DNA of 64,000 nt from assembly GCA_017509255.1 (NCBI GenBank), contig JAFWQA010000009.1, forward strand, positions 1 to 64,000, written 5' to 3'. Shown here piece after piece: positions 1 through 64,000 of this stretch (position 1 is the stretch's first letter; each line of letters opens with the position of its first letter). This DNA is from Clostridia bacterium. GTDB taxonomy: Bacteria > Bacillota > Clostridia > Christensenellales > Aristaeellaceae. Position numbers and translations under genes: made by a program. A model generated the notes under the pieces. That model was not told where the DNA came from. It worked only from the letters and a program-made list of their open reading frames with translations, and did not search any database.

Positions 1-141
1 GAAATGGTCATGCCCGGTGACAACATTGACATGGAAATCACCCTGATCACCCCCATCGCCATGGAGCAGGGCCTGCGCTTCGCTATCCGTGAAGGCGGCC
101 GTACCGTCGGTTCCGGCGTTGTGGCGAAGGTCATCGAGTAA
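1..141 (+). CDS. tuf: Elongation factor Tu, C-terminal fragment
   Basis: The window opens inside this gene. The last 46 codons in frame 1 encode the end of EF-Tu domain 3, with the characteristic [20 protein letters not shown] and [15 protein letters not shown] segments, and stop with TAA at 139-141. EF-Tu delivers aminoacyl-tRNA to the ribosome in the cytoplasm. The gene is followed after 21 bp by rpmG, an order (tuf, rpmG, secE, nusG) common in Clostridia and other bacteria. The start and the GTPase domain lie outside the window, so their integrity cannot be judged. Confidence 0.97.
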
Positions 142-162
142 TCACATCAGGAGGTGTCCAAA

Positions 163-324
163 GTGGCAAACGCCGCACGTACGAAGGTTTGCCTTGCCTG
201 CACCGAGTGCAAGCAGCGCAACTACAACAACTTGAAGAACAAGAAGAACACCCCGGATCGCATTGAGCTCATGAAGTACTGCCCCTTCTGCAAGAAGCAC
301 ACGACTCATCGCGAAACCAGGTAA
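163..324 (+). CDS. rpmG: 50S ribosomal protein L33
   Basis: This 53-residue basic protein of the large ribosomal subunit starts at GTG 163, six bases after a strong AGGAGGTG ribosome binding site (149-156). Two CxxC pairs (CLAC and CPFC, with a further Cys in TEC) form the zinc ribbon typical of the C+ type of L33. The N-terminal [18 protein letters not shown] and C-terminal HTTHRETR are typical of the family. It lies between tuf and secE, in the usual place at the head of the secE-nusG-ribosomal protein group. Its length is normal for the family. Confidence 0.95.
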
Positions 325-363
325 TCCCAACAACATTAACGACGCTGTGAGGATGTGAAAAAG

Positions 364-927
364 ATGTCTGAGGAAAAGAAGGCGGCAGCAAAGGTTGAGA
401 AGACTGTCAAAAAGGACGCTCAGCCCGGAAAACTGTCCAAGATCCTGAATTGGTTCGCCAAGCTTCCCCAGAGGATCGCGAAGCCCTTCAAGAACATGGT
501 CTATGAACTGAAAAAGGTTACATGGCCGAGCAAGCAGAAGCTGATCACCTATTCAGTCATCGTACTTCTGTTCATGCTGTTCATGGGCGTTGTGATCGGC
601 CTGTTGGATCTGGGCGCTTCCACCGGTGTGCGGATGCTGATCCCGCAGAGCCGTGCCACCGCGACGGCTGTTGAGACCGTGGACGAGGCTGCCGAAGAGG
701 CTGCCGACGCCGTGGAAGAAGCCGCCGAGGCTGCAGCCGATGCCGTCGAGGGCGCTGCCGAAGAGGCTGCCGACGCCGTGGAAGGCGCAGCTGACGCTGC
801 CGCCGAAGCGGTGACCGACGCTGCCGACACCGCTGCCAAGACCGCTGAGGCCGCCGCAGAGGAAGTAAAGGAAACCGTCGAAGAAGCCGTAGAAACGGCA
901 ACGGAAGGAAATTCCGGGGAGAACTGA
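364..927 (+). CDS. secE: Preprotein translocase subunit SecE with long Ala/Glu-rich C-terminal tail
   Basis: SecE is the small clamp subunit of the SecYEG membrane channel. The conserved cytoplasmic segment ELKKVTWPSKQKL is at about residues 48-60, followed by one membrane helix (about 63-85). I chose ATG 364 (187 residues) because the GTGAGGA ribosome binding site at 347-353 is ten bases upstream; the in-frame GTG at 355 is too close. SecE in Gram-positive bacteria is usually 60-80 residues long. Here about 80 further residues follow the helix, built almost only of Ala, Glu, Asp, Val and Thr in a repeated EEAADAVEGAAEAA-like pattern. With the standard single-helix topology the tail would be outside the membrane. 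Only one base separates it from nusG, so the two are surely cotranscribed. Confidence 0.9.
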   Translation: MSEEKKAAAKVEKTVKKDAQPGKLSKILNWFAKLPQRIAKPFKNMVYELKKVTWPSKQKLITYSVIVLLFMLFMGVVIGLLDLGASTGVRMLIPQSRATATAVETVDEAAEEAADAVEEAAEAAADAVEGAAEEAADAVEGAADAAAEAVTDAADTAAKTAEAAAEEVKETVEEAVETATEGNSGEN

Positions 928-928
928 C

Positions 929-1465
929 ATGGCTGAAAACAAAAAGGAGCCCTGCTGGTATGTGGTCCATACCTATTCGGGTTATGAGAACAAGGTGAAG
1001 GACACGCTGGAGAAGTCCGTCGAGAACAACGGCATGCAGGACCTGATCTTCGAAGTGAGGGTCCCCATGGAAGAGGTTGTCGAGATCCGGAACGGAAAAC
1101 GCGTGAAGAGCACCCGCAAGGTCTATCCCGGCTATGTGCTGGTGCACATGATCGAGACCAACGAAAGCTGGTACGTCGTGCGGAACACCCGCGGCGTGAC
1201 GGGCTTTGTCGGACCTGATTCCAAGCCCGTTCCGCTGACCGACGAAGAGGTTGAGATGATGCTCAACACCGAACAGTCCAGTGTGGACTTCGGCTTCGCC
1301 ATCGGCGAGAACGTCCGGATCCTGTCCGGGCCCCTGGAGAATTTCAGCGGTGTGGTGGAGGACGTGGATACCGTCCGCGGCAAGCTGACCGTCAAGGTGC
1401 AGATGTTCCTTGGCCGGGAAATGCCCGTGGAAGTCGACCTGGACCAGGTCGAGAAGGAAAACTGA
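929..1465 (+). CDS. nusG: Transcription termination/antitermination factor NusG
   Basis: This 178-residue protein binds RNA polymerase and modulates pausing, termination and coupling to translation. The N-terminal NGN domain begins with CWYVVHTYSGYENKV and contains RKVYPGYVLVHM and GVTGFVG. A KOW domain occupies about residues 120-178 (GENVRILSGPLENFSGVVEDVD). Length and domain order are normal. The ATG lies one base after the secE stop, the classic secE-nusG pairing. A 139-bp spacer with a GC hairpin and an L1-type leader separates it from rplK. Confidence 0.97.
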   Translation: MAENKKEPCWYVVHTYSGYENKVKDTLEKSVENNGMQDLIFEVRVPMEEVVEIRNGKRVKSTRKVYPGYVLVHMIETNESWYVVRNTRGVTGFVGPDSKPVPLTDEEVEMMLNTEQSSVDFGFAIGENVRILSGPLENFSGVVEDVDTVRGKLTVKVQMFLGREMPVEVDLDQVEKEN

Positions 1466-1492
1466 TCTCCGCCCGAATGAAACTGTTTCAAC

Positions 1493-1514
1493 GGGGACGG
1501 AGCGATCCGTCCCC
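1493..1514 (+). other. GC hairpin between nusG and rplK
   Basis: GGGGACGG at 1493-1500 pairs perfectly with CCGTCCCC at 1507-1514 around a six-base loop. No T tract follows, so it does not look like an intrinsic terminator. It may be an mRNA processing or stability element, or part of the rplK leader. No function is shown by the sequence alone. Confidence 0.5.
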
Positions 1515-1548
1515 CGCGCCGCCCCGCGCCATCCGGCCGGGACGCAAC

Positions 1549-1582
1549 GTGGGAGGAAGTACAAAGCTTCCGCGTAACCACA
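1549..1582 (+). promoter_or_regulatory. Putative ribosomal protein L1 binding site in the rplK leader
   Basis: The transcript can fold as GTGG(1549-1552) with CCAC(1578-1581), an asymmetric internal loop (GA opposite GCGTAA), and an upper stem GGAAG(1555-1559) with CTTCC(1567-1571). The same arrangement, with GTGGGAGG on the left and CCGC-TAA-CCAC on the right, recurs before rplA. This two-helix shape with an asymmetric loop resembles the L1 binding site of 23S rRNA and the known autoregulatory site of rplKA operons. The assignment is by pattern, not by a covariance search. Confidence 0.55.
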
Positions 1583-1604
1583 TTTTTTAGGAGGTGCCAC
1601 TCAA

Positions 1605-2030
1605 ATGGCAAAGAAAGTACAGGCTTACATCAAGCTGCAGGTTCCTGCCGCCAAGGCAACACCCGCTCCGCCTATCGGACCCGCTCTGGGCCAGCACGGC
1701 GTGAACATCCCCGGATTCTGCAAGGAATTCAATGACCGCACCGCGAAGGACGCGGGACTCATCATCCCCGTCGTGATCACCGTCTACACGGACCGCACCT
1801 TCACCTTCATCACCAAGACGCCTCCGGCGCCCGTGCTGATCAAGAAGGAACTGGGCCTGCAGACGGCCAGCGGACGGCCCAACAAGGACAAGGTGGGTCA
1901 GCTGACGAAGGAGCAGCTCCGCAAGATTGCTACCATCAAGATGCCCGATCTGAACGCGGGCAGCATTGAAGCCGCCATGAGCATGGTGGCCGGCACCGCC
2001 CGCAGCATGGGCGTGACCGTGGAAGAGTAA
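1605..2030 (+). CDS. rplK: 50S ribosomal protein L11
   Basis: This 141-residue protein has the full normal length. It binds the GTPase-associated centre of 23S rRNA and is needed for RelA-type stringent signalling. The N-terminal domain has [26 protein letters not shown], and the C-terminal RNA-binding domain ends with [29 protein letters not shown]. The ATG at 1605 follows a TAGGAGGTG ribosome binding site. It is cotranscribed with rplA, 71 bp downstream. Confidence 0.98.
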
Positions 2031-2056
2031 CAAACCGGGGCACTGCCCCTGAACAA

Positions 2057-2088
2057 TGTGGGAGGACATAGAGCCGCTAATACCACAT
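2057..2088 (+). promoter_or_regulatory. Second putative L1 binding site, in the rplK-rplA spacer
   Basis: TGTGG(2057-2061) pairs with CCACA(2083-2087), and GG(2064-2065) can pair with CC(2074-2075). The flanking GTGGGAGGA and CCGCTAATACCAC match the element before rplK. It ends next to the GGGAGG ribosome binding site of rplA, so binding of L1 could block its own translation start. Called by comparison of the two copies. Confidence 0.5.
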
Positions 2089-2101
2089 GGGAGGAATAAG
2101 A

Positions 2102-2791
2102 ATGAAGCATGGAAAGAAATACGTTGACAGCGTAAAGCTGATCGACCATCTCAAGCAGTATGATCCCGAAGAGGCCGTTGACCTGGTCGTGCAGACCGGC
2201 AAGGCCAAGTTTGACGAGACCGTGGAGATCTCCATCCGTCTGGGCGTCGACCCCCGCCACGCTGACCAGCAGGTCCGCGGCGCGGTGGTGCTGCCGCACG
2301 GAACCGGCCGTACGATCCGCGTTCTGGTCATTGCCAAGGGCGAAAAGGCCAAGGAAGCGGAAGCTGCCGGAGCCGATTACGTCGGCGCTGAGGATATGAT
2401 CCAGAAGATCCAGCAGGAGAACTGGTTCGACTTCGACGTCTGCGTAGCCACCCCTGACATGATGGGCATGGTCGGCCGCATCGGCCGCGTGCTGGGCCCG
2501 AAGGGCCTGATGCCCAACCCGAAGAGCGGCACCGTTACGATGGACATCACCCGCGCGGTGAGCGACATCAAAGCCGGTAAAGTGGAGTACCGTCTGGACA
2601 AGACCGCTATCATCCACTGCCCCATCGGCAAGGTCAGCTTCGGCAAGGAAAAGCTGCAGGAGAACCTGGTTGTTCTGATGGATGCCATCAACAAGGCCAA
2701 GCCCGCCGCGGCCAAGGGTACCTACATGAAGAGCGTTTACCTCTCCAGCACCATGGGCCCGTCCGTGAGGGTCAATCCGCTCAAATTCTAA
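2102..2791 (+). CDS. rplA: 50S ribosomal protein L1
   Basis: This 229-residue protein forms the L1 stalk next to the ribosomal E site and is commonly an autogenous translational repressor. The start ATG 2102 follows GGGAGG (2089-2094) with seven bases between; an in-frame ATG at 2087 precedes the ribosome binding site and is unlikely. Family segments include [41 protein letters not shown] and [11 protein letters not shown] near the C-terminus. The usual next genes rplJ and rplL are absent; two hairpins follow instead. Confidence 0.97.
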
Positions 2792-2808
2792 TTGAGTGAT
2801 TGAGCCGA

Positions 2809-2853
2809 CATTTTTCAGACCTCCATCTGCCACCGGCAGCGGTCTGAAAAATG
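2809..2853 (+). terminator. Large nested hairpin after rplA
   Basis: CATTTTTCAGACC (2809-2821) pairs perfectly with GGTCTGAAAAATG (2841-2853), and a second stem CTGCC/GGCAG sits in the loop. It lies 18 bases after the rplA stop. It is not followed by a T tract, so it may act as a pause, stability or factor-dependent element together with the next hairpin. Confidence 0.5.
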
Positions 2854-2880
2854 CCCTTAAAGTTCTGCGTTATTTGAGAA

Positions 2881-2913
2881 ACGGGACGCGCATTACGCGC
2901 GCCCCGTTTTTTT
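2881..2913 (+). terminator. Intrinsic terminator of the secE-rplA operon
   Basis: ACGGGACGCGC pairs with GCGCGCCCCGT (one A-C mismatch) around a short loop, followed by seven T residues at 2907-2913. This ends the ribosomal protein transcript before any rplJ gene. Confidence 0.75.
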
Positions 2914-2918
2914 ACAGG

Positions 2919-3100
2919 CCGGGGAAAACCGGGCGGGAAGAAGCTGACCGGGGAAAACCGGGCGAAAAAACGGCCGGAGAAAAACCGGGCGGGAAGAAAC
3001 TGACCGGGGGAAAAACCGGGCGGGAAAAAGCCGCGCCGGGGAAAACCGGGCGGGAAAAAGCCAGCCGGAGAAAAACCGGAATGGAAAAAAGCCGCGCCGG
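2919..3100. repeat. Degenerate ~30-bp tandem repeat of CCGG-GGAAAA-CCGG units
   Basis: Six units begin at about 2919, 2948, 2974, 3004, 3036 and 3065 (periods 26-32 bp), with a seventh partial unit near 3096. Each unit has the core CCGG, two purines, AAAA or AAAAA, CCGGGCGGGAA. Every core can form a small hairpin because CCGG is self-complementary. The repeat fills the space between the terminator and the next gene. No convincing gene lies in it, although one frame is open through Gly/Lys/Glu/Arg-rich codons. Confidence 0.75.
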
Positions 3101-3133
3101 TCTGAGCCGGCGGAGACAGAAGGAGGGAAAACC

Positions 3134-3316
3134 GTGAAGGAATACCGTCTTGTATACCTGAACAGCGGCGTGCACATGAGCATGCAGAAGGACCTTTTTG
3201 AAGCCGAGGACCTGCTGAACCAGTACATTTCCGACGGCTGGACCCTGCAGGAAATGGTGGTCATGAACAGCACCAGCGCGCTGGTCGCCGTGATGTACAG
3301 GGAAAAGGAAGCCTGA
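3134..3316 (+). CDS. Small DUF4177-like protein
   Basis: This is a 60-residue protein from GTG 3134, six bases after an AGGAGGG ribosome binding site at 3121-3127. No signal peptide or membrane helix is visible. The sequence MKEYRLVYLNSG, AEDLLNQYISDGWTLQEMVV, SALVAVMYREKE has the layout of DUF4177-like proteins: an opening beta strand, a helix ending in a GW pair, then two beta strands. The function of that family is unknown. It stands alone between the tandem repeat and a strong terminator at 3380. The family call is from the overall pattern and is moderate. Confidence 0.7.
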   Translation: MKEYRLVYLNSGVHMSMQKDLFEAEDLLNQYISDGWTLQEMVVMNSTSALVAVMYREKEA

Positions 3317-3379
3317 GGAACAGGCGCAGCGGCATAAGGCGGGATACGAAAAAAGAGGATCCTGCCCTTTTTTGATATC

Positions 3380-3411
3380 CGGCCCGGGAGCTTTGCCCGG
3401 GCCGCTTTTTT
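3380..3411 (+). terminator. Intrinsic terminator after the DUF4177-like gene
   Basis: CGGCCCGGG (3380-3388) pairs perfectly with CCCGGGCCG (3396-3404) around a seven-base loop and is followed by CTTTTTT. Confidence 0.85.
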
Positions 3412-3502
3412 ACGCGCGAAAAAGAAAAACGGAAAAGGAAAAGGGCAAAGGAAGGGAGAAGATATAAAAGTTAAGAGTTTCCCGACGACCAAGGAGCGAA
3501 GA

Positions 3503-6500
3503 ATGAGACTGAATCCGGTCATGATCGAGGCACAGGCGGGAGAAGAGGAGTACAACGCCGGAAAGGAATACGAGGAGGCCGGCCTGGTACGGCTGAAGGA
3601 GGAGCTGAGCTCCTCCCGGCGGTACAGCGTGGGCCCGGCGCCCTCGCACATCGTGGCGCTGACCGCGGAGCGGGAGATCAGCTGCAGCTGCGCCGTCTAT
3701 GAGGAGCGGGGCTGCTGCCGGCACATCGCCGCGGTGCAGATGTACCTGGAGCGCACGGGGGAGACGGACATCCTGCTGCAGAGGAACGCCGCCGCGATCA
3801 GCGAAAGCATCCGGCAGCTGGCGGAGAACAGCGTGCCGAGGGAGGCCACGCTGCGGCTGGAGGTCACCCTGGTGATGCCGAAGCTGCCGGGGCAGCCGGT
3901 GCGGCTGAGCCTGCGGACGGGCGAGAAAAAGCTGTACACCGTGCGGAACGTATATCAGTTCATGAACGCCATGGTCCGGCGCGAGGCGACGGTCTTCGGC
4001 AAGGACTTTGAATATCAGCCGCAGTGGATGCGGTACACGGAAAACGATCAGCAGATCCTGAACACAGTGGAAAAGATGACCGCCGCGGCACGGCTGCGCG
4101 GGGAAGAGGATAACGGCATCGAAGCCCGGATGCCGGCGGTGCCCTCCGCCTATGTGGGCGAGCTGCTGGGCCTGCTGCGGGATACGCCGATGAAGTGGAG
4201 GGACGCGGCCGGGAACACCTATCAGAACCAGCGGATCACGGAGACGGAGATCCCCATGCGCTTTGAGCTGCAGCTGCGCCCGCGCGGGCTGCGCGTGACG
4301 GCGCGGATGAACGCCTGGCTGATCCCGATGACGGAGGACTGCGCCTATGTGACCGTGAGGGACCGGATCTACGCAGTACCGGAGATCCAGCGGGAGCTGG
4401 TGCGCACACTGTGGTACAGCCAGTATGACGGGAAGACGGTGGCGGACTACCCGCTGAGCGAGACCGGCACCGTGATCGGCGAGATCCTGCCGTATCTGAA
4501 GCTGCGCGGGGCGGTGGAGCTGGACGAGACGCTGAAGAAGCGGCTGGTGAAGCTGCCGCTGAAGGCGGAGATCTATCTGGACAAGGCGGAATGGAGCATC
4601 CTGGCCCGGGTGTGCTTCCGCTACGGGGAGACGGAGCTGAATCCCTTCGGCGCGGTGCGGGAAAAGATCGCGCTGGGCAAGGGGGAAAAGCTGCTGCTGC
4701 GCGATTCCGAGGCGGAGCAGACCGTGCTGGAGATCCTGGCGAACGCCGGGTTCCATGTGACGCGGGAGGACATCCGCCTGAGCGGGCAGGACGCCATATT
4801 TGAATTTGTGAACAGCGGCGTGGCGAGGCTGCGCGAGCACTGCGAGATCTTCGCCAGCCGCGACTTCCAGAAGCTGACGCCCCGGCGGCCCACGCTGAGC
4901 GGCAGCGTACGCATGGAGAACGGACACCTGGAGATAGCGCTGAAGACGGACGGCGAGCCGACACCGGAGATCCTGGGCATCATGGAGGCGCTGAGCCGGC
5001 GCAGGCGGTATTACCGCCTGAAGGACGGCAGCTTCCTGGACCTGACGGACATGGAGGAGTGGCAGGAGCCGGCGGAGCGCATCTGGGAGGCCGCGCTGCG
5101 GGACGGGAACAGCCTGAACCGGGACCGTATCATCCTGCGCGGATACCGCGCCGGGTATCTGGTGAACATGCTGGAGGGCCGGAGCGTGGACATCCGCGTG
5201 GAGGACAGCGTGCTGGAGGTGACGGACAGCCTGCGCGGTGCCGGCCGGAGCATTCCCGCGCCCGCCGTGGCCGTGCCCCTGCGGGAGTACCAGCAGCGGG
5301 GCTACGAATGGCTGTACAACCTGGACCGGCTGCACATGGGCGGCGTGCTGGCGGACGCCATGGGCCTGGGCAAGACGGCCCAGGTGATCTCCCTGCTGCA
5401 GGCGACAAGGGAGCGCGGGCGCACGAGCCTGGTGATCGCCCCGACGAGCCTGACCTACAACTGGCTGAGCGAGATCAACCGCTTCGCGCCGGACCTGAGC
5501 GCCGCCGTGATCGGCGGCACCGCGGCCCAGCGGGCCGGGCTGATCCGCCACGTGACGGAGCACGGGGACGTGGACGTGATGATCACCAGCTATCCGCTGA
5601 TCCGGAGGGATATCTCCCTGCTGAAGGACCATCTCTTCCGCTTCGTGATCCTGGACGAGGCGCAGTACATCAAGAACGCCGGCAGCGTGGCGGCGGTGAC
5701 CGTGAAGCAGCTGCAGGCGGACACGCGGCTGGCGCTGACCGGCACGCCCATGGAGAACGGCGTGGGCGAGCTGTGGAGCATATTCGACTTCGTGCTGCCG
5801 GGCTATCTGCCCGGGTACACCGCCTTCCTGCGGCGGTACCAGGACGGGGAGGACAGCGACGACCTGAGAAAGCGGATCCAGCCCTTCCTGTTCCGCAGGC
5901 TGAAGCAGGACGTGCTGGAGGAGCTGCCGGACAAAAACGAGGTCGTGCTGAAGGCACAGATGACCGCCGAGCAGGAGAAGGTATACACCGCCGCGATGGA
6001 GCGGCTGCGCCCGCGGGTGAACCGGATCATGGACGAGAAGGGACTCGGGAAGGGCCGGATGGAGGTGCTCAGCGCGATCACCGAGCTGAGGCAGGTGTGC
6101 TGCCATCCATCGCTGGTGCTGGACGGGTATACCGGGGGCAGCGGCAAGGAGGAGCTGCTGATGGAGATCCTGCCGGAGCTGATCGCCGACGGGAGAAGGA
6201 TGCTGATCTTCAGCCAGTTCACCTCCATGCTGAAGCTGCTGCGGCCGCGGCTGGAGGAGAACGGTATACGCACCATGTATCTGGACGGGAATACGCCCGC
6301 CACCGAGCGGCTGGACCTGACGGAGCAGTTCAACCGCGGGGACACGCCGGTATTCTTGATCAGCCTGAAGGCCGGCGGGGCCGGGCTGAACCTGACCGGG
6401 GCGGACGTGGTGATCCACTACGACCCGTGGTGGAACCCGGCGACGGAGGACCAGGCGACCGACCGCGCGCACCGCATCGGGCAGACGAAAAAGGTGGACG

Positions 6501-6649
6501 TGATCCGGCTGGTGACCGGCGAGAGCATCGAGGAGCAGGTGGCGGAGCTCGGCAAGCGGAAAAAGGCGCTGTTCGACCGCCTGATCACCCCGGGCGAGGC
6601 CGACCTGACGGCCCTGAGCGAGCAGGATATCCGCGCGCTGTTTGAGTGA
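3503..6649 (+). CDS. SWIM zinc finger/SNF2-family helicase
   Basis: This 1048-residue protein should be a DNA-dependent ATPase that remodels or translocates on nucleic acid in the cytoplasm. A SWIM zinc finger (CSC at 61-63 and CCRH at 71-74) lies at the N-terminus. A long middle region follows, and the C-terminal half is a complete SNF2 motor: LREYQQRGYEWL, Walker A DAMGLGKT near 615-622, Walker B box ILDEAQ near 714, LTGTPMENGVGELWSIFDF, and motif VI ATDRAHRIGQTKKVDVIRL. The ATG at 3503 has AAGGAG seven bases upstream. This SWIM-SNF2 architecture is common as a stand-alone gene in Clostridia. No methyltransferase, nuclease or other defence partner is adjacent, so a general chromosome role is more likely. 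Confidence 0.93.
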   Translation: MRLNPVMIEAQAGEEEYNAGKEYEEAGLVRLKEELSSSRRYSVGPAPSHIVALTAEREISCSCAVYEERGCCRHIAAVQMYLERTGETDILLQRNAAAISESIRQLAENSVPREATLRLEVTLVMPKLPGQPVRLSLRTGEKKLYTVRNVYQFMNAMVRREATVFGKDFEYQPQWMRYTENDQQILNTVEKMTAAARLRGEEDNGIEARMPAVPSAYVGELLGLLRDTPMKWRDAAGNTYQNQRITETEIPMRFELQLRPRGLRVTARMNAWLIPMTEDCAYVTVRDRIYAVPEIQRELVRTLWYSQYDGKTVADYPLSETGTVIGEILPYLKLRGAVELDETLKKRLVKLPLKAEIYLDKAEWSILARVCFRYGETELNPFGAVREKIALGKGEKLLLRDSEAEQTVLEILANAGFHVTREDIRLSGQDAIFEFVNSGVARLREHCEIFASRDFQKLTPRRPTLSGSVRMENGHLEIALKTDGEPTPEILGIMEALSRRRRYYRLKDGSFLDLTDMEEWQEPAERIWEAALRDGNSLNRDRIILRGYRAGYLVNMLEGRSVDIRVEDSVLEVTDSLRGAGRSIPAPAVAVPLREYQQRGYEWLYNLDRLHMGGVLADAMGLGKTAQVISLLQATRERGRTSLVIAPTSLTYNWLSEINRFAPDLSAAVIGGTAAQRAGLIRHVTEHGDVDVMITSYPLIRRDISLLKDHLFRFVILDEAQYIKNAGSVAAVTVKQLQADTRLALTGTPMENGVGELWSIFDFVLPGYLPGYTAFLRRYQDGEDSDDLRKRIQPFLFRRLKQDVLEELPDKNEVVLKAQMTAEQEKVYTAAMERLRPRVNRIMDEKGLGKGRMEVLSAITELRQVCCHPSLVLDGYTGGSGKEELLMEILPELIADGRRMLIFSQFTSMLKLLRPRLEENGIRTMYLDGNTPATERLDLTEQFNRGDTPVFLISLKAGGAGLNLTGADVVIHYDPWWNPATEDQATDRAHRIGQTKKVDVIRLVTGESIEEQVAELGKRKKALFDRLITPGEADLTALSEQDIRALFE

Positions 6650-6680
6650 AAAGGGAATTGTAACAGAACAGGGCGTCAAC

Positions 6681-6709
6681 TTGCAAACAGGCCCCCGATA
6701 TGATATATT
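6681..6709 (+). promoter_or_regulatory. Promoter of the CotH-VTC cluster
   Basis: TTGCAA (6681-6686), a 17-base spacer and TATATT (6704-6709), with TG one base before the -10, form a good sigma-A type promoter. It lies in the 105-bp gap ahead of the CotH-kinase gene. Confidence 0.65.
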
Positions 6710-6754
6710 ATTCGGGATCGGTGCCCGGAAGAAACGGCGAAAGGAGGGGAAGCC

Positions 6755-9700
6755 ATGGACCGGCAAAGAAGACAGGAAAACCCGCAGGGACGGCGCACGG
6801 CTTCCCGCGCGGCGAAAACGCGCCGCTGGAGAAAGAGCCTGAACTTCCTGATCATGGGCGCGTTCATTTTCGTGATCGCGGTGATCGTTCTGGCGACCCC
6901 GAAGGAGCCGCTGGGCCACGCGACCTACACCAACGAGACCGCATCCGGCCTGACCGGGACGGGCACCCGCCTGGCAGACGCCTACAAGGGGCTGGTGATC
7001 AGCGAGATCATGAGCGCCAACGGCGCCGCCGTGACCGACGAGAACGGCAAATACAGCGACTGGCTGGAGATCTGGAACAGCTCGGAGAACGACATGCGCC
7101 TGGACGGCGTGGGCCTGAGCGACCGCAGCGACCGAATCCGCTTCCTTTTCCCGGACATCACGCTGCGCGCGAACGGGCGCATCCTGGTTTTCTGCACCAA
7201 CACGAACAAGAATACCCCCGGCGAAGCCTTTCACGCCAAGCTGAAGCTGAGCAGCGTGGGGGAGACCGTATATCTGTTTGACCCGAACGCCTATCTGATC
7301 GACAGCTGCAAATATCCCATCCTGAGCACGGATGAGAGCTATGCCCTGACGGACGAGGGATATCAGATCGTGCCGTGGTTCAGCCCCGGCTTCCCGAACA
7401 CGGAGGAGGGCCACCGTGCTTACCGCGAGAGCGTGATGGTGACCAACGGCTCCATCGTGATCAACGAGGTGATGGCCGACCCGCTGACCGGCCTGCGCGA
7501 CGCCGACGACGAGCTGAGCGACTGGATCGAGCTGTACAACACGACCGGCAGCAACATCCTCCTGGACAACTACGCCCTAAGCGACAACGAGGGCAAGCCC
7601 CTGAAGTGGCGCTTCCCGAAGGGCGACATGATCCCGGCGCACGGCTATTACCTGGTGTTCTGCTCCGGCAAGGACAGGGTGGACACCGCGAGCAAGGTGC
7701 CGCATACCAATTTCCGTCTGAGCGCGGAAGCGGAAACGATCATCCTGGCGGACAGCAGCGGACGCGTGGTGGACCGCGTGATGATCGACAACCTGCCCGA
7801 GGACTGCAGCTTCGGCCGGAACGAGAACGGAGCGCTGCAGGTATTCCAGACGGCGACGCCCCTGATGCCGAACAACGAGAGCGGCTTCCGGCAGATGGAC
7901 CAGCAGCTGATGGCGCTGAACCGCACCGGCGTGTATATCAGCGAGGTGCTGGCCAGCAACGACTCCATCGTCACCTTTCCGAATGCCGGCTTTACCGACT
8001 GGATCGAGCTGTACAACTCCGGCAGCGAGTCCGTGGACCTGACCGGCTACGGCCTGAGCGACCGGCTGACCCGGGGGCGGAAATGGCAGTTCCCGTACGG
8101 AACGTTCATCGCGCCCGGGGAACACAAGGTGATCCTGTGCGACGGCACCGGGACCGTGACCAACACCGGCGAGCTGCACGCAGGCATCAAGCTCAGTCGG
8201 CAGGGAGGGGAAACAGTCTGCCTGACGGACCCGGAGGGAAGGATCCTGGACAAGATGATCCTGCCGGAGCAGCGGACAAATGTTTCATACGGCCGGACGT
8301 ACGGGATGTCGGGCTTTTTTTATTATGATACGCCCACGCCCTTCCAGACGAACGGGCCGGGCTTCATCGGCTTCACTCCGACGCCCAGCTTCACCACGGA
8401 GGGCGGACTGCACTACAGCACGGTGTACACCGAGATCCGCGTGCCGGAGGGCACGCAGGTGTACTACACCACGGACGGCTCCACGCCCACCGAGGCCTCC
8501 ACGCCCTACAACGGAGAGAGGCTGGAGCTGAAATTCACCGGCGTGCTGCGGGCGAGGGCCTACGCCGCGGACGGGCGGAAGCCCAGCGAGACCGCCACGG
8601 CGACCTACCTGATCAACGTGTATCACACGCTGCCGGTGTTCAGCGTGGTGACCGACCCGGACATCCTGTGGAACGAGGAAAACGGTATGCTGGTGACGGG
8701 CAAAAACGTGGTGAAGGAGCCCGGCGTGCTGCCCTTCCAGAACACGGTGTACCGCAGAGTGAAGAACTCCGGCGTCAAATTCCCGGTGAACGTGGAAATG
8801 TACGACACGGACGGGACGAAGGTGCTGAACCAGCTGGCGGAATTCGGCCTGATGGGCGACTACAGCCTGGACATGCCGCAGAAGAGCATGAAATTCCGCG
8901 CCAAGAGCCTGTACGGAAACAAGACCTTCGCCGCGGCGCTCTTCCCGGACCGCCCGTACACCGAATACAAGAGCTTTGTGCTGCGGAACAGTGGCAACGA
9001 CTGCATGTGGACCCGCCTGCTGGACGGCTTTGAGAGCCGGCTGCTGGACTACTACGGCAGCACCGTGATCCACCAGGCCTGGCGGCCGAGCGTGGTATAC
9101 CTGAACGGCGCGTACTGGGGGCACATGAACCTGCGCGAGCGGGTGGACCGCTTCTTTGTGGCGCAGTTCGAGGGGCTGAGCCTGGATGAGGCCGACCAGA
9201 TGACGATCCTGCAGGCCAGCGGCGCCGCGAAGTACGGCAGCAACAAGGAATACAAGGCGATGATCAAGAAGATCAAGGCCGGCGACCCCGCGAAGAACCC
9301 GGCTGACCTGCAGTATATCCTGGACAACGTGGACGTGGACAACTTCCTCGAATACATGGCGCTGGAGACCTTTATGGGCAACAGCGACATCGGCAACACG
9401 CGCTACTACCGGCTGAAGAAGCCCGGCAGCAAGTGGAAATGGATCTGGTACGACGCGGACTACGGGCTGTACTTGTCCACCTTTGACAGCCCGAAGAGCT
9501 ATACCAAGAAGACCGGCATGGGCCAGCAGAAGATCGACAACACGATCTTCCTGAAGCTGCTGAGCGTGCCGGAATACAAGGCGAAATACCTGGAAAAGCT
9601 GGGGAGCATCTTCAAAAAGTTCACCACGAACAACATGCTGGAGGTGCTGGAGCCGCTGGTGGATCAGATCAAGCCGGAAATGACGCTGCACTGGGCCCGC

Positions 9701-9922
9701 TGGGGCGAGGAGAACGACCAGTTCGTGATCAGCGAGGTGCCCGTGACGATCGACGGCGCCTACCGCTACTGGGAGGCGCGCGTGAACCGCCTGCGGAACA
9801 CGCTGAAGGTGCGGCCGTACCGGCTGTGGCAGTACATCCAGCAGGGCTATGACCTGACCGACGCCCAGATGAACGAATACTTCGGGCCGCGGCCGGAGCT
9901 GCTGCCGGACGCTAAGCTGTAA
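6755..9922 (+). CDS. Membrane-anchored protein with three lamin-tail domains and a CotH kinase domain
   Basis: This is a 1055-residue surface protein. A very basic N-terminus is followed by one membrane helix (about 30-48), with the rest outside the cell. Three lamin-tail-like repeats start near residues 79, 235 and 393, each with a (V/I)-x-E-(I/V)-(M/L) start, D-W-(L/I)-E-(L/I) and L-S-D. A chitobiase/hexosaminidase C-terminal type beta domain (VYYTTDGSTPT) follows near 545-625. A CotH-type domain (about 629-960) then carries KSMKFRAKSLYG, YWGHMNLRERVD, ETFMGNSDIGN and WIWYDADYGLYL. CotH proteins are atypical secreted kinases best known from spore coats. The ATG has GGAGGGG seven bases upstream. 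It heads a run of six genes and, with the next two, forms a trio (CotH, DUF4956, VTC) that recurs in other bacteria. Confidence 0.88.
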   Translation: MDRQRRQENPQGRRTASRAAKTRRWRKSLNFLIMGAFIFVIAVIVLATPKEPLGHATYTNETASGLTGTGTRLADAYKGLVISEIMSANGAAVTDENGKYSDWLEIWNSSENDMRLDGVGLSDRSDRIRFLFPDITLRANGRILVFCTNTNKNTPGEAFHAKLKLSSVGETVYLFDPNAYLIDSCKYPILSTDESYALTDEGYQIVPWFSPGFPNTEEGHRAYRESVMVTNGSIVINEVMADPLTGLRDADDELSDWIELYNTTGSNILLDNYALSDNEGKPLKWRFPKGDMIPAHGYYLVFCSGKDRVDTASKVPHTNFRLSAEAETIILADSSGRVVDRVMIDNLPEDCSFGRNENGALQVFQTATPLMPNNESGFRQMDQQLMALNRTGVYISEVLASNDSIVTFPNAGFTDWIELYNSGSESVDLTGYGLSDRLTRGRKWQFPYGTFIAPGEHKVILCDGTGTVTNTGELHAGIKLSRQGGETVCLTDPEGRILDKMILPEQRTNVSYGRTYGMSGFFYYDTPTPFQTNGPGFIGFTPTPSFTTEGGLHYSTVYTEIRVPEGTQVYYTTDGSTPTEASTPYNGERLELKFTGVLRARAYAADGRKPSETATATYLINVYHTLPVFSVVTDPDILWNEENGMLVTGKNVVKEPGVLPFQNTVYRRVKNSGVKFPVNVEMYDTDGTKVLNQLAEFGLMGDYSLDMPQKSMKFRAKSLYGNKTFAAALFPDRPYTEYKSFVLRNSGNDCMWTRLLDGFESRLLDYYGSTVIHQAWRPSVVYLNGAYWGHMNLRERVDRFFVAQFEGLSLDEADQMTILQASGAAKYGSNKEYKAMIKKIKAGDPAKNPADLQYILDNVDVDNFLEYMALETFMGNSDIGNTRYYRLKKPGSKWKWIWYDADYGLYLSTFDSPKSYTKKTGMGQQKIDNTIFLKLLSVPEYKAKYLEKLGSIFKKFTTNNMLEVLEPLVDQIKPEMTLHWARWGEENDQFVISEVPVTIDGAYRYWEARVNRLRNTLKVRPYRLWQYIQQGYDLTDAQMNEYFGPRPELLPDAKL

Positions 9923-9958
9923 AAAATCCGAAAGAGATACAACAAGGAGGAACCGAAA

Positions 9959-10657
9959 ATGACGGAGACCACCGGCGCATCGTCCCTGCTCGGCGGAAAC
10001 GTGAGCCTGAGCGACTATTTCACCAACCAGTTTGTGACCCTGACCCCCTGGAAGATCCTGATCGGCCTGATCCTCGGGCTGGCGGTGGGCCTGGTGATCG
10101 CTTTTGTGTACAAGCGCTGCTACCGCGGCGTGCTGTACAGCCCCACCTTTGCCATGACGCTGATGATGCTGACGCTGATCACGACCCCCGTAGTCATGTG
10201 CATCAAGAGCGACATCGCTCTGAGCATGGGCATGGTCGGCGCGCTGAGCATCGTGCGTTTCCGGACCGCCGTGAAGGACCCGATGGACACGGCCTACATG
10301 TTCTGGGCGCTGACGATGGGCATCCTGCTGGGCGCGGAGCTTTTTGTCCACGCGCTGGTGGTGGTGCTGGGCATCGGCGTGATCCTTTTCCTGATGACCT
10401 TTGTGCGGCTGAAGAATCCGAACGCCTACCTGCTGGTGGTGCACTATGACGACTATGCCGAGCAGGACATCACCCAGCTGCTGCGCCGCACCGTGAAGCA
10501 GCGCAGGCTGCGCAGCAAGACCGTGACCCGCGCGGGCGCCGAGATGACCGTGGAGGTGCGGCTGGACGGCAAGCAGGACCTGGTGGCCGCCGTGCTGAAC
10601 ATCGAGGGCGTGCACGACGCCACGCTGGTAGCCTGCCAGACGGAAGCCGGCGCCTGA
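9959..10657 (+). CDS. DUF4956 family membrane protein
   Basis: This 232-residue protein starts at ATG 9959 after an AAGGAGG site. Four hydrophobic segments lie in the N-terminal two thirds (about 32-52, 62-80, 83-100 and 118-145). The conserved block MGMVGALSIVRFRTAVKDPMDTAYMFWALTMGILLGA is typical of DUF4956. A soluble cytoplasmic ferredoxin-like tail of about 80 residues ends in AAVLNIEGVHDATLV. The family has no known activity but is repeatedly found beside VTC-domain and CotH genes, as here. It probably acts at the membrane with its neighbours in making or handling a polymer; that role is inference. Confidence 0.85.
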   Translation: MTETTGASSLLGGNVSLSDYFTNQFVTLTPWKILIGLILGLAVGLVIAFVYKRCYRGVLYSPTFAMTLMMLTLITTPVVMCIKSDIALSMGMVGALSIVRFRTAVKDPMDTAYMFWALTMGILLGAELFVHALVVVLGIGVILFLMTFVRLKNPNAYLLVVHYDDYAEQDITQLLRRTVKQRRLRSKTVTRAGAEMTVEVRLDGKQDLVAAVLNIEGVHDATLVACQTEAGA

Positions 10658-10723
10658 CGGAGGGAGCCGCCCCCGGAGGGGGAACGGACCTGAAGCGAAT
10701 GAAAACGGAAAGGAGGGACGGGT

Positions 10724-11434
10724 ATGGCGCAAAGCAGTCTGCCGCTGCGGCATGAGCTGAAATTCCTGATCAACGAAATGCAGTACTACGTGCTCAGCGG
10801 CGTGCTGGATTCCGTGCTGCAACGGGATCCGAACGGGGACGAGTTCAACGAGTATCATATCCGTTCCCTGTATTTTGACACGGCGTTCAACACGGCGCTC
10901 TTTGACAAGATCGACGGCGTGCCGAACCGCGACAAGTACCGTATCCGCATCTACAACCTGAGCGACAGGGTCATCAAGATGGAATGCAAGACCAAGGTCG
11001 GGAGCCTGATCAGCAAGAGGAGCGTATCCATCCCGAGACTGCTGGCCGAGCAGCTGATCGCCGGGGACCCGGCCGGGCTGGAAACGACGGAAAGCGGACT
11101 GCTGAACGACGTGTACCGCGAGATGACCGTGAACCTGCTGCACCCGGTGGTGCTGGTGGACTACGTGCGCGAGGCCTACCTGCATCCGGCGGAGGAGGTG
11201 CGCATCACCTTTGACAAGCAGCTGCGGACCGGCCTGAGAAGCACGGACCTGTTCAACCCTTACGTGCCGACCGTGCCGCCCTTCGACAACAACGAGATCA
11301 TCCTGGAGGTCAAATACAACCGCGTACTGCCGCCCTATATCCGCGACATCCTGAACACCTACTGCCAGGGCGCCCTGAACAGCGCCGTGAGCAAGTATAC
11401 CTGGTGCCGCCGGTTCGAGGACCTGGAAGCGTAA
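10724..11434 (+). CDS. VTC-domain protein, polyphosphate polymerase-like
   Basis: This 236-residue protein lacks a signal peptide and membrane helices. VTC domains, first known from the yeast vacuolar transporter chaperone, form a tunnel lined with basic residues and can make polyphosphate from ATP. The family pattern is visible: LRHELKFLI at the start, SLYFDT, KYRIRIYN (the paired Arg), KMECKTK, and EVKYNRVLPPYIRDIL near the end. The ATG 10724 follows AAGGAGGGA. It lies between the DUF4956 gene and an AAA+ gene with only 21 bp to the latter. Bacterial members are often annotated as polyphosphate polymerase domain proteins; activity here is not proved. Confidence 0.85.
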   Translation: MAQSSLPLRHELKFLINEMQYYVLSGVLDSVLQRDPNGDEFNEYHIRSLYFDTAFNTALFDKIDGVPNRDKYRIRIYNLSDRVIKMECKTKVGSLISKRSVSIPRLLAEQLIAGDPAGLETTESGLLNDVYREMTVNLLHPVVLVDYVREAYLHPAEEVRITFDKQLRTGLRSTDLFNPYVPTVPPFDNNEIILEVKYNRVLPPYIRDILNTYCQGALNSAVSKYTWCRRFEDLEA

Positions 11435-11455
11435 AAGCGGAGGAGAGGAAGAGAC

Positions 11456-13363
11456 ATGGAAGCATTGATTCCGAAATGGCACCGGGAGCTGGAGCTTTTC
11501 AGCGCCATCAAGCCCCTGCTGATCTTTGAGGGAAACGTGCTGGATCAGTACCGCTATCCTGTGGACGGGAGCCTGAAGCAGGACTCCATCGTGCCGCTGA
11601 GCCGGTACCTGCACACCTTTTTCACGGACAACGGCTACGACCAGGTGATGTTCTACAGCAACCTGGTCGGCTTTATGAATCCCTATGACACGGCCATGAC
11701 GAGCCGCTATGCCGCCATGACCGGCACGAAGATCACCAGCGGGGCGATCCAGGCCGAGTTCAAGGGGAACGACGCCAACACCGCGCCGAACGTGATCCGC
11801 CGCGCCATGTGCCAGCGGGACTACGCCACAGTGACCGTGCTGGAGATGGCGAGCCACTACATCACCACGCCCGAGCGCATGGACCAGATGGACGTGAACA
11901 GCTTCAACATCCTGCTGCAGAGCGCGCTGAGCTCCGCCTGGGTGCGCACGCCGCACGGCAAGAAGCAGAACCTGCTGGTGCTGCTGGTGAACAAGCTGAA
12001 CGACCTGCCCGCGTGGTTCTATCTGAACACGCCGGTGTGCAAGATCCTGGAGCTGGACGCGCCGGACCGCGAGGAGCGCAAGCGCCTGATGACCGGCACG
12101 AATTTTGCCTCCTTCTTCTCCGGCACGGTATACCGCAGGGATATGCCCTACTACAACGAGCATCCGGACGAGCTGGAGCGGATCAAGGAGCGCTTCGTGG
12201 GACTGACGGAGGGCCTGACCTTTACCGAGCTGGACGAGATGCGCCTGCTGTGCAAGCAGGAGGAAACGCGGATCCGCGACCTGTGCACGGTGGTGGACCT
12301 GTACAAATACGGCATCAAGGAAAACCCGTGGAACACGCTGAGCATGGAGAGCCTGAAGACCGCGAAGCAGGACTTCGAGAAGCGGATCAAGGGCCAGGAC
12401 GCCGCGCTGGAGCGCACGCTGGACGTGGTCAAGCGCGCCGTGACCGGCATGAACGGCATCAACTCCTCCTCCACGGGCAAGCCCAAGGGCGTGCTCTTCT
12501 TTGCCGGACCGACGGGCACCGGCAAGACCGAGACCGCCAAGGCGCTGGCGGAAAAGCTGTTCGGGGACGAGCGGACCTGCGTGCGCTTCGACATGAGCGA
12601 GTACGGCCAGAGCCACAGCGACCAGAAGCTGATGGGAGCGCCTCCCGGATACGTGGGCTACGAGGCCGGCGGCCAGCTGACCAACGCCGTGAAGGAGAAC
12701 CCCTTCTGCATCCTGCTGTTTGACGAGATCGAGAAGGCCCATTCCTCCATACTGGACAAGTTCCTGCAGATCCTGGAGGACGGCCGCATGACCGACGGGC
12801 AGGGCAAGACGGTGTATTTCTCCGAAACGATCATCATCTTTACCAGCAACCTGGGCATCTATGTGAAGGATGCCTTCGGAAACCGCGAGCCGAACGTGAC
12901 CATGGACATGGAATACGGCGAGGTGGCCACCCGCGTGCGCAGCGCCATTGAGGACTACTTCAAGCTGGAGCTGGGCCGCCCGGAGATCCTGAACCGGATC
13001 GGCGAGAACATCGTGGTGTTCGACTACATCCGCAAGGAAGCGGCCGACCTGATCCTGAAGAGCCAGGTGAACAAGATCATCGCCAACATGCGGGAGAAGC
13101 GGGACATCAGCATCCGCATCGAGGACTACGCCTATTCCAGCCTGAAGGAGGCCGCGACCTTTGACCTGTCCAACGGCGGCCGCGGCATCGGGAACCAGGT
13201 GGAGAGCCTGCTGATCAACCCGCTGAGCCGCTGGATGTTTGACAACGGCGTGACCGAAAAGGCCCGCCTGGTGATCGAAGGATTCGAGACGTCCGCCAAC
13301 CCGCCCGCGCTGCGCTGCCGCAGGGAAGAGGACGGGGAAGCCGAGGTGAAGAAAGATGAGTGA
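11456..13363 (+). CDS. Hsp100/Clp-like AAA+ ATPase with a degenerate first domain
   Basis: This is a 635-residue cytoplasmic protein. The C-terminal half is a complete Clp/Hsp100 second-domain type AAA+ module: Walker A GPTGTGKT near 351, GAPPGYVGYEAGGQLT (pore-loop region), Walker B LLFDEIEK near 420, sensor IIIFTSNLG near 460, RPEILNRIGENIVVF with the arginine finger near 508, then a D2-small domain. The first 310 residues look like an AAA-type fold without Walker motifs and contain no Clp N-domain or ClpP-docking loop that I can recognise. Its place right after the VTC gene, and an 8-bp overlap with the next gene, suggest it works with this cluster rather than in general protein quality control. 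Confidence 0.85.
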   Translation: MEALIPKWHRELELFSAIKPLLIFEGNVLDQYRYPVDGSLKQDSIVPLSRYLHTFFTDNGYDQVMFYSNLVGFMNPYDTAMTSRYAAMTGTKITSGAIQAEFKGNDANTAPNVIRRAMCQRDYATVTVLEMASHYITTPERMDQMDVNSFNILLQSALSSAWVRTPHGKKQNLLVLLVNKLNDLPAWFYLNTPVCKILELDAPDREERKRLMTGTNFASFFSGTVYRRDMPYYNEHPDELERIKERFVGLTEGLTFTELDEMRLLCKQEETRIRDLCTVVDLYKYGIKENPWNTLSMESLKTAKQDFEKRIKGQDAALERTLDVVKRAVTGMNGINSSSTGKPKGVLFFAGPTGTGKTETAKALAEKLFGDERTCVRFDMSEYGQSHSDQKLMGAPPGYVGYEAGGQLTNAVKENPFCILLFDEIEKAHSSILDKFLQILEDGRMTDGQGKTVYFSETIIIFTSNLGIYVKDAFGNREPNVTMDMEYGEVATRVRSAIEDYFKLELGRPEILNRIGENIVVFDYIRKEAADLILKSQVNKIIANMREKRDISIRIEDYAYSSLKEAATFDLSNGGRGIGNQVESLLINPLSRWMFDNGVTEKARLVIEGFETSANPPALRCRREEDGEAEVKKDE

Positions 13364-14114
13364 TATCAAAAATCCCGCGGGAGCCAATGAGAGCGAGATC
13401 GCCAGGAGACTGAGGGAGATCGTGCCGGACCTGTGGAGCGGCCTGGGCGCCGGGATCCCGCTGTTCGCCGGCGAGCAGGAGGAGGACGGGGACGAGGACG
13501 CCTATGTGGCCTCCCAGACGCGGCCGGCCGCAGCAGCCGCACCCGCCGCTGCCGCCGCGGCTCCGAGGGCCGCGGAAAAGAAGCCCGAAAAGACGGCCGA
13601 GAAGAAAAAGCCGGCTTTGGACAGCCTGTGGAAGGCCGCGGACGAGACCGTGGACTGGACGGACGCGCTGGGCCACGAGCGCCCGACGGACGGACTGACC
13701 GGGCAGAAGCTGTGGAGCTTTTATCACAGCATGGCGGAGCAGGTGCTTGCCGGGGACGTGAGCGCCTATGTGAAGGTGCTGACCGAAACGAACCCGCTGG
13801 GGGACCTGACCGACTTTGTGAGCGGCATGGTGATCCGCACGCCGGACAGCGACCGGCTGGAATGCGAATTCGAGTGCCGGGAAGAGTGGCTGAAGGAGGA
13901 CGCCCGGAGGTATCTGGGCGGCATGAGCCTGCGCGTGGCGCGGGACCTTTTCGCCGCGCTGCCCGTGAGCGAGGTGACCGTGCGCGGAACGCGGAACGGC
14001 GGGACGAACCTGGACGTGACCTACAGGAGGGAGCAGCTGCTGAAGCGGAACTTCTCCTTCCTGGATCCCGCCGGCTTCGCGGAGAAATGCGGCGGCAGGA
14101 TCGAAACAGACTGA
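13356..14114 (+). CDS. Unrecognised protein coupled to the AAA+ ATPase
   Basis: I do not recognise a family for this 252-residue protein. An acidic N-terminal segment (about 37-52) leads into an Ala/Pro-rich and then Lys/Glu-rich linker (about 55-90). A folded C-terminal region begins near WKAADETVDWTDALG. It has no signal peptide or membrane helix. The ATG overlaps the end of the AAA+ gene by eight bases, so translation is probably coupled. It could be a substrate adaptor or partner of the ATPase; this is inference from gene order only. Confidence 0.8.
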   Translation: MSDIKNPAGANESEIARRLREIVPDLWSGLGAGIPLFAGEQEEDGDEDAYVASQTRPAAAAAPAAAAAAPRAAEKKPEKTAEKKKPALDSLWKAADETVDWTDALGHERPTDGLTGQKLWSFYHSMAEQVLAGDVSAYVKVLTETNPLGDLTDFVSGMVIRTPDSDRLECEFECREEWLKEDARRYLGGMSLRVARDLFAALPVSEVTVRGTRNGGTNLDVTYRREQLLKRNFSFLDPAGFAEKCGGRIETD

Positions 14115-14143
14115 GCAGCGGGGACGCCCGGAGGGAAGCAGAC

Positions 14144-15337
14144 ATGACGCATCGGAGGATCCTGATGACAACAGCGGCAGCAGTTTTGCTGCTGCTTCTT
14201 TCCGTATGCTGCGCCGCGGCGGAAACGGCGGAGGAGATCACCGCCGGCTGCAGCTTCACGAACAACGGAAAGACCAAGGACTGCAGCACGCTGACGGACG
14301 GGGACTACTCGACCTATCTGCCCTTTAAGGAAAAGAAGGGCGAGCTGCTGATCAAAACCGGGGAGCCGGCCGCGGGACTGTATGTGAAGCTGTACAACAA
14401 CGACAATAAGCCGCTGAGCTACGAGGTGCAGGTGCCCGGGGAGAACGGGGAATGGGTGACCGCCGCGCAGGGCGGCGCGCTGCTGGTGCACTGGCACGCG
14501 CTGGAGAACCCCGTGACGGAAATGAAGATCGTGTGCACGAGCAAGGAGCGGCTGCGCATCGCTGAGCTGAAGGTATACGGCCCGGGGGACAAGCCCGCGG
14601 AGGTGCAGGTGTGGACCGAGCTGGAAAAGTGCGACCTGATGCTGCTGAGCACGCATCCGGACGACGAGCTGCTCTGGTTCGGCGGGCTGCTGCCGACCTA
14701 TGCCGGAGACCGGGGGCTGCGCGTGCAGCTGACCGTGATGGTGCCCACCGGGACGCTGCGGAGGCTGGAGCTGCTGGACGCCATATGGCACTGCGGGGTG
14801 ACCGCCTATCCGGACTTCCTGTTCTTTGTGGACAACCGGGGGAAATCCGTGGCGAACCAGTATGAACGCTGGAGGGGAAAGAGCCGGGTGATCGGCCGGG
14901 TGGTGGAGAGCATACGGCACCATCAGCCGGAGGTGATCGTGACCCACGGGGAGAAGGGCGAATACGGCCACATGGCCCACAGGACCACGGCGGACGCGGC
15001 GAAGAACGCGGTGAAGGTGTGCGGGAACGCCGCCAAATACAAGGAATCCGCCAAGAAATACGGCGCGTGGCAGGTGAAGAAGCTCTACCTGCACGAGTAC
15101 GCGAAGAACCCGGTGATCTGCGACTGGGACGCGCCGCTGAAGGCCTTCGGCGGGAAGACGGGCTTTGACGTGGCGGAGGAGGCCTTCCGCTTCCACGCCA
15201 GCCAGGTGAAAAGAGACTGGGAGTTTTCCCGGCGCGGGGAGCACGACAACGCCGCGTTCGGCCTGTATTACTCTGAGGTCGGCACGGACACCGGGACCGG
15301 GGACCTGATGGAGCACATTGAGACCGCGGAGCCCTGA
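14144..15337 (+). CDS. Exported PIG-L family deacetylase
   Basis: This 397-residue protein should be a zinc-dependent N-acetyl-sugar deacetylase acting outside the cytoplasm. A signal peptide (residues 1-26, ending in CCAAAE) is followed by a beta-rich discoidin-like domain of about 125 residues. The PIG-L/LmbE domain starts near 160 with the metal motif STHPDDE near 170 and continues with VTHGEKGEYGHMAHR, whose His residues complete the site. The ATG at 14144 has GGAGGG upstream. Although the frame is open back to 13433, the upstream part overlaps the previous gene and lacks a start signal. It is the last gene before a strong terminator and probably modifies a surface glycan. Confidence 0.88.
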   Translation: MTHRRILMTTAAAVLLLLLSVCCAAAETAEEITAGCSFTNNGKTKDCSTLTDGDYSTYLPFKEKKGELLIKTGEPAAGLYVKLYNNDNKPLSYEVQVPGENGEWVTAAQGGALLVHWHALENPVTEMKIVCTSKERLRIAELKVYGPGDKPAEVQVWTELEKCDLMLLSTHPDDELLWFGGLLPTYAGDRGLRVQLTVMVPTGTLRRLELLDAIWHCGVTAYPDFLFFVDNRGKSVANQYERWRGKSRVIGRVVESIRHHQPEVIVTHGEKGEYGHMAHRTTADAAKNAVKVCGNAAKYKESAKKYGAWQVKKLYLHEYAKNPVICDWDAPLKAFGGKTGFDVAEEAFRFHASQVKRDWEFSRRGEHDNAAFGLYYSEVGTDTGTGDLMEHIETAEP

Positions 15338-15379
15338 ACGGATACCGGTTTTTTTCAGAACGGGCATCGGAACGCGCAA

Positions 15380-15420
15380 CAGAACATATTTCAGAACAAA
15401 TTTCAGAACAAATTTCAGAA
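15380..15420. repeat. Three-and-a-half 12-bp direct repeats
   Basis: CAGAACATATTT, CAGAACAAATTT, CAGAACAAATTT and a partial CAGAA lie head to tail between the PIG-L stop and the terminator. No function is evident; slippage-generated spacer is the simplest view. Confidence 0.7.
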
Positions 15421-15424
15421 GAAA

Positions 15425-15455
15425 CGGCTGCCGGATCTCCGGCGGCTGTTTTTTT
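15425..15455 (+). terminator. Intrinsic terminator of the CotH-VTC cluster
   Basis: GGCTGCCGG (15426-15434) pairs with CCGGCGGCT (15439-15447) with G-T wobbles, tetraloop ATCT, followed after one base by TTTTTTT at 15449-15455. Confidence 0.85.
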
Positions 15456-15515
15456 GCTGTTTCTTTGTTAAAAAATATATTAACTTAATGGGAATGAGAT
15501 TGAACTGCCAGTTAA

Positions 15516-15542
15516 TTTACGAAATGGTGGGATTGTGATAAT
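15516..15542 (+). promoter_or_regulatory. Extended -10 promoter of the sugar ABC importer
   Basis: An AT-rich stretch holds TGTGATAAT (15534-15542), an extended -10 element, with a weak -35 TTTACG 15 bases upstream. The same TGTGATAAT precedes the tRNA-Thr gene. No operator palindrome is evident. Confidence 0.5.
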
Positions 15543-15607
15543 ATTTACACATCAAACCGGAGCAGCTCGAGAGTTCCGGCAAACAAAAGCAAAGGAGAGT
15601 AAAACCA

Positions 15608-16729
15608 ATGAAGAAAATCCTGGCTCTCATTCTTACCCTGAGTCTTCTGTGCGGCATCGCCGTGTGCGCGACCGCGGAAGACAAAATCAAGATCGGCGTC
15701 TCCATCTGGAGCTCCACCGACACCCTCGGCAGCGAATGCAAGCGCCTGATCGACGCCGCCGCAGACGCGCTGGACGTGGAAGTGATGTACGTTGACCAGG
15801 GCCACATCTCCGAAAAGGTGACCGCCAGCGCGGAAACCCTGGCGATGGCTGACTGCGACGGCATCGTGATCTGCAACTCCGCTTCCGCCGAAATGGGCAG
15901 CGTGATCAAGACCTGCGAGGAGAACGAGGTGTACGTTGCACAGTTCTTCCGCATCATCAACCAGGACGACAACCCCGATGAATACGCCCAGGCCTGCGCT
16001 TCCAAGTACTACGTCGGTGCCGTGCACGAATCCGAATTCGACAACGGCAAGGAGCTCGTGCGCATCCTGACCGAAGAAAAGAACTGCCGCAAGATCGCCC
16101 TGGAAGCCTGGGAACCCGGCGACGCGACCTTCCTGGGCCGCTGGTCCGGCTACAAGGCCGGTCTGGAAGCCTTCAACGCGGCTCATCCGGACGATCAGGC
16201 CGTGCTGCTTGATCCCCAGTACGGCGGCACCACGACCGACACCGGCCGTGCCACCGCGGAAGCCATCATTGACGCGAACCCCGACATCGACGCCCTGATC
16301 GTCGCGGGCGGCGGCGGAGACACCCTGGTGGGCGCCCTGGCCGGCATCGAAGGCAAGGGCCTGACCGGCAAGATCGCCGTGGTCTCCACCGACTTCCTGG
16401 CTGACCTGGATGCCCAGCTGGCCTCCGGCGGCATGGCTGCCGAGTCCGGCGGACACTACGCCGATCCCTTCTTCGCCTTCCTGATGGTCTACAACGCCAT
16501 CAAGGGCAACTACGAAGTCTCCACCGAAGGCTTCTATGACATGGTATTCCCCTACATGTTCGTTGCTTCCTCCGAGGACTACACCGCCTACGCGGAGTAC
16601 TTCACCGGCGACCAGCTGCCCTACACCGCGGACGAGATCAAGGCGCTGGCTGAGCTGAGCTACGACGACCTGGCTGCCGCGTGCGCCCAGCTGTCCGTTG
16701 CGGACGTTGTGGCCCGCCACGCCAAATAA
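15608..16729 (+). CDS. Sugar-type ABC importer substrate-binding protein
   Basis: This 373-residue exported protein has a signal peptide of about 23 residues ending in CATAED; no lipobox is seen, so anchoring is unclear. It belongs to the periplasmic-binding-protein-like I fold (ribose/galactose type): IKIGVSIWSSTDTLGSECKR at the start, DCDGIVICNSAS, and DANPDIDALIVAGGGGDTLVGAL in the second lobe. It captures a small ligand for the permeases and ATPase encoded downstream. A strong hairpin in the 87-bp spacer after it may favour its higher expression. The ligand cannot be read from the sequence. Confidence 0.9.
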   Translation: MKKILALILTLSLLCGIAVCATAEDKIKIGVSIWSSTDTLGSECKRLIDAAADALDVEVMYVDQGHISEKVTASAETLAMADCDGIVICNSASAEMGSVIKTCEENEVYVAQFFRIINQDDNPDEYAQACASKYYVGAVHESEFDNGKELVRILTEEKNCRKIALEAWEPGDATFLGRWSGYKAGLEAFNAAHPDDQAVLLDPQYGGTTTDTGRATAEAIIDANPDIDALIVAGGGGDTLVGALAGIEGKGLTGKIAVVSTDFLADLDAQLASGGMAAESGGHYADPFFAFLMVYNAIKGNYEVSTEGFYDMVFPYMFVASSEDYTAYAEYFTGDQLPYTADEIKALAELSYDDLAAACAQLSVADVVARHAK

Positions 16730-16748
16730 GAGACCCTGACCGTGAGGG

Positions 16749-16776
16749 ATGGGGCCGGCCCGGCGGCCGGTCCCAT
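16749..16776 (+). other. Intercistronic hairpin after the binding-protein gene
   Basis: ATGGGGCCGGC (16749-16759) pairs with GCCGGTCCCAT (16766-16776), 11 bp with one G-T wobble. No T tract follows. Position and strength fit an mRNA-stabilising hairpin that raises binding-protein over permease output. Confidence 0.6.
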
Positions 16777-16816
16777 TCTGCGGTTCATTTAATCTTTCGC
16801 AAAGGACGTAACGCCT

Positions 16817-17767
16817 ATGAAGGAAAAGCTTGCCAGGCTGAAGACCACCCGGTATTACGGCTTCCTGCTGCTGGCCGCGATGGTGGTTTTCTTCTACGCC
16901 GTATTCAAGATCCTGACCCCGGACAATTTCGGCAGCCCGGAGCATCTGCTGAGCTATCTGCAGAGCTCCATCATCTATGCCGTCGGCGGGTGCGGACTGT
17001 ACTTCATCGTGGTGATGGGGCTGTTTGACTTCTCCATCGGCGCCAATGTGGTATTCTCCTCCATCGTGGGCGTGATCTGCTCTGAGCATTTCGGGTACGC
17101 GGGCTTCATACTCGGCTCGCTGCTGTGCGCCACGCTGATCGGCGTGCTGATCGGATTCCTGTACAACACGCTGCGCGTTCCCTCCATGATCGTTACGGTC
17201 GGACTGATGCTGATCTTTGAGAGCATCGCCGTGTTCGCGGCGGGCGGAAGCAAGCAGACGCTGGCAGTGGATTACCGCTTCTTCAGCGCTCCCCCCGGAA
17301 GCCTGATCCTGGCGGCGCTGGCCTTCATCCTGATGTGGTTCATTCTGAAGTACACAAGGGTGGGCACCTACTGCAACGCCATCGGCAGCAACGAGTTCAC
17401 GGCGAAGAACATGGGCATTGACGTCAAAAAATACAAGCTGCTCGGCTTCATCCTGCTGCACTTCTTTGTCGGGGTGATGGCGATCCTGACCGTTTCCTAC
17501 GGCACGACGATGACGGCGCTGACCGGCATGAGCACAATGAGCCGGAACTTCAAGCCGCTGATGGGCACCTTCTTCGGGGTCGCCTTCCGGAAATACGGCA
17601 CGCCGATCACGGCCATCGTGGTCGGGGAGTTCATCATATCCATCATCTTCAACGGATTTATCGCGCTGGGCGCGCCGACGACGATCCAGAACGTTGTGAC
17701 CGGCGCGGCGCTGCTGATGATCGTCGCGCTGACCGCACGGGGCCGGAAGGGCTCCGTGGTGAAGTAA
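16817..17767 (+). CDS. Sugar-type ABC importer permease 1 (RbsC-like)
   Basis: This is a 316-residue polytopic membrane protein with about eight to ten hydrophobic segments. GLFDFSIGANVVFSSIVGVIC, LRVPSMIVTVGLMLIFESIAV and the cytoplasmic loop YCNAIGSNEFTAKNMGIDVKKYK match the BPD_transp_2 (ribose/galactose) permease family, where the N-x-x-A-A-x-x-x-G-I loop contacts the ATPase. It starts at ATG 16817 after AAAGGAC. With the second permease at 19294 it likely makes a heterodimeric channel. Confidence 0.9.
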   Translation: MKEKLARLKTTRYYGFLLLAAMVVFFYAVFKILTPDNFGSPEHLLSYLQSSIIYAVGGCGLYFIVVMGLFDFSIGANVVFSSIVGVICSEHFGYAGFILGSLLCATLIGVLIGFLYNTLRVPSMIVTVGLMLIFESIAVFAAGGSKQTLAVDYRFFSAPPGSLILAALAFILMWFILKYTRVGTYCNAIGSNEFTAKNMGIDVKKYKLLGFILLHFFVGVMAILTVSYGTTMTALTGMSTMSRNFKPLMGTFFGVAFRKYGTPITAIVVGEFIISIIFNGFIALGAPTTIQNVVTGAALLMIVALTARGRKGSVVK

Positions 17768-17780
17768 GGAGGGGAGCGGA

Positions 17781-19280
17781 ATGGAAAAGAACATTTTGCT
17801 CCGCGCGGAGCACATCGACAAGCGCTTCGGCATCACCCACGCGGTGAACGACGTGAGCCTGACCGTCAATGCCGGGGAGATCCGCGGGCTGATCGGGGAG
17901 AACGGGTCCGGAAAGAGCACCTTTTCCCAGATGCTGTGCGGCATCTACACCATCGGCGGGGGCACCTTCACCCTGAACGGGAAGGAGCTGCACGTGCGCA
18001 ACCAGGTGGAGGCCAACGACGCGGGCGTATCCATCATCGTGCAGGAGACGGGCACGCTGTCCGGCCTGACGGTTGCGGAGAACATCTTTCTGGGTCACGA
18101 GAAGCCCTTCATCCGCCACGGGATCAAGAATACGCCGGCCATGAACCGGGAGGCGCAGCGCCTGCTGGACGAATACGGCTTCGGACGGATCCGGGCCGGG
18201 ATGATGATCGACCACTACAACTTTGAGGACCGGAAGCTGGTCGAGATCGTGAAGGCGACGTATATGAAGCCGCTGATCCTGATCGTGGACGAAACGACGA
18301 CCGCCCTGTCCCAGGACGGGCGCATGGAGCTGTACAAGATCATGGACAGGACCCGCGCCGACGGGCGGACGGTGATCTTCATCAGCCACGATCTGCAGGA
18401 GGTGCTGGCGCACACGGACACCGTGTCCGTGCTGCGCGACGGCGAATACATCGACACCGTGGCCAGCGCGGATATGACGGAGGATGACCTGAAGCGCCTG
18501 ATGGTCGGGCGCGAGATCGGCTCCGCCTATTACCGGACCGACTGGGGGACCCCGGTCTCCGATGAGGTGGTGCTGCGGGCGGAGAACGTGACCGTGCCCG
18601 GGCTGATCCGGGACGTGAGCTTTGAGCTGCACCGGGGCGAGATCCTCGGCTTCGGCGGCCTGTCCGAGAGCGGCATGCACGAGATCGGCAAGGCGGTGTT
18701 CGGCGCCAGCTGGGACCGGACAGGGCGGGTCGTGCTGGCGGACGGGACGGAGATCAACGACATCCCCACCGCCATCGCGCACTCCATAGCCTATACCAGC
18801 AAGGACCGGGACAACGAATCCGTGATCGTGAACGAAACGATCCGCAACAATACCGTGCTGCCCTCCATTGAGGACCTGGCGCACGGGAGGCTGCTGATCA
18901 AGCGGGAGCTGGACCGCTTCGCGAAGGAGAACGCGGAAAAGATGCAGACCAAGATGCAGAGCACCGGGCAGTTCGTGTCGGACCTGTCCGGCGGCAACAA
19001 GCAGAAGGTGGTGCTGGCCCGCTGGATCGGAAAGAATTCAGACATCCTGGTGCTGGATTCCCCGACCCGCGGCATCGACGTGAAGGTGAAGCAGGCGATC
19101 TACGCCCTGATGCAGGAGCTGAAGGAGCAGGGGAGATCTATCATCATGATCTCCGAGGAGCTGCCGGAGCTGATGGGCATGGCGGACCGGATCCTGATCG
19201 TGCGGGACGGCAGCATCAGCGGCGAATATCTGCGCGATCCGAACCTGGATGAGGAGACCCTCATCGCGAAGATGGTGTGA
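17781..19280 (+). CDS. Sugar-type ABC importer ATPase with two fused nucleotide-binding domains
   Basis: This 499-residue protein is the RbsA/MglA-type energising subunit. The first domain has Walker A GENGSGKST at 39-47, Walker B LILIVDETT near 165-171 and the switch histidine in FISHDL, but the signature position reads YNFEDRKLVEI instead of an LSGGQ-like motif. The second domain has an intact signature LSGGNKQK near 400, but no Walker A (GLSESGMHEIG) and LVLDSPTRGID in Walker B, where Ser replaces the catalytic Glu. Thus only one composite ATP site looks complete. It starts at ATG 17781 after AGGAGGGG and lies between the two permease genes. Confidence 0.92.
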   Translation: MEKNILLRAEHIDKRFGITHAVNDVSLTVNAGEIRGLIGENGSGKSTFSQMLCGIYTIGGGTFTLNGKELHVRNQVEANDAGVSIIVQETGTLSGLTVAENIFLGHEKPFIRHGIKNTPAMNREAQRLLDEYGFGRIRAGMMIDHYNFEDRKLVEIVKATYMKPLILIVDETTTALSQDGRMELYKIMDRTRADGRTVIFISHDLQEVLAHTDTVSVLRDGEYIDTVASADMTEDDLKRLMVGREIGSAYYRTDWGTPVSDEVVLRAENVTVPGLIRDVSFELHRGEILGFGGLSESGMHEIGKAVFGASWDRTGRVVLADGTEINDIPTAIAHSIAYTSKDRDNESVIVNETIRNNTVLPSIEDLAHGRLLIKRELDRFAKENAEKMQTKMQSTGQFVSDLSGGNKQKVVLARWIGKNSDILVLDSPTRGIDVKVKQAIYALMQELKEQGRSIIMISEELPELMGMADRILIVRDGSISGEYLRDPNLDEETLIAKMV

Positions 19281-19293
19281 GGAGGGAAAAAAG

Positions 19294-20307
19294 ATGGAAA
19301 AAACAATGAAAGCCGAACGGCAACCCTCCAGAGTGCAGGCATTCCTGCACAGCGACGCCTTCCGCGCACTGGTCCCGCTGATCAGCCTGGCCGTGATGCT
19401 GGTGGCGATGAATATCCTGACCGGCGGGAAAATGCTGACCCCCAAGAAGATCCGCCTGCTGGTGGGACAGGTGTACGCGCCGATGATCGCCGCGACGGGC
19501 GTATTCTTTATCATGACCCTGGGTTCCATCGACTTCACGGAGGGGTCCACGCTGGGCGTGTGCTCCTGCGTGATCGCGATCCTGTCCCGGCTGGATTCCC
19601 CGATCGCCGTGCCGCTGTCCATTCTGTGCGGCATCCTGTGCGGCGCCGTGATCGGAGCCATCAACGGCTTCTTCCACGTGAAGTTCAAGCTGGCCAGCTT
19701 TATCGTGACGATCTGCACGATGTACCTCTTCCGCGGGATCTGCGCGTATCTGACCACGGAGAGCGCGATACCGGCGGCGAAGGCGATCACCGTGCTGGAC
19801 GGGATGGAATTCTTTGAGATCGGCGGCTTCAGCGTGGGACTGAAAATGGTCATCACGCTGCTGGTGCTGGTGACAGCCTTCATCCTTTTCCGCTTTACGC
19901 GGATCGGAAACGACGTGAAGGCGGTCGGCTCCGGGGAGACCGCGGCCCGGTTCTCCGGCGTGCGGACGGACCGCGTGAAATTCCTGGCGTTCGCCGTGGC
20001 GGGCGCGCTGACCGGGCTGGCGGCCTTTGTGAACGTGATCAAGGTCGGCTCCATCACGGCCACCGCCGGAAACCAGCTGGAGACCCAGATCCTGATCGGT
20101 CTGGTGCTGGGCGGGCTTCCGATCACCGGCGGCGCGAAGGTGCGCTTTTCCAACATCGTGTGCGGCATGCTGATGTACTTTGTGCTGGACAACGGCCTGA
20201 CGATCATGGGCTTTGACAGCGCTCCGCAGCAGCTGATCAAGGGCGTCATCTTCCTGATCTTTGTGGCGCTGACCGTGGACCGGAAGGCCCTGAAGGTGAT
20301 CAAGTAA
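19294..20307 (+). CDS. Sugar-type ABC importer permease 2 (RbsC-like)
   Basis: This is a 337-residue polytopic membrane protein of the ribose/galactose permease family. Family segments include IMTLGSIDFTEGSTLGV, VKFKLASFIVTICTMYLFRGI, the cytoplasmic loop FRFTRIGNDVKAVGSGETAARFSGV, and the late ILIGLVLGGLPITGGAKVRF. The start ATG 19294 has GGAGGG (19281-19286) seven bases upstream; earlier in-frame codons overlap the ATPase gene. It ends the operon, followed by a terminator at 20338. Confidence 0.9.
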   Translation: MEKTMKAERQPSRVQAFLHSDAFRALVPLISLAVMLVAMNILTGGKMLTPKKIRLLVGQVYAPMIAATGVFFIMTLGSIDFTEGSTLGVCSCVIAILSRLDSPIAVPLSILCGILCGAVIGAINGFFHVKFKLASFIVTICTMYLFRGICAYLTTESAIPAAKAITVLDGMEFFEIGGFSVGLKMVITLLVLVTAFILFRFTRIGNDVKAVGSGETAARFSGVRTDRVKFLAFAVAGALTGLAAFVNVIKVGSITATAGNQLETQILIGLVLGGLPITGGAKVRFSNIVCGMLMYFVLDNGLTIMGFDSAPQQLIKGVIFLIFVALTVDRKALKVIK

Positions 20308-20337
20308 AGCCCTGTAAAAGCGATATTACCTCCTTTC

Positions 20338-20364
20338 CCGGCGCCCGGAAGGGCGCCGGTTTTT
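20338..20364 (+). terminator. Intrinsic terminator of the sugar ABC operon
   Basis: CCGGCGCCC (20338-20346) pairs perfectly with GGGCGCCGG (20351-20359) around GGAA and is followed by TTTTT. Confidence 0.85.
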
Positions 20365-20416
20365 GAGGCCGCGGGAGGCCGGACTGAAAAAAACCGAGAT
20401 TTGCCGAAAAAATTTC

Positions 20417-20443
20417 TTGCATTTTAAATTTTCCTGTGATAAT
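20417..20443 (+). promoter_or_regulatory. Promoter of the tRNA-Thr gene
   Basis: TTGCAT (20417-20422) and an extended -10 TGTGATAAT (20435-20443) lie in an AT-rich stretch 27 bases before the tRNA. The spacer to GATAAT is a short 15 bases, compensated by the TG element. Confidence 0.55.
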
Positions 20444-20469
20444 ATACACCTGTTGTCGAAAGACGACCC

Positions 20470-20545
<76 letters not shown>

Positions 20546-20547
20546 TC

Positions 20548-20585
20548 ACCCGGAGTACGTTGTATCAATGGACTCCGGGTTTTTT
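20548..20585 (+). terminator. Intrinsic terminator of the tRNA-Thr gene
   Basis: ACCCGGAGT (20548-20556) pairs perfectly with ACTCCGGGT (20572-20580) and is followed by TTTTT. Confidence 0.85.
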
Positions 20586-20620
20586 CATGCCTTTTTTTCC
20601 GGAAGGCCGGAGGGCGGGTG

Positions 20621-20649
20621 TTGAGGAAAAGGCAAAAAAGAGATACAAT
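20621..20649 (+). promoter_or_regulatory. Promoter of the P-type ATPase gene
   Basis: TTGAGG (20621-20626), 17-base spacer, TACAAT (20644-20649). Confidence 0.55.
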
Positions 20650-20682
20650 ATACCCCAATGAATTTTGAACGAGGAGACCGAC

Positions 20683-23061
20683 ATGGAACAGAAGCTGCAG
20701 CTGCCCACGGAGCTGCCGGAGGATCACAGCCCCACGGCGGAGACCGGCCTGACGGAGGAGGAAGCCGCAAAACGGCTGGCCGCCGGACAGGGCAACGCCA
20801 TGAAGCAGGAGACCGGGAAGACGGTGCCGGAGATCATACTCGGCAATCTTTTCAGCTTTTTCAATCTGCTGAACTTCGGGCTGGCCTTCTGCCTGCTGCT
20901 GGTGGGAAGCTACCGGAACATGATGTTCCTGCTGATCGTGGCGGCGAACACGCTGATCGGGACCGTGCAGGAGCTGCGGGCCCGAGCGACGATCCGGAAG
21001 CTGAAGCTGCTGAACGCGCCGAAGACGCGCGTGATCCGCGGCGGACAGGAAAAGGAGACCGCGCCGGAGGAGCTGGTGCGCGGGGACCTGATGATCCTGC
21101 GCGCGGGAGACCAGGTGACCGCCGACGCGTTGGTGACGGCCGGTGAGGGCAGCGCGATGGAAAGCCTGCTGACCGGGGAGAGCAACGCCGTGGGCAAGAA
21201 GCCGGGAAGCTGGCTGTATTCCGGGTCCTACATCACGGAGGGGACCGTGACGGCGCAGGCCGTATACATGGGCGACGAGAGCTATGTGGGCCGCCTGAAC
21301 GCGGAGGCCAAAAAGACCGTACGCCCGAAGTCCGTGCTGATGACGGAGCTGAACAGGCTGATCCGCTGGGACAGCATGGTGCTGATCCCGCTGGGGATCC
21401 TGCTTTTTCTGAAACAGGTGTACATGCAGGGGCATACGACAGAAACGGCCGTGCCCTCCACGGTGGCGGCCATGCTGGGCATGATCCCGGAGGGACTGAT
21501 CCTGCTGACGAGTATCGCCATGGCCGTGGGCGTGATGCGGCTGGGAAAGCGGAACACGCTGGTGCAGGAGCTGAGCGCGATCGAGTCCCTGGCGCGGGTG
21601 GACACGCTGTGCCTGGACAAGACCGGGACGCTGACGGACGGGAAGATCATCCTGGAGAGCATTGAGCCCGTGGACGCGACGGAGGAGGAAGCCCTGCGGG
21701 CGCTGAGCCGGTTCACGGGAGCCATAGACGACCGGAGCGCGACGATGAGCGCCCTGCGGGCGAAGGCCGCGCCCGGGACGGAGAAGGCCGCCGCCGTGCT
21801 GCCATTCTCCTCCGAACGGAAAAAATCCGCCGTGGCCTTTGCCGACGGCAGCTGCCTGATCCTGGGGGCGCCGGAGTTCGTGATGGGAAGCGCCTATCCG
21901 GAAAAGCTGCGGGACCGGGTGAACGCCCTGGCCCTGGAGGGGCGGCGCGTGGTGCTGCTGGCCTCCGCGCACGGAGACATCACGGACGGGGAACCCCCGG
22001 CGCCGGAAAGGATCCTGTGCCTGGGCGTGCTGCGGGACGGCATGCGGGAGGGCGTGGAGGAGACCCTGCGCTATTTCCGCGAGCAGGACGTGAAGCTGAA
22101 GGTGATCTCCGGCGACAACCCGCGCACCGTGTCCATGATCGCGAAACGCGCCGGGATGCCGGAGTGGGACAACTGGGTGGACGCCCGGGAGCTGAACACG
22201 GAGGAGAAGCTGCTGGAGGGCTGCGAAAAATACGATATCTTCGGCCGGGTGACGCCGGAGCAGAAAAAGCTGCTGGTGCTGGCCCTGAAGAAGGCCGGGC
22301 ACACCGTGGCCATGACGGGCGACGGCGTGAACGACATACCCGCCATGAAGGCGGCGGACTGCTCCATCGCCATGGGCGAGGGCTCCGACGCGGCGCGCAA
22401 TTCCGCGCAGCTGACCCTGCTGGACAGCAGCTTCGGCGAGATGCCGCAGATCGTGCTGGAGGGCCGCAGGGTGGTCAACAACATCACCCGCTCCGCGACG
22501 CTCTTCCTGACCAAGACGGTGTTCAGCTTCCTGCTGGCCTTTGCCTTCCTGTTCCTGCCGGGGCTGTATCCCTTCCAGCCCATACAGATGTCGCTGGTGT
22601 CCTCCGCGACGGTGGGGATCCCCGGCTTCTTCCTGGCGCTGGAGTTCAGCCGGGAGCGGATCAGGGGGAGATTCCTGCGGAACATCTTTACGCGCGCGCT
22701 GCCGGGCGGGATCGCTGTGGCGGTATGCGCCGCGCTGGCCATGCAGCTGGCCTCCCGGGGCTGGACCCTCGCGGAGTGCTCCACGGCGGCCACCTGGCTG
22801 GCGGGAGCCATGAGCTGGCTGGTGCTGGCGCGCGTGAGCTGGCCCCTGAACCGCCTGCGCGGGGCGACGGTGGCCCTTTCCGCCGCGGTGCTGGCCGCGG
22901 TGGGGCTGTATTTCGGGCATGTGTTCTATCTGACGCCCATGGACGCGGAGCACTGGAAATACACCGCGCTGCTGGGCCTGCTGGGCGCCGGCGTCATGTA
23001 TCTGACGGCCAGGCTGATCCGGGAGCGCCAGAGGCGGAAGGAAGAGGAAAAGGAACTGTAA
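20683..23061 (+). CDS. P-type cation ATPase, CtpE-like (probable Ca2+)
   Basis: This 792-residue membrane pump couples ATP hydrolysis to cation transport. The actuator motif LLTGES, the phosphorylated aspartate in DKTGTLTDG (near residue 312) and the hinge GDGVNDIPAMKAADCSIAMG are intact. The fourth membrane helix reads MIPEGLILLTSIAMAVGVMRL, the PEGL form found in the CtpE group of calcium-related P-type ATPases and not the CPC form of heavy-metal pumps. The start ATG 20683 has GAGGAG six bases upstream; TTG 20665 is an upstream alternative. It is monocistronic between its promoter and the terminator at 23069. The substrate is inferred from subgroup only. Confidence 0.9.
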   Translation: MEQKLQLPTELPEDHSPTAETGLTEEEAAKRLAAGQGNAMKQETGKTVPEIILGNLFSFFNLLNFGLAFCLLLVGSYRNMMFLLIVAANTLIGTVQELRARATIRKLKLLNAPKTRVIRGGQEKETAPEELVRGDLMILRAGDQVTADALVTAGEGSAMESLLTGESNAVGKKPGSWLYSGSYITEGTVTAQAVYMGDESYVGRLNAEAKKTVRPKSVLMTELNRLIRWDSMVLIPLGILLFLKQVYMQGHTTETAVPSTVAAMLGMIPEGLILLTSIAMAVGVMRLGKRNTLVQELSAIESLARVDTLCLDKTGTLTDGKIILESIEPVDATEEEALRALSRFTGAIDDRSATMSALRAKAAPGTEKAAAVLPFSSERKKSAVAFADGSCLILGAPEFVMGSAYPEKLRDRVNALALEGRRVVLLASAHGDITDGEPPAPERILCLGVLRDGMREGVEETLRYFREQDVKLKVISGDNPRTVSMIAKRAGMPEWDNWVDARELNTEEKLLEGCEKYDIFGRVTPEQKKLLVLALKKAGHTVAMTGDGVNDIPAMKAADCSIAMGEGSDAARNSAQLTLLDSSFGEMPQIVLEGRRVVNNITRSATLFLTKTVFSFLLAFAFLFLPGLYPFQPIQMSLVSSATVGIPGFFLALEFSRERIRGRFLRNIFTRALPGGIAVAVCAALAMQLASRGWTLAECSTAATWLAGAMSWLVLARVSWPLNRLRGATVALSAAVLAAVGLYFGHVFYLTPMDAEHWKYTALLGLLGAGVMYLTARLIRERQRRKEEEKEL

Positions 23062-23068
23062 CAATTTG

Positions 23069-23110
23069 CACTGCCGCGGGCATTGGATGTTGTACGCGGC
23101 AGTGTTTTTT
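23069..23110 (+). terminator. Intrinsic terminator of the P-type ATPase gene
   Basis: CACTGCCGCG (23069-23078) pairs perfectly with CGCGGCAGTG (23095-23104), followed by TTTTTT (23105-23110). The loop is a long 16 bases. Confidence 0.8.
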
Positions 23111-23118
23111 GATATACT
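23090..23118 (+). promoter_or_regulatory. Promoter overlapping the upstream terminator
   Basis: TTGTAC (23090-23095), a 17-base spacer and TATACT (23113-23118) form a good sigma-A type promoter for the repeat-protein gene. Its spacer is the 3' arm and T tract of the preceding terminator. Confidence 0.6.
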
Positions 23119-23154
23119 GAAAGGGACGGAAACGAAACAAAATCCGAAGGACTG

Positions 23155-24378
23155 GTGGAAGCATCGATGAAAAGCAAACGTTTACTCGCGGGGGTACTGG
23201 CAGCGGTACTCTGCTTCGCTATACTCGGCGCCGCGGGAGCGGAGATCACCCTGGAGGAAGAGATGAAGGGGAACCGCGTTTCCCGGCGCGTCTGGAGCGA
23301 CGAGGACGGGAACACGGTGAACGGCCCGGACGGCTACGCGTACGTCACCTACAGCTACAGCAACGGCGAGACCACGGAAAAGTACTATGACGCGGACGGG
23401 CAGCCCTGCATGACGCCCGGCGGCTATTACGGCCGGATCGTGAGCTACGACGGCAAGCGCCGGGTGGACGGGATCACCTATCTGGACGAAACGGGCGCGA
23501 AGACGGATATTCCCGCGGGCTATGCCAGGGTCCGCATGGTCTACAGGACGTGGGGAGCGCTGAAGGAGCTGACCTACTACGACGCGATGGGCCGCAAGAC
23601 GGTCGTGCCGTCACTGGGGTACGCCGGCATCCGCTGCGAGCACCGCGGCACGACGCTGACGGGGCGGACCTATGTGAACGCGGACGAGGTGCCCGTGGAC
23701 GGCCCCGAGGGCTGGGCCGTGATGACCCAGAGCGTGACCAAGACCAACAAGGTGCGCGGGATCAGCTACACGCACGCGGACGGCTCGCCGGCCACCTGCG
23801 CGGAGGGCTGGTCCTCCTGTGAAAAGGATCTGGACGAGAAGGGACGCGCGACGGAGACCCGCTATCTGGACCGGGACAACAAGCTGACCAACTCCCTGAT
23901 CGGCTACGCGAGGGAGACGGTGAACTATTCCGGCAACCGGAGCTGCATCGTGCGCCGGTATGACGCGGACGGGCAGCCGGTGCCCATGGGCGAGGGCTAC
24001 GTATTCATCAAAAAGACGCTGGACAGCGACAGCCGCGTGCTGACGGAAAGCTGGCTGGACAGCAGCAGCGAGCCGACGCTGAACAGCGACGGCGTGGCCG
24101 GGAACGCCTATACCTACGGCAGGAACGGCGAGGTGGTGAAGGTCAGCTTCTTCGACAAGGACGGCGCGACATGCGAGAACCTGCACGGGTACGCCGGCTA
24201 CGAGAACGTGCTGAACGAAGACGGCACGCTGGCGCGCAGGATCTACACCGGGGCGGACGGAAGGCCCGCCGACACCGACGCGGGCTACTGCGAGGTGGAA
24301 TACACATACAACGAATTCGGGCAGATCGAAAGCGAAACCTATTACGACACCAAAGGAACGAGGGTCAGTATCCGGTAA
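23155..24378 (+). CDS. Exported protein of eleven 32-residue D-x-D-G repeats
   Basis: This is a protein of about 407 residues. A signal peptide (LLAGVLAAVLCFAILGAAGAE) is followed by eleven tandem units of 31-33 residues. Each starts near D-x-D-G-x-P/T, has a G-Y-A centre 8-10 residues later, and ends in an aromatic pair such as YY, YL or FF. The units are diverged, not copies. They resemble YD/RHS- or WG-like beta repeats in spirit, but I cannot assign a family. The start is GTG 23155 (AAGG four bases upstream) or ATG 23167; the latter trims four residues. It is probably cotranscribed with the branching enzyme gene 43 bp downstream. The function is unknown; extracellular binding is plausible. 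Confidence 0.8.
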   Translation: MEASMKSKRLLAGVLAAVLCFAILGAAGAEITLEEEMKGNRVSRRVWSDEDGNTVNGPDGYAYVTYSYSNGETTEKYYDADGQPCMTPGGYYGRIVSYDGKRRVDGITYLDETGAKTDIPAGYARVRMVYRTWGALKELTYYDAMGRKTVVPSLGYAGIRCEHRGTTLTGRTYVNADEVPVDGPEGWAVMTQSVTKTNKVRGISYTHADGSPATCAEGWSSCEKDLDEKGRATETRYLDRDNKLTNSLIGYARETVNYSGNRSCIVRRYDADGQPVPMGEGYVFIKKTLDSDSRVLTESWLDSSSEPTLNSDGVAGNAYTYGRNGEVVKVSFFDKDGATCENLHGYAGYENVLNEDGTLARRIYTGADGRPADTDAGYCEVEYTYNEFGQIESETYYDTKGTRVSIR

Positions 24379-24421
24379 GAAAAAAACAGCACAGAGCAGG
24401 AGCATGAACCGGGAGGGAAAA

Positions 24422-26458
24422 ATGATGAATATTTCCGGAATGTCTTCCCCTTACGCCATTACGACCATCGACCCCTGGCTGGAGCCTTTCTCCGGCGAGA
24501 TCGACCTGCGGATGAACCGCTTCAAGGAGCGGCGCGCCCAGCTGGTCGGCGACGCGAAGGAGTTGATCTCCTTCGCCAACGGACACCTGTATTTCGGCAT
24601 CCACCGGACGGAGACCGGCTGGGCCGTGCGGGAATGGCTGCCCGCCGCGGACGAGGTGCATCTGACCGGCGACTTCAACGGCTGGGACCGGGAGTCCCAT
24701 CCGATGGAGAAAAAGGAAAACGGCGTGTGGGAGATCCTGCTGGAGGGAAGGGACGCCCTGAAGCACGGGCAGTTCCTGAAGCTGTGGGTGAGACACGGGA
24801 AGGATCAGTTTGAACGGCTGCCCGCCTACAGCACCCGCGTAGCCATGGACGAAAGGCTGAAAAAGCTGTGCACGCAGGTGTGGGACCCGGAAACGCCTTT
24901 TGAGTGGACCGACGCCGGCTGGCGGGAAAAGGAACCCGGCGCGCCGCTGATCTATGAAGCGCATGTGGGCATGGCACAGGACCGGGAGGGCATAGGCACC
25001 TACCGCGAGTTTGCCGACAATATCCTGCCCCGGATCCGGAAACTGGGCTACAACACGGTGCAGCTGATGGCCATACAGGAGCATCCTTATTACGGCTCCT
25101 TCGGCTACCAGGTGACCAACTTCTTTGCCGCCAGCAGCTGGTACGGCGAGCCGGAGGGCCTGAAGTACCTGATCAACAAGGCGCACGGCATGGGCCTGCG
25201 CGTGCTGCTGGACGTGGTGCACAGCCACGCCTGCCCGAACGAGGGCGAGGGCCTGAACATGCAGGACGGCACCGACGGGCAGTACTTCCTGGAGGGCGGG
25301 GAGGGCTGGCATCCCGCCTGGGGGACCCGGCTCTTCAACTACCGCCGGGTGGAGGTGCTGCACTTCCTGCTGAGCAACCTGAAATTTTTCATTGAGGAAT
25401 ATCATTTTGACGGCTTCCGGTTCGACGGCGTGACCAGCATGATCTATCACGACCACGGGCTGGGCTCGGCGTTCACCAACTACAGCCTGTATTTCAGCAT
25501 GAACACCGACCTGGAGGCCATCAACTACCTGCAGCTGGCGAACGAGCTGATCCATGAGGTGAATCCCAACGCGACGACCGTGGCGGAGGACATGAGCGGC
25601 ATGCCCGGCATGTGCCTGCCCCTGGAGGACGGCGGGATCGGCTTCGACTACCGCCTGGCCATGGGCGAGCCGGACTACTGGATCAAGCTGCTCAAGGACA
25701 CGCGGGACGAGGACTGGAGCATGAACGGCCTGTGGTACGAGATGACCACGCGCAGGCCGCTGGAAAAGGTGATCGGCTACTGCGAGAGCCACGACCAGGC
25801 GCTGGTGGGCGACAAGACCATCCTTTTCCGCATGGCGGACGCGGAGATGTACACCGGCATGAACCGGGACTACCACTCCCTGACCATGGACCGGGCTATC
25901 GAGCTGCACAAGATGATCCGCCTGTTCACGCTGGCGACGGGCGGGAACGGATACCTGAACTTTATGGGCAACGAGTTCGGGCATCCGGAATGGATCGACT
26001 TCCCGCGGGAGGGAAACGGCTGGAGCTACAAGTACTGCCGGCGGCAGTGGTCGCTGGTGGACAACAAAATGCTCAAGTACGGCTGGCTGAACGACTTTGA
26101 CCGGGCGATGATCTCCCTGGCCCGGGACAGGAGGCTGCTGGAGGATCCGGAGCCCGTGAGCCTGTGGATCGACCAGGACCGGAAGATCATCACCTTCAGC
26201 CGGGGGAAGCTGCTCTTCCTGTTCAATTTCCACGGCAGCTATTCCGAGCAGAACTTCTTCCTGCACGCCCATACCACCGGCGAGGGCGCCTACCGCGTGA
26301 TCCTCAGCTCCGACGAGGAACGCTTCGGCGGGAACGGGCTGGTGAGCCACGACTACGTGTACCACACGCAGAGCATTGAAAACAAGGGACTCGGTTTTTC
26401 CGTATACGCGCCGGCGAGGACCGCCATGGTGCTGGAAAGAGAGGAAAAGAAAAAGTGA
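24422..26458 (+). CDS. glgB: 1,4-alpha-glucan branching enzyme, eukaryote-like type (GH13)
   Basis: This 678-residue enzyme makes alpha-1,6 branches in glycogen. A CBM48 domain near residues 50-150 (VREWLPAADEVHLTGDFNGW) precedes the GH13 barrel. The barrel carries DVVHSH, the nucleophile Asp in DGFRFDGVTSM, the acid/base Glu in VAEDMSGMPGMC, and GYCESHDQALVGDKT. These blocks, with FMGNEFGHPEWIDFPREGN, follow the eukaryotic GBE1 pattern and not the SHDEVVHGK pattern of enterobacterial GlgB. GGGAGGG (24411-24417) serves ATG 24422 or 24425. The TGA overlaps the GTG of the GH31 gene. Glycogen phosphorylase is encoded at 38760, but no glgA or glgC is in the window. Confidence 0.9.
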   Translation: MMNISGMSSPYAITTIDPWLEPFSGEIDLRMNRFKERRAQLVGDAKELISFANGHLYFGIHRTETGWAVREWLPAADEVHLTGDFNGWDRESHPMEKKENGVWEILLEGRDALKHGQFLKLWVRHGKDQFERLPAYSTRVAMDERLKKLCTQVWDPETPFEWTDAGWREKEPGAPLIYEAHVGMAQDREGIGTYREFADNILPRIRKLGYNTVQLMAIQEHPYYGSFGYQVTNFFAASSWYGEPEGLKYLINKAHGMGLRVLLDVVHSHACPNEGEGLNMQDGTDGQYFLEGGEGWHPAWGTRLFNYRRVEVLHFLLSNLKFFIEEYHFDGFRFDGVTSMIYHDHGLGSAFTNYSLYFSMNTDLEAINYLQLANELIHEVNPNATTVAEDMSGMPGMCLPLEDGGIGFDYRLAMGEPDYWIKLLKDTRDEDWSMNGLWYEMTTRRPLEKVIGYCESHDQALVGDKTILFRMADAEMYTGMNRDYHSLTMDRAIELHKMIRLFTLATGGNGYLNFMGNEFGHPEWIDFPREGNGWSYKYCRRQWSLVDNKMLKYGWLNDFDRAMISLARDRRLLEDPEPVSLWIDQDRKIITFSRGKLLFLFNFHGSYSEQNFFLHAHTTGEGAYRVILSSDEERFGGNGLVSHDYVYHTQSIENKGLGFSVYAPARTAMVLEREEKKK

Positions 26459-28479
26459 GATTTGAGATTTCAGGAAATGCCCTGATCGCGAGGAACGGAT
26501 ACGAAACCCTGAAGATCGAACCCTGGGGGAAGGACAGCCTGCGCGTGCGCGCCGTACAGTATGACAAATGGACGGGAAACGACTGGGCGCTGACCGAGGA
26601 GCCGGAAAAGACAGAGGCCGAGGCGCGCATCGGTTCGGAGGACTACTGGGACGGCTACGGCGAGCCCAGGCCCGTGCCCTTCGGCGAGATCAGGAACGGG
26701 CGGCTGCGCGCGGAGGTCAACTTTGCCGGCGTGATCAGCTTCTACCGCGACAAAAAGCTGATCCTGCGCGAATACTACCGCAGCTACGGCGGAACGCTGT
26801 CCAAAGAGAGCCGCTGCCTGAAGGTGGTCAACCGCGAATGGAAGGGCAACATCGGCGGCGGGGAATACGCGCTGACGGTGCGCTTTGACGCAAACGAGGG
26901 CGAGAAGATCTTCGGCATGGGCCAGTACCAGCAGCCCTACCTGGATCTGAAGGGGAACATCCTGGAGCTGGCGCAGCGCAACTCCCAGATCACGGTGCCC
27001 TTCCTGGTCAGCTCCCTGGGCTACGGAATGCTGTGGAACAACCCGGCGGTGGGCTCTGTGACCTTCGGCAAGAACCTGACCGAATGGACGGCCCGCAGCA
27101 CGAAGCAGATGGACTACTGGATCACCGCCGGGGAGAACCCGAAGGAGATCCTGAAGAACTATACCGGCGTGACCGGGCGGGCGCCCGAATTCCCGGAGGA
27201 CCGGATGGGCCTGTGGCAGTGCAAGCTGCGCTACCGCACGCAGGACGAGGTGCTGACGGTGGCCCGGCAGTATCAGAAGGAAGGCATCAAAATCGACCAG
27301 ATCGTGATCGACTTCTTCCACTGGACCGTGCAGGGCGACTGGAAGTTCGACAAGACCTACTGGCCGGACCCGAAGGCCATGGTGGACGAGCTGCATTCCA
27401 TGGGCATCAAGGTGATCGTGTCCGTATGGCCCAGCGTGGACCGGCGGAGCGAGAACTTCGGCCCGATGATGGAGCGGGGGCTGCTGATGCGCGCCGAGCG
27501 CGGAGAGGCGCAGACCTACGACTATCAGGGCGACTGCGTGGTGATCGACCCCTTCAACCCCGAGACGCGGGAGTATGTGTGGGAGGTCTGCAGGCGCAAC
27601 TACTACGACCTGGGCATCGACGCCTTCTGGCTGGACAACAGTGAGCCGGACATGGGCGTGTACGACTTTGACAACTACCGCTACTTCGCCGGGCCCGCGA
27701 CGGAATGCGGAAACATGTATCCCCAGCTGTACAGCCGCGCCTTCTTCGACCCGATGAGCAAGGCCGGGCGCGGGCCGGTGGTGAACCTGCTGCGCTGCGG
27801 CTGGGCCGGCAGCCAGAAATACGGCAACGTGATCTGGTCCGGCGACGTGCCGAGCACCTTCGAGAGCCTGAGAGACCAGCTGCAGGCGGGGCTGAACATG
27901 GGCCTGGCCGGCATCCCGTGGTGGACGACGGACATCGGCGGCTTCATGACGGACGACGTGAACGACAGGGATTTCCGGCAGCTGCTGATCCGCTGGTATG
28001 AGTTCGCGGTCTATTCCGCCGTGCTGCGCATGCACGGGGACCGCGGCCCCTACAACATCCCCGCGCTGGACGACCGCGACTGGGGCGGCGGATACCTGCA
28101 CACCGGCCAGCCGAACGAGCTGTGGAGCTACGGCGAGGAGAACTACCGCATCATGCGCAAGTACTACGACGTGCGCATCGCCATGCACAACTACATCAAG
28201 AGCCTGTACCGGGAGGCACAGGAGAACGGCTCCCCGCTGATCCGCACGATGTTCTACGAATTCCCGAAGGACAAGAAATGCTGGGAGCTGCAGGACCAGT
28301 ATATGTTCGGCAGCGAATACCTGGTGGCGCCGATCCTGCACCTGAACGAGTTCGAGCGGGACGTGTATCTGCCCGCCGGGAAGTGGGAGAACGTGAACAC
28401 GGGCGAGATCACGGAAGGCGGACAGACCGTGCGCGTGAAGGCGCCGCTGGACGAAATACCGGTATTCCGGAAAAAGTAA
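26455..28479 (+). CDS. GH31 family alpha-glycosidase
   Basis: This 674-residue protein lacks a signal peptide, so it acts inside the cell. An N-terminal beta-sandwich leads to FGMGQYQQPYLDLKG. The catalytic barrel has QIVIDFFHW, the nucleophile region GIDAFWLDNSEPD (Asp of WLD), RCGWAGSQKYGNVIWSGDV and GIPWWTTDIGGF. Glycoside hydrolase family 31 contains alpha-glucosidases, alpha-xylosidases and relatives; the WLDNSEPD form does not let me choose. The GTG start overlaps the branching enzyme stop by four bases (GTGA), so translation is coupled and an alpha-glucan or related oligosaccharide is a reasonable substrate. Confidence 0.88.
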   Translation: MRFEISGNALIARNGYETLKIEPWGKDSLRVRAVQYDKWTGNDWALTEEPEKTEAEARIGSEDYWDGYGEPRPVPFGEIRNGRLRAEVNFAGVISFYRDKKLILREYYRSYGGTLSKESRCLKVVNREWKGNIGGGEYALTVRFDANEGEKIFGMGQYQQPYLDLKGNILELAQRNSQITVPFLVSSLGYGMLWNNPAVGSVTFGKNLTEWTARSTKQMDYWITAGENPKEILKNYTGVTGRAPEFPEDRMGLWQCKLRYRTQDEVLTVARQYQKEGIKIDQIVIDFFHWTVQGDWKFDKTYWPDPKAMVDELHSMGIKVIVSVWPSVDRRSENFGPMMERGLLMRAERGEAQTYDYQGDCVVIDPFNPETREYVWEVCRRNYYDLGIDAFWLDNSEPDMGVYDFDNYRYFAGPATECGNMYPQLYSRAFFDPMSKAGRGPVVNLLRCGWAGSQKYGNVIWSGDVPSTFESLRDQLQAGLNMGLAGIPWWTTDIGGFMTDDVNDRDFRQLLIRWYEFAVYSAVLRMHGDRGPYNIPALDDRDWGGGYLHTGQPNELWSYGEENYRIMRKYYDVRIAMHNYIKSLYREAQENGSPLIRTMFYEFPKDKKCWELQDQYMFGSEYLVAPILHLNEFERDVYLPAGKWENVNTGEITEGGQTVRVKAPLDEIPVFRKK

Positions 28480-28521
28480 TCAGGGGAAACAACCATGGGG
28501 GACCATCAAGGAGGCAGGACC

Positions 28522-29850
28522 GTGACAGGAAAGAGGATCATCAAAGCCGCTCTTCTTGCCGCGGCCCTGCTCTTTCTGTGCCTTTCCGCGGGAGCGGAAA
28601 CGGTGCTGACGCTGCGCGTGAAGCCGGCGGAAACAGCCGCGGACCGGGAGACGGGCGGCGGATACTGCTTTGTGGGCGAGAAGGGAAAGACGGAGGCCGG
28701 CGTCACACTGACCTGGCGGGAGGAGGGCCGCACCGAGACCGGTGAGGACTTTGACCTGCGGCAGCTGCTGAAGGACGGGGAGGGCGCCGTGGTACGGGCC
28801 GTGTGGCGCTTTGAGGCGCGGGAGACCGCGGCCAAAAAGAACCTTTTCCGCCTGAGAGCCGGGGAGGAAGGGAAGGAATACGCCTCGGAACGCGTTGTGA
28901 ATGGCTGGAACGCCTGGGACGTGACGGAATTCGCGCGCGACGCCCTGAAGGGCGAGGGCGGCATGGCCTTCCGCGCGGAGCCGGGAAACGGGAAGGCGAA
29001 AAAGGGGACCGAGCTGGACGCCGCCGGGTCCGCGCTGTATGTGACGGTGGCGCTGCGAAAGGCGGTGCCGGGAGCGGAGGACCAGCGGATCACGGACGAG
29101 CCGCTGCTGGATGCCGCACTGTCCGCCCTGCCCGAGGGGCACCTGATCCTGCGGCAGTACGACGAGGTGAGCGGGAGCCTGCTGCAGGCGAAATGGCCGA
29201 CGGGCGTGCCGTATTACTACGGCGGCCACAGCGAGGACAAGGTGCTGCGGCGCTTTTATCCCATGCAGGAGTCCAACTACTACAAAAAGGACCGGATGTA
29301 CCTGTGCGGCTTTGACTGCGGAAGCTACCTGCACTGGGCGGAGGAGCAGGCGGGCTGCGAGCCGCACGACGCGCTGTCGAGCCTGATGTACCGGCGGGAC
29401 GGGTACCTGCCCGTAAAGGGGCTGGAGCTGAAGGAATGGTGGCCCTTCCTGCGGCCGGGGGACATGATCGCCGTGAACCACGGCAGCTACCACGTGATGA
29501 TGTACATCGGGACGCCGAAAATGTACGGCCTGACAGCGGAGAACGCGCCGGAGCTGAAGGACCGGCTGGAGGAGCCGCTGGTGATCCACTGCGGGGAAAA
29601 CCCTTTCTGCTACGAGCTTTTCAAGGAATACATCGACGCGCAGCAGTGGCAGCGGGAGGTGAGCCCGCCGGACGGCGGGGTGACCGTGTCCCTGCTGATG
29701 CAGAACGCCGGAAACGCCCCGCACGTGAAGAAAGCGCCGTGGGGAACGGAGTACGGATACTTCGAGCTGCCGGGGCAGGAGATCACGGCGCTGTCCCTGC
29801 ACGACTGCACGGACGTGTGCTGGTTCCGCCCGGCGGAAGCGGAGAGATAA
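28522..29850 (+). CDS. Exported NlpC/P60-like protein
   Basis: This is a 442-residue protein. GTG 28522 is chosen because AAGGAGG (28508-28514) lies seven bases upstream, giving a clean signal peptide (IIKAALLAAALLFLCLSAGAE). The N-terminal domain, about 170 residues, is beta-rich with TVLTLRVKPAET, similar to DNRLRE-type surface domains. The C-terminal domain has GFDCGSYLHWA, PGDMIAVNHGSYHVMMYIG, and a later H-C-G. This matches the Cys and His of NlpC/P60-type cysteine peptidases that cut peptidoglycan peptides. The Cys is followed by Gly rather than Ser, so the assignment is moderate. It is the last gene of the run that starts at 23155. Confidence 0.75.
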   Translation: MTGKRIIKAALLAAALLFLCLSAGAETVLTLRVKPAETAADRETGGGYCFVGEKGKTEAGVTLTWREEGRTETGEDFDLRQLLKDGEGAVVRAVWRFEARETAAKKNLFRLRAGEEGKEYASERVVNGWNAWDVTEFARDALKGEGGMAFRAEPGNGKAKKGTELDAAGSALYVTVALRKAVPGAEDQRITDEPLLDAALSALPEGHLILRQYDEVSGSLLQAKWPTGVPYYYGGHSEDKVLRRFYPMQESNYYKKDRMYLCGFDCGSYLHWAEEQAGCEPHDALSSLMYRRDGYLPVKGLELKEWWPFLRPGDMIAVNHGSYHVMMYIGTPKMYGLTAENAPELKDRLEEPLVIHCGENPFCYELFKEYIDAQQWQREVSPPDGGVTVSLLMQNAGNAPHVKKAPWGTEYGYFELPGQEITALSLHDCTDVCWFRPAEAER

Positions 29851-29901
29851 AAAAAGAAAGGCCGATCTGCCTCAATCTGTTGAAAAATAAGAAGAAAAGG
29901 C

Positions 29902-29930
29902 TTGTCAAGGACGTTAAACTGTGCTATACT
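29902..29930 (+). promoter_or_regulatory. Promoter of the rimP-nusA-infB operon
   Basis: TTGTCA (29902-29907), a 17-base spacer, and TATACT (29925-29930) with an extended TGC directly before it. It is the best sigma-A type promoter in the window and lies 200 bp ahead of rimP. Confidence 0.75.
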
Positions 29931-30015
29931 CGACTCTGCGCGGAATATTCCGCGTTTACCGACATGGCATATGCCTTGAAAGAAGGGTTTAACGTAAAGA
30001 GTGGAGACAGCTGAA

Positions 30016-30099
30016 AGCGTGCGGAGCGCCTCTTGTCCCGGCGGGACGGAGAGGGCGTTTCTCTGCGTGCTCAGAAGCTGTTCTGATCCGCTTTTTTTT
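30016..30099 (+). promoter_or_regulatory. Structured leader/possible attenuator before rimP
   Basis: AGCGTGCGGAG (30016-30026) pairs with CTCTGCGTGCT (30061-30071) by 11 bp including three G-T wobbles. Inside it GTCCC (30035-30039) pairs with GGGAC (30043-30047), and CGCCTCT opposes AGAGGGCG with a bulge. A second small hairpin TCAGAA-GCTG-TTCTGA (30071-30086) is followed five bases later by TTTTTTTT (30092-30099). The shape suggests transcription attenuation or a protein-binding leader for the translation-factor operon. Confidence 0.5.
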
Positions 30100-30129
30100 G
30101 TTGCCTGAAAGGCGGGAGGGACCGGAGAC

Positions 30130-30636
30130 GTGGCAAAAGCGGAGCTGACGGCCGTTGTGGAGCCGAAATGCAGGAAGATCGCGGAGCAGATGGGGTTTGA
30201 GCTGGTGGACGTGAGCCTGGACAAGGAGCCCACCGGCCGATATCTGCGGATCTACATCGACAGGGAAGAGGGCATCACGCTGGATGACTGCGAGAAGTAC
30301 CACAAGGCGGTGCGTCCCCTGCTGGAGAGCTATGACTACGACTTCATGGAGGTGTCCTCGCCGGGCATCGACCGCCCGCTGAAGACCGACCGGGACTTTG
30401 AGCGCGCGCTGGGCGAAGAGGTGGAGATCCACCTTTTCAGGGCGCTGGACGGCGTGAAAACGCTGACCGGCACTCTGGCGGGGCTGGAGGACGGCGAGAT
30501 CCTGCTGGATACGCCGGAGGGGGAGAAACGGATCCCCCGGAAGGCGGCCTCCCTGGTGAAGCCGATCGTGGACATGGAAGGTATTGAAGAGGTCGACCTT
30601 TCCGGAGAGGAAAGCGAAGAAAACGGACTGACGTGA
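30130..30636 (+). CDS. rimP: Ribosome maturation factor RimP
   Basis: This 168-residue protein acts in late 30S subunit assembly. The N-terminal domain has GFELVDVSLDKEPTGRYLRIYIDREEGITLDDCEKYHKAV, and MEVSSPGIDRPLKTDRDFERALG follows. The C-terminal SH3-like domain contains LTGTLAGLEDGEILLDTP. The GTG 30130 follows GGAGGGACCGGAGAC. It heads the canonical rimP-nusA-rnpM-ylxQ-infB-rbfA order. The C-terminal tail (EEVDLSGEESEENGLT) is an acidic extension. Confidence 0.95.
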   Translation: MAKAELTAVVEPKCRKIAEQMGFELVDVSLDKEPTGRYLRIYIDREEGITLDDCEKYHKAVRPLLESYDYDFMEVSSPGIDRPLKTDRDFERALGEEVEIHLFRALDGVKTLTGTLAGLEDGEILLDTPEGEKRIPRKAASLVKPIVDMEGIEEVDLSGEESEENGLT

Positions 30637-30655
30637 GAAAGGAAACAGCGAGAAA

Positions 30656-31837
30656 ATGAAGTCTGAAGTGATCGAAGCCATCAAAATTCTGGCAAGGGAA
30701 AAGGAAATCAGCGAGGATCATCTGTTCGAAACGATCGAGGAAGCCCTGAAGGCTGCTTATAAAAAGAATCTGGGCAAGGACGAGGTCGTGCCCAGCAATC
30801 TGGCCGTGACGGTGGACCGGGAGACCGGCGCCATCTCCGTGTACGCCAGGAAGCTGATCCTGGAAGAGGTGGAGGATCCGGGCAACCAGATCACACTGGA
30901 GGAGGCCAAGAAGATCAACCCCACCTACCAGATGGGCGACATCGCCGAGGTGGACGTGACCCCCAAGGGCTTCCTGCGGGTAGCCGCCCAGACGGCGAAG
31001 CAGGTGATCATCCAGCACATCCGTGAGGCGGAGCGCGGAAAGATCTACGATGAGTTCTCCGAAAAGGAAGGCGAGATCCTGACCGGCATCGTGCAGCGGA
31101 TCGAGCCCAAGGCCATTTATGTGGACCTGGGCCGCACCGAGGGCGTGCTGGACCGCGACCAGACCATCCCCGGCGAGGAGTTCCACGACGACGACCACAT
31201 CAAGGTCTACGTGCTGACCGTGCACCGCAACAGCCCCACGGCCGGATACACCCCCCAGGTGTATGTGAGCCGGATCCATCCGAACCTGGTGAAGCGCCTG
31301 TTCGAGCTGGAGGTGCCGGAGATCGCCGGCGGCATCGTGGTGATCAAGAGCATCGCCCGCGAGGCCGGCAGCCGCACCAAGATCGCCGTGCACAGCCAGG
31401 ACCTGATGATCGACCCGGTCGGCGCGTGCGTCGGACAGCGGGGCGGCCGCGTGGAGCGCGTGGTGGCTGAGCTCAAGGGCGAGAAGATCGACATCATCAA
31501 GTGGTCCAGCAACCCGGCCGAGTTCGTGGCCAACGCGCTGAACCCCGCCCATGTGCTGAGCGTGTACCAGGCGAAGGACGAGAAGGCCTTCCGCGTGATC
31601 GTGCCGGACAACCAGCTGAGCCTGGCGATCGGCAAGGAGGGCCAGAACGCCCGCCTGGCCGCCAAGCTGACCGGCTGGAAGATCGACATCAAGAGCCAGA
31701 GCCAGATGGCCGAGCTGAACGACATGGTGGACGAAAACGGCCAGGTGATGGAATACGTACAGCTGGAGACACCCACCTACGACAGCTTCACGATGGACTT
31801 TGACGACAGCCTGGCCGGCGACGACGACACCATGTAA
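30656..31837 (+). CDS. nusA: Transcription factor NusA
   Basis: This 393-residue protein binds RNA polymerase and nascent RNA and controls pausing and termination. The N-terminal domain starts KSEVIEAIKILAREKEISEDHLFETIEEAL. The S1 domain is near 135-200 (GEILTGIVQRIEPKAIYVDLG), followed by two KH domains with CVGQRGGRVERVVAELKGEKIDII and IGKEGQNARLAAKLTGWKIDIKS. The proteobacterial C-terminal acidic repeats are absent, as is usual in Gram-positive bacteria. It lies 19 bp after rimP. Confidence 0.97.
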   Translation: MKSEVIEAIKILAREKEISEDHLFETIEEALKAAYKKNLGKDEVVPSNLAVTVDRETGAISVYARKLILEEVEDPGNQITLEEAKKINPTYQMGDIAEVDVTPKGFLRVAAQTAKQVIIQHIREAERGKIYDEFSEKEGEILTGIVQRIEPKAIYVDLGRTEGVLDRDQTIPGEEFHDDDHIKVYVLTVHRNSPTAGYTPQVYVSRIHPNLVKRLFELEVPEIAGGIVVIKSIAREAGSRTKIAVHSQDLMIDPVGACVGQRGGRVERVVAELKGEKIDIIKWSSNPAEFVANALNPAHVLSVYQAKDEKAFRVIVPDNQLSLAIGKEGQNARLAAKLTGWKIDIKSQSQMAELNDMVDENGQVMEYVQLETPTYDSFTMDFDDSLAGDDDTM

Positions 31838-31857
31838 GCAACGGAAAGGAACCGCGA

Positions 31858-32151
31858 ATGAAGCCGAAAAAGATTCCGATGCGGATGTGTACCGGCTGCC
31901 GCGAGATGAAGGAAAAGCGGGAACTGATCCGCGTGGTGCGCGGGCCGGACGGGGACGTATCCCTGGACCCGACGGGCAAGAAATCCGGGCGCGGCGCGTA
32001 TGTGTGCCGCAGGACGGAATGCCTGAAGCGCGCCATCAAACAGAAGCAGCTGGAGCGCCAGCTGCAGGTGACGCTGACGGAAGAGGTCAGCGAAGCGCTG
32101 AACGCCGAGCTGGAAAGGCTCAGCCGGGAGGATGCCCAGACCGATGGATGA
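31858..32151 (+). CDS. rnpM: YlxR family protein (RNase P modulator RnpM)
   Basis: This 97-residue basic protein has the family hallmarks MCTGCREMKEKRELIRVVR and KSGRGAYVCR near the middle. YlxR proteins bind RNA, and the Bacillus subtilis member modulates RNase P. The gene occupies its conserved place between nusA and ylxQ and overlaps the start of ylxQ by eight bases. Confidence 0.93.
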   Translation: MKPKKIPMRMCTGCREMKEKRELIRVVRGPDGDVSLDPTGKKSGRGAYVCRRTECLKRAIKQKQLERQLQVTLTEEVSEALNAELERLSREDAQTDG

Positions 32152-32437
32152 GAAAAGGATCAGGGGACTCATGGGGCTGTGCGTCCGGGCCGGACAGGCG
32201 ACCTTCGGAGAGGAAAGGTGCCTGAAGGATCTGCGGAGCGGGCAGTGCGGACTGCTGCTGCTGGACGCGGGCATATCGAAAAGCGCTGAGGAACGGTATC
32301 AGGGCATCTGCGAACGGGAAGGGATCCCGATGAAAAAGCTGCCGGAGGGATGGCTGGAGGAAGCCACCGGACGGCCGGGCATGGCGATGGCCGTGCGCGC
32401 GGGAGGCTTCGCGGAGCAGATGGCAGGCTGCCTGTGA
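32144..32437 (+). CDS. ylxQ: L7Ae-family protein YlxQ
   Basis: This 97-residue member of the L7Ae/L30e/S12e family probably binds kink-turn RNA. The typical RIRGLMGLCVRAGQATFGEERCLKDL is followed by GLLLLDAGISKSAEERY. I chose ATG 32144, 12 bases after GGGAGG (32126-32131); an in-frame ATG at 32132 abuts that site. It lies between rnpM and infB as in other Gram-positive genomes. Confidence 0.9.
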   Translation: MDEKRIRGLMGLCVRAGQATFGEERCLKDLRSGQCGLLLLDAGISKSAEERYQGICEREGIPMKKLPEGWLEEATGRPGMAMAVRAGGFAEQMAGCL

Positions 32438-32496
32438 GAGGGCGGCAATACAAAACGATTTTAATGGCCGGATAACGGCGGGGGGACAAACGTCGA

Positions 32497-35478
32497 ATGG
32501 CGAAGGGAAACTTAAAGGTAGCCACCAGGGAGCTTGTGGAGCAGGCGACAGAGATTCTGGACAGGACCAAGAGGGCCCGCAGGGAAGCGGACGCTCTGTT
32601 TGACACGCTGAAGCGGATGAACGAGGACCTCAACCGCGCGAAGGAAGAGGAAAACGCACGCCGCCGGCGCGAAGAGCAGATGAAGGTCCAGTCCTCCTAC
32701 GCGAAGGCGTTCACCATGCTGGACGAGGACGAGAAGGCCCAGATGGAAGCCGCGCGCAGGGAGAGCGCCGATAAGGCTGCCGCAGAGGCGCCCGCGGAGG
32801 AAAAGCCCGCGAAGAAAGTGAAAGCGGAGGAACCCGCCGAAAAGACGGAAGCGCCCGCTCCCGCCGCAGAGAAGGCCGAAGCCGAGAAGCCTGCCGAAAA
32901 GCAGGAGAAGCCGGAAAAGGCCGAAAAGAAGGCGGAGGTGCCGCAGACACAGGTCTTTGAGCCGGACACTCCGGCGGAGAAGCCCGCTGAGGTGAAGCGT
33001 CCCGCGATCGGCCAGATCGTGGCACGGCCCGGCGAAGCAGTCCGCCCGGCAGCGCCGGTCGGCCCCGCGGCCAACGTGATCCGCATGCCGCAGCAGGGCG
33101 CGCAGCAGCCCCGCGGCCCCTACGGCCGTCCCGCGAACCCGCAGCAGGGTCCCTACGGACGTCCGGCAGGCGGGCAGCAGGCCCCCTACGGCCGTCCCGC
33201 GAACCCGCAGCAGGGCCCCTACGGGCGCCCGGCAGGCGGGCAGCAGGCCCCCTACGGACGTCCCGCGAACCCGCAGCAGGGCGGCTACGGCCGGCCGGCG
33301 GGCGGACAGCAGGGCGGCCCCTACGGGCGTCCCGCCAATCCCCAGCAGGGCGGCTTCGGCCGGCCAGCGGGCGGACAGCAGGGCGGCTACGGCCGGCCCG
33401 CGAACGGACCGCAGCAGGGCGGAAGGCCCCAGCAGGGCGGTTTCGGCGGCAGAAACCAGGGCGGTTCCGGACGGTCCCGCGGTTCCGCGGCAGCGGAGCT
33501 CGCGCCGCCCATGGAAAAGGAACGCGTATCCAACTACGACCCGAACAAGAAGAGCTACGAGCGCCAGCATGATCCGGAATACGTGAGCAAGAACCGGAAG
33601 CAGGCGAACAATAACCGCAACAACAACACCTTCAACGGCTATGACGACGAGGTGATCCGCGGCGGCAAGCGCGCCCGGGCCAAGAAGCCCAGCGCGCAGC
33701 AGATGATGGCGCCCATCAAGATCGACACAGCCTACATGGCCGGCGACACCATCACCGTGCGCGACCTGACCGAAAAGATCGGCAAGCCCGCCGGCGAGAT
33801 CATCAAGAAGCTCTTCCTGCTGGGCAATATGGCCACCATCAACAGCGAGATCGATTTTGACACAGCGCAGCTGGTCTGCTCCGACTTTGAGATCACGCTG
33901 GAGCGCAAGCAGGAGCAGTCCGCCGAGGCCGCCCTGGTCGCCGAGGACTTTGACGACGCCGAGGAGAACCTGGAGACCCGCCCGCCGGTCGTGACCATCA
34001 TGGGCCACGTCGACCACGGTAAGACCAGCCTGCTCGACTACATCCGCAAGAGCCGCGTGACGGCCGGCGAGGCCGGCGGCATCACCCAGCACATCGGCGC
34101 CTACACCGTGGAGGTGGAAGGCGGAAGGAAGATCACCTTCCTGGATACGCCCGGACACGAGGCTTTCACAGCCATGCGCGCCCGCGGCACCCAGGCGACC
34201 GACATCGCCGTGCTGGTTGTGGCGGCGGACGACTCCGTCATGCCGCAGACCGTTGAATCCATCAACCACGCCAAGGCTGCCGAGGTACCGGTGATCGTGG
34301 CGATCAACAAGATGGACAAGCCCGAAGCGAACCCCGACCGCGTGAAGCAGGACCTGACCCAGTACGGCCTGGTGTGCGAGGACTGGGGCGGCGAGACCAT
34401 CTGCGTCCCCGTATCCGCCGTGACCGGCCAGGGCGTGGACGAGCTGCTGGAAATGATCCTGCTGCAGGCGGACATGCTGCAGCTGCAGGCGAACCCGAAC
34501 CGGCTGGGCCGCGGCGTCATCATCGAGGCGAAGCTGGACAAGGCCCGCGGACCTCTGGCGACCGTGCTGCTGCAGAACGGTACCCTGCATGTGGGTGACT
34601 CCATCATCGCGGGTATGGCGAGCGGCAAGGTGCGCGCCCTGATCAACGACAGGGGCGAGCGCGTGGAATCCGCCGGACCCAGCATGCCTGTGGAGATCAT
34701 GGGCTTTGACGATGTGCCCAGCGCCGGCGACGAGATGATCGCCGTGGCGGACGACCACCTGAGCCGCCAGGTCGCGGACGAGCGCCGCGAAAAGCTGAAG
34801 GCAAGCCGCGAGGCCACCATGGCCAAGATGAGCATGGAGAACCTGTTCTCCTCCATCGAGGCCGGCAAGGTGACCACGCTGAACCTGATCATCAAGGCGG
34901 ACGTGCAGGGCTCCGTGGAGGCCGTGAAGCAGGCCATGGAGAAGCTGTCAAGCGACGAGGTCAAGATCCGCGTGCTGCACAGCGCGGCCGGCGCGATCAC
35001 CCGCGACGACGTGAACCTGGCCTCCGCGTTCAACGCCATCATCATCGGCTTCAACATCCGGCCGGATGCCTCCGCCCGCGAAGCGGCCGAGAAGGCCAAG
35101 GTGGACGTGCGCCTGTATACGGTCATCTACAAGGCCATCGAGGATATGGAGCTGGCCATGAAGGGCATGCTGGAGCCGGAGTACCGCGAGGTGCTGCTGG
35201 GCCATGCCGAGGTGCGCAACGTGTTCAAGATCACCGGCGCGGGCATCATTGCCGGCTGCTATGTGACGGACGGCAAGGTGCAGCGGAACGCCGGTGTGCG
35301 CCTGCTGCGTGACAACGTGGTCGTATTCGAGGGCAAGCTGAGCTCCCTGCGCCATCTGAAGGATGACGTGAAGGAAATGGCTCAGGGCTACGAGTGCGGC
35401 ATGAGCCTGGAGGGTCACAACGACATCAAGGAAGGCGACGTTGTCGAGTGCTACATTATGGAGGAGATCCCGCGCTAA
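32497..35478 (+). CDS. infB: Translation initiation factor IF-2 with repeat-rich N-terminal linker
   Basis: This 993-residue GTPase places initiator tRNA on the ribosome. The first 200 residues are charged (Ala/Glu/Lys-rich). Residues about 205-328 are a Gly/Pro/Gln/Tyr/Arg repeat of [11 protein letters not shown] and [11 protein letters not shown] units. The conserved part begins near 400 ([22 protein letters not shown]). The G domain has G1 GHVDHGKT near 502, DTPGHEAF and [10 protein letters not shown], and the C-terminal domains follow. GTPase and tRNA-binding regions look complete. rbfA starts directly after its stop. The repeat linker is the unusual part. Confidence 0.97.
33115..33420 (+). 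repeat. In-frame 33-36-bp tandem repeat within infB
   Basis: About nine units encode [11 protein letters not shown] alternating with [10 protein letters not shown](A/G). The alternation suggests that a two-unit block was duplicated. It keeps the reading frame and gives IF-2 a disordered, arginine- and tyrosine-dotted linker. Confidence 0.8.
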
Positions 35479-35862
35479 ATGAGCAACAGTTATCAGAGAA
35501 TTGACAGGATCTCGGAGGAGGTCCGCCGCGAGACGGACGCCATTATCCGGGAGGAGCTGAACGATCCCAGGATCGGCGGCACCTGGTCCGTGACGCGGGC
35601 CGAGGTGACGGGCGACCTGCGCTACGCGAAGATCTACGTGAGCGTACTGGAGGACGACCGGCGCGAAGCCCTGATGGAGGCGCTGAAAAACGCCAAGGGC
35701 TTTATCCGCCGGGCGCTGGGCAAGCGCATGATCATCCGCTACGCCCCCGAGCTGATCTTCATCAGCGACAAGAATATCGAATACGGAGTCCATATTGCCA
35801 AGGTCCTTGCCGAAACAGGCATCACGGAGGAAAAAACGGACGATGAAGACAAGGAATCCTGA
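35479..35862 (+). CDS. rbfA: Ribosome-binding factor A
   Basis: This 127-residue protein is needed for 30S maturation and cold adaptation. RIDRISEEVRRETDAIIREELNDPRIGGTWSVTRAEVTGDLRYAKIYVSVL and a later single KH-like fold are typical. Its ATG abuts the infB TAA, so translation is coupled. The last 20 bases overlap the start of the DHH phosphoesterase gene. Confidence 0.96.
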   Translation: MSNSYQRIDRISEEVRRETDAIIREELNDPRIGGTWSVTRAEVTGDLRYAKIYVSVLEDDRREALMEALKNAKGFIRRALGKRMIIRYAPELIFISDKNIEYGVHIAKVLAETGITEEKTDDEDKES

Positions 35863-36811
35863 GGGGATCGCGGAAGCGATCCGGAAGGCCGAGACCGTAG
35901 CCGTATGCAGCCATATCTATCCCGACGGGGACACGGTGGGCAGCGCACTGGCCATGCGCCTGGCGCTGCAGGCAATGGGCAAGAAGGTGCAGGTGTTCTG
36001 CCAGCACAAGGTTCCGGACAACCTGGCTTTCCTTCCCGGCGCGGCGGAGTTCCGTCGCCCCGAGGAAAACACCGATTCCTTTGACCTGCTGCTGGCCGTG
36101 GACGTGAGCGACGAGGGCCGGCTGGGGAGCTGCATTGAACTGAAAAAGCGCTGCGCGCACACCGCACAGATCGACCACCACGGGACGAACCCCGGCTACG
36201 CCGAGGTCAACAGCATCGACGGGGCCGCGTCCGCGACCTGCACGATGCTGCGGGACCACCTGAAGGCGCTCGGGACGGAGCTGACCGCGGACATCGCGGT
36301 CTGCCTGTACACGGGCATCAGCACCGACACCGGCAATTTCTCCTTTGACTGCACGGACGCGGAAGCCTTTGACGTGATGAGCGACCTGATGAAGACCGGG
36401 CTGCCCATCGCGCAGCTGAGCCTGCGCCTTTTCCGCGAGAGGAGCAAGGAGCAGATCCTGCTGCTGGGCAAGGCCATCGGCAGCCTGGAGTTCCGCGCGG
36501 ACGGCCGGCTGGCCGTGATGAAGCTGACGAAAAAGGACTTTGAGGACTGCGGCGCGCTGAGCGAGCACGCGGACACCCTGGTGAACTACGGGCTGGAAAC
36601 GACGGGCACGCAGATGGCGCTGCTCGGACGGGAAAGCGACGACGGGAAGATCAAGTTCAGCCTGCGCGCCCGGGAACCCTACTGCGTGGACGGGATCGCC
36701 AAGCGGCTGGGCGGGGGCGGGCATGCCAGAGCCTCCGGCGTATCCATGGAAGGAAGCCTCGGTGAGACCACGGAAACCGTGGCCGCAGAAATGCTGAAAG
36801 GCCTGAACTGA
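35843..36811 (+). CDS. nrnA: DHH/DHHA1 phosphoesterase, NrnA-like oligoribonuclease
   Basis: This 322-residue protein is expected to degrade nanoRNA or dephosphorylate pAp in the cytoplasm. Metal-binding motifs are complete: HIYPDGDTVGSAL, LLLAVDVSDEGRL, the DHH motif in QIDHHGTNPGY, and GISTDTGNFSFD. The DHHA1 domain ends with GGGGHARASG. I chose ATG 35843 (CGGAGG 12 bases upstream), which overlaps rbfA by 20 bp. The place between rbfA and truB is conserved in Gram-positive bacteria. Confidence 0.92.
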   Translation: MKTRNPEGIAEAIRKAETVAVCSHIYPDGDTVGSALAMRLALQAMGKKVQVFCQHKVPDNLAFLPGAAEFRRPEENTDSFDLLLAVDVSDEGRLGSCIELKKRCAHTAQIDHHGTNPGYAEVNSIDGAASATCTMLRDHLKALGTELTADIAVCLYTGISTDTGNFSFDCTDAEAFDVMSDLMKTGLPIAQLSLRLFRERSKEQILLLGKAIGSLEFRADGRLAVMKLTKKDFEDCGALSEHADTLVNYGLETTGTQMALLGRESDDGKIKFSLRAREPYCVDGIAKRLGGGGHARASGVSMEGSLGETTETVAAEMLKGLN

Positions 36812-36819
36812 CAGAAACG

Positions 36820-37734
36820 ATGAACGGATTTATCAATATTATGAAACCGACAGGGATGACGAGCGCGGCCGTGGTGGGCGTGCTTCGCCGCCTGACGGGG
36901 GAAAAGCGCGTCGGCCACGCCGGCACGCTGGATCCGGAAGCCGCGGGAGTGCTGCCGATCATGATCGGCAAGGCTACGCGGCTGTTTGACTATCTGGTGG
37001 ACCGGACGAAGGAATACGAGGCGGTGATCGCCTTCGGCAGCAGCACGGATACGCAGGACGCCACCGGCACCGTGCTGGAGACCGGCGGGAACTATCCGGA
37101 CCTGGAGACCGCGCGGGAAAAGGCGAAGCTGCTGACCGGCGACATCGTGCAGAAGCCGAGCATGTACAGCGCCATCAAGGTGGACGGGAAGCCGCTGTAC
37201 GCCCGCGCGCGGAAGGGCGAGACCGTGGAGGTGCCGGAGCGAATCGTGCGCGTGGACAGCATCGAGATCACCGGCGAGGAGCCGGAGCACGGCATGCGGA
37301 TGCGCGTGCGCTGCGGAAAGGGGACCTATATCCGCTCCATCTGCGACGATCTCGGAAAGCTGTGCGGCTGCCCGGCGCACATGCGATCGCTGACCAGGAC
37401 GCGGAGCGGGTATTTTACCGCGGAGACCGCGGTGACGCTGGACGGGATCCGCGCGGCGGCCGCGGAGGGCAGGATCGGCGAATACCTGACCGCGCCGGAC
37501 GCGCCGCTGGAAGCTATGAGGCGCCTGGACGTGCCGGAGCGGCTGGAAAAGGCCGTGCGCGCCGGAGCGAAGCTGCCGCTGGAAAAAATGACGAAGGAGC
37601 CGCCGGAGGAGGGGGTCCCGCTGCGGATCTATCTGAAGGGAGACTTCTGGGGCATCGGGGAGAGACAGGGGGAGCACATCGTGTGGAAGGCCCAGATCGC
37701 CCCGGAGGAAAAGGAAGAGAAAGAAGAAGCATGA
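36820..37734 (+). CDS. truB: tRNA pseudouridine-55 synthase TruB
   Basis: This 304-residue enzyme converts U55 of tRNA to pseudouridine. It begins GFINIMKPTGMTSAAVVGVLRR. The catalytic Asp is in RVGHAGTLDPEAAGVLPI, and KPSMYSAIKVDGKPLYARARKGE and CGKGTYIRSICDDLG follow. A C-terminal PUA-like region is present. Its TGA overlaps the ATG of ribF (ATGA). Confidence 0.95.
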   Translation: MNGFINIMKPTGMTSAAVVGVLRRLTGEKRVGHAGTLDPEAAGVLPIMIGKATRLFDYLVDRTKEYEAVIAFGSSTDTQDATGTVLETGGNYPDLETAREKAKLLTGDIVQKPSMYSAIKVDGKPLYARARKGETVEVPERIVRVDSIEITGEEPEHGMRMRVRCGKGTYIRSICDDLGKLCGCPAHMRSLTRTRSGYFTAETAVTLDGIRAAAAEGRIGEYLTAPDAPLEAMRRLDVPERLEKAVRAGAKLPLEKMTKEPPEEGVPLRIYLKGDFWGIGERQGEHIVWKAQIAPEEKEEKEEA

Positions 37735-38645
37735 GAGTTATTCGGGACGGAGAACGGACCGGAGCGAGAGTGATCGCACTGGGGACCTTTGACGGCGTAC
37801 ACCGCGGCCACGCGGCGCTGCTGGAAAAGGGAAGGGAGTACGCGGAGGCGCATGGGGTCCTGCTGCAGGCCTGCACATTTGACAGGCATCCGCTGGAGGT
37901 GCTTTTTCCCGAGCGTGCCCCGAAGCTGCTGAACACCCTGCCGGAAAAGCTGCGGCGGATGGCCGCGTGCGGGGCGGACGAGGTCCGCATCCTGCGTTTT
38001 GAAAAGCGGACCGCGGAAACGGCGCCGGAGGAATTCCTGCGCATGCTGCGGGAGACCTCGCTGCTGCGCGCGGTCACGGCCGGCTGGAACTATACCTTCG
38101 GCAGGGGCGGCGAGGGAAACGCCGAGCTGCTGCTGGAGGACGGAAAAAAGCACGGGTATGAGGTGCTGATCGTGCCCCCGGTGAAGACGGAGGACGGCAC
38201 GGTGATCTCCTCCAGCGAGGTGCGCGGCCTGCTGGCGCAGGGGAACATCACCCGCGCCAACGAGCTGCTGGGGAGCGAATACAGCCTGACGGGCACCGTG
38301 GTGAACGGCAAGCAGATGGGGAGCCGGATCGGCTTTCCCACGGCGAACGTGCGGGTGCCGGAGCGCAAGCTGCTGCCCGCCTACGGCGTATACATCTGCG
38401 CGGCGGAGACGGACCGGGAGCTGTGGCCCGCCGTGGTCAACATCGGCGTGCAGCCGACGCTGCCGTCCGGCGGCGTGACGGTGGAGGCGCACATCCTGAC
38501 GGACAGCCCGGAGCTGTACGGAAGGAAGCTGCGGATCACGCTGAAGGAGCGGCTGCGCGGGGAAAAGAGGTTCGGGTCCGTGGGGGAGCTGCAGGAGCAG
38601 ATCGCGGCGGACCGGGAGGCGGCGATCCGCTTCTTCGGCCTGTAA
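37731..38645 (+). CDS. ribF: Bifunctional riboflavin kinase/FAD synthetase
   Basis: This 304-residue enzyme turns riboflavin into FMN and FAD. The nucleotidyltransferase domain has IALGTFDGVHRGHAALL and ISSSEVRGLL. The flavokinase domain has GKQMGSRIGFPTANV and VVNIGVQPTL. ATG 37731 overlaps the truB stop by four bases. It closes the operon; no clear terminator is visible before the glycogen phosphorylase promoter. Confidence 0.95.
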   Translation: MRVIRDGERTGARVIALGTFDGVHRGHAALLEKGREYAEAHGVLLQACTFDRHPLEVLFPERAPKLLNTLPEKLRRMAACGADEVRILRFEKRTAETAPEEFLRMLRETSLLRAVTAGWNYTFGRGGEGNAELLLEDGKKHGYEVLIVPPVKTEDGTVISSSEVRGLLAQGNITRANELLGSEYSLTGTVVNGKQMGSRIGFPTANVRVPERKLLPAYGVYICAAETDRELWPAVVNIGVQPTLPSGGVTVEAHILTDSPELYGRKLRITLKERLRGEKRFGSVGELQEQIAADREAAIRFFGL

Positions 38646-38677
38646 ACGCCCGTACGGAAACGTTTGCAGGGATCATA

Positions 38678-38706
38678 TGGACAGAAAAAGCCAAAGCGTG
38701 TATAAT
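38678..38706 (+). promoter_or_regulatory. Promoter of glycogen phosphorylase
   Basis: TGGACA (38678-38683), a 17-base spacer and a perfect TATAAT (38701-38706) preceded by GTG. It lies 53 bases before the ATG. Confidence 0.7.
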
Positions 38707-38759
38707 TATTTGGTTGAGACCAAGGCTCAACGCATGGGAAGAATGTAAGGAGGAATACC

Positions 38760-41213
38760 ATGCCCACGACCAAGTTTGACAAGGAATCCATCAAAAATTC
38801 CATCGTAGGCAAGATCCAGCGGTACAACGGGCTGACCATCGAGGAAGCGACGCCCCAGCAGATCTACCGCGCGGTGGCATTCACCGTACGCGATCAGATC
38901 ATGCAGAAATACATGAAGGCCCGGGAGGAGAGAAAAACCTCCAAGAAAAAGCGGCTGTACTACCTGTCCGTCGAGTTCCTGATGGGCCGCGCCATGTACT
39001 GCAACATGCTGAACCTGGTATCCACCAAGGAATATACGGAAGCCCTGCAGGAGCTGGGCATCGACATCCAGGACGTGCTGAAGGAGGAGCCGGAACCCGG
39101 GCTGGGCAACGGCGGCCTCGGACGCCTGGCGGCCTGCTTCCTGGACAGCCTGAGCAGCCTGAACCTGCCGGCGATGGGCTGCACCATCCGCTACGAATAC
39201 GGCCTTTTCCGCCAGAAGATCGTGGACGGACAGCAGGTGGAGCTGCCGGACAGCTGGCTGGAAAACGGCAACGCATGGGAAGCGCCGGTCATGCAGGATA
39301 CGTGCGAGATCCACTTCGGCGGGCACGTGGAAGAGATCGAGCTGAACGGACATAAGAAGTACGTGACCAAGGATTACTATACCGTGGAAGCGGTGCCCTA
39401 CGACATGCCCATCGTCGGGTATGACACCGGCAACGTGAACGCTCTGCGGATGTGGTCCGCAAGGAGCCCGAAGAAGCTGGACCTGAGCAGCTTCGGCGAG
39501 GGCCGCTTCGTGCAGGCCAGCGAGGAGATCGAGCTGGCGGAGGCCATCAGCAAGGTGCTGTATCCCGAGGACAAGCACTATGAGGGCAAGATGCTGCGGC
39601 TGAAGCAGCACTACTTCTTCACCAGCGCCACGCTGCAGTACATCATCAAGGATTACAAGAAGACCTACGGCGACGACCTGAGCAAGCTGCCGGAGAAGGT
39701 TGTGATCCACATCAACGACACCCATCCCGGCATGGCCATCCCCGAGCTGATGCGCATCCTGATCGACGAGGAGGGCATGGGCTGGGACGAAGCCAGCAGC
39801 ATCGTGCAGAGGACGATCGCCTACACCAACCACACCATCATGGCCGAAGCGCTGGAGCGCTGGCCCGTGAACATGGTGCAGCAGCTGCTGCCCCGGGTGT
39901 ACCAGATCATCTGCGAGATGAACCGCCGCCTGTGCGAGCGGCTGTGGAACCGCTTCCCCGGGGAGTGGGACCGCATCGCGAACATGGCCATCGTGAGCTA
40001 TGACAACGTGCACATGGCCAACATGTGCGTGGCGATGAGCTACTCCGTGAACGGCGTGAGCAAGCTGCACGGCGAGATCCTGAAGGAAGAGACCTTCCAC
40101 GACTTCAACCTGGTGATGCCCGAGAAGTTCAGCGCCATCACCAACGGCATTACGCACCGCCGCTGGCTGATCAACTGCAACCCCGAGCTGACCGACCTGA
40201 TCAACGAGAGCATCGGCACGAAGTGGATCAAGCAGCCGGAGGAGCTGAGCGCGCTGCGCTCCTTTGCAGACGACGCCGCCTTCCGCGACCGCTTCGCCGA
40301 GATCAAGGAGCATAACAAGGCGCGCCTGGCGAAGCTGCTGAAGGACCGTCAGAACGTGACCGTGGACCCGTCCTTCATGTTCGACGTGCAGGCCAAGCGG
40401 CTGCACGAGTACAAGCGGCAGATGCTGAACGCGCTGCACATCATGGTGCTGTACAACCGCATCGTGAACGACGAGAGCTTCACCATGCAGCCCAGGGTGT
40501 TCATCTTCGGCGCGAAGGCGAGCCCCGGCTATTACCGCGCGAAGCAGATCATCCGCATGATCTGCGCGCTGAGCCGGATGATCGAGAAGCATCCGAGAGC
40601 CCGGAAGATGCTGCAGGTGGTGTTCCTGGAGAACTACGACGTATCCAGCGCCGAGGTGCTGATCCCCGCCGCGGAGGTATCCGAGCAGCTGAGCACGGCC
40701 AGCAAGGAGGCCAGCGGCACCGGCAACATGAAGTTCATGATGAACGGCGCGGTGACCATCGGCACGATGGACGGCGCGAACGTGGAGATCAGCGAGCAGG
40801 TCGGCATGGACAACATCTACATCTTCGGCATGCGGGCAGATACCGTGCGGGACATGTACCGCGAGAACAACTACAACCCGATGAGCATCTTCGAGACGAA
40901 CCAGGAGATCCGCCTGGCCATGACGCAGATGATCGACGGCACCCTGATGCCCGAGGCGCCCTCCGCGCTGCAGGACCTGTATCACAGCCTGCTGCTGGGC
41001 GACTGGGGAAGCATGGGCGACAACTACTTCGTGCTGAAGGATTTCGGCTCCTATTCCATGGCCCAGAGGCGCCTGGAGAAGGACTACGGGAACCGGAAGA
41101 AGTGGCTGAAGATGGCGGTGACCAATACCGCCATGTCCGGCATCTTCTCCTCCGACCGGACCATCCGCGAATACAACGACACCATCTGGCACCTGGAGCC
41201 GATGGAGTTCTGA
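38760..41213 (+). CDS. glgP: Glycogen/starch/alpha-glucan phosphorylase
   Basis: This 817-residue PLP enzyme releases glucose-1-phosphate from alpha-1,4 glucans. The conserved N-terminal YYLSVEFLMGR, LGNGGLGRLAACFLDS and the PLP-lysine motif EASGTGNMKFMMNGAVTIGTMDGANVEI are all present, as is HINDTHPGMAIPELMRIL. The length is normal. The ATG follows AAGGAGG. With the branching enzyme at 24422 it points to glycogen storage, though synthase genes are elsewhere. A strong bidirectional terminator follows. Confidence 0.97.
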   Translation: MPTTKFDKESIKNSIVGKIQRYNGLTIEEATPQQIYRAVAFTVRDQIMQKYMKAREERKTSKKKRLYYLSVEFLMGRAMYCNMLNLVSTKEYTEALQELGIDIQDVLKEEPEPGLGNGGLGRLAACFLDSLSSLNLPAMGCTIRYEYGLFRQKIVDGQQVELPDSWLENGNAWEAPVMQDTCEIHFGGHVEEIELNGHKKYVTKDYYTVEAVPYDMPIVGYDTGNVNALRMWSARSPKKLDLSSFGEGRFVQASEEIELAEAISKVLYPEDKHYEGKMLRLKQHYFFTSATLQYIIKDYKKTYGDDLSKLPEKVVIHINDTHPGMAIPELMRILIDEEGMGWDEASSIVQRTIAYTNHTIMAEALERWPVNMVQQLLPRVYQIICEMNRRLCERLWNRFPGEWDRIANMAIVSYDNVHMANMCVAMSYSVNGVSKLHGEILKEETFHDFNLVMPEKFSAITNGITHRRWLINCNPELTDLINESIGTKWIKQPEELSALRSFADDAAFRDRFAEIKEHNKARLAKLLKDRQNVTVDPSFMFDVQAKRLHEYKRQMLNALHIMVLYNRIVNDESFTMQPRVFIFGAKASPGYYRAKQIIRMICALSRMIEKHPRARKMLQVVFLENYDVSSAEVLIPAAEVSEQLSTASKEASGTGNMKFMMNGAVTIGTMDGANVEISEQVGMDNIYIFGMRADTVRDMYRENNYNPMSIFETNQEIRLAMTQMIDGTLMPEAPSALQDLYHSLLLGDWGSMGDNYFVLKDFGSYSMAQRRLEKDYGNRKKWLKMAVTNTAMSGIFSSDRTIREYNDTIWHLEPMEF

Positions 41214-41222
41214 GAATGACAG

Positions 41223-41256
41223 AAGGCGCTGCGGCGAAAGCCGCAGCGCCTTTTTT
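41223..41256. terminator. Bidirectional terminator between glgP and the SDR gene
   Basis: AAGGCGCTGCGGC (41223-41235), GAAA tetraloop and GCCGCAGCGCCTT (41240-41252) form a perfect 13-bp stem followed by T residues to 41256. It sits between convergent genes; on the minus strand only the two A-T pairs supply a T tract, so it is best for the plus strand. Confidence 0.85.
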
Positions 41257-41266
41257 GCATCTTTCT

Positions 41267-42100
41267 TCAGTTCAGCCGGGAGGAAAGCAGCTCCGCGCAC
41301 CGGTCCCAGAGCAGGGCGGCCGTTTTACCCTCCGGATCCCGGAGGGTGACGCGGAAGGGACGCCGGAAACGGTATGCCGCGCCGTCCTCAAAGTCCCGGC
41401 CGGGAACACCCTCCGCGAGCCGGACGAGGCGCCGGGCGGAGCGCTCCGGGGAAACGGTGAAGAGATATTTCAGCGGGGAATGGTAGGCCAGGCGGAGAAA
41501 GGGATGAGCCTCCGAGGCGAAATTGCTGCGGACGACGCCGGGCTCAAAGGCCGCGGCGTGCAGCCCCCGGCCGCCGAAGCGGCGGACCAGCTCCCGCGTG
41601 AAGAGCACGTTTTCCAGCTTGGTATTTCCGTAGGCGTGCAGGGGATCGAAGCGCTTTTCCCCGTTCAGGTCCTGCAGGTCGAACCGGCCGCCGTACAGCA
41701 CGGCCGCGATGCTGGAGGTCTGGAGGACCGTGGCGGAGCAGGCGCAGAGCCGGTCCGCCAGCAGATTGGTGAGCAGGAAGGGAGCAAGAAAATTCACCTG
41801 CAGCGTCTGCTCAAAGCCGTCGACAGTGATCAGCCGCTGTTTCATGACGGCGCCGGCGTTGTTGGCCAGGACGTCGACGCGGTCATAAGCGCGCAGCTGC
41901 CGCGCCAGGCGGACGACGTCATCCAGGCGCGCGTAGTCCGCCGTGTGAAAGGGCATGCCGAGCTCCGCCGCGAGGGCGGCGGCCGTGGCCGGGCTCCTGC
42001 CGACGAGGATGACGCGGTGCCCGCGGGAGACGAGCGCCCGGGCGGCGGCGGCGCCGATGCCGTCGCTGGCGCCGGTGATGACTACGGTCTTACGGTCCAT
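41267..42100 (-). CDS. Short-chain dehydrogenase/reductase
   Basis: This 277-residue NAD(P)-dependent oxidoreductase has the cofactor motif TGASDGIG at the N-terminus, NNAG near 88 and the catalytic YGNTK. The C-terminal region resembles retinol-dehydrogenase-like SDRs with FEPGVVRSNF. I chose the start at 42100 because AAAGGA lies just upstream on the minus strand; an earlier ATG at 42118 lacks a site. A terminator separates it from the uronate operon, so a role there is not implied. The substrate is unknown. Confidence 0.85.
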   Translation of the reverse strand: MDRKTVVITGASDGIGAAAARALVSRGHRVILVGRSPATAAALAAELGMPFHTADYARLDDVVRLARQLRAYDRVDVLANNAGAVMKQRLITVDGFEQTLQVNFLAPFLLTNLLADRLCACSATVLQTSSIAAVLYGGRFDLQDLNGEKRFDPLHAYGNTKLENVLFTRELVRRFGGRGLHAAAFEPGVVRSNFASEAHPFLRLAYHSPLKYLFTVSPERSARRLVRLAEGVPGRDFEDGAAYRFRRPFRVTLRDPEGKTAALLWDRCAELLSSRLN

Positions 42101-42122
42101 GGGTGAATTCCTTTCCACAGAG

Positions 42123-42153
42123 AAAAACCCGGGGGCGCGAAGCGCCGCCCGGG
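42123..42153 (-). terminator. Terminator of the minus-strand uronate operon
   Basis: On the minus strand CCCGGGCGGCG and CGCCCCCGGG pair with a single bulged base around CTTCG-type loop and are followed by TTTTT. It lies 17 bases after the kdgK stop. Confidence 0.75.
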
Positions 42154-42169
42154 AAAAAAGGAGACGGGA

Positions 42170-43270
42170 TCAGCGGTTGACGCGGGCGCCGGCTCCGCCG
42201 ACGACCTTCTGCACCTCGTCCAGGGAGGCCATGCTGGTGTCGCCGGGGGTGGTCATGGCGAGCGCGCCGTGGGCCGCGCCGTAGTTGACGGCGGTCTCGG
42301 GATCCAGGCCCTCCATCAGGCCGTAGACCAGGCCGGAGGCGAAGGAGTCGCCGCCGCCGACGCGGTCCAGGATCTCCAGCGCCGGATACTCTTTGGAGTG
42401 ATAGATCTTGCCGTCCGCCCAGAGGATGGCGCGCCAGTCGTTGACGGTGGCGGTGCGCACGGTGCGCAGGGTGGTGGCGATGGCCTTGAAGTTCGGATAG
42501 ATCTCCGCCGCGTGGGCGATCATCTTGAAGTAGCCTTCCTCATTGAGCTCCTTCAGGTTGGCGTCGTTGCCCTCGATCTCCAGGCCGAGGCAGGCGGTGA
42601 AGTCCTCCTCATTGCCGATCATGACGTCCACATAGGGAGCGATGGCCTTGTTGACCTCGCGGGCCTTTTCCAGGCCGCCGATGGCGCTCCACATGGAGGG
42701 GCGGTAGTTCAGGTCATAGGAGACGACGGTGCCGTACTTCTTGGCGGTCTTGATGGCCTCCAGCACGGTCTCGCAGGACTGCTCGGACAGGGCAGCGTAG
42801 ATGCCGCCGGTGTGGAACCAGCGGGCGCCGAGCTTGCCGAAGACGTAGTCAAAATCGAAATCCTCGGGCCTGGCCTTGGAAATGGCGGTGTTGGCGCGGT
42901 CGGAGCAGCCGACGGCGCCGCGGATGCCGAAGCCGCGTTCGGTGAAGTTCAGGCCGTTGCGGCAGACGCGGCCGATGCCGTCCGTCTTCATCTTATAGAT
43001 CAGGGAGGTGTCCACGCCGCCCTGCAGGATCAGGTCCTCCAGCAGCTTGCCGATCTCGTTGTCGGCAAAGGCGGTCATGACGGCGGTGCGCTTGCCGAAG
43101 CAGCGGCGCAGGCCGCGGACCACATTGTATTCACCGCCGCCTTCCCAGACGCGGAAGGAACGGGCGGTACGGATCCGGCCCTCGCCGGGATCCAGACGGA
43201 GCATGACTTCCCCCAGGGCAACGGCGTCGTAGCGGCATTCCTCAGCGGGGCGCAGATTCAGAAGAGCCAT
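42170..43270 (-). CDS. kdgK: 2-keto-3-deoxygluconate kinase (PfkB family)
   Basis: This 366-residue sugar kinase has the PfkB N-terminal VALGEVMLRLDPGEGRIRTARSF, GGGEYNVVRGLRRCFG and the anion-hole/catalytic motif DRVGGGDSFASG. It should phosphorylate KDG to KDPG, given that it is 28 bp from the KDPG aldolase gene and in an operon with uxaC. I chose ATG 43270 (AAGGAGG upstream) over an earlier ATG at 43291. Specificity rests on gene context. Confidence 0.85.
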   Translation of the reverse strand: MALLNLRPAEECRYDAVALGEVMLRLDPGEGRIRTARSFRVWEGGGEYNVVRGLRRCFGKRTAVMTAFADNEIGKLLEDLILQGGVDTSLIYKMKTDGIGRVCRNGLNFTERGFGIRGAVGCSDRANTAISKARPEDFDFDYVFGKLGARWFHTGGIYAALSEQSCETVLEAIKTAKKYGTVVSYDLNYRPSMWSAIGGLEKAREVNKAIAPYVDVMIGNEEDFTACLGLEIEGNDANLKELNEEGYFKMIAHAAEIYPNFKAIATTLRTVRTATVNDWRAILWADGKIYHSKEYPALEILDRVGGGDSFASGLVYGLMEGLDPETAVNYGAAHGALAMTTPGDTSMASLDEVQKVVGGAGARVNR

Positions 43271-43298
43271 AGTAATATCCTCCTTATTCATTAACAGA

Positions 43299-43937
43299 TC
43301 AGCCGCGGATCTCCTTCACGATGGCGGCAGCTTCCCGGACGAGGTCCGTGATCTTCGCGAAATCACCGGCCTGCACCAGATCCTTTTTGACCATCCAGCT
43401 TCCGCCGCAGGCCAGGATCTTGTTATAGGCCAGGTAGTCCCGGACGTTCCTGGCGTTGATGCCGCCGGTGGGCATGAAGCTGACGCCGGTGTAGGGCGCC
43501 GCCATGGCCTTGATCATGGCCAGGCCGCCCGCCTGCTCGGCCGGGAAGAACTTGACCGCGTCCAGGCCGAAGGACAGCGCCTGCTCTACCTCACTGGGGG
43601 TGGCGGTGCCGGGGCAGACCGGATAGCCCTTTTCGATACAGTGGGCGACCACTTTGGGGTTGAGGCCGGGGGAGACGATGAACTTCGCGCCCGCGGCGAC
43701 CGCGCGGTCCGCCTGCTCCACCGTCAGCACGGTGCCCGCGCCGACGAGCAGGTCCGGGAATTCCTGACTCATGAGCCGGATGGCTTCCTCCGCGGCGGCG
43801 GTGCGGAAGGTGACCTCCGCGCAGGGCAGGCCGCCGTCGATGAGCGCCCTGGCCAGCGGGACGGCGTCCTTCGCGTTATCCAGGACGACGACCGGAACGA
43901 TGCCGATTTTGGAAAGCTTCTGAAATACCTGATCCAT
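43299..43937 (-). CDS. eda: KDPG (2-keto-3-deoxy-6-phosphogluconate) aldolase
   Basis: This 212-residue class I aldolase splits KDPG into pyruvate and glyceraldehyde-3-phosphate. The family blocks are VPVVVLDNAKDAVPLARALIDGG, EVTFRT (catalytic Glu), GAGTVLT, FIVSPGLNP and the Schiff-base lysine in DAVKFFPAE. It lies between uxaC and kdgK. Length is normal and no odd feature is seen. Confidence 0.94.
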   Translation of the reverse strand: MDQVFQKLSKIGIVPVVVLDNAKDAVPLARALIDGGLPCAEVTFRTAAAEEAIRLMSQEFPDLLVGAGTVLTVEQADRAVAAGAKFIVSPGLNPKVVAHCIEKGYPVCPGTATPSEVEQALSFGLDAVKFFPAEQAGGLAMIKAMAAPYTGVSFMPTGGINARNVRDYLAYNKILACGGSWMVKKDLVQAGDFAKITDLVREAAAIVKEIRG

Positions 43938-43951
43938 ACTGATTTCCTCCC

Positions 43952-45358
43952 TTACAGGTTGAAGTATTCTTTGGCGTTGTTGTAGGAAATATTTTCAACG
44001 ATCTGCCCGAGAGTCTTCATGTCCTTCGGATACTGGCCGTCCTCCACCCATTCGCCGATGATGCGGCAGAGCAGGCGGCGGAAGTATTCGTGGCGGGTAT
44101 AGGACAGGAAAGAGCGGGAGTCCGTGAGCATGCCGAGGAAGCGGCCCAGGAGGCCCTCCTCCGCAAGGCACTTGAGCTGATCGGTCATGCCCTCCAGCGT
44201 GTCATTGAACCACCAGGCGGCGCCGTGCTGGATCTTGCCGGGGCAGTCGCCGTTCTGGAAGCACTGGGCGACGGTGACCAGCATGCGGTTGTCGCCGCCG
44301 CTGAGGGAGTACAGGATCGTTTTGGGCAGGGCGTCCTTCGCGTTGAGCGCGTTGAGGAAGCCGGCAATCTTCCGCGGGTCGCCCTGGGGGCCGATGCAGT
44401 CATAGCCGGTATCCGGGCCGAGCTCGGCGAAGCGGACGCTGTTGGTGTTGCGCAGCGCGCCGTAGTGCAGCTGCATGGCCCAGCCGCGGCGGTGATACTC
44501 TTCGCCGAGGAAGAGCATCATGGCGAACTGGAAGGCTTCCACCTGCGCGTCCGTCAGCTTTTCACCCCGCAGGGCAGAGCACAGGACGGCGTCCAGGTCC
44601 ACGCCGGACAGGTCCGCGAAGGGAACGGCGTCGATGCCGTGGTCGCTGGCGCGGCAGCCGAAGGAATCGAAATAATCCATGCGGAGGGACAGCGCCTTCT
44701 GCAGGGAGGCGACGGAATCGATCTTCACGCCGCTGACTTCGGACAGCCTGCCGATATAGGCGGCAAAGCCTTCTTTGTGCAGGTTCAGGGCCTTATCCGG
44801 ACGCCATGCGGGGATCACCAGCGTTTTGAAGGACTTGTCCTCCCGGATCTGCTTATGCCAGCGCAGGTCGTCCACCGGGTCGTCCGTGGTGGCGACGCAG
44901 GCGACGTTGGCCTGACGGATCATTTCACGCACGGTGAGGGTTTTGAGCTTTTCATTGCACAGGTCCCACACCTCCTGCGCGGTCTCGCCGTTCAGGATGC
45001 CGTTGTAACCGAAGTAGCGCTTGAGCTCCAGATGCGTCCAGTGGTACATGGGGCTGCCCACGGCCAGGGGGAGCATCTCGGCAAAGGCCTGGAAGCGGTC
45101 CCGGTCCGGAGCGTCGCCGGTGACCAGGTTTTCCGGCGTGCCGTTGGCGCGGATGAGGCGCCATTTGTAATGATCGCCGAAGTGATCTGCCCCCAGCCAA
45201 AGGCGGGCGATGTTTTCATAGCGCCGGTCCTCCGCGATCTCCTGCGGCGGGATATGGCAGTGATAGTCGATGATGGGCATCTTTTCCGCGTGGCCGTGGT
45301 AAAGCTCGCGGGCCGTTTCCGTGTTCAGGAGGAATTCTTCGGTCATAAAGTCCTGCAT
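43952..45358 (-). CDS. uxaC: Glucuronate/galacturonate isomerase
   Basis: This 468-residue enzyme isomerises D-galacturonate to tagaturonate (and glucuronate to fructuronate). The metal-binding MPIIDYHCHIPPQEIAEDRRYENI is near the N-terminus. Also present are GADHFGDHYKWRLIRANG, WRLxxN-type core blocks, SRSFLSYTRHEYFRRLLC and a Trp/Gly-rich end. The ATG at 45358 follows GAAAGGAAG; the frame is open further upstream but runs into lacI. It feeds UxaB, encoded divergently. Confidence 0.95.
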   Translation of the reverse strand: MQDFMTEEFLLNTETARELYHGHAEKMPIIDYHCHIPPQEIAEDRRYENIARLWLGADHFGDHYKWRLIRANGTPENLVTGDAPDRDRFQAFAEMLPLAVGSPMYHWTHLELKRYFGYNGILNGETAQEVWDLCNEKLKTLTVREMIRQANVACVATTDDPVDDLRWHKQIREDKSFKTLVIPAWRPDKALNLHKEGFAAYIGRLSEVSGVKIDSVASLQKALSLRMDYFDSFGCRASDHGIDAVPFADLSGVDLDAVLCSALRGEKLTDAQVEAFQFAMMLFLGEEYHRRGWAMQLHYGALRNTNSVRFAELGPDTGYDCIGPQGDPRKIAGFLNALNAKDALPKTILYSLSGGDNRMLVTVAQCFQNGDCPGKIQHGAAWWFNDTLEGMTDQLKCLAEEGLLGRFLGMLTDSRSFLSYTRHEYFRRLLCRIIGEWVEDGQYPKDMKTLGQIVENISYNNAKEYFNL

Positions 45359-45396
45359 CGTGAATCTTCCTTTCAACATAATATGATCGGTATATC

Positions 45397-46380
45397 TCAG
45401 GGAAGCCGGAAGGTCTCCCTCTCCACCAGCCGGGAGGAGATGACGGCGCGGTGGGGCGCCTGTCTGCCTTCCAGCAGGATGTTGAGCGTGTTGGCGGCGG
45501 TCTCGCAGAGGGACTCCAGCATCATGTCGATGCTGGTGAGCGCGGGGGAGGCGCAGACGGCCAGGATGGAATTGTTGCACCCGATGACCGGGGCGGAAAG
45601 GGAAGCGCCGCGCAGCGCCTTGCCCGCGGCGACGGCGAAAAGATCCTCGGCGCAGAGGACCGCGTCAAAGGAAAGACCCCCGGCGATCAGCCCCCGCAGC
45701 GAACGGACGGCGCTGTCCGGATCCCGCTCCAGGCGGACGCAGAGGGAGGGATCGTAGGGGATGCCGCAGGCGGAAAGACCGTCCCGGTAGCCGCTGAGCT
45801 TCATGCGGCCGCCGTAGGTCAGCACATCGTAAAGATAGAGGATCCGGCGGGCGCCGGCGCTGAAAAGCCGGGAGACCGCGGAGCGGAAGGCCGCCTCCAC
45901 GTCGCTGTCCACACAGTAGATATTCCCGTCCGGGACGGAGCCGTTGATCAGCACCACCGGGATCTGCGCGGCGGCCTTTTCCAGAGCGGGGCCGGAGGGA
46001 TCCGCGAAAACGGAGCCGACCAGGAGGATGGCGTCCACATGCCGGTCCAGCAGGAGCTCCACATAGCGGTCCCTGTCCGCCGGCTCGGAGCCGGTGCAGT
46101 ACAGGAGCATATCGTAATCCATGCGGCGGAGCGCGCCCTCCAGGAGGGAAACGGCGGAGGCGTAGAACGGGTCGGACACATCCGTGCACAGGATGCCGAC
46201 CATGCGCATGGTGCCCAGGCCGAGGCCGCGGGCAAAGGCGTTGGGACGGTAGCCCTGCGCCTCCATGACGGAAAGGACCTTCCTGCGCGTCTGCTCACTG
46301 ACGCGCTCGCTGCCGTTCAGGACGCGGGAGACGGTGGCGGTGGAAACGCCGCTTGCCTTCGCGATATCGTATATATTCAC
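45397..46380 (-). CDS. LacI-family transcriptional regulator of uronate catabolism
   Basis: This 327-residue repressor has an N-terminal helix-turn-helix (VNIYDIAKASGVSTATVSRVLNGSERVSEQTRRKVL) and a periplasmic-binding-protein-like ligand domain. GTG 46380 is chosen because AGGAGG lies seven bases upstream; an ATG at 46404 precedes the site. Three near-identical 14-bp palindromes of LacI-operator type lie at its own promoter, at the divergent uxaB promoter and before the polygalacturonase gene, so it most likely controls all three operons and itself. The inducer is probably a uronate or KDG; that is inferred. Confidence 0.9.
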   Translation of the reverse strand: MNIYDIAKASGVSTATVSRVLNGSERVSEQTRRKVLSVMEAQGYRPNAFARGLGLGTMRMVGILCTDVSDPFYASAVSLLEGALRRMDYDMLLYCTGSEPADRDRYVELLLDRHVDAILLVGSVFADPSGPALEKAAAQIPVVLINGSVPDGNIYCVDSDVEAAFRSAVSRLFSAGARRILYLYDVLTYGGRMKLSGYRDGLSACGIPYDPSLCVRLERDPDSAVRSLRGLIAGGLSFDAVLCAEDLFAVAAGKALRGASLSAPVIGCNNSILAVCASPALTSIDMMLESLCETAANTLNILLEGRQAPHRAVISSRLVERETFRLP

Positions 46381-46408
46381 GGGGACCGCCTCCTTTCGCT
46401 TCAAAAAA

Positions 46409-46422
46409 TGTAAGCAGTTACA
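46409..46422. promoter_or_regulatory. LacI-type operator 1 (regulator/uxaC operon)
   Basis: TGTAAGCAGTTACA differs by one base from the sites at 46528 and 49670. It lies about 15 bases downstream of the minus-strand -10, so it would block the regulator's own transcript. Confidence 0.75.
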
Positions 46423-46436
46423 CTGATTCCGGTTTC

Positions 46437-46464
46437 ATTATACATAAAATTTGTCGTTTTTCAA
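46437..46464 (-). promoter_or_regulatory. Promoter of the regulator-uxaC-eda-kdgK operon
   Basis: On the minus strand TTGAAA (46464-46459), a 16-base spacer and TATAAT (46442-46437). Confidence 0.7.
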
Positions 46465-46493
46465 CCCTTTAGAATAATTTTTATACAAATGTA

Positions 46494-46522
46494 TTGACAA
46501 TGGGGTACAAAAAAGGTAGAGT
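46494..46522 (+). promoter_or_regulatory. Promoter of uxaB-uxaA
   Basis: A perfect TTGACA (46494-46499), a 17-base spacer and TAGAGT (46517-46522). Operator 2 begins six bases after the -10, over the expected transcription start. Confidence 0.7.
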
Positions 46523-46527
46523 ATAGG

Positions 46528-46541
46528 TGTAACCGCTTACA
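46528..46541. promoter_or_regulatory. LacI-type operator 2 (uxaB-uxaA)
   Basis: TGTAACCGCTTACA; its reverse complement TGTAAGCGGTTACA equals operator 3 exactly. Flanking bases extend it to a 16-bp GTGTAACCGCTTACAC. Confidence 0.8.
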
Positions 46542-46579
46542 CAAAAATGAAACATGATCGAAGAAAAGAGGTCGGGACG

Positions 46580-48067
46580 ATGGAAAGGCTGAGCTACAAG
46601 ACCCTGGAAGACCTGAAATATAACGGATATCTGCTGAAGGACGCGCCCGAGAAGGTGCTGCAGTTCGGCGAGGGCGGCTTCCTGCGCGCCTTCGTGGACT
46701 ACTTTTTCGACCTGGCCAACGAGAAGCACGGCTTTGGCGGCAAGGTGGCCGTGGTGCAGCCCATCGCCCAGGGCATGAGCGAACGCATCAACGAGCAGGA
46801 GGGCCTTTACACCCTGTACCTGCGCGGCTTTCAGGACGGGAAGACCGTGAACGAGCGGCGGGTGATCTCCTGCGTGAGCCGGTGCATCAACCCCTACACG
46901 GACTACCAGGCCTATCTGGACTGCGCGCACAACCCCGAGCTGCGCTATATCGTGTCCAACACCACCGAGGCCGGCATCGCCTACGACGAGGGCAGCACCT
47001 TTGAGCAGACCCCGCCGGTGACATTCCCGGCCAAGCTGACCCGCTTCCTTTATGAAAGGTATCTGGCCTTCGGGAAGGAAAAGGGGAAGGGCATGATCAT
47101 CCTGAGCTGCGAGCTGATCGACAACAATGGCCAGGAGCTGCGTCGCTGCGTGGAGAAGTACATCGACCAGTGGAAGCTGGAGGACGGCTTCCGCAAATGG
47201 GTGGAGGAGGAAAACCTGTTCTGCTCCTCCCTGGTGGACCGGATCGTGACCGGGTATCCCCGCGCGGAGGCGGAGAAGCTGAACGCGGAGAACGGCTGGG
47301 AGGACCAGCTGATCGACACCGGGGAGATCTTCGGCGCGTGGGTCATCGAGGGGCCGGAATGGCTGGCGGAGGAGCTGCCATTCTGCGACGGGGAGCTGCC
47401 CGTGATCGTAACGGCGGACCACAAGCCCTACAAGCAGCGCAAGGTGCGCATCCTGAACGGCGCGCATACCACGATGGTGACCGGCGCGTATCTGGCGGGA
47501 CAGGACATCGTGCGCGAATGCATGAAGGATGAGGACATCTCCTCCTATATGAACAAGGCACTGTACGAGGAGATCATTCCCACGCTGACGCTGCCGGAGA
47601 AGGAGCTGAAGGACTTTGCCGCCTCCGTGCGGGAGCGCTTTGCCAATCCCTTCATCGACCACCAGCTGCTGTCCATCACGCTGAACTCCGTGAGCAAGTG
47701 GCGCGCCCGCTGCATGCCCAGCCTGAAGGGCTATATGGACAAATTCGGAAAGGTGCCGGCATGCCTGGCCATGGGCCTGAGCTGCCTGATCGCCTTCTAC
47801 CGCGGGAACCGAATGGAGGAGGGCGCGCTGATCGCGGAGCGGCCCGGCGGAGGCACCTATGCCGTGAAGGACGACGCGAAGGTGCTGGAATTCTTCCTGC
47901 GGCACAGCGGGGACGAGCCGCGGACGCTGGCGCACGAGGTGATGGCGAACACCGAGTTCTGGGGCGAGGACCTGACGAAGCTGCCGGGGCTGGAAAAGGC
48001 CGTGGCGGACGGACTGGAAAAGGTACTGAAGGACGGAGCGAGAGCCGCGCTGAAGAGCGTGCTGTAA
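46580..48067 (+). CDS. uxaB: Altronate oxidoreductase (tagaturonate reductase)
   Basis: This 495-residue member of the mannitol dehydrogenase superfamily reduces tagaturonate to altronate with NADH. The N-terminal nucleotide-binding part has VLQFGEGGFLRAFVDYF. IVSNTTEAGIAYDEG, LSCELIDNNGQEL and the catalytic-lysine region RKVRILNGAHTTM follow. ATG 46580 is chosen for the AGAGG site upstream; an in-frame ATG at 46547 has none. uxaA follows after 18 bp. Confidence 0.93.
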   Translation: MERLSYKTLEDLKYNGYLLKDAPEKVLQFGEGGFLRAFVDYFFDLANEKHGFGGKVAVVQPIAQGMSERINEQEGLYTLYLRGFQDGKTVNERRVISCVSRCINPYTDYQAYLDCAHNPELRYIVSNTTEAGIAYDEGSTFEQTPPVTFPAKLTRFLYERYLAFGKEKGKGMIILSCELIDNNGQELRRCVEKYIDQWKLEDGFRKWVEEENLFCSSLVDRIVTGYPRAEAEKLNAENGWEDQLIDTGEIFGAWVIEGPEWLAEELPFCDGELPVIVTADHKPYKQRKVRILNGAHTTMVTGAYLAGQDIVRECMKDEDISSYMNKALYEEIIPTLTLPEKELKDFAASVRERFANPFIDHQLLSITLNSVSKWRARCMPSLKGYMDKFGKVPACLAMGLSCLIAFYRGNRMEEGALIAERPGGGTYAVKDDAKVLEFFLRHSGDEPRTLAHEVMANTEFWGEDLTKLPGLEKAVADGLEKVLKDGARAALKSVL

Positions 48068-48085
48068 AAAAACGGAGGGAAAACG

Positions 48086-49564
48086 ATGCAGGCGATCCAG
48101 ATCCATCCGGAGGACAACGTGGCGGTGGCGCTGCAGACCGTGGCGAAGGGCGAAACCGTACAGGCCGGCGGCGTGAGCGTGCGCGCGGCGGAGGAGATCC
48201 CGCGCGGGCACAAGATCGCCCTGAGGGACATTCCCGCGGGCAGCGAGGTGATCAAATACGGCTTCCCGATCGGCAAGACGACGGCGGACGTGCCGGCCGG
48301 CGCGTGGGTGCATACCCACAACATGAAAACGGCGCTGTCCGGGGAAAAGGAATACGAATACCATCCCTCGGAGCCGAAAAAGAAGGAAACGGAGAAGCGC
48401 TTCTTCCAGGGCTATCTCCGGGAGGACGGCCGGGCGGCGATCCGGAACGAGCTGTGGATCATTCCCACGGTGGGCTGCGTCAATTCCGTGGCGGAGCAGC
48501 TGGCGCGGGAGAACCAGAGCCTGGTGTCCGGAAGCATCGACGGGCTGTACACCTTTACCCATCCCTACGGCTGCAGCCAGCTGGGGGACGACCACGCGAA
48601 CACGCGCAGGCTGCTGGCTGCCCTGGTGCGCCATCCCAACGCCGGCGGCGTGCTGGTGCTTGGGCTGGGCTGCGAGAACCTGACGCCGGACCAGTTTAAG
48701 GAAGAGCTGGGCGTATGGGACGACCGGCGCGTGAAATTCCTGGTCTGCCAGGACGTGGAGGACGAGATCGCCGAGGGGCGGAAGCTGCTCAGGCAGCTGG
48801 CGGAATACGCCGGAGGCTTCCGGCGGCAGACCCTGCCGGCGAGCATGCTGACCGTGGGCCTCAAGTGCGGCGGATCGGACGGGCTGAGCGGCATCACCGC
48901 GAACCCGGCCGTGGGCGCCTTCAGCGACATGCTGACCGCGCAGGGCGGAACGACCATCCTGACCGAGGTGCCGGAGATGTTCGGCGCGGAGGGATTGCTG
49001 ATGAACCGCTGCGCGGACGAGGAGGTCTTCCGCAAGGCCGTTGGCATGATCAACGGCTTCAAGGAATACTTTATCAGCCACGGGCAGGTGGTATACGAAA
49101 ACCCGTCGCCCGGCAACAAGGCCGGCGGCATCACAACGCTGGAGGACAAGTCCCTGGGCTGCGTGCAGAAGGGCGGCAGCGCGCCGGTGGCCGACGTGAT
49201 CGGCTACGGCGAGGCCGTGAAGAAGCAGGGACTGAACCTGCTGTACGGACCCGGGAACGACCTGGTCAGCGCGACGGCGCTGACGGCGGCCGGCGCCCAC
49301 CTGATCCTGTTCACCACCGGGCGGGGGACGCCCTTCGGCGCGCCCGCGCCCACCGTGAAGGTGGCGACGAACACAGCCCTGTACGAAAAGAAGCCGGGCT
49401 GGATCGATTTCAACGCCGGGACCGTGGCGGAGGGAGAAAGCGTACAGAGGGCCGGAGAACGCCTGATGGACGCCGTGCTGGAGTATGCCGGCGGCAGACG
49501 GACGGACAGCGAACGGAAGGGCTACAGGACCATCGCCATCTTCAAGGACGGCGTGACCCTGTGA
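48086..49564 (+). CDS. uxaA: Altronate dehydratase
   Basis: This 492-residue enzyme dehydrates altronate to 2-keto-3-deoxygluconate. The small N-terminal SAF-type domain (about 1-95, with NVAVALQTVAKGE and KIALRDIPAGSEVIKYG) and the large domain (NELWIIPTVGCVN, HPYGCSQLGDDH, GLKCGGSDGLSGITANPAVG) are both in one chain, as usual. It is the end of the uxaBA operon, with a hairpin terminator three bases after its stop. Confidence 0.95.
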   Translation: MQAIQIHPEDNVAVALQTVAKGETVQAGGVSVRAAEEIPRGHKIALRDIPAGSEVIKYGFPIGKTTADVPAGAWVHTHNMKTALSGEKEYEYHPSEPKKKETEKRFFQGYLREDGRAAIRNELWIIPTVGCVNSVAEQLARENQSLVSGSIDGLYTFTHPYGCSQLGDDHANTRRLLAALVRHPNAGGVLVLGLGCENLTPDQFKEELGVWDDRRVKFLVCQDVEDEIAEGRKLLRQLAEYAGGFRRQTLPASMLTVGLKCGGSDGLSGITANPAVGAFSDMLTAQGGTTILTEVPEMFGAEGLLMNRCADEEVFRKAVGMINGFKEYFISHGQVVYENPSPGNKAGGITTLEDKSLGCVQKGGSAPVADVIGYGEAVKKQGLNLLYGPGNDLVSATALTAAGAHLILFTTGRGTPFGAPAPTVKVATNTALYEKKPGWIDFNAGTVAEGESVQRAGERLMDAVLEYAGGRRTDSERKGYRTIAIFKDGVTL

Positions 49565-49566
49565 TC

Positions 49567-49593
49567 AAAAGGGGCAGAAATGCCCCTTTTGTT
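49567..49593 (+). terminator. Hairpin terminator after uxaA
   Basis: AAAAGGGGCA (49567-49576), GAAA and TGCCCCTTTT (49581-49590) form a perfect 10-bp stem; the T tract is the 3' arm itself followed by GTTG. Confidence 0.7.
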
Positions 49594-49604
49594 GTATGTA
49601 CAAT

Positions 49605-49618
49605 TTTGTCCGCTTACA
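49605..49618. promoter_or_regulatory. Degenerate auxiliary operator upstream of the polygalacturonase operon
   Basis: TTTGTCCGCTTACA matches operator 2 at 11 of 14 positions, with the right half intact. Its centre is 65 bp from the centre of operator 3. Could be a chance half site. Confidence 0.35.
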
Positions 49619-49669
49619 GGCGAACAGATCGAAACTGTCCATAAGAAAGTTTGAATTGTTCATGTACTA

Positions 49670-49683
49670 TGTAAGCGGTTACA
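49670..49683. promoter_or_regulatory. LacI-type operator 3 (polygalacturonase-kduI-kduD)
   Basis: TGTAAGCGGTTACA, the exact reverse complement of operator 2. It lies in the 255-bp gap after uxaA, 137 bases before the polygalacturonase start. Confidence 0.8.
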
Positions 49684-49706
49684 CGTAAAATAAGGTTGAA
49701 TATAAG
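49679..49706 (+). promoter_or_regulatory. Tentative promoter of the polygalacturonase operon
   Basis: TTACAC (49679-49684), 16-base spacer and TATAAG (49701-49706). The -35 would overlap operator 3. TACTAT at 49665 is an alternative -10. Confidence 0.4.
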
Positions 49707-49819
49707 CCGGATTAGAACAAGAATCAGACCAATTTAGCGCAATGAAGCGCCGGAACGAAAACGGCCGGAACGATATCATCCATACCGGAACGGCCGGCGC
49801 ATGACCGGAGGGATACGCG

Positions 49820-51772
49820 TTGGAGAGCCATTACACCCTGCCGCTGGACGAATTCCTGACGGCGAAGGGGATCGACGGATCCGCCGAAACGCTCTGCCGG
49901 AGACAGCCGGCCGAGCTGGTCCGCATACTGCGGGAAAACAGGCCCGCGGAGGGCGCGAAGCCAGATTCCCCGGAGGTGACGGCCTATGTGGCCGCGCTGA
50001 CGGACGCGCTGGAGCGCATGGATGAGCGGCTGTACGAGCATTACCGGGCGGTGGCAGACCTCTTCCGCGAATATGTGACGCGGGAGAACCTGGCGAAAAT
50101 GAGGCTGGATCCCCTGTGGATCATCGCGGAGGAGACCGGGAAGCGCCTGAACCTGCTGACGGAGGACGTGTCCGCGGAGGCGCCGGCCGAGCCGGTGCCG
50201 GTGATCCGCGTGGAGGGCCCCGGAGCTCCCGTGACGGAAGAAAAGGTGCTGTTCGTTTCCGCCCGCAGCGCGACGGTGCTGCTGGACGCCGACGGCCTGT
50301 ACGCGCTGCCCGCCCCGGCGCAGCTGACGCTGAACGGAAAAAGGCTGAACGACGAGACACGCTGCGTCGCCTCCCTGTTCGGGCTGCTGCCCGACACGGA
50401 ATACGAGCTGCGGGCGCGGTTTGAGGACGGCCGGGAGGAAAGCTTCCGGTTCCGCACGGAGAAGGAGACCTGCACGCTGAACGTGCGCCGCTTCGGCGCG
50501 AAGGGCGACGGGCAGACGGAGGACACCCCCTTCCTGCAGGCGGCGATCCTGAGCTGTCCCGACGGGGGACGGGTGCTGCTGCCCGCCGGGAACTATGTGT
50601 CCGGGCCGCTCTTCCTGAAGAGCAACATCACCGTGGAGATCGCCGGCGGCGCGACGCTGAGCCTGCTGACCGACCGGAACCGCTTTCCGGTCCTGCCGGG
50701 CGTGACCTTTTCCGCGGACGGGAAAGAGGATACGCTGCTGAGCTTCTTTGAGGGCAACCCGCTGGAATGCTTCGCCTCGGCGATCAACGGCATCGGCGTG
50801 GAGAACGTGAAGCTGATCGGCGAGGGCGTGATCGACGGCCGGGCGCAGGAGGGCGACTGGTGGGAGAACCCCAAGGAGAAGCGGGGCGCATACCGGGGGA
50901 ACATGCTTTACACCAAAGACTGCAGAGGCATCACGGTGCAGGGGCTGACCTTCCGGAACAGCCCGTGCTGGAACCTGCATCCGACCTTCAGCCGGGACCT
51001 GGACTTCCTGAACATCCAGGTGATCGCCCCGTGGGACAGCCCGAACACCGACGGGTTCGACCCCGAAAGCTGCGACGGAGTGAGGCTGCTCGGCGCGAGG
51101 CTCTCGGTCGGGGACGACTGCATAGCCATCAAGGCCGGGAAGATCTACATGGGGCAGAAGTACCACACCCCGTGCCGGAACATCGAGATCGCCTGGTGCG
51201 AAATGCTGGACGGGCACGGCGGCGTGACGCTGGGCAGCGAGATGGCCGGCGGCATCCTGAATGTGCGCGTGCATCACTGCCGGATGTACGGGAACGACCG
51301 CGGACTGCGGATCAAGACCCGGCGCGGCCGGGGAAAGAACGCCGTGATCGACGACATCCGTTTTGAAAAGGTGCGGATGGAGAAGGTGAAGGTGCCGCTG
51401 GTGGTCAACTGCCTGTACTTCTGCGACCCGGACGGACACGCACCGTGGGTGCAGAGCCGGGAGAAGCAGCCCGTGGACGACGGCACGCCGACCGTGGGGC
51501 GGATCGCCTTTGAGCAGGTGGACGCGGAGGACTGCAGCTGCTGCGCCGGCTATATCCTGGGCCTGCCGGAGAAGCCGGTGGAAAGCGTGACGCTGCGGAA
51601 CTGCCGCTTCACCTTTGCCGCGGACGCGGAGCCCATGGCGCCGGCCATGGCGGACGGGGTGCCGAAGCTTGCGAGGCGCGGCATCATCGCCTCCGGCATT
51701 GAAAAACTGATCACCGAGAACGTGACCGTGGAGGGCATCGAGGGCGAAGCGGTCACCAGGGAAGATATATGA
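49820..51772 (+). CDS. GH28 polygalacturonase without signal peptide
   Basis: This 650-residue enzyme should cut galacturonate units from oligogalacturonides by hydrolysis. All GH28 catalytic motifs are seen: SPNTDGFD near 407, VGDDCIAIK near 430, DGHGG near 463 and LRIKT near 495. The barrel is preceded by an FnIII-like domain (about 125-220) and an N-terminal helical domain of about 115 residues rich in Glu, Arg and Leu. TTG 49820 is the start, with CGGAGGG seven bases upstream. No signal peptide is present, so it is probably cytoplasmic and acts on imported oligomers. kduI follows after 21 bp. Operator 3 lies upstream. Confidence 0.9.
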   Translation: MESHYTLPLDEFLTAKGIDGSAETLCRRQPAELVRILRENRPAEGAKPDSPEVTAYVAALTDALERMDERLYEHYRAVADLFREYVTRENLAKMRLDPLWIIAEETGKRLNLLTEDVSAEAPAEPVPVIRVEGPGAPVTEEKVLFVSARSATVLLDADGLYALPAPAQLTLNGKRLNDETRCVASLFGLLPDTEYELRARFEDGREESFRFRTEKETCTLNVRRFGAKGDGQTEDTPFLQAAILSCPDGGRVLLPAGNYVSGPLFLKSNITVEIAGGATLSLLTDRNRFPVLPGVTFSADGKEDTLLSFFEGNPLECFASAINGIGVENVKLIGEGVIDGRAQEGDWWENPKEKRGAYRGNMLYTKDCRGITVQGLTFRNSPCWNLHPTFSRDLDFLNIQVIAPWDSPNTDGFDPESCDGVRLLGARLSVGDDCIAIKAGKIYMGQKYHTPCRNIEIAWCEMLDGHGGVTLGSEMAGGILNVRVHHCRMYGNDRGLRIKTRRGRGKNAVIDDIRFEKVRMEKVKVPLVVNCLYFCDPDGHAPWVQSREKQPVDDGTPTVGRIAFEQVDAEDCSCCAGYILGLPEKPVESVTLRNCRFTFAADAEPMAPAMADGVPKLARRGIIASGIEKLITENVTVEGIEGEAVTREDI

Positions 51773-51793
51773 TCCAAAAGGAGGAAGAAAGAT

Positions 51794-52636
51794 ATGGATA
51801 TCCGCTATTCATGCAACCAGCGCGACTTCAAGCGCTACACCACCGAGGAGATGAGGGCCGAGTTCCTGATCGAAAAGCTGTTTGTGCCGGATGAGGTGCA
51901 GGCGGTGTACAGCCATGTGGACCGCATGGTGACCGTGGGCATCATGCCCGTGAAGGAAAAGGTGAGCATCGACAAGGGCATCGACATCTGGAAGAATTTC
52001 GGCACGGAATACTTCCTGGAACGCCGCGAGTGCGGCATGTTCAACGTGGGCGGCGCCGGAAAGGTGACGGCGGACGGGCAGGAATACCGCCTGGACTACA
52101 AGGACTGCCTGTATCTGACCAAGGGCGCGAAGGAGGTTTATTTTGAAAGTCTCGACCCGCAGAAGCCCGCGAAGTTCTATCTGGTCAGCGCGCCGGCCCA
52201 CTGCAGCTATGAAAACCGGCTGATCAGGATCGCCGACGCGGCGAAGCGCCCCCTCGGCGCCCTTGAGACCAGCAACAAGCGGACGATCAACCAGTTCATC
52301 CATCCGTCCGTGCTGAAGACCTGCCAGCTGTCCATGGGCATGACCGTGCTGGAGCCCGGCAGCGTGTGGAACACCATGCCCGCGCATACGCACGAGCGCC
52401 GCATGGAGGTGTACTTCTATTTTGAAGTGCCGGAGAACAACGTGGTCTTCCACATGATGGGCGAGGGGCAGCAGACGAGGCACATCGTGATGCAGAACGA
52501 GCAGGCGGTGATCTCGCCCAGCTGGTCCATCCACGCCGGCGCGGGCACCAGCAACTACACGTTCATCTGGGCCATGGGCGGCGAGAATCAGGCATTCGAC
52601 GACATGGACGAGATCCCCACGACCGAACTGAGATAA
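51794..52636 (+). CDS. kduI: 5-keto-4-deoxyuronate isomerase
   Basis: This 280-residue cupin enzyme converts 5-keto-4-deoxyuronate (DKI) to 2,5-diketo-3-deoxygluconate. The start MDIRYSCNQRDFKRYTTEEMR and the metal-binding TMPAHTHERRMEVYFYFE are typical, as is GAGTSNYTFIWAMGGENQ at the end. The length is normal. It is followed by kduD after 12 bp, the standard pair for lyase-derived uronates. Confidence 0.96.
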   Translation: MDIRYSCNQRDFKRYTTEEMRAEFLIEKLFVPDEVQAVYSHVDRMVTVGIMPVKEKVSIDKGIDIWKNFGTEYFLERRECGMFNVGGAGKVTADGQEYRLDYKDCLYLTKGAKEVYFESLDPQKPAKFYLVSAPAHCSYENRLIRIADAAKRPLGALETSNKRTINQFIHPSVLKTCQLSMGMTVLEPGSVWNTMPAHTHERRMEVYFYFEVPENNVVFHMMGEGQQTRHIVMQNEQAVISPSWSIHAGAGTSNYTFIWAMGGENQAFDDMDEIPTTELR

Positions 52637-52648
52637 GGAGAGAGCACC

Positions 52649-53446
52649 ATGAACATGAAGGATTTCAGCCTGGAAGGAAAAATCGCGTGGATCACCGGGG
52701 CTTCCTACGGGATCGGCTTTGCCATCGCGGAAGCCTACGCGGCAGCCGGCGCGAAGATCGTTTTCAACGACATCAACCAGGAGCTGGTGGACAAGGGCCT
52801 GAAGGCCTATGCCGAGAAGGGCATCCCCGCCACGGGCTATGTGTGCGACGTGACCAATGAGGAAGCGGTGACGGCGCTGGTGAAGCAGATCGAGGAAGAG
52901 ATCGGCGTGATCGACATCCTGGTGAACAACGCCGGCATCATCCGCCGCATCCCGATGATCGAAATGAGCGCCGCGGAATTCCGCAAGGTGATCGACGTGG
53001 ACCTGAACGCCCCGTTCATCTGCGCGAAGGCCGTGATCCCCTCCATGATCAAAAAGGGCCACGGCAAGATCATCAACATCTGCTCCATGATGAGCGAGCT
53101 GGGCCGGGAGACCGTTTCCGCCTATGCCGCCGCCAAGGGCGGGCTGAAGATGCTGACCCGGAACATCTGCTCCGAGTACGGCGAGTACAACATCCAGTGC
53201 AACGGCATCGGGCCCGGCTATATCGCCACGCCCCAGACCGCCCCGCTGCGCGAGCGCCAGGCGGACGGCAGCCGGCATCCCTTTGACCAGTTCATCATCG
53301 CCAAGACGCCCGCGGCCCGCTGGGGAAATCCCGAGGACCTGCAGGGACCGGCCGTTTTCCTGGCCTCCGACGCCAGCAACTTCGTGAACGGCCACGTGCT
53401 GTATGTGGACGGCGGCATCCTCGCCTACATCGGCAAGCAGCCGTAA
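52649..53446 (+). CDS. kduD: 2-deoxy-D-gluconate 3-dehydrogenase (diketo-deoxygluconate reductase)
   Basis: This 265-residue SDR reduces 2,5-diketo-3-deoxygluconate to KDG. The cofactor motif TGASYGIG, NNAGIIRR and the catalytic YAAAKGG are present, and GPGYIATPQTAPLR is typical of KduD. KDG then goes to KdgK and Eda, encoded on the other strand. ATG 52649 follows AAGGAGAG. No terminator is visible after it, so read-through into the transport genes is possible. Confidence 0.92.
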   Translation: MNMKDFSLEGKIAWITGASYGIGFAIAEAYAAAGAKIVFNDINQELVDKGLKAYAEKGIPATGYVCDVTNEEAVTALVKQIEEEIGVIDILVNNAGIIRRIPMIEMSAAEFRKVIDVDLNAPFICAKAVIPSMIKKGHGKIINICSMMSELGRETVSAYAAAKGGLKMLTRNICSEYGEYNIQCNGIGPGYIATPQTAPLRERQADGSRHPFDQFIIAKTPAARWGNPEDLQGPAVFLASDASNFVNGHVLYVDGGILAYIGKQP

Positions 53447-53458
53447 CAAAGATTTAAC

Positions 53459-53487
53459 TGTACAAAACGGGAGCGACAGGGTACAAT
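53459..53487 (+). promoter_or_regulatory. Tentative promoter of the transport operon
   Basis: TGTACA (53459-53464), 17-base spacer, TACAAT (53482-53487). No LacI-type operator overlaps it. Confidence 0.4.
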
Positions 53488-53536
53488 ATGTGTGAATGAA
53501 AACATACATATCGACCCTTCTCCCGGAGGACGATCC

Positions 53537-54109
53537 GTGGGTAAGAAACGAACACTGAGCCAATACAGGACCATCGATCTGATATTGTTCGCCCTGATGC
53601 TGACCGTTTTTGAGACCATCATCATCAAGGCGTCGACCCGATGGTTTCCCGCGCAGCCCTATACGGTATCCCTGGCCGCTGCCGTGACGGCGATCGTGAT
53701 GACGCGCTGGGGGGCCTGGGCCGGCATCCATGCCGCGCTCGGCGGGCTGGTGCTCTGCGCGGCTTCCGGCGCGGCGCCGGCGCAGTACGCGGTGTACTGC
53801 GGAGGGAACCTGTTCGCCCTGCTGGCGATCCCCGTGATCCGGCTGCTGGGCGGGAACGAAGAGGTACGGAGCAGCTCCGGAAAGACCGTCTGCTTCGGAG
53901 CGGCGGTACTGCTGGCAATGCAGCTGGGGCGGGCGCTGATCTCCCTGCTGACGGGAGCGGAGCTGACGGCGGCACTCGGTTTTTTCACCACGGAGGTCAT
54001 TACCGACCTGTTTACCCTGGTGATCCTGTGGATCGCCCGCAGGGCCGACGGCCTGCTGGAGGACCAGGAGCACTATCTGGAAAGGATCGCCCGGGAAGAA
54101 CGGGGATAA
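53537..54109 (+). CDS. Unrecognised polytopic membrane protein
   Basis: This is a 190-residue protein with about five hydrophobic segments (from TIDLILFALMLTVFETIII to ITDLFTLVILWIA). GTG 53537 is chosen for CGGAGGA six bases upstream; an in-frame GTG at 53492 has no site. The layout, with small-residue-rich helices and a short charged C-terminus, recalls S-components of ECF vitamin transporters, but I see no decisive motif. It precedes the permease genes by 33 bp and may be part of the transporter or a sensor for it. Confidence 0.75.
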   Translation: MGKKRTLSQYRTIDLILFALMLTVFETIIIKASTRWFPAQPYTVSLAAAVTAIVMTRWGAWAGIHAALGGLVLCAASGAAPAQYAVYCGGNLFALLAIPVIRLLGGNEEVRSSSGKTVCFGAAVLLAMQLGRALISLLTGAELTAALGFFTTEVITDLFTLVILWIARRADGLLEDQEHYLERIAREERG

Positions 54110-54142
54110 AGGGCGGAAAGCGTAAGAAACGGAGGAATGCGC

Positions 54143-55216
54143 ATGAAGCACAAGGCTGGGGATTATCTGATCCTCGACGAGGCCACGGGCCGGTACCGGG
54201 AGGATCCCGAGCAGACTGTACGCGATGACGTGGAAAAGCATCACTGGCTGCACGTCGGGCGCACCATTCTGAAGGACTGGCGTCTCTATCTGATGCTGGT
54301 ACCCATGCTGCTGGTGTTCCTGTTCTGGCGCTACATGCCCATGTACGAGCTGCTCGGCTCCTTCAAGGTGGACGACGTGGTCAAGCCGGTGGCGGACCAG
54401 TACTTCAAGGGCTTTTCCAATTTCAAGGGACTGCTGCTCGGCACGGGCACCTTCGCCAACCTGTCGACCGAGTTCTGGCGCGCCATGCGGAACACGTTCC
54501 TGCTCAGCTTCTACGGCCTGCTCTTCGGCTTCCCGATGCCGATCCTGCTGGCGCTGTTCTTCAACGAGATCCGGTCCGACATCGTGCGCAGCGGCATGCA
54601 GGTGTTCACCTATCTGCCGAAGTTCATGTCCACCGTCGTTATGACCTCGCTGGTGATCATGCTGATCCGCCAGGGCTCCTCCGCCACGGGGGCGCCTCCC
54701 GGCATCATTTCCCAGGCGCTGGCCTCCCTGGGGCTCATCTCCCGGGAAACGGCGCAGAACGGCCTGCTGAACGATCCCGCCTATTTCCGCGCGATCTATC
54801 AGATCAGCGGCATCTGGGAGACGGCGGGCTACGACAGCATCGTCTTCTTTGCCGCGATCATCGCCATCTCGCCGACCAGCTATGAGGCCGCGCAGATCGA
54901 CGGCGCGGGAAAATGGGCGCAGATGCGCTACGTGGTGCTGCCCAGCATCCTGTCGACCATCGTGATCATGCTGATCACCCGGATCGGCTCCATGCTGAGC
55001 ATCGGATACGAAAAGGTGCTGCTGCTCAATGAGGAGCGCGTAGCGATCTACCAGACCTCCGAGGTGATCTCCACCTTCTCCTGGCGCATCAAGACCACCC
55101 AGAACCAGAGCGGCCTCGCCTCCGCGGCGGAAATGCTGAACAACGTGGTGGGCATGCTCCTGGTCATCGGCGCCAACACCATCGCCCGCAAGGCCTCCAA
55201 CGTGAGCCTGTATTAA
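54143..55216 (+). CDS. LplB-type sugar ABC permease
   Basis: This 357-residue CUT1-type permease has six predicted membrane helices after a 45-residue cytoplasmic start. The EAA loop EAAQIDGAGKWAQMRYVVLP, which contacts the ATPase, is near residue 250. The start ATG 54143 has GGAGG seven bases upstream; ATG 54137 is too close. At 357 residues it is longer than the usual 300-320. It pairs with the next gene in a heterodimeric channel, probably for oligogalacturonide-like sugars given the neighbours. Confidence 0.9.
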   Translation: MKHKAGDYLILDEATGRYREDPEQTVRDDVEKHHWLHVGRTILKDWRLYLMLVPMLLVFLFWRYMPMYELLGSFKVDDVVKPVADQYFKGFSNFKGLLLGTGTFANLSTEFWRAMRNTFLLSFYGLLFGFPMPILLALFFNEIRSDIVRSGMQVFTYLPKFMSTVVMTSLVIMLIRQGSSATGAPPGIISQALASLGLISRETAQNGLLNDPAYFRAIYQISGIWETAGYDSIVFFAAIIAISPTSYEAAQIDGAGKWAQMRYVVLPSILSTIVIMLITRIGSMLSIGYEKVLLLNEERVAIYQTSEVISTFSWRIKTTQNQSGLASAAEMLNNVVGMLLVIGANTIARKASNVSLY

Positions 55217-55230
55217 GGAGGTTTTGAAGC

Positions 55231-56121
55231 ATGAAAAGAAAACTTGAAATCTCCGAGCTGATCTTTAAGATCTTCAGCTACCTGTTTCTGACGGTGTTCG
55301 CGCTGCTGTGCCTGTATCCCTTCCTGTACGCGGTGTCCGCCTCCATCAGCGGCCGGCACGCCGTGGAGTACCAGGAGCTGATCCTTTTCCCGAAGGACGT
55401 GCAGTTTGAGGCGTTTGCCTCCATGTTCAGCAACAACCAGTTCTGGAACGCCTATTCCAACACCCTGTTCCTGACGATCTACGGTACGGTGTGGTCCCTG
55501 GGCGTATCCATCCTGGGCGGCTACGCGCTGAGCAAGAAAAGGCTGCTGTTCCGCAAGGCCTTCAACTTCTTCCTGGTCTTCACCATGTGGTTCTCCGCCG
55601 GCATCGTGCCCCAGTACCTGAACTACCTGGCGACCAAGTCGGTCTTCAACTCCATCGGCATCATGGATGACAAGTGGCTCGTCGTCATCGCCATGGGCAT
55701 GGCCGCCATGAACATCATCCTGCTGCGCAACGCCTTTGAGAACGTTCCCTCCGAGATCGAGGAGGCCGCCATCGTGGACGGCGCGACGGAGATGCAGGTG
55801 CTGGCCAAGGTCTTCATCCCCATGAGCAAATCCACCATCGCCACGGTAGCCCTGTTCTTCGCCATCAGCCGGTGGAACGGCTACTTCTGGGCGCGCCAGA
55901 TGATCTCCAACACCAATGAACAGCCCCTGCAGGTCTTTATACGGAACCAGCTGGAGCAATACACCGACCTGGAGCAGCTGGGAGGCTGGACGGAAAATTA
56001 CGCGGCGGATTCCATCATCTTCGCGCTGATCGTCTGCTCCATCATCCCGATCCTGATCATTTACCCCTTTATCCAGAAGTACTTCGCCAAAGGCACGAAC
56101 GCCGGCGGTGTGAAGGAATAA
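55231..56121 (+). CDS. LplC-type sugar ABC permease
   Basis: This 296-residue membrane protein has six helices and the EAA loop EEAAIVDGATEMQVLAKVFIP. It has the typical LplC-like ends: LCLYPFLYAVSASIS at the start and IYPFIQKYFAKGTNAGGVKE at the end. AAGGAGG lies upstream of ATG 55231. It is 14 bp after the first permease. The binding-protein gene follows. Confidence 0.92.
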   Translation: MKRKLEISELIFKIFSYLFLTVFALLCLYPFLYAVSASISGRHAVEYQELILFPKDVQFEAFASMFSNNQFWNAYSNTLFLTIYGTVWSLGVSILGGYALSKKRLLFRKAFNFFLVFTMWFSAGIVPQYLNYLATKSVFNSIGIMDDKWLVVIAMGMAAMNIILLRNAFENVPSEIEEAAIVDGATEMQVLAKVFIPMSKSTIATVALFFAISRWNGYFWARQMISNTNEQPLQVFIRNQLEQYTDLEQLGGWTENYAADSIIFALIVCSIIPILIIYPFIQKYFAKGTNAGGVKE

Positions 56122-56153
56122 AACTCTCATCATATTTTAAAGGAGGAACCCCT

Positions 56154-58217
56154 ATGAAACGCATCCTGTCCCTTGTGCTGGCATGTGCGATGGTTCTCGG
56201 CATTGCCGCCGTCGCGCACGCGGAAGACATCACGCTGCGTATGGCTGTCGGCTATAACAACGCGAACACCGGTCTGACCTTCAGCCCCGACATCGCGGGT
56301 GAAGGCATCACCCTGGGCGACGGCAACACCTATCACACCGGCGACCTGAAGCCCACCTGGGTGGAAATGGAGAAGATCCTTTCCGAGATCACCGGCAAAA
56401 ACATCATCATCGACGGCTCCATGTATCAGGGCAACGGAGACTCCAAGGAATTCGACTACTGGAAAGAGCAGCTGGACAAGGTGGACATGGTGCTGAGCAC
56501 CAGCGCCCTGGCCAATGCCTACGGCGAGACCGGCAGCCTGGTCAACCTGGCCGACTATGCCGACAAGATCCCGAACGTGATCGCCTATCTGGACGCGAAT
56601 CCCATCGTGCGCCTGTCCATCACCGCCAATACCGACACGGGCGCGTTCTACTTCGCTCCGTACTTTGACGGCGTGAACGACATCGAAAAGATGCCCCTGA
56701 TGCGCGTGGACTACCTGCAGAAGCTGCTGGACGGCGAAGGCGCGTTCACCGCGGACGCCTGCAAGGACACCGCAGCCCCCGTCTATCAGCCCTACATGCC
56801 CACCAGCGGCAAGATCGAGATCGAGACGCCCACCGCGGACGGCAGCGCGACTCAGATCCTGACCAAGGACTATGACGCCTACGGCAACATCGTGGCGAAG
56901 ATGAACGAAGCCGGCGCCATGAACGGCGTGGACGCTGTGAACATGTTCCGTGAGTATATCGACAAGACCTACGGCGGATATTACGGAACCACCCGTTCCA
57001 ACCTGTTCTGCGGATTTGACGCCTGCTGGGACGCCGATGAAATGGTCGCCCTGCTGCGCTGCGTCGTGGCTAATCCCCAGAGCCTGAACGGCACCGACAC
57101 CATCCAGGGCCTGTTCTCCCGCGAGGAAAACAGCATGGCCCGCCGGCCTGACATATACCGCCTGGGCGGCCTGCTGTTCGGCGTCCGCGGCTATGAATCC
57201 CGCCAGGATTACCTGTACTTCGGCACTGACGGCACGCTGCATGACGCCCGGCAGAGCGCCGATGCCTATGCCGCCGCCGCGCGTATGCACGACATGGCAC
57301 TGGAAGGCCTGATCTCCTCCGCCTACATGGCCCGCGAGGAAGTCAGCTCCACCAAGAACTACCTGCCCGAGGATCTGGGCTTCATGTCCTATGACTACAA
57401 CCAGACCCAGACCGTTCTGAACACATCCCTGCAGGAAGGCGAGAAGTACACCTGCATCATGGTCCCCGTGGCCCGCTGGTATGACGGCACCTCCGAGGAC
57501 GGCGTCTACATGCGGTTCACCGAGAGCTGGCGCAGCGTGAAGCCCGGCAACACCTGGGCTATCTCCAAGGCCGGCGTGGAAAGCAACCCCGGCGCGCTGG
57601 ATGCCCTGCTCGCCCTGATCGACTACACCTATTCCGAAAAGGGCCAGATCCTGATGAGCTACGGCCCCGACGCCTTCATCAAGACCAAGGATGACGGCAG
57701 CTACGAGACCTTCATCTTCAACGGCAAGGAAATGCCCGTGATCGCCGACAAGACCTTCAGCGATCTGTACGAGCTGGCCAAGGGCAACTACACCAACTTT
57801 GCCCGCCGCTATCTGGGCTCCACCCTGTCCTTCATCAAGAGCCAGGCCTTCGAGTATCAGTGCACGCACGAGGTCGGCAAGGAAGGCGCCGCGAAGCTTT
57901 CCGCCGCCATCGGGCTCGGAACCATCAAGCATCCCGAGCTGGCCGTGACCGAGAATCCCTGGTACACCTCCGTGCCCACCACCCTGCCGCACTACACCAC
58001 CGAGACCGCCGGCCTGAACGAACTGAGCGATCTGCTGTCCAAGTTCAGCAGCGACTACAACCTCTTCGACGAGATCGTGGTCAACGGCATCCCGGACGGC
58101 ATGACCGCCGAGGAACAGGCCGCCATGGCAGAGAGCACCTGGTACGGCTTTGATTACACCGAGCTGAAGAACGATGCCTGGACCCGCCTGGCCGCCTATT
58201 ACGAAACTGTGAAATAA
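56154..58217 (+). CDS. Large extracellular sugar-binding protein of the CUT1 importer
   Basis: This is a 687-residue exported protein, larger than the 420-570 residues usual for the family. The signal peptide (ILSLVLACAMVLGIAAVAHAE) lacks a lipobox, so membrane anchoring is not explained. The mature part has the class-II binding-protein style (DKVDMVLSTSALANAYGETGSLVNLADY, then SWRSVKPGNTWAISK and EKGQILMSYGPDAFIKTKDDGSYE). The ligand is unknown, but context (GH105, GH28, kdu and uxa genes) points to a pectic oligosaccharide. Strong hairpins follow in the 150-bp spacer and may protect this transcript. Confidence 0.9.
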   Translation: MKRILSLVLACAMVLGIAAVAHAEDITLRMAVGYNNANTGLTFSPDIAGEGITLGDGNTYHTGDLKPTWVEMEKILSEITGKNIIIDGSMYQGNGDSKEFDYWKEQLDKVDMVLSTSALANAYGETGSLVNLADYADKIPNVIAYLDANPIVRLSITANTDTGAFYFAPYFDGVNDIEKMPLMRVDYLQKLLDGEGAFTADACKDTAAPVYQPYMPTSGKIEIETPTADGSATQILTKDYDAYGNIVAKMNEAGAMNGVDAVNMFREYIDKTYGGYYGTTRSNLFCGFDACWDADEMVALLRCVVANPQSLNGTDTIQGLFSREENSMARRPDIYRLGGLLFGVRGYESRQDYLYFGTDGTLHDARQSADAYAAAARMHDMALEGLISSAYMAREEVSSTKNYLPEDLGFMSYDYNQTQTVLNTSLQEGEKYTCIMVPVARWYDGTSEDGVYMRFTESWRSVKPGNTWAISKAGVESNPGALDALLALIDYTYSEKGQILMSYGPDAFIKTKDDGSYETFIFNGKEMPVIADKTFSDLYELAKGNYTNFARRYLGSTLSFIKSQAFEYQCTHEVGKEGAAKLSAAIGLGTIKHPELAVTENPWYTSVPTTLPHYTTETAGLNELSDLLSKFSSDYNLFDEIVVNGIPDGMTAEEQAAMAESTWYGFDYTELKNDAWTRLAAYYETVK

Positions 58218-58239
58218 TTACCGTGTGTACGCCGGTGCT

Positions 58240-58344
58240 TCCGGAGGACGGGACCGCCCAAGGGCGGCTGCCCCCTCCGGAGGCTCCCCGCGCGAAACCG
58301 ATCCGGCGCGCCGCTCCGCTCCCTCGCGGAGCAGGGCGGCGCGC
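58240..58344 (+). other. Two GC-rich hairpins after the binding-protein gene
   Basis: Hairpin A: TCCGGAGG (58240-58247) with CCTCCGGA (58274-58281), enclosing CCGCCC-AA-GGGCGG (58254-58267). Hairpin B: GCTCCGC (58313-58319) with GCGGAGC (58326-58332), extended by GCGCGCC (58306-58312) with GGCGCGC (58338-58344) across a small bulge. No T tract follows, and the next gene starts 24 bases later. They look like mRNA-stabilising or processing elements, not terminators. Confidence 0.65.
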
Positions 58345-58367
58345 ACTTCCTGAAGGGGCTGAGTGAA

Positions 58368-58961
58368 ATGTATAAAAAGCAGGTAACCTTCCAGAAGATC
58401 GTCTGCCTGATGACGCTGGTCGTGGGCGTACTGTTCTTCATTTACTCGCTGGGAATCCTGACGGATCTTTTTGATACGCTGTATTCCATGATCCCCAATC
58501 CGAACAACCTGGATTCCGCCAAGGTGGAAGGCGCGCGGATCTATTATGACATGCAGCCCTTCAACCGCACGCTGCTGCGGGCTTCCATCGGCATGATCCT
58601 GCTTTCCTGCGTGCTTTTCCTGACCAACACGCATTCCCGCCGCCGGTATTACATCGGCAACGCCATTGCCACCGCGGTCAACGCCGCGGCCGAAGCCGCC
58701 ATGGCAGTCTGGTGCCACCTGCAGGTGAGCGCCTTCCGCAATCAGTACCTGACCACCGTTGATTTCGCCGAGCTGGAGAAAAGACTTGCCCGGCGCGGCA
58801 CCTATACGGATTCCACCTTCTGGTTCGACATCCATTACCTGGTCTGCATCCTGGCCGTGTGCGCCGCGGTGCTTCTGATCGTGAATTATATCTGGAAGAG
58901 AAAAATGATGCAGGGCGAACAGGAGCTTCTCCGTTCCTCCGGAAAGGCGGTATCAGCATGA
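58368..58961 (+). CDS. Unrecognised four-helix membrane protein A
   Basis: This is a 197-residue protein with four hydrophobic segments (about 10-33, 66-88, 94-118 and 150-172). A loop of about 30 residues between the first two carries SMIPNPNNLDSAKVEGARIYYDMQPFN, likely outside. The short C-terminal tail is basic. I recognise no family. It follows the binding-protein gene and overlaps the next gene by four bases (ATGA), so it belongs to the transport operon. The start ATG lies after GAAGGGGCTGAGTGAA. Confidence 0.75.
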   Translation: MYKKQVTFQKIVCLMTLVVGVLFFIYSLGILTDLFDTLYSMIPNPNNLDSAKVEGARIYYDMQPFNRTLLRASIGMILLSCVLFLTNTHSRRRYYIGNAIATAVNAAAEAAMAVWCHLQVSAFRNQYLTTVDFAELEKRLARRGTYTDSTFWFDIHYLVCILAVCAAVLLIVNYIWKRKMMQGEQELLRSSGKAVSA

Positions 58962-59425
58962 GCGAAGAACGTACCACGCAGCTTGACCGTATGCGTTTTA
59001 CCAAGAATACCTCATCCTCCCGTCTGGCCCTGCTGGCCATCGTTTTCGACGTGCTTTTCTTCATCAGTCTCTATAAATCCGACGTGGGAACGTATTATTA
59101 CACGATCCTCATCGGCGCCTCCATCATCTACAATCTAGTTTTCCTGCTGGCCACCTTCCTCTGCTCCGAGGGCGTCAAGAATTATCAGACGCCCTATTCC
59201 TGGCTGATGGTGGTCCTCGGCGTCATCCAGATCGTCCGGATCTTTATCTATCCCGTCAGCGCGCATCAGGCTGTTATAAACGGCGCCGCCGTCATGGGGG
59301 ACGGGCAGTTCATCCGCATGATCGTCTATCTGACCGCTTCCGCCGTGTGCCTGTTTGCCGGGGCGGTCATCAACCTGAAAAAGAGCCGCGACCTGAACGC
59401 GCATATCGCCTCACTGCAGGCCTAA
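58958..59425 (+). CDS. Unrecognised four-helix membrane protein B
   Basis: This is a 155-residue protein with four hydrophobic segments (about 22-40, 46-69, 78-98 and 114-136). ATG 58958 overlaps the stop of protein A (ATGA), and GGAAAGG lies upstream. The N-terminus (MSEERTTQLDRMRFTKNTSSSR) is polar and likely cytoplasmic. No family is recognised. Coupled translation suggests it works together with protein A. The ATPase gene follows after 13 bp. Confidence 0.75.
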   Translation: MSEERTTQLDRMRFTKNTSSSRLALLAIVFDVLFFISLYKSDVGTYYYTILIGASIIYNLVFLLATFLCSEGVKNYQTPYSWLMVVLGVIQIVRIFIYPVSAHQAVINGAAVMGDGQFIRMIVYLTASAVCLFAGAVINLKKSRDLNAHIASLQA

Positions 59426-59438
59426 GGGGGAAACGGAC

Positions 59439-60512
59439 ATGGCAGAGCTTCAACTGCAGCATCTGGACAAAATCTACGACAACAGCGTGCAGGCAGTGTA
59501 CGATTTTAACCTGGACGTGAAGGACGGCGAGCTGATCGTGCTGGTCGGTCCCTCCGGCTGCGGCAAATCCACCACGCTGCGCATGGTCGCGGGCCTGGAG
59601 GACATCAGCGCCGGGCATCTGCTGCTGGACGGAAAGGACATCACCCAGGCTCCCGCCAAGGACCGGGACATGGCCATGGTTTTCCAGAACTACGCGCTGT
59701 ACGGGCACATGACCATCTATGAAAACATGGCCTTCTCCCTGACGCTGCGCAAGGAAAACCCCAACGTGATCCATAAAAAGGTGCTGGCCGCGGCGGAGAT
59801 CCTGGACCTGACGGCCCAGCTGAACAAGAAGCCCAGCCAGCTGTCCGGCGGACAGCGCCAGCGCGTGGCCATGGGCCGCGCCATCGTCCGCAACCCGAAG
59901 GTGTTCCTGTTCGACGAGCCGCTGAGCAACCTGGACGCCAAGCTGCGCAGCGCCACCCGGCGGGAGATCCTGCTGCTGCACAAGCGCCTGAACGCGACCA
60001 TGCTGTACGTCACCCACGACCAGACGGAAGCCCTGACCCTGGCGGACAGGATCGTCTGCATGAGCATGGGACACGTGCAGCAGATCGGCACGCCGCTGGA
60101 GCTGTACGACCGGCCGAACAACACCTTTGTGGCCACCTTTATCGGCCTTCCGCCCATGAATATGTTCAACACCGTGTTTGAGAACGGAAAGCTCCGGGGA
60201 AAGGGCTTTGAGGTGCCGCTGAACGATGAGCAGCGCGCTGTGCTGGCCCCCTACAACGGAAAGGAGATCATCCTGGGCGTTCGCCCGGAGGATATCTACG
60301 AGGGCGGAGATATGAGCTTCCGCGCCAGCATCAACGAGAACCTGGGCATGACCACCCTGGTGCACGGCAATATCGGCAGCGGGGAGCACATCACCGCCAA
60401 GTTCCGCAGCTGGACCGCCTACGCGGCCGGCGATGAGGTCGCCGTCCACTTCGAAAGGATGCATTTCTTTGATCCCGAAACCACGAACGCCATTCGGAAG
60501 GAGGGAATCTGA
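59439..60512 (+). CDS. MsmK/UgpC-type ABC transporter ATPase 1
   Basis: This 357-residue ATPase energises CUT1 sugar importers. Walker A GPSGCGKST is near residue 36, the Q-loop MVFQNYALYGHMTIYENMAF follows, and the signature LSGGQRQRVAMGRA and Walker B VFLFDEPLSNLDAKLR are complete, with the switch His in VTHDQTEAL. A C-terminal TOBE-like regulatory domain starts near 240. Families of LplB/LplC permeases often use a shared ATPase encoded elsewhere; here two are encoded in the operon. The ATG follows AAGGGGG. Confidence 0.94.
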   Translation: MAELQLQHLDKIYDNSVQAVYDFNLDVKDGELIVLVGPSGCGKSTTLRMVAGLEDISAGHLLLDGKDITQAPAKDRDMAMVFQNYALYGHMTIYENMAFSLTLRKENPNVIHKKVLAAAEILDLTAQLNKKPSQLSGGQRQRVAMGRAIVRNPKVFLFDEPLSNLDAKLRSATRREILLLHKRLNATMLYVTHDQTEALTLADRIVCMSMGHVQQIGTPLELYDRPNNTFVATFIGLPPMNMFNTVFENGKLRGKGFEVPLNDEQRAVLAPYNGKEIILGVRPEDIYEGGDMSFRASINENLGMTTLVHGNIGSGEHITAKFRSWTAYAAGDEVAVHFERMHFFDPETTNAIRKEGI

Positions 60513-60514
60513 TC

Positions 60515-61072
60515 ATGGCCAAGCAGCCTTCCAGGATCCATGAATTCGGCCGGAAGCGTCTGGTCGCCCTGAAGCGGAAGCCGCAGACTGTTGCCCTGAT
60601 CGTGCTGGCCGTCGCATTCATATACTATTCCTTCAATCTCAGCCAGATCTCCAATACCACCGCCCTGATCAACGGGCCGCACATGGGCCTGGCGGAGTTC
60701 GCGACCATGCTGTTTTCCGCCCTGGGGCTGGTGTGCTTCCTGAACTCCTTCCCGCACCGGAAAAAGGCCAATATCCCGATGCTGGTGCTGACCTTTCTGA
60801 TGATCGCGCTGCTGCTTTACTGCGACTATTACTACGGCGGGCGGATCACCGCGGCGCTTACGAGGGAGGAAAGCCCCATCGATCCCACCGGGCGCAACGC
60901 GTTCGTGGCGGCCGCGCAGCAGGTGCTGCGGATCCATTCCATTATCCTGATCGCCGGCCTCTCCCTGCTGGCGCTGCTGCCGGTCTACTCACCCCTGCTG
61001 AGGAAGATCAACACCAGCATTGAGGTGGAGGACAGCGGGAATCTGAGCGCCATCGATATCACGGAGGAATAA
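60515..61072 (+). CDS. Unrecognised four-helix membrane protein C
   Basis: This is a 185-residue protein with a basic cytoplasmic N-terminus (about 1-24) and four hydrophobic segments (about 25-44, 51-73, 81-103 and 138-162). The C-terminal tail (NTSIEVEDSGNLSAIDITEE) is acidic. No family is recognised. Two bases separate it from the ATPase stop, and AAGGAGGG (within the ATPase gene) is its ribosome binding site. It is one base from protein D. Confidence 0.75.
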   Translation: MAKQPSRIHEFGRKRLVALKRKPQTVALIVLAVAFIYYSFNLSQISNTTALINGPHMGLAEFATMLFSALGLVCFLNSFPHRKKANIPMLVLTFLMIALLLYCDYYYGGRITAALTREESPIDPTGRNAFVAAAQQVLRIHSIILIAGLSLLALLPVYSPLLRKINTSIEVEDSGNLSAIDITEE

Positions 61073-61073
61073 G

Positions 61074-61796
61074 ATGCCCCGTCAGAAAAAGACCGCGCCG
61101 AAAAAGACCGACCACCGGAAGATCCCTTTCCCATCCGGGGACGGAAAGCCGGGAGACGGCAGTGAGAGAGGGAGCGCGCCGGGAAGGGACGTCACGGGCC
61201 CGGAGGCGGAGCTGTATCACCTGAAGCTGCAGGCGGTGGACGACCTGGTCTCCGCCAACGAGGAGAACGCGCCGCCGGTATCCGGAAAGGAGCTGCGGAA
61301 ATATCAGTCCGGCCCGAGGATCAGGGTCGCGGACTGGGTCAAGGCGATCCTGCTGAAGATCTGGTTCGCCGGCATCGTGTGCTACTTCTTCATCTGGGGA
61401 CTGAGCACATTCACCCTGAACCAGTGGGACCTGATGGCGATCCTGGGCGTGGCGCTGGGCGCGGTGACGAACCTGTTTACGAACAGTATCTACCGTTTTA
61501 TCGCGAAGGAAAGCGGCGCGTATGACCGGTGGATGATGTTTCCCCGCAAGAGCCTGGCCTTCCTTCCCCTGGATATCCTGTACGCCACGCTGCTGGTGCT
61601 GTGTACGGTGATGACCTATAACGGGATCAACCTGCTGGCCGCCGGCGGCGTGACGGGCGCAGCCCCGGCGCTGAGCGTGGAGCCGATCCTGTTCGGGATC
61701 ATCGTTACGCTCTGGGATCTCCTTTTCCTGGGGATGAAGCGCCTGCTGAAGCGGATCGTACGGGACGCGAGGGAAAAGGCTTCCGCCGGACGGTAA
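61074..61796 (+). CDS. Unrecognised four-helix membrane protein D
   Basis: This is a 240-residue protein. About 80 polar, lysine-rich cytoplasmic residues precede four hydrophobic segments (about 94-114, 121-142, 160-187 and 200-220). A basic tail (MKRLLKRIVRDAREKASAGR) ends it. It has no recognisable family. It starts one base after protein C, with CGGAGG upstream. A 48-bp gap leads to the GH105 gene. It may scaffold the transporter with protein C. Confidence 0.75.
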   Translation: MPRQKKTAPKKTDHRKIPFPSGDGKPGDGSERGSAPGRDVTGPEAELYHLKLQAVDDLVSANEENAPPVSGKELRKYQSGPRIRVADWVKAILLKIWFAGIVCYFFIWGLSTFTLNQWDLMAILGVALGAVTNLFTNSIYRFIAKESGAYDRWMMFPRKSLAFLPLDILYATLLVLCTVMTYNGINLLAAGGVTGAAPALSVEPILFGIIVTLWDLLFLGMKRLLKRIVRDAREKASAGR

Positions 61797-61844
61797 AAAA
61801 GCATGCTTTCCCCGGCAAAATCACGGAAAGGACGGTGACGGGCA

Positions 61845-62978
61845 TTGGCTTCCCGGAAAACATACGCCTCCCTGGATCAGTATATCGACCGCCTGATCCG
61901 GGAATCCACGCCGGAGCGCAGCATCTGGAACGTTGAAAAGCTCCGCGGCGGCGGCTCCGCCAGCTGGAACTATGTGGACGGATGCATGATGACCGCGCTG
62001 CTCTCCCTTTATGAGATCACCGGGGAGAAGCGGTTCCTTGATTTTACGGACGGCTTCATCGGCGCCTTTGTGGAGGAGGACGGCTCCATCCGGACCTACA
62101 AACCGGAAAAGCAGATGCTGGACGACATCAACGAGGGCCGTGTGCTGTTTGACCTGTACCGGGAGACCGGGCGGGAAAAATACCGCCGGGCCGCGGACGT
62201 GCTGAAGCGCGCGCTGGACGCGCAGCCCCGGACCGCGGAGGGCTCCTGGTGGCACAAGAAGATCTATCCCGACCAGGTATGGCTGGACGGCATCTATATG
62301 GCGCAGCCCTTCGCGGCGCTGTATGAAAAGAATTTCGGAGACGGGGATTACAGCGACATCCTGAAGCAGGTGTCCCTGGCAGCCTCCCGGATGCGGGACG
62401 CGAAGACCGGCCTCTACTATCACGGATACGACGCTTCCCGCAAGGCTTTCTGGTGCGACCGGGAGACGGGCCTGAGCCGCAGCTTCTGGCTCCGCGCGAT
62501 CGGATGGTTCTCCGTGGCGCTGGCGGACCTGTGCGGCATCCTGCCGGAGGAGGAAGCCGGCCCCCTGCGGGATATTTATGCCGGCCTCATGCGGGATCTG
62601 CTTCCCTTCGCGGATCCGGACACCGGGATGTATTACCAGGTGGTGGATCATCCGGAGGCGGAGGGCAACTATCTGGAAACCAGCGGCAGCTCCATGATCG
62701 CCTACGCGATGCTCAAGGGCGCGCGGCTGGGGGTCCTGGACGCCTCCTTCGCGGAGCAGGGAGAGAAGACCTTTGACGGCATCGTCCGCACCTGCCTTTC
62801 CTTCCGCGGGGAGGAGCTGAACCTGGACCGCATCTGCCTGGTGGCCGGGCTGGGACCGGAGGACAATCCCCGCCGGGACGGAACGATCGCCTATTACCTC
62901 TCCGAGCCCATCGTAAGCAACGACGCGAAAGGCGTCGCCCCGCTGCTCATGTGCTACACGGAGATCAAGAGGAGGTAA
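61845..62978 (+). CDS. GH105 unsaturated glucuronyl/rhamnogalacturonyl hydrolase
   Basis: This 377-residue enzyme of the YteR/YesR type removes the 4,5-unsaturated uronate from pectin-lyase products. The alpha/alpha barrel carries the catalytic Asp in DQVWLDGIYMAQPF near residue 146. WNYVDGCMMTALLSLYEITG near 38 and SRSFWLRAIGWFSVALAD are typical. No signal peptide is seen, so it acts on imported di- or oligosaccharides. The start is TTG 61845; GAAAGGA lies upstream. The unsaturated uronate it frees would feed KduI and KduD. Confidence 0.9.
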   Translation: MASRKTYASLDQYIDRLIRESTPERSIWNVEKLRGGGSASWNYVDGCMMTALLSLYEITGEKRFLDFTDGFIGAFVEEDGSIRTYKPEKQMLDDINEGRVLFDLYRETGREKYRRAADVLKRALDAQPRTAEGSWWHKKIYPDQVWLDGIYMAQPFAALYEKNFGDGDYSDILKQVSLAASRMRDAKTGLYYHGYDASRKAFWCDRETGLSRSFWLRAIGWFSVALADLCGILPEEEAGPLRDIYAGLMRDLLPFADPDTGMYYQVVDHPEAEGNYLETSGSSMIAYAMLKGARLGVLDASFAEQGEKTFDGIVRTCLSFRGEELNLDRICLVAGLGPEDNPRRDGTIAYYLSEPIVSNDAKGVAPLLMCYTEIKRR

Positions 62979-62982
62979 CCCC

Positions 62983-64000
62983 ATGGCCTATTTGACCCTC
63001 AGCAATGTCAACAAGATCTACCCCAACGGCTATCACGCCGTGCACAATTTCAACCTCGATATTGAAAAAGGGGAATTCGTGGTCTTTGTCGGGCCCAGCG
63101 GCTGCGGCAAAAGCACCACGCTGCGCATGATCGCGGGACTGGAGGATATTTCCAGCGGGGAGCTTCTGATCAACGGGAAGAGAGCCAATGAGCTGGGTCC
63201 CCGGGAACGCGAGGTGGCCATGGTCTTCCAGAGCTACGCGCTGTATCCGCAGATGACGGTGTATGACAACATCGCCTTCGGACTGACGCTGCAGGGCGTG
63301 GACGAGGACGTGATCGAGGAGCGCGTGAAGCGGGTGGCGGGCATCCTGGGCCTGACGGACTACCTGGACCGGCTGCCGAGAGCGCTTTCCGGCGGCCAGC
63401 GGCAGCGCGTGGCCATCGGGCGCGCCATCATCCGCAAGGTGGGCGTTTTCCTGATGGACGAGCCGCTGAGCAACCTGGACGCGAAGCAGCGCGTGACCAT
63501 GCGCTACGAGATCGCCCAGATCCACCGGGAGACCGGCGCGACGACCATCTACGTGACCCACGACCAGACGGAGGCCATGACACTGGCGGACCGGATCGTG
63601 GTGATGAAGGACGGATACGTGCAGCAGATCGGCACCCCAAGGGAGCTGTATTTTGAGCCGGAGAACGTGTTCGTGGCGGGCTTCATCGGGGAGCCGCCGA
63701 TGAACTTCCTGCGGGACCGCGTGGAAAACGGAAGGATCCGGATCGGCGAAAACGAGCTGGACCTGAAGCAGGTCCAGCCGGACATTGAGAAATATGAGGG
63801 GCAGGAGCTCTTCTTCGGCTTCCGGCCGGAGCATGTGAGCCTGACCGACCCGGGAGACGCCTACGAGATCCGCTGCCGCGTGGAGCTGACGGAAATGCTG
63901 GGCGAGAACACCAATATCTATATCACCATCGGGGAGAAGCAGGCCATCCTGAAGGTGGACAGCCACGACACGCCGGAGACGGACATCGACTTCACCTTCT
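62983..64000 (+). CDS. MsmK/UgpC-type ABC transporter ATPase 2 (partial)
   Basis: The first 339 codons are in the window and the 3' end is cut. Walker A GPSGCGKST is near 37, Q-loop MVFQSYALYPQMTVYDNIAF, signature LSGGQRQRVAIGRA, Walker B VFLMDEPLSNLDAKQR and VTHDQTEAM are intact. The TOBE-like domain (FFGFRPEHVSL) runs to the edge. It is similar in layout to ATPase 1 but clearly diverged, so it is not a recent copy. It starts four bases after the GH105 stop, with GAGGTAA upstream. The two ATPases may serve the same permeases as a pair, or the second may belong to a further importer beyond the window. Confidence 0.93.
   Translation, partial: MAYLTLSNVNKIYPNGYHAVHNFNLDIEKGEFVVFVGPSGCGKSTTLRMIAGLEDISSGELLINGKRANELGPREREVAMVFQSYALYPQMTVYDNIAFGLTLQGVDEDVIEERVKRVAGILGLTDYLDRLPRALSGGQRQRVAIGRAIIRKVGVFLMDEPLSNLDAKQRVTMRYEIAQIHRETGATTIYVTHDQTEAMTLADRIVVMKDGYVQQIGTPRELYFEPENVFVAGFIGEPPMNFLRDRVENGRIRIGENELDLKQVQPDIEKYEGQELFFGFRPEHVSLTDPGDAYEIRCRVELTEMLGENTNIYITIGEKQAILKVDSHDTPETDIDFTF

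What the first reader, a model, noticed from the sequence alone, without database searches (positions are those of the whole stretch)
6755..15337. Six-gene cluster joining CotH kinase, DUF4956, VTC polymerase, Hsp100-like ATPase and exported PIG-L deacetylase
Gene spacings are short, one promoter (6681) and one terminator (15425) bracket the run, and all genes share a strand. The CotH-DUF4956-VTC trio is known to recur. The AAA+ ATPase, an unrecognised partner and an exported deacetylase are added here. Together they could make, phosphorylate or modify a surface polymer (polyphosphate or glycan) with ATPase-driven control. The combined function is not described to my knowledge.
Basis: partly seen in the sequence, partly recalled or inferred. 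Interest (0 to 1): 0.75.

Follow-up and report, generated by a model that had tools for sequence, protein, structure and literature searches.

The report
Polyphosphate/CotH operon with captured unfoldase
A gut bacterium carries a known three-gene set for a surface kinase and a likely polyphosphate-making membrane machine, and in its genus a separate protein-remodelling motor with its own partner protein has come to lie in the same likely operon.

Summary
(1) CotH-DUF4956-VTC is a known trio. VTC keeps twelve strongly conserved charged positions of yeast Vtc4, and CotH keeps the catalytic Asp pair. Here the trio lies outside any pel locus. (2) The AAA+ gene and the 'unrecognised partner' (g5) are a translationally coupled pair. 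In this genus 37 of 38 relatives with both AAA and VTC have AAA downstream of VTC on one contig. In 7 genomes of other genera the pair stands without the trio. Trio-linked AAAs lie on one side of one tree branch (97). (3) PIG-L is an accessory: the slot between VTC and AAA holds CapA (18 of 37), PIG-L (5), an inverted MucBP gene (1) or nothing (13). (4) The 14 most distant AAA loci lie with kinase, FHA, radical-SAM and PP2C genes, and in 5 of them a g5 domain. I read AAA-g5 as a reduced survivor of that system, captured once by the trio operon. That the motor acts on VTC-DUF4956 is inference: the upstream SNF2 gene is about as conserved. No structure could be predicted.

The parts
6681..6709 (+). 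only sigma-70-like promoter match on the + strand in 6500-15700 (9 of 12, TG before the second hexamer)
   Evidence: count near chance
6755..9922 (+). CotH-type kinase: one hydrophobic segment (aa 29-47), three LTD domains, CHB_HEX_C/Fn3-like domain, C-terminal CotH kinase domain (aa 701-1020); catalytic Asp pair at 878 and 900
9959..10657 (+). DUF4956 membrane protein with 4-5 hydrophobic segments and a C-terminal soluble part
10724..11434 (+). VTC polyphosphate-polymerase domain, no SPX domain; twelve conserved charged Vtc4 positions kept
11456..13363 (+). AAA+ ATPase with a ClpB-D2-like module (about aa 297-606); first ~240 residues match no Pfam, NCBIfam or PDB entry; Walker A/B, GYVGY pore loop, sensor 1, Arg finger and sensor 2 intact
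13356..14114 (+). g5: N-terminal D-L-W motif, Ala/Pro/Lys-rich linker, conserved ~160-aa C-terminal domain; overlaps AAA by 8 nt; homologous to the C-terminus of DUF4236 proteins in distant clusters
14144..15337 (+). exported PIG-L-type deacetylase with a hydrophobic N-terminal signal segment; accessory
15418..15455 (+). terminator-like hairpin with T-run (17 pairs)

Best explanation
This is a modular envelope operon. Core: VTC (cytosolic) makes polyphosphate from ATP; DUF4956 is its membrane partner and perhaps the translocation path; CotH, anchored in the membrane with its kinase domain outside, phosphorylates surface proteins or glycans, perhaps using what the first two export. A slot for exported hydrolases (CapA-type or PIG-L deacetylase) acts on the same surface material. 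At the base of this genus a separate two-gene module joined the 3' end: an Hsp100-like AAA+ remodeller and its adaptor g5, made together by translational coupling. g5 delivers a client through its C-terminal domain and the AAA ring remodels it; the likely client is the VTC-DUF4956 complex or a regulator of it. Shown here: the genes, conserved motifs, overlap of AAA and g5, single origin of the linkage, the interchangeable slot, homology to the kinase/FHA/PP2C-linked AAA. Inferred from known families: polyphosphate synthesis, kinase activity, remodelling activity, topology. Speculative: translocation through DUF4956, g5 as adaptor, and the motor acting on VTC-DUF4956.
For: VTC profile matches yeast Vtc4 (E 2e-20). 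Of 62 charged Vtc4 positions in the aligned stretches, twelve fall on strongly conserved identical columns: R196, K200, R264, R266, E279, K281, K294, R361, R373, E426, K428, K458, which are R9, K13, R73, R75, E87, K89, K98, R149, R160, E195, K197, K224 here, invariant in 18 rows. The CotH profile matches B. cereus CotH (5jd9, E 1.6e-08); D224 and D247 of that chain, spaced like the D228/D251 named in PMC7821199, align with D878 and D900, invariant in 11 rows. VTC and DUF4956 are direct neighbours in 19 of 20 further VTC loci that I picked (exception L078, one ORF between). AAA and g5 overlap in 33 of 35 pairs called. In the genus AAA lies 3' of VTC on one contig in 37 of 38; trio-linked AAAs form one side of one branch, 97. 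CapA starts within 5 nt of the VTC stop in 13 of 14 called loci. No IGF/IGL tripeptide between sensor 1 and the Arg finger, so a remodeller rather than a ClpP partner.
Against: AAA-g5 stands without the trio in 7 genomes of other genera, and one (G116, 89% complete) has no VTC orthologue at E 1e-60, so the pair does not need the trio. Many genomes with a VTC orthologue lack AAA-g5 (113 of 200 against 47 of 200). Within the genus the presumably unrelated SNF2 gene is upstream of CotH (within 1.5 kb) in 27 of 29 usable loci, so conserved order may be inherited position only. In L042 an inverted MucBP gene splits the trio from AAA-g5. Other charged Vtc4 positions, for example R253, K300 and K455, are not kept as such. 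In S. intermedius all four accessory-gene mutants still made Pel, and no change is reported for the VTC-type mutant SIR_1593 (PMC12345266, section 20).
Confidence: 0.45

Rival explanations
1. Positional hitchhiking: AAA-g5 landed once behind the trio, is co-transcribed or merely adjacent, and works on unrelated clients; the trio works alone as it does elsewhere.
For: Single origin of the linkage; AAA-g5 without the trio in 7 other-genus genomes; the SNF2 neighbour is about equally conserved (27 of 29); MucBP interrupts the run in L042.
Against: Short VTC-to-AAA gaps (10-119 nt between aligned ends in the 13 relatives with an empty slot); CapA sits in the slot in the same direction, within 5 nt of VTC in 13 of 14 called loci, though PIG-L in the slot is less tight; 3' neighbours of g5 vary while the VTC-AAA link holds.
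Confidence: 0.4
2. The operon serves an exopolysaccharide: the trio adjusts a Pel-like or other glycan, CapA/PIG-L modify it, and the AAA regulates the synthase.
For: The trio lies beside pelDEADAFG in streptococci and clostridia, with a bifidobacterial variant (PMC7112168); deleting the DUF4956-like or CotH-like gene changes Pel level and aggregation in S. intermedius (PMC12345266); PIG-L and CapA in the slot.
Against: PelF marker PF11997 is absent from the own genome (74% complete) and from 43 of 45 genomes of the genus, 0 of 13 of the best ones; no synthase gene in the operon; in other genera the trio's neighbours look like housekeeping genes (by eye, no domain search).
Confidence: 0.1
3. 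AAA-g5 is a remnant of a defence or stress-signalling system and keeps that role, unrelated to the envelope.
For: Distant homologues lie with a Ser/Thr kinase, Zn-ribbon/FHA, PP2C, radical SAM and, in 9 of 14 loci, a helicase-nuclease that matches PADLOC candidate PDC-S37 in the one tested (L166).
Against: PADLOC has no match for g5, and its matches to AAA cover the AAA core only; none of the helicase, kinase or PP2C partners is beside the pair in the window.
Confidence: 0.15

Closest known systems
CotH-PPP(VTC)-DUF4956(-DUF4832) accessory genes of Gram-positive pel loci (PMC7112168; S. intermedius SIR_1592-1594, PMC12345266)
   Same: same three families, contiguous (that SIR_1592 is the DUF4956 protein is my inference from its description)
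   Different: no pel genes here; long CotH with LTD domains; AAA-g5 and the CapA/PIG-L slot added. PMC12345266 reports not finding the three-gene synteny outside the Pel locus; here it is outside
Eukaryotic VTC complex (Vtc4; 3g3q, 8i6v)
   Same: polymerase domain and twelve conserved charged positions
   Different: no SPX domain, no fused TM segment; a separate DUF4956 membrane protein; other charged positions differ
ClpB/Hsp104 and ClpV D2 rings
   Same: D2 with Walker A/B, GYVGY pore loop, Arg finger, sensor 2
   Different: only one recognisable AAA domain, an unmatched N-terminal region, no ClpP loop found
Kinase-FHA-PP2C-Hsp100 phospho-switch of type VI secretion (PpkA-Fha-PppA-ClpV; recalled, from no call)
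   Same: the distant AAA cluster has the same four activities
   Different: no secretion genes noticed (not searched for); the window keeps only AAA and g5

Membership tests
VTC polyphosphate polymerase | PF09359 match over cut-off | tested here: met
   119.8 bits against 23
VTC polyphosphate polymerase | charged tunnel/catalytic residues of Vtc4 (which of them are catalytic is recalled, from no call) | tested here: inconclusive
   twelve strongly conserved charged positions identical and invariant in 18 rows; others such as R253, K300, K455 not kept as such
VTC polyphosphate polymerase | polyphosphate made from ATP | not testable with these tools
   needs an assay
Eukaryotic VTC4 | N-terminal SPX domain | tested here: not met
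   236 aa, VTC domain only
CotH kinase | PF08757 and catalytic Asp pair | tested here: met
   100.4 bits against 23.8; D878/D900 align with the pair in 5jd9
CotH spore-coat kinase (B. subtilis) | CotB/CotG substrates in a spore coat | not tested
   no search made
ClpB/Hsp100 | D2 motifs | tested here: met
ClpB/Hsp100 | full ClpB architecture (NCBIfam TIGR03346 cut-off) | tested here: not met
   255.3 bits against 1232.1
ClpP-partner ATPase | IGF/L docking loop in D2 | tested here: not met
   no IGF/IGL between sensor 1 and the Arg finger; only LGI at 466 inside sensor 1
Pel-linked trio | pelDEADAFG beside the trio | tested here: not met
   none among the neighbouring ORFs; PF11997 0 of 1, 2 of 45 in genus; own genome 74% complete
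PIG-L deacetylase | PF02585 over cut-off | tested here: met
   41.3 against 28.2; MshB/Mca/BshB1 models far below cut-off
Kinase/FHA/PP2C/AAA cluster | kinase, FHA and PP2C genes beside the AAA | tested here: not met
   absent beside it here; present in distant loci

The most novel reading that the evidence does not exclude
An Hsp100-type motor with its own adaptor, descended from a kinase-FHA-PP2C signalling cluster that my two literature searches did not find described, has been recruited to drive or gate a bacterial VTC-DUF4956 polyphosphate export machine that feeds an extracellular CotH kinase.
Probability: 0.2. Interest if true: 0.75.

Novelty: new variant of a known kind. Interest (0 to 1): 0.47.

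Why it matters
It frees the CotH-DUF4956-VTC trio from its published tie to Pel, so its function can be studied without that polysaccharide. It gives a natural test of whether bacterial VTC enzymes export polyphosphate and whether a CotH kinase uses it. It also places an unnamed domain (g5) and an unmatched AAA N-terminal region in a wider kinase-FHA-PP2C-AAA cluster seen in several Firmicutes families and, in part, in a Chloroflexi MAG.

Tried and rejected
Six genes as one unit: rejected, because PIG-L is in the VTC-AAA slot in only 5 of 37 relatives, a close homologue (53-60%) lies elsewhere in 9 more genomes, and this genome holds 5 copies of the family at E 1e-60. Pel context: rejected (by eye). 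A known defence system: PADLOC gives AAA-core hits only for AAA and nothing for g5. PDB relatives by profile: nothing usable for the AAA N-terminal region, g5 or DUF4956 (a designed protein at E 0.15). Exact -35/-10 consensus: 0 in the window. Partners elsewhere: PP2C_2 and FHA families 0 in the own, 74% complete genome, but present in 4 of 4 near-complete relatives, so their absence here may be incompleteness. Literature: searches on the trio listed no paper on an AAA-g5 addition as far as their titles and the passages I read show; the wider cluster was looked for only in searches (one paper with DUF4236, on Salmonella; two unrelated papers); searches were for CotH and for the genus. Only CC-licensed PMC papers are held. 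PMC2879425 (passages) lists VTC, 'tubulin/FtsZ' and CotH genes side by side in a C. perfringens locus, perhaps the same trio. Gene calls outside the window are my own ORF heuristic and miss genes: in L041 it missed the FHA, radical-SAM and PP2C genes, found, and in the window it missed g5. Some 'noG5' labels are such misses.
Full report
Observation. The window is part of contig C29 of a 2.5 Mb, 62-contig, 74% complete genome. Related loci come mostly from uncultured Clostridia, many of them MAGs from ruminant gut (record titles); I recall this group as Aristaeellaceae, from no call. Six + strand genes run from 6755 to 15337 with gaps of 36, 66, 21, -8 and 29 nt. The 6681 promoter match and the terminator exist, but promoter-like counts are near chance.

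The trio. The VTC profile finds yeast Vtc4 in the PDB. Of 62 charged Vtc4 positions in the aligned stretches, twelve fall on strongly conserved identical columns, and these are invariant in 18 bacterial sequences that share as little as 22% identity with the window protein. Others, such as R253, K300 and K455, are not kept as such. The CotH domain profile finds B. cereus CotH (5jd9). D224 and D247 of that chain, spaced like D228/D251 of PMC7821199 (passages read), align with D878 and D900 here. DUF4956 has four to five hydrophobic segments. I picked 20 further VTC loci (18 outside the genus, one second copy in G013 and one in the own genome). In 19 of 20 VTC and DUF4956 are direct neighbours; in L078 the VTC frame has a stop and one ORF lies between. 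CotH is present in 9 of 20 (L076, L080, L082, L084, L086, L088, L089, L090, L093). So VTC-DUF4956 looks like the minimal pair and CotH a frequent third. VTC itself is common: 145 of 200 genomes.

Literature on the trio. PMC7112168 (passages) describes CotH, polyphosphate polymerase, DUF4956 and DUF4832 genes contiguous with pel in streptococci and clostridia, and a variant in bifidobacteria. PMC12345266 (passages and section 20) deleted each accessory gene in S. intermedius: Pel was still made in all; SIR_1592 (which I take for DUF4956) made more and SIR_1594 (CotH) less, and both aggregated less; no change is reported for SIR_1593 (polymerase). The authors found no such synteny outside the Pel locus. 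Here the trio is outside pel: PF11997 is absent from this genome and from 43 of 45 genomes of the genus, the own included. In the other-genus loci that I read by eye its neighbours look like housekeeping genes; I ran no domain search on them.

AAA and g5. The AAA has an intact ClpB-D2-like module: Walker A GPTGTGKT, pore loop GYVGY, Walker B, sensor 1, Arg finger, sensor 2. Its first ~240 residues match nothing in Pfam, NCBIfam or the PDB. g5 has no match over a cut-off in Pfam, and none in NCBIfam, PADLOC or the PDB; PHROGs was not searched. In 200 genomes (199 relatives and the own) the AAA is found in 47 and g5 in 45. 44 of the 45 g5 genomes have the AAA; the exception is G051. AAA without g5: two cases at contig ends (G003, G025) and G091, whose 43%-identical AAA lies with kinase and PP2C genes (L040). 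The two genes overlap in 33 of 35 pairs that my gene caller placed, the window not among them; in the window the overlap is 8 nt.

Linkage. Of 44 same-genus relatives, 38 have the AAA and the same 38 have the VTC orthologue. The six lacking both (G017, G027, G031, G033, G040, G043) are 54-89% complete, so joint absence may be a gap. In 37 of the 38 the two are on one contig and one strand. The slot between them holds CapA in 18, PIG-L in 5, an inverted MucBP gene in 1 and nothing in 13; in the 38th (G022) the two lie on different contigs. In the window PIG-L is after g5 instead. Seven genomes of other genera carry AAA-g5 with no trio hit in the 13-20 kb fetched around it. Six of them have a VTC orthologue 78-88% identical on another contig; the seventh, G116, has none at E 1e-60. 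The AAA tree puts all 30 trio-linked rows on one side of one branch (97), one change against 24.8 in shuffles; 34 further rows have g5 but no trio nearby (84 rows, rows under 400 aa dropped, quick method). L123 (G022) falls just outside that set; its trio is on another contig. Control: SNF2 is also kept upstream of CotH in 27 of 29 loci with at least 1.6 kb of sequence there (loci with less were not counted). So the linkage arose once and was kept; that selection keeps it is not shown.

Wider cluster. Of 148 confirmed loci for the AAA N-terminal region the best 80 were kept. The 14 most distant (L161-L174; Lachnospiraceae, Oscillospiraceae, Erysipelotrichaceae, a Chloroflexi MAG and others, by record title) hold, by similarity clusters anywhere in the locus: kinase 14 of 14, MSGPK coiled coil 13, Zn-ribbon/FHA 14, radical SAM 13, PP2C 12, helicase-nuclease 9, g5 domain 5 (several loci are cut by contig ends; the Chloroflexi locus lacks MSGPK, radical SAM and PP2C). 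Domain names come from L166. In the five, the g5 domain follows a DUF4236 domain (Pfam on L166 only; three others printed share the N-terminal sequence); profile E 7e-44 to 3e-34 and pairwise E 2e-16, 28%. The AAA N-terminal region is rare in the class sample: 5 of 391 genomes including the own. In one genome of the same genus (G002, contig C2) a second AAA lies with FHA, a PP2C match below the curated cut-off, a radical-SAM-like gene (by sequence start) and two kinases. So AAA-g5 here looks like a reduced form of a phospho-regulated Hsp100 module. The direction (reduction rather than expansion) is inferred from the breadth of the larger form; the tree is rooted at the midpoint for drawing only.

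Mechanism. Most likely the operon couples polyphosphate synthesis (VTC), a membrane path (DUF4956), an outside kinase (CotH) and exported enzymes (CapA/PIG-L), with AAA-g5 as a cytosolic remodeller made in step. The last link is the weakest; hitchhiking is almost as likely.

Noticed in passing
L166:227-13685, L170, L174 and other loci L161-L174: Recurring cluster: helicase-nuclease (matches PADLOC candidate PDC-S37 in L166), Ser/Thr kinase, MSGPK coiled coil, Zn-ribbon/FHA, radical SAM, ClpB-like AAA, PP2C, DUF4236+g5; resembles a phospho-switch with an Hsp100 motor; not found in two paper searches.
   Followed up: partly
L041 (G002 contig C2, 44 kb): A same-genus two-contig genome carries a second copy of the AAA (57%) with FHA, radical-SAM-like, PP2C-like and two kinase genes on its small contig.
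   Followed up: partly
window 355-927: SecE-like protein (secE-nusG-rplK-rplA order, by eye) with a ~100-aa repetitive Ala/Glu/Asp-rich C-terminal tail.
   Followed up: no
L094:9716-10357 (G051): A lone g5-domain gene with no AAA beside it, the only g5 genome of 45 without the AAA.
   Followed up: no
L042:6735-9848: An inverted MucBP-repeat surface protein gene inserted between VTC and AAA-g5.
   Followed up: partly
window 14144-15337 and G000 C31, C46, C11, C4: Five exported-type PIG-L paralogues in one genome; a varied deacetylase family in this genus.
   Followed up: partly
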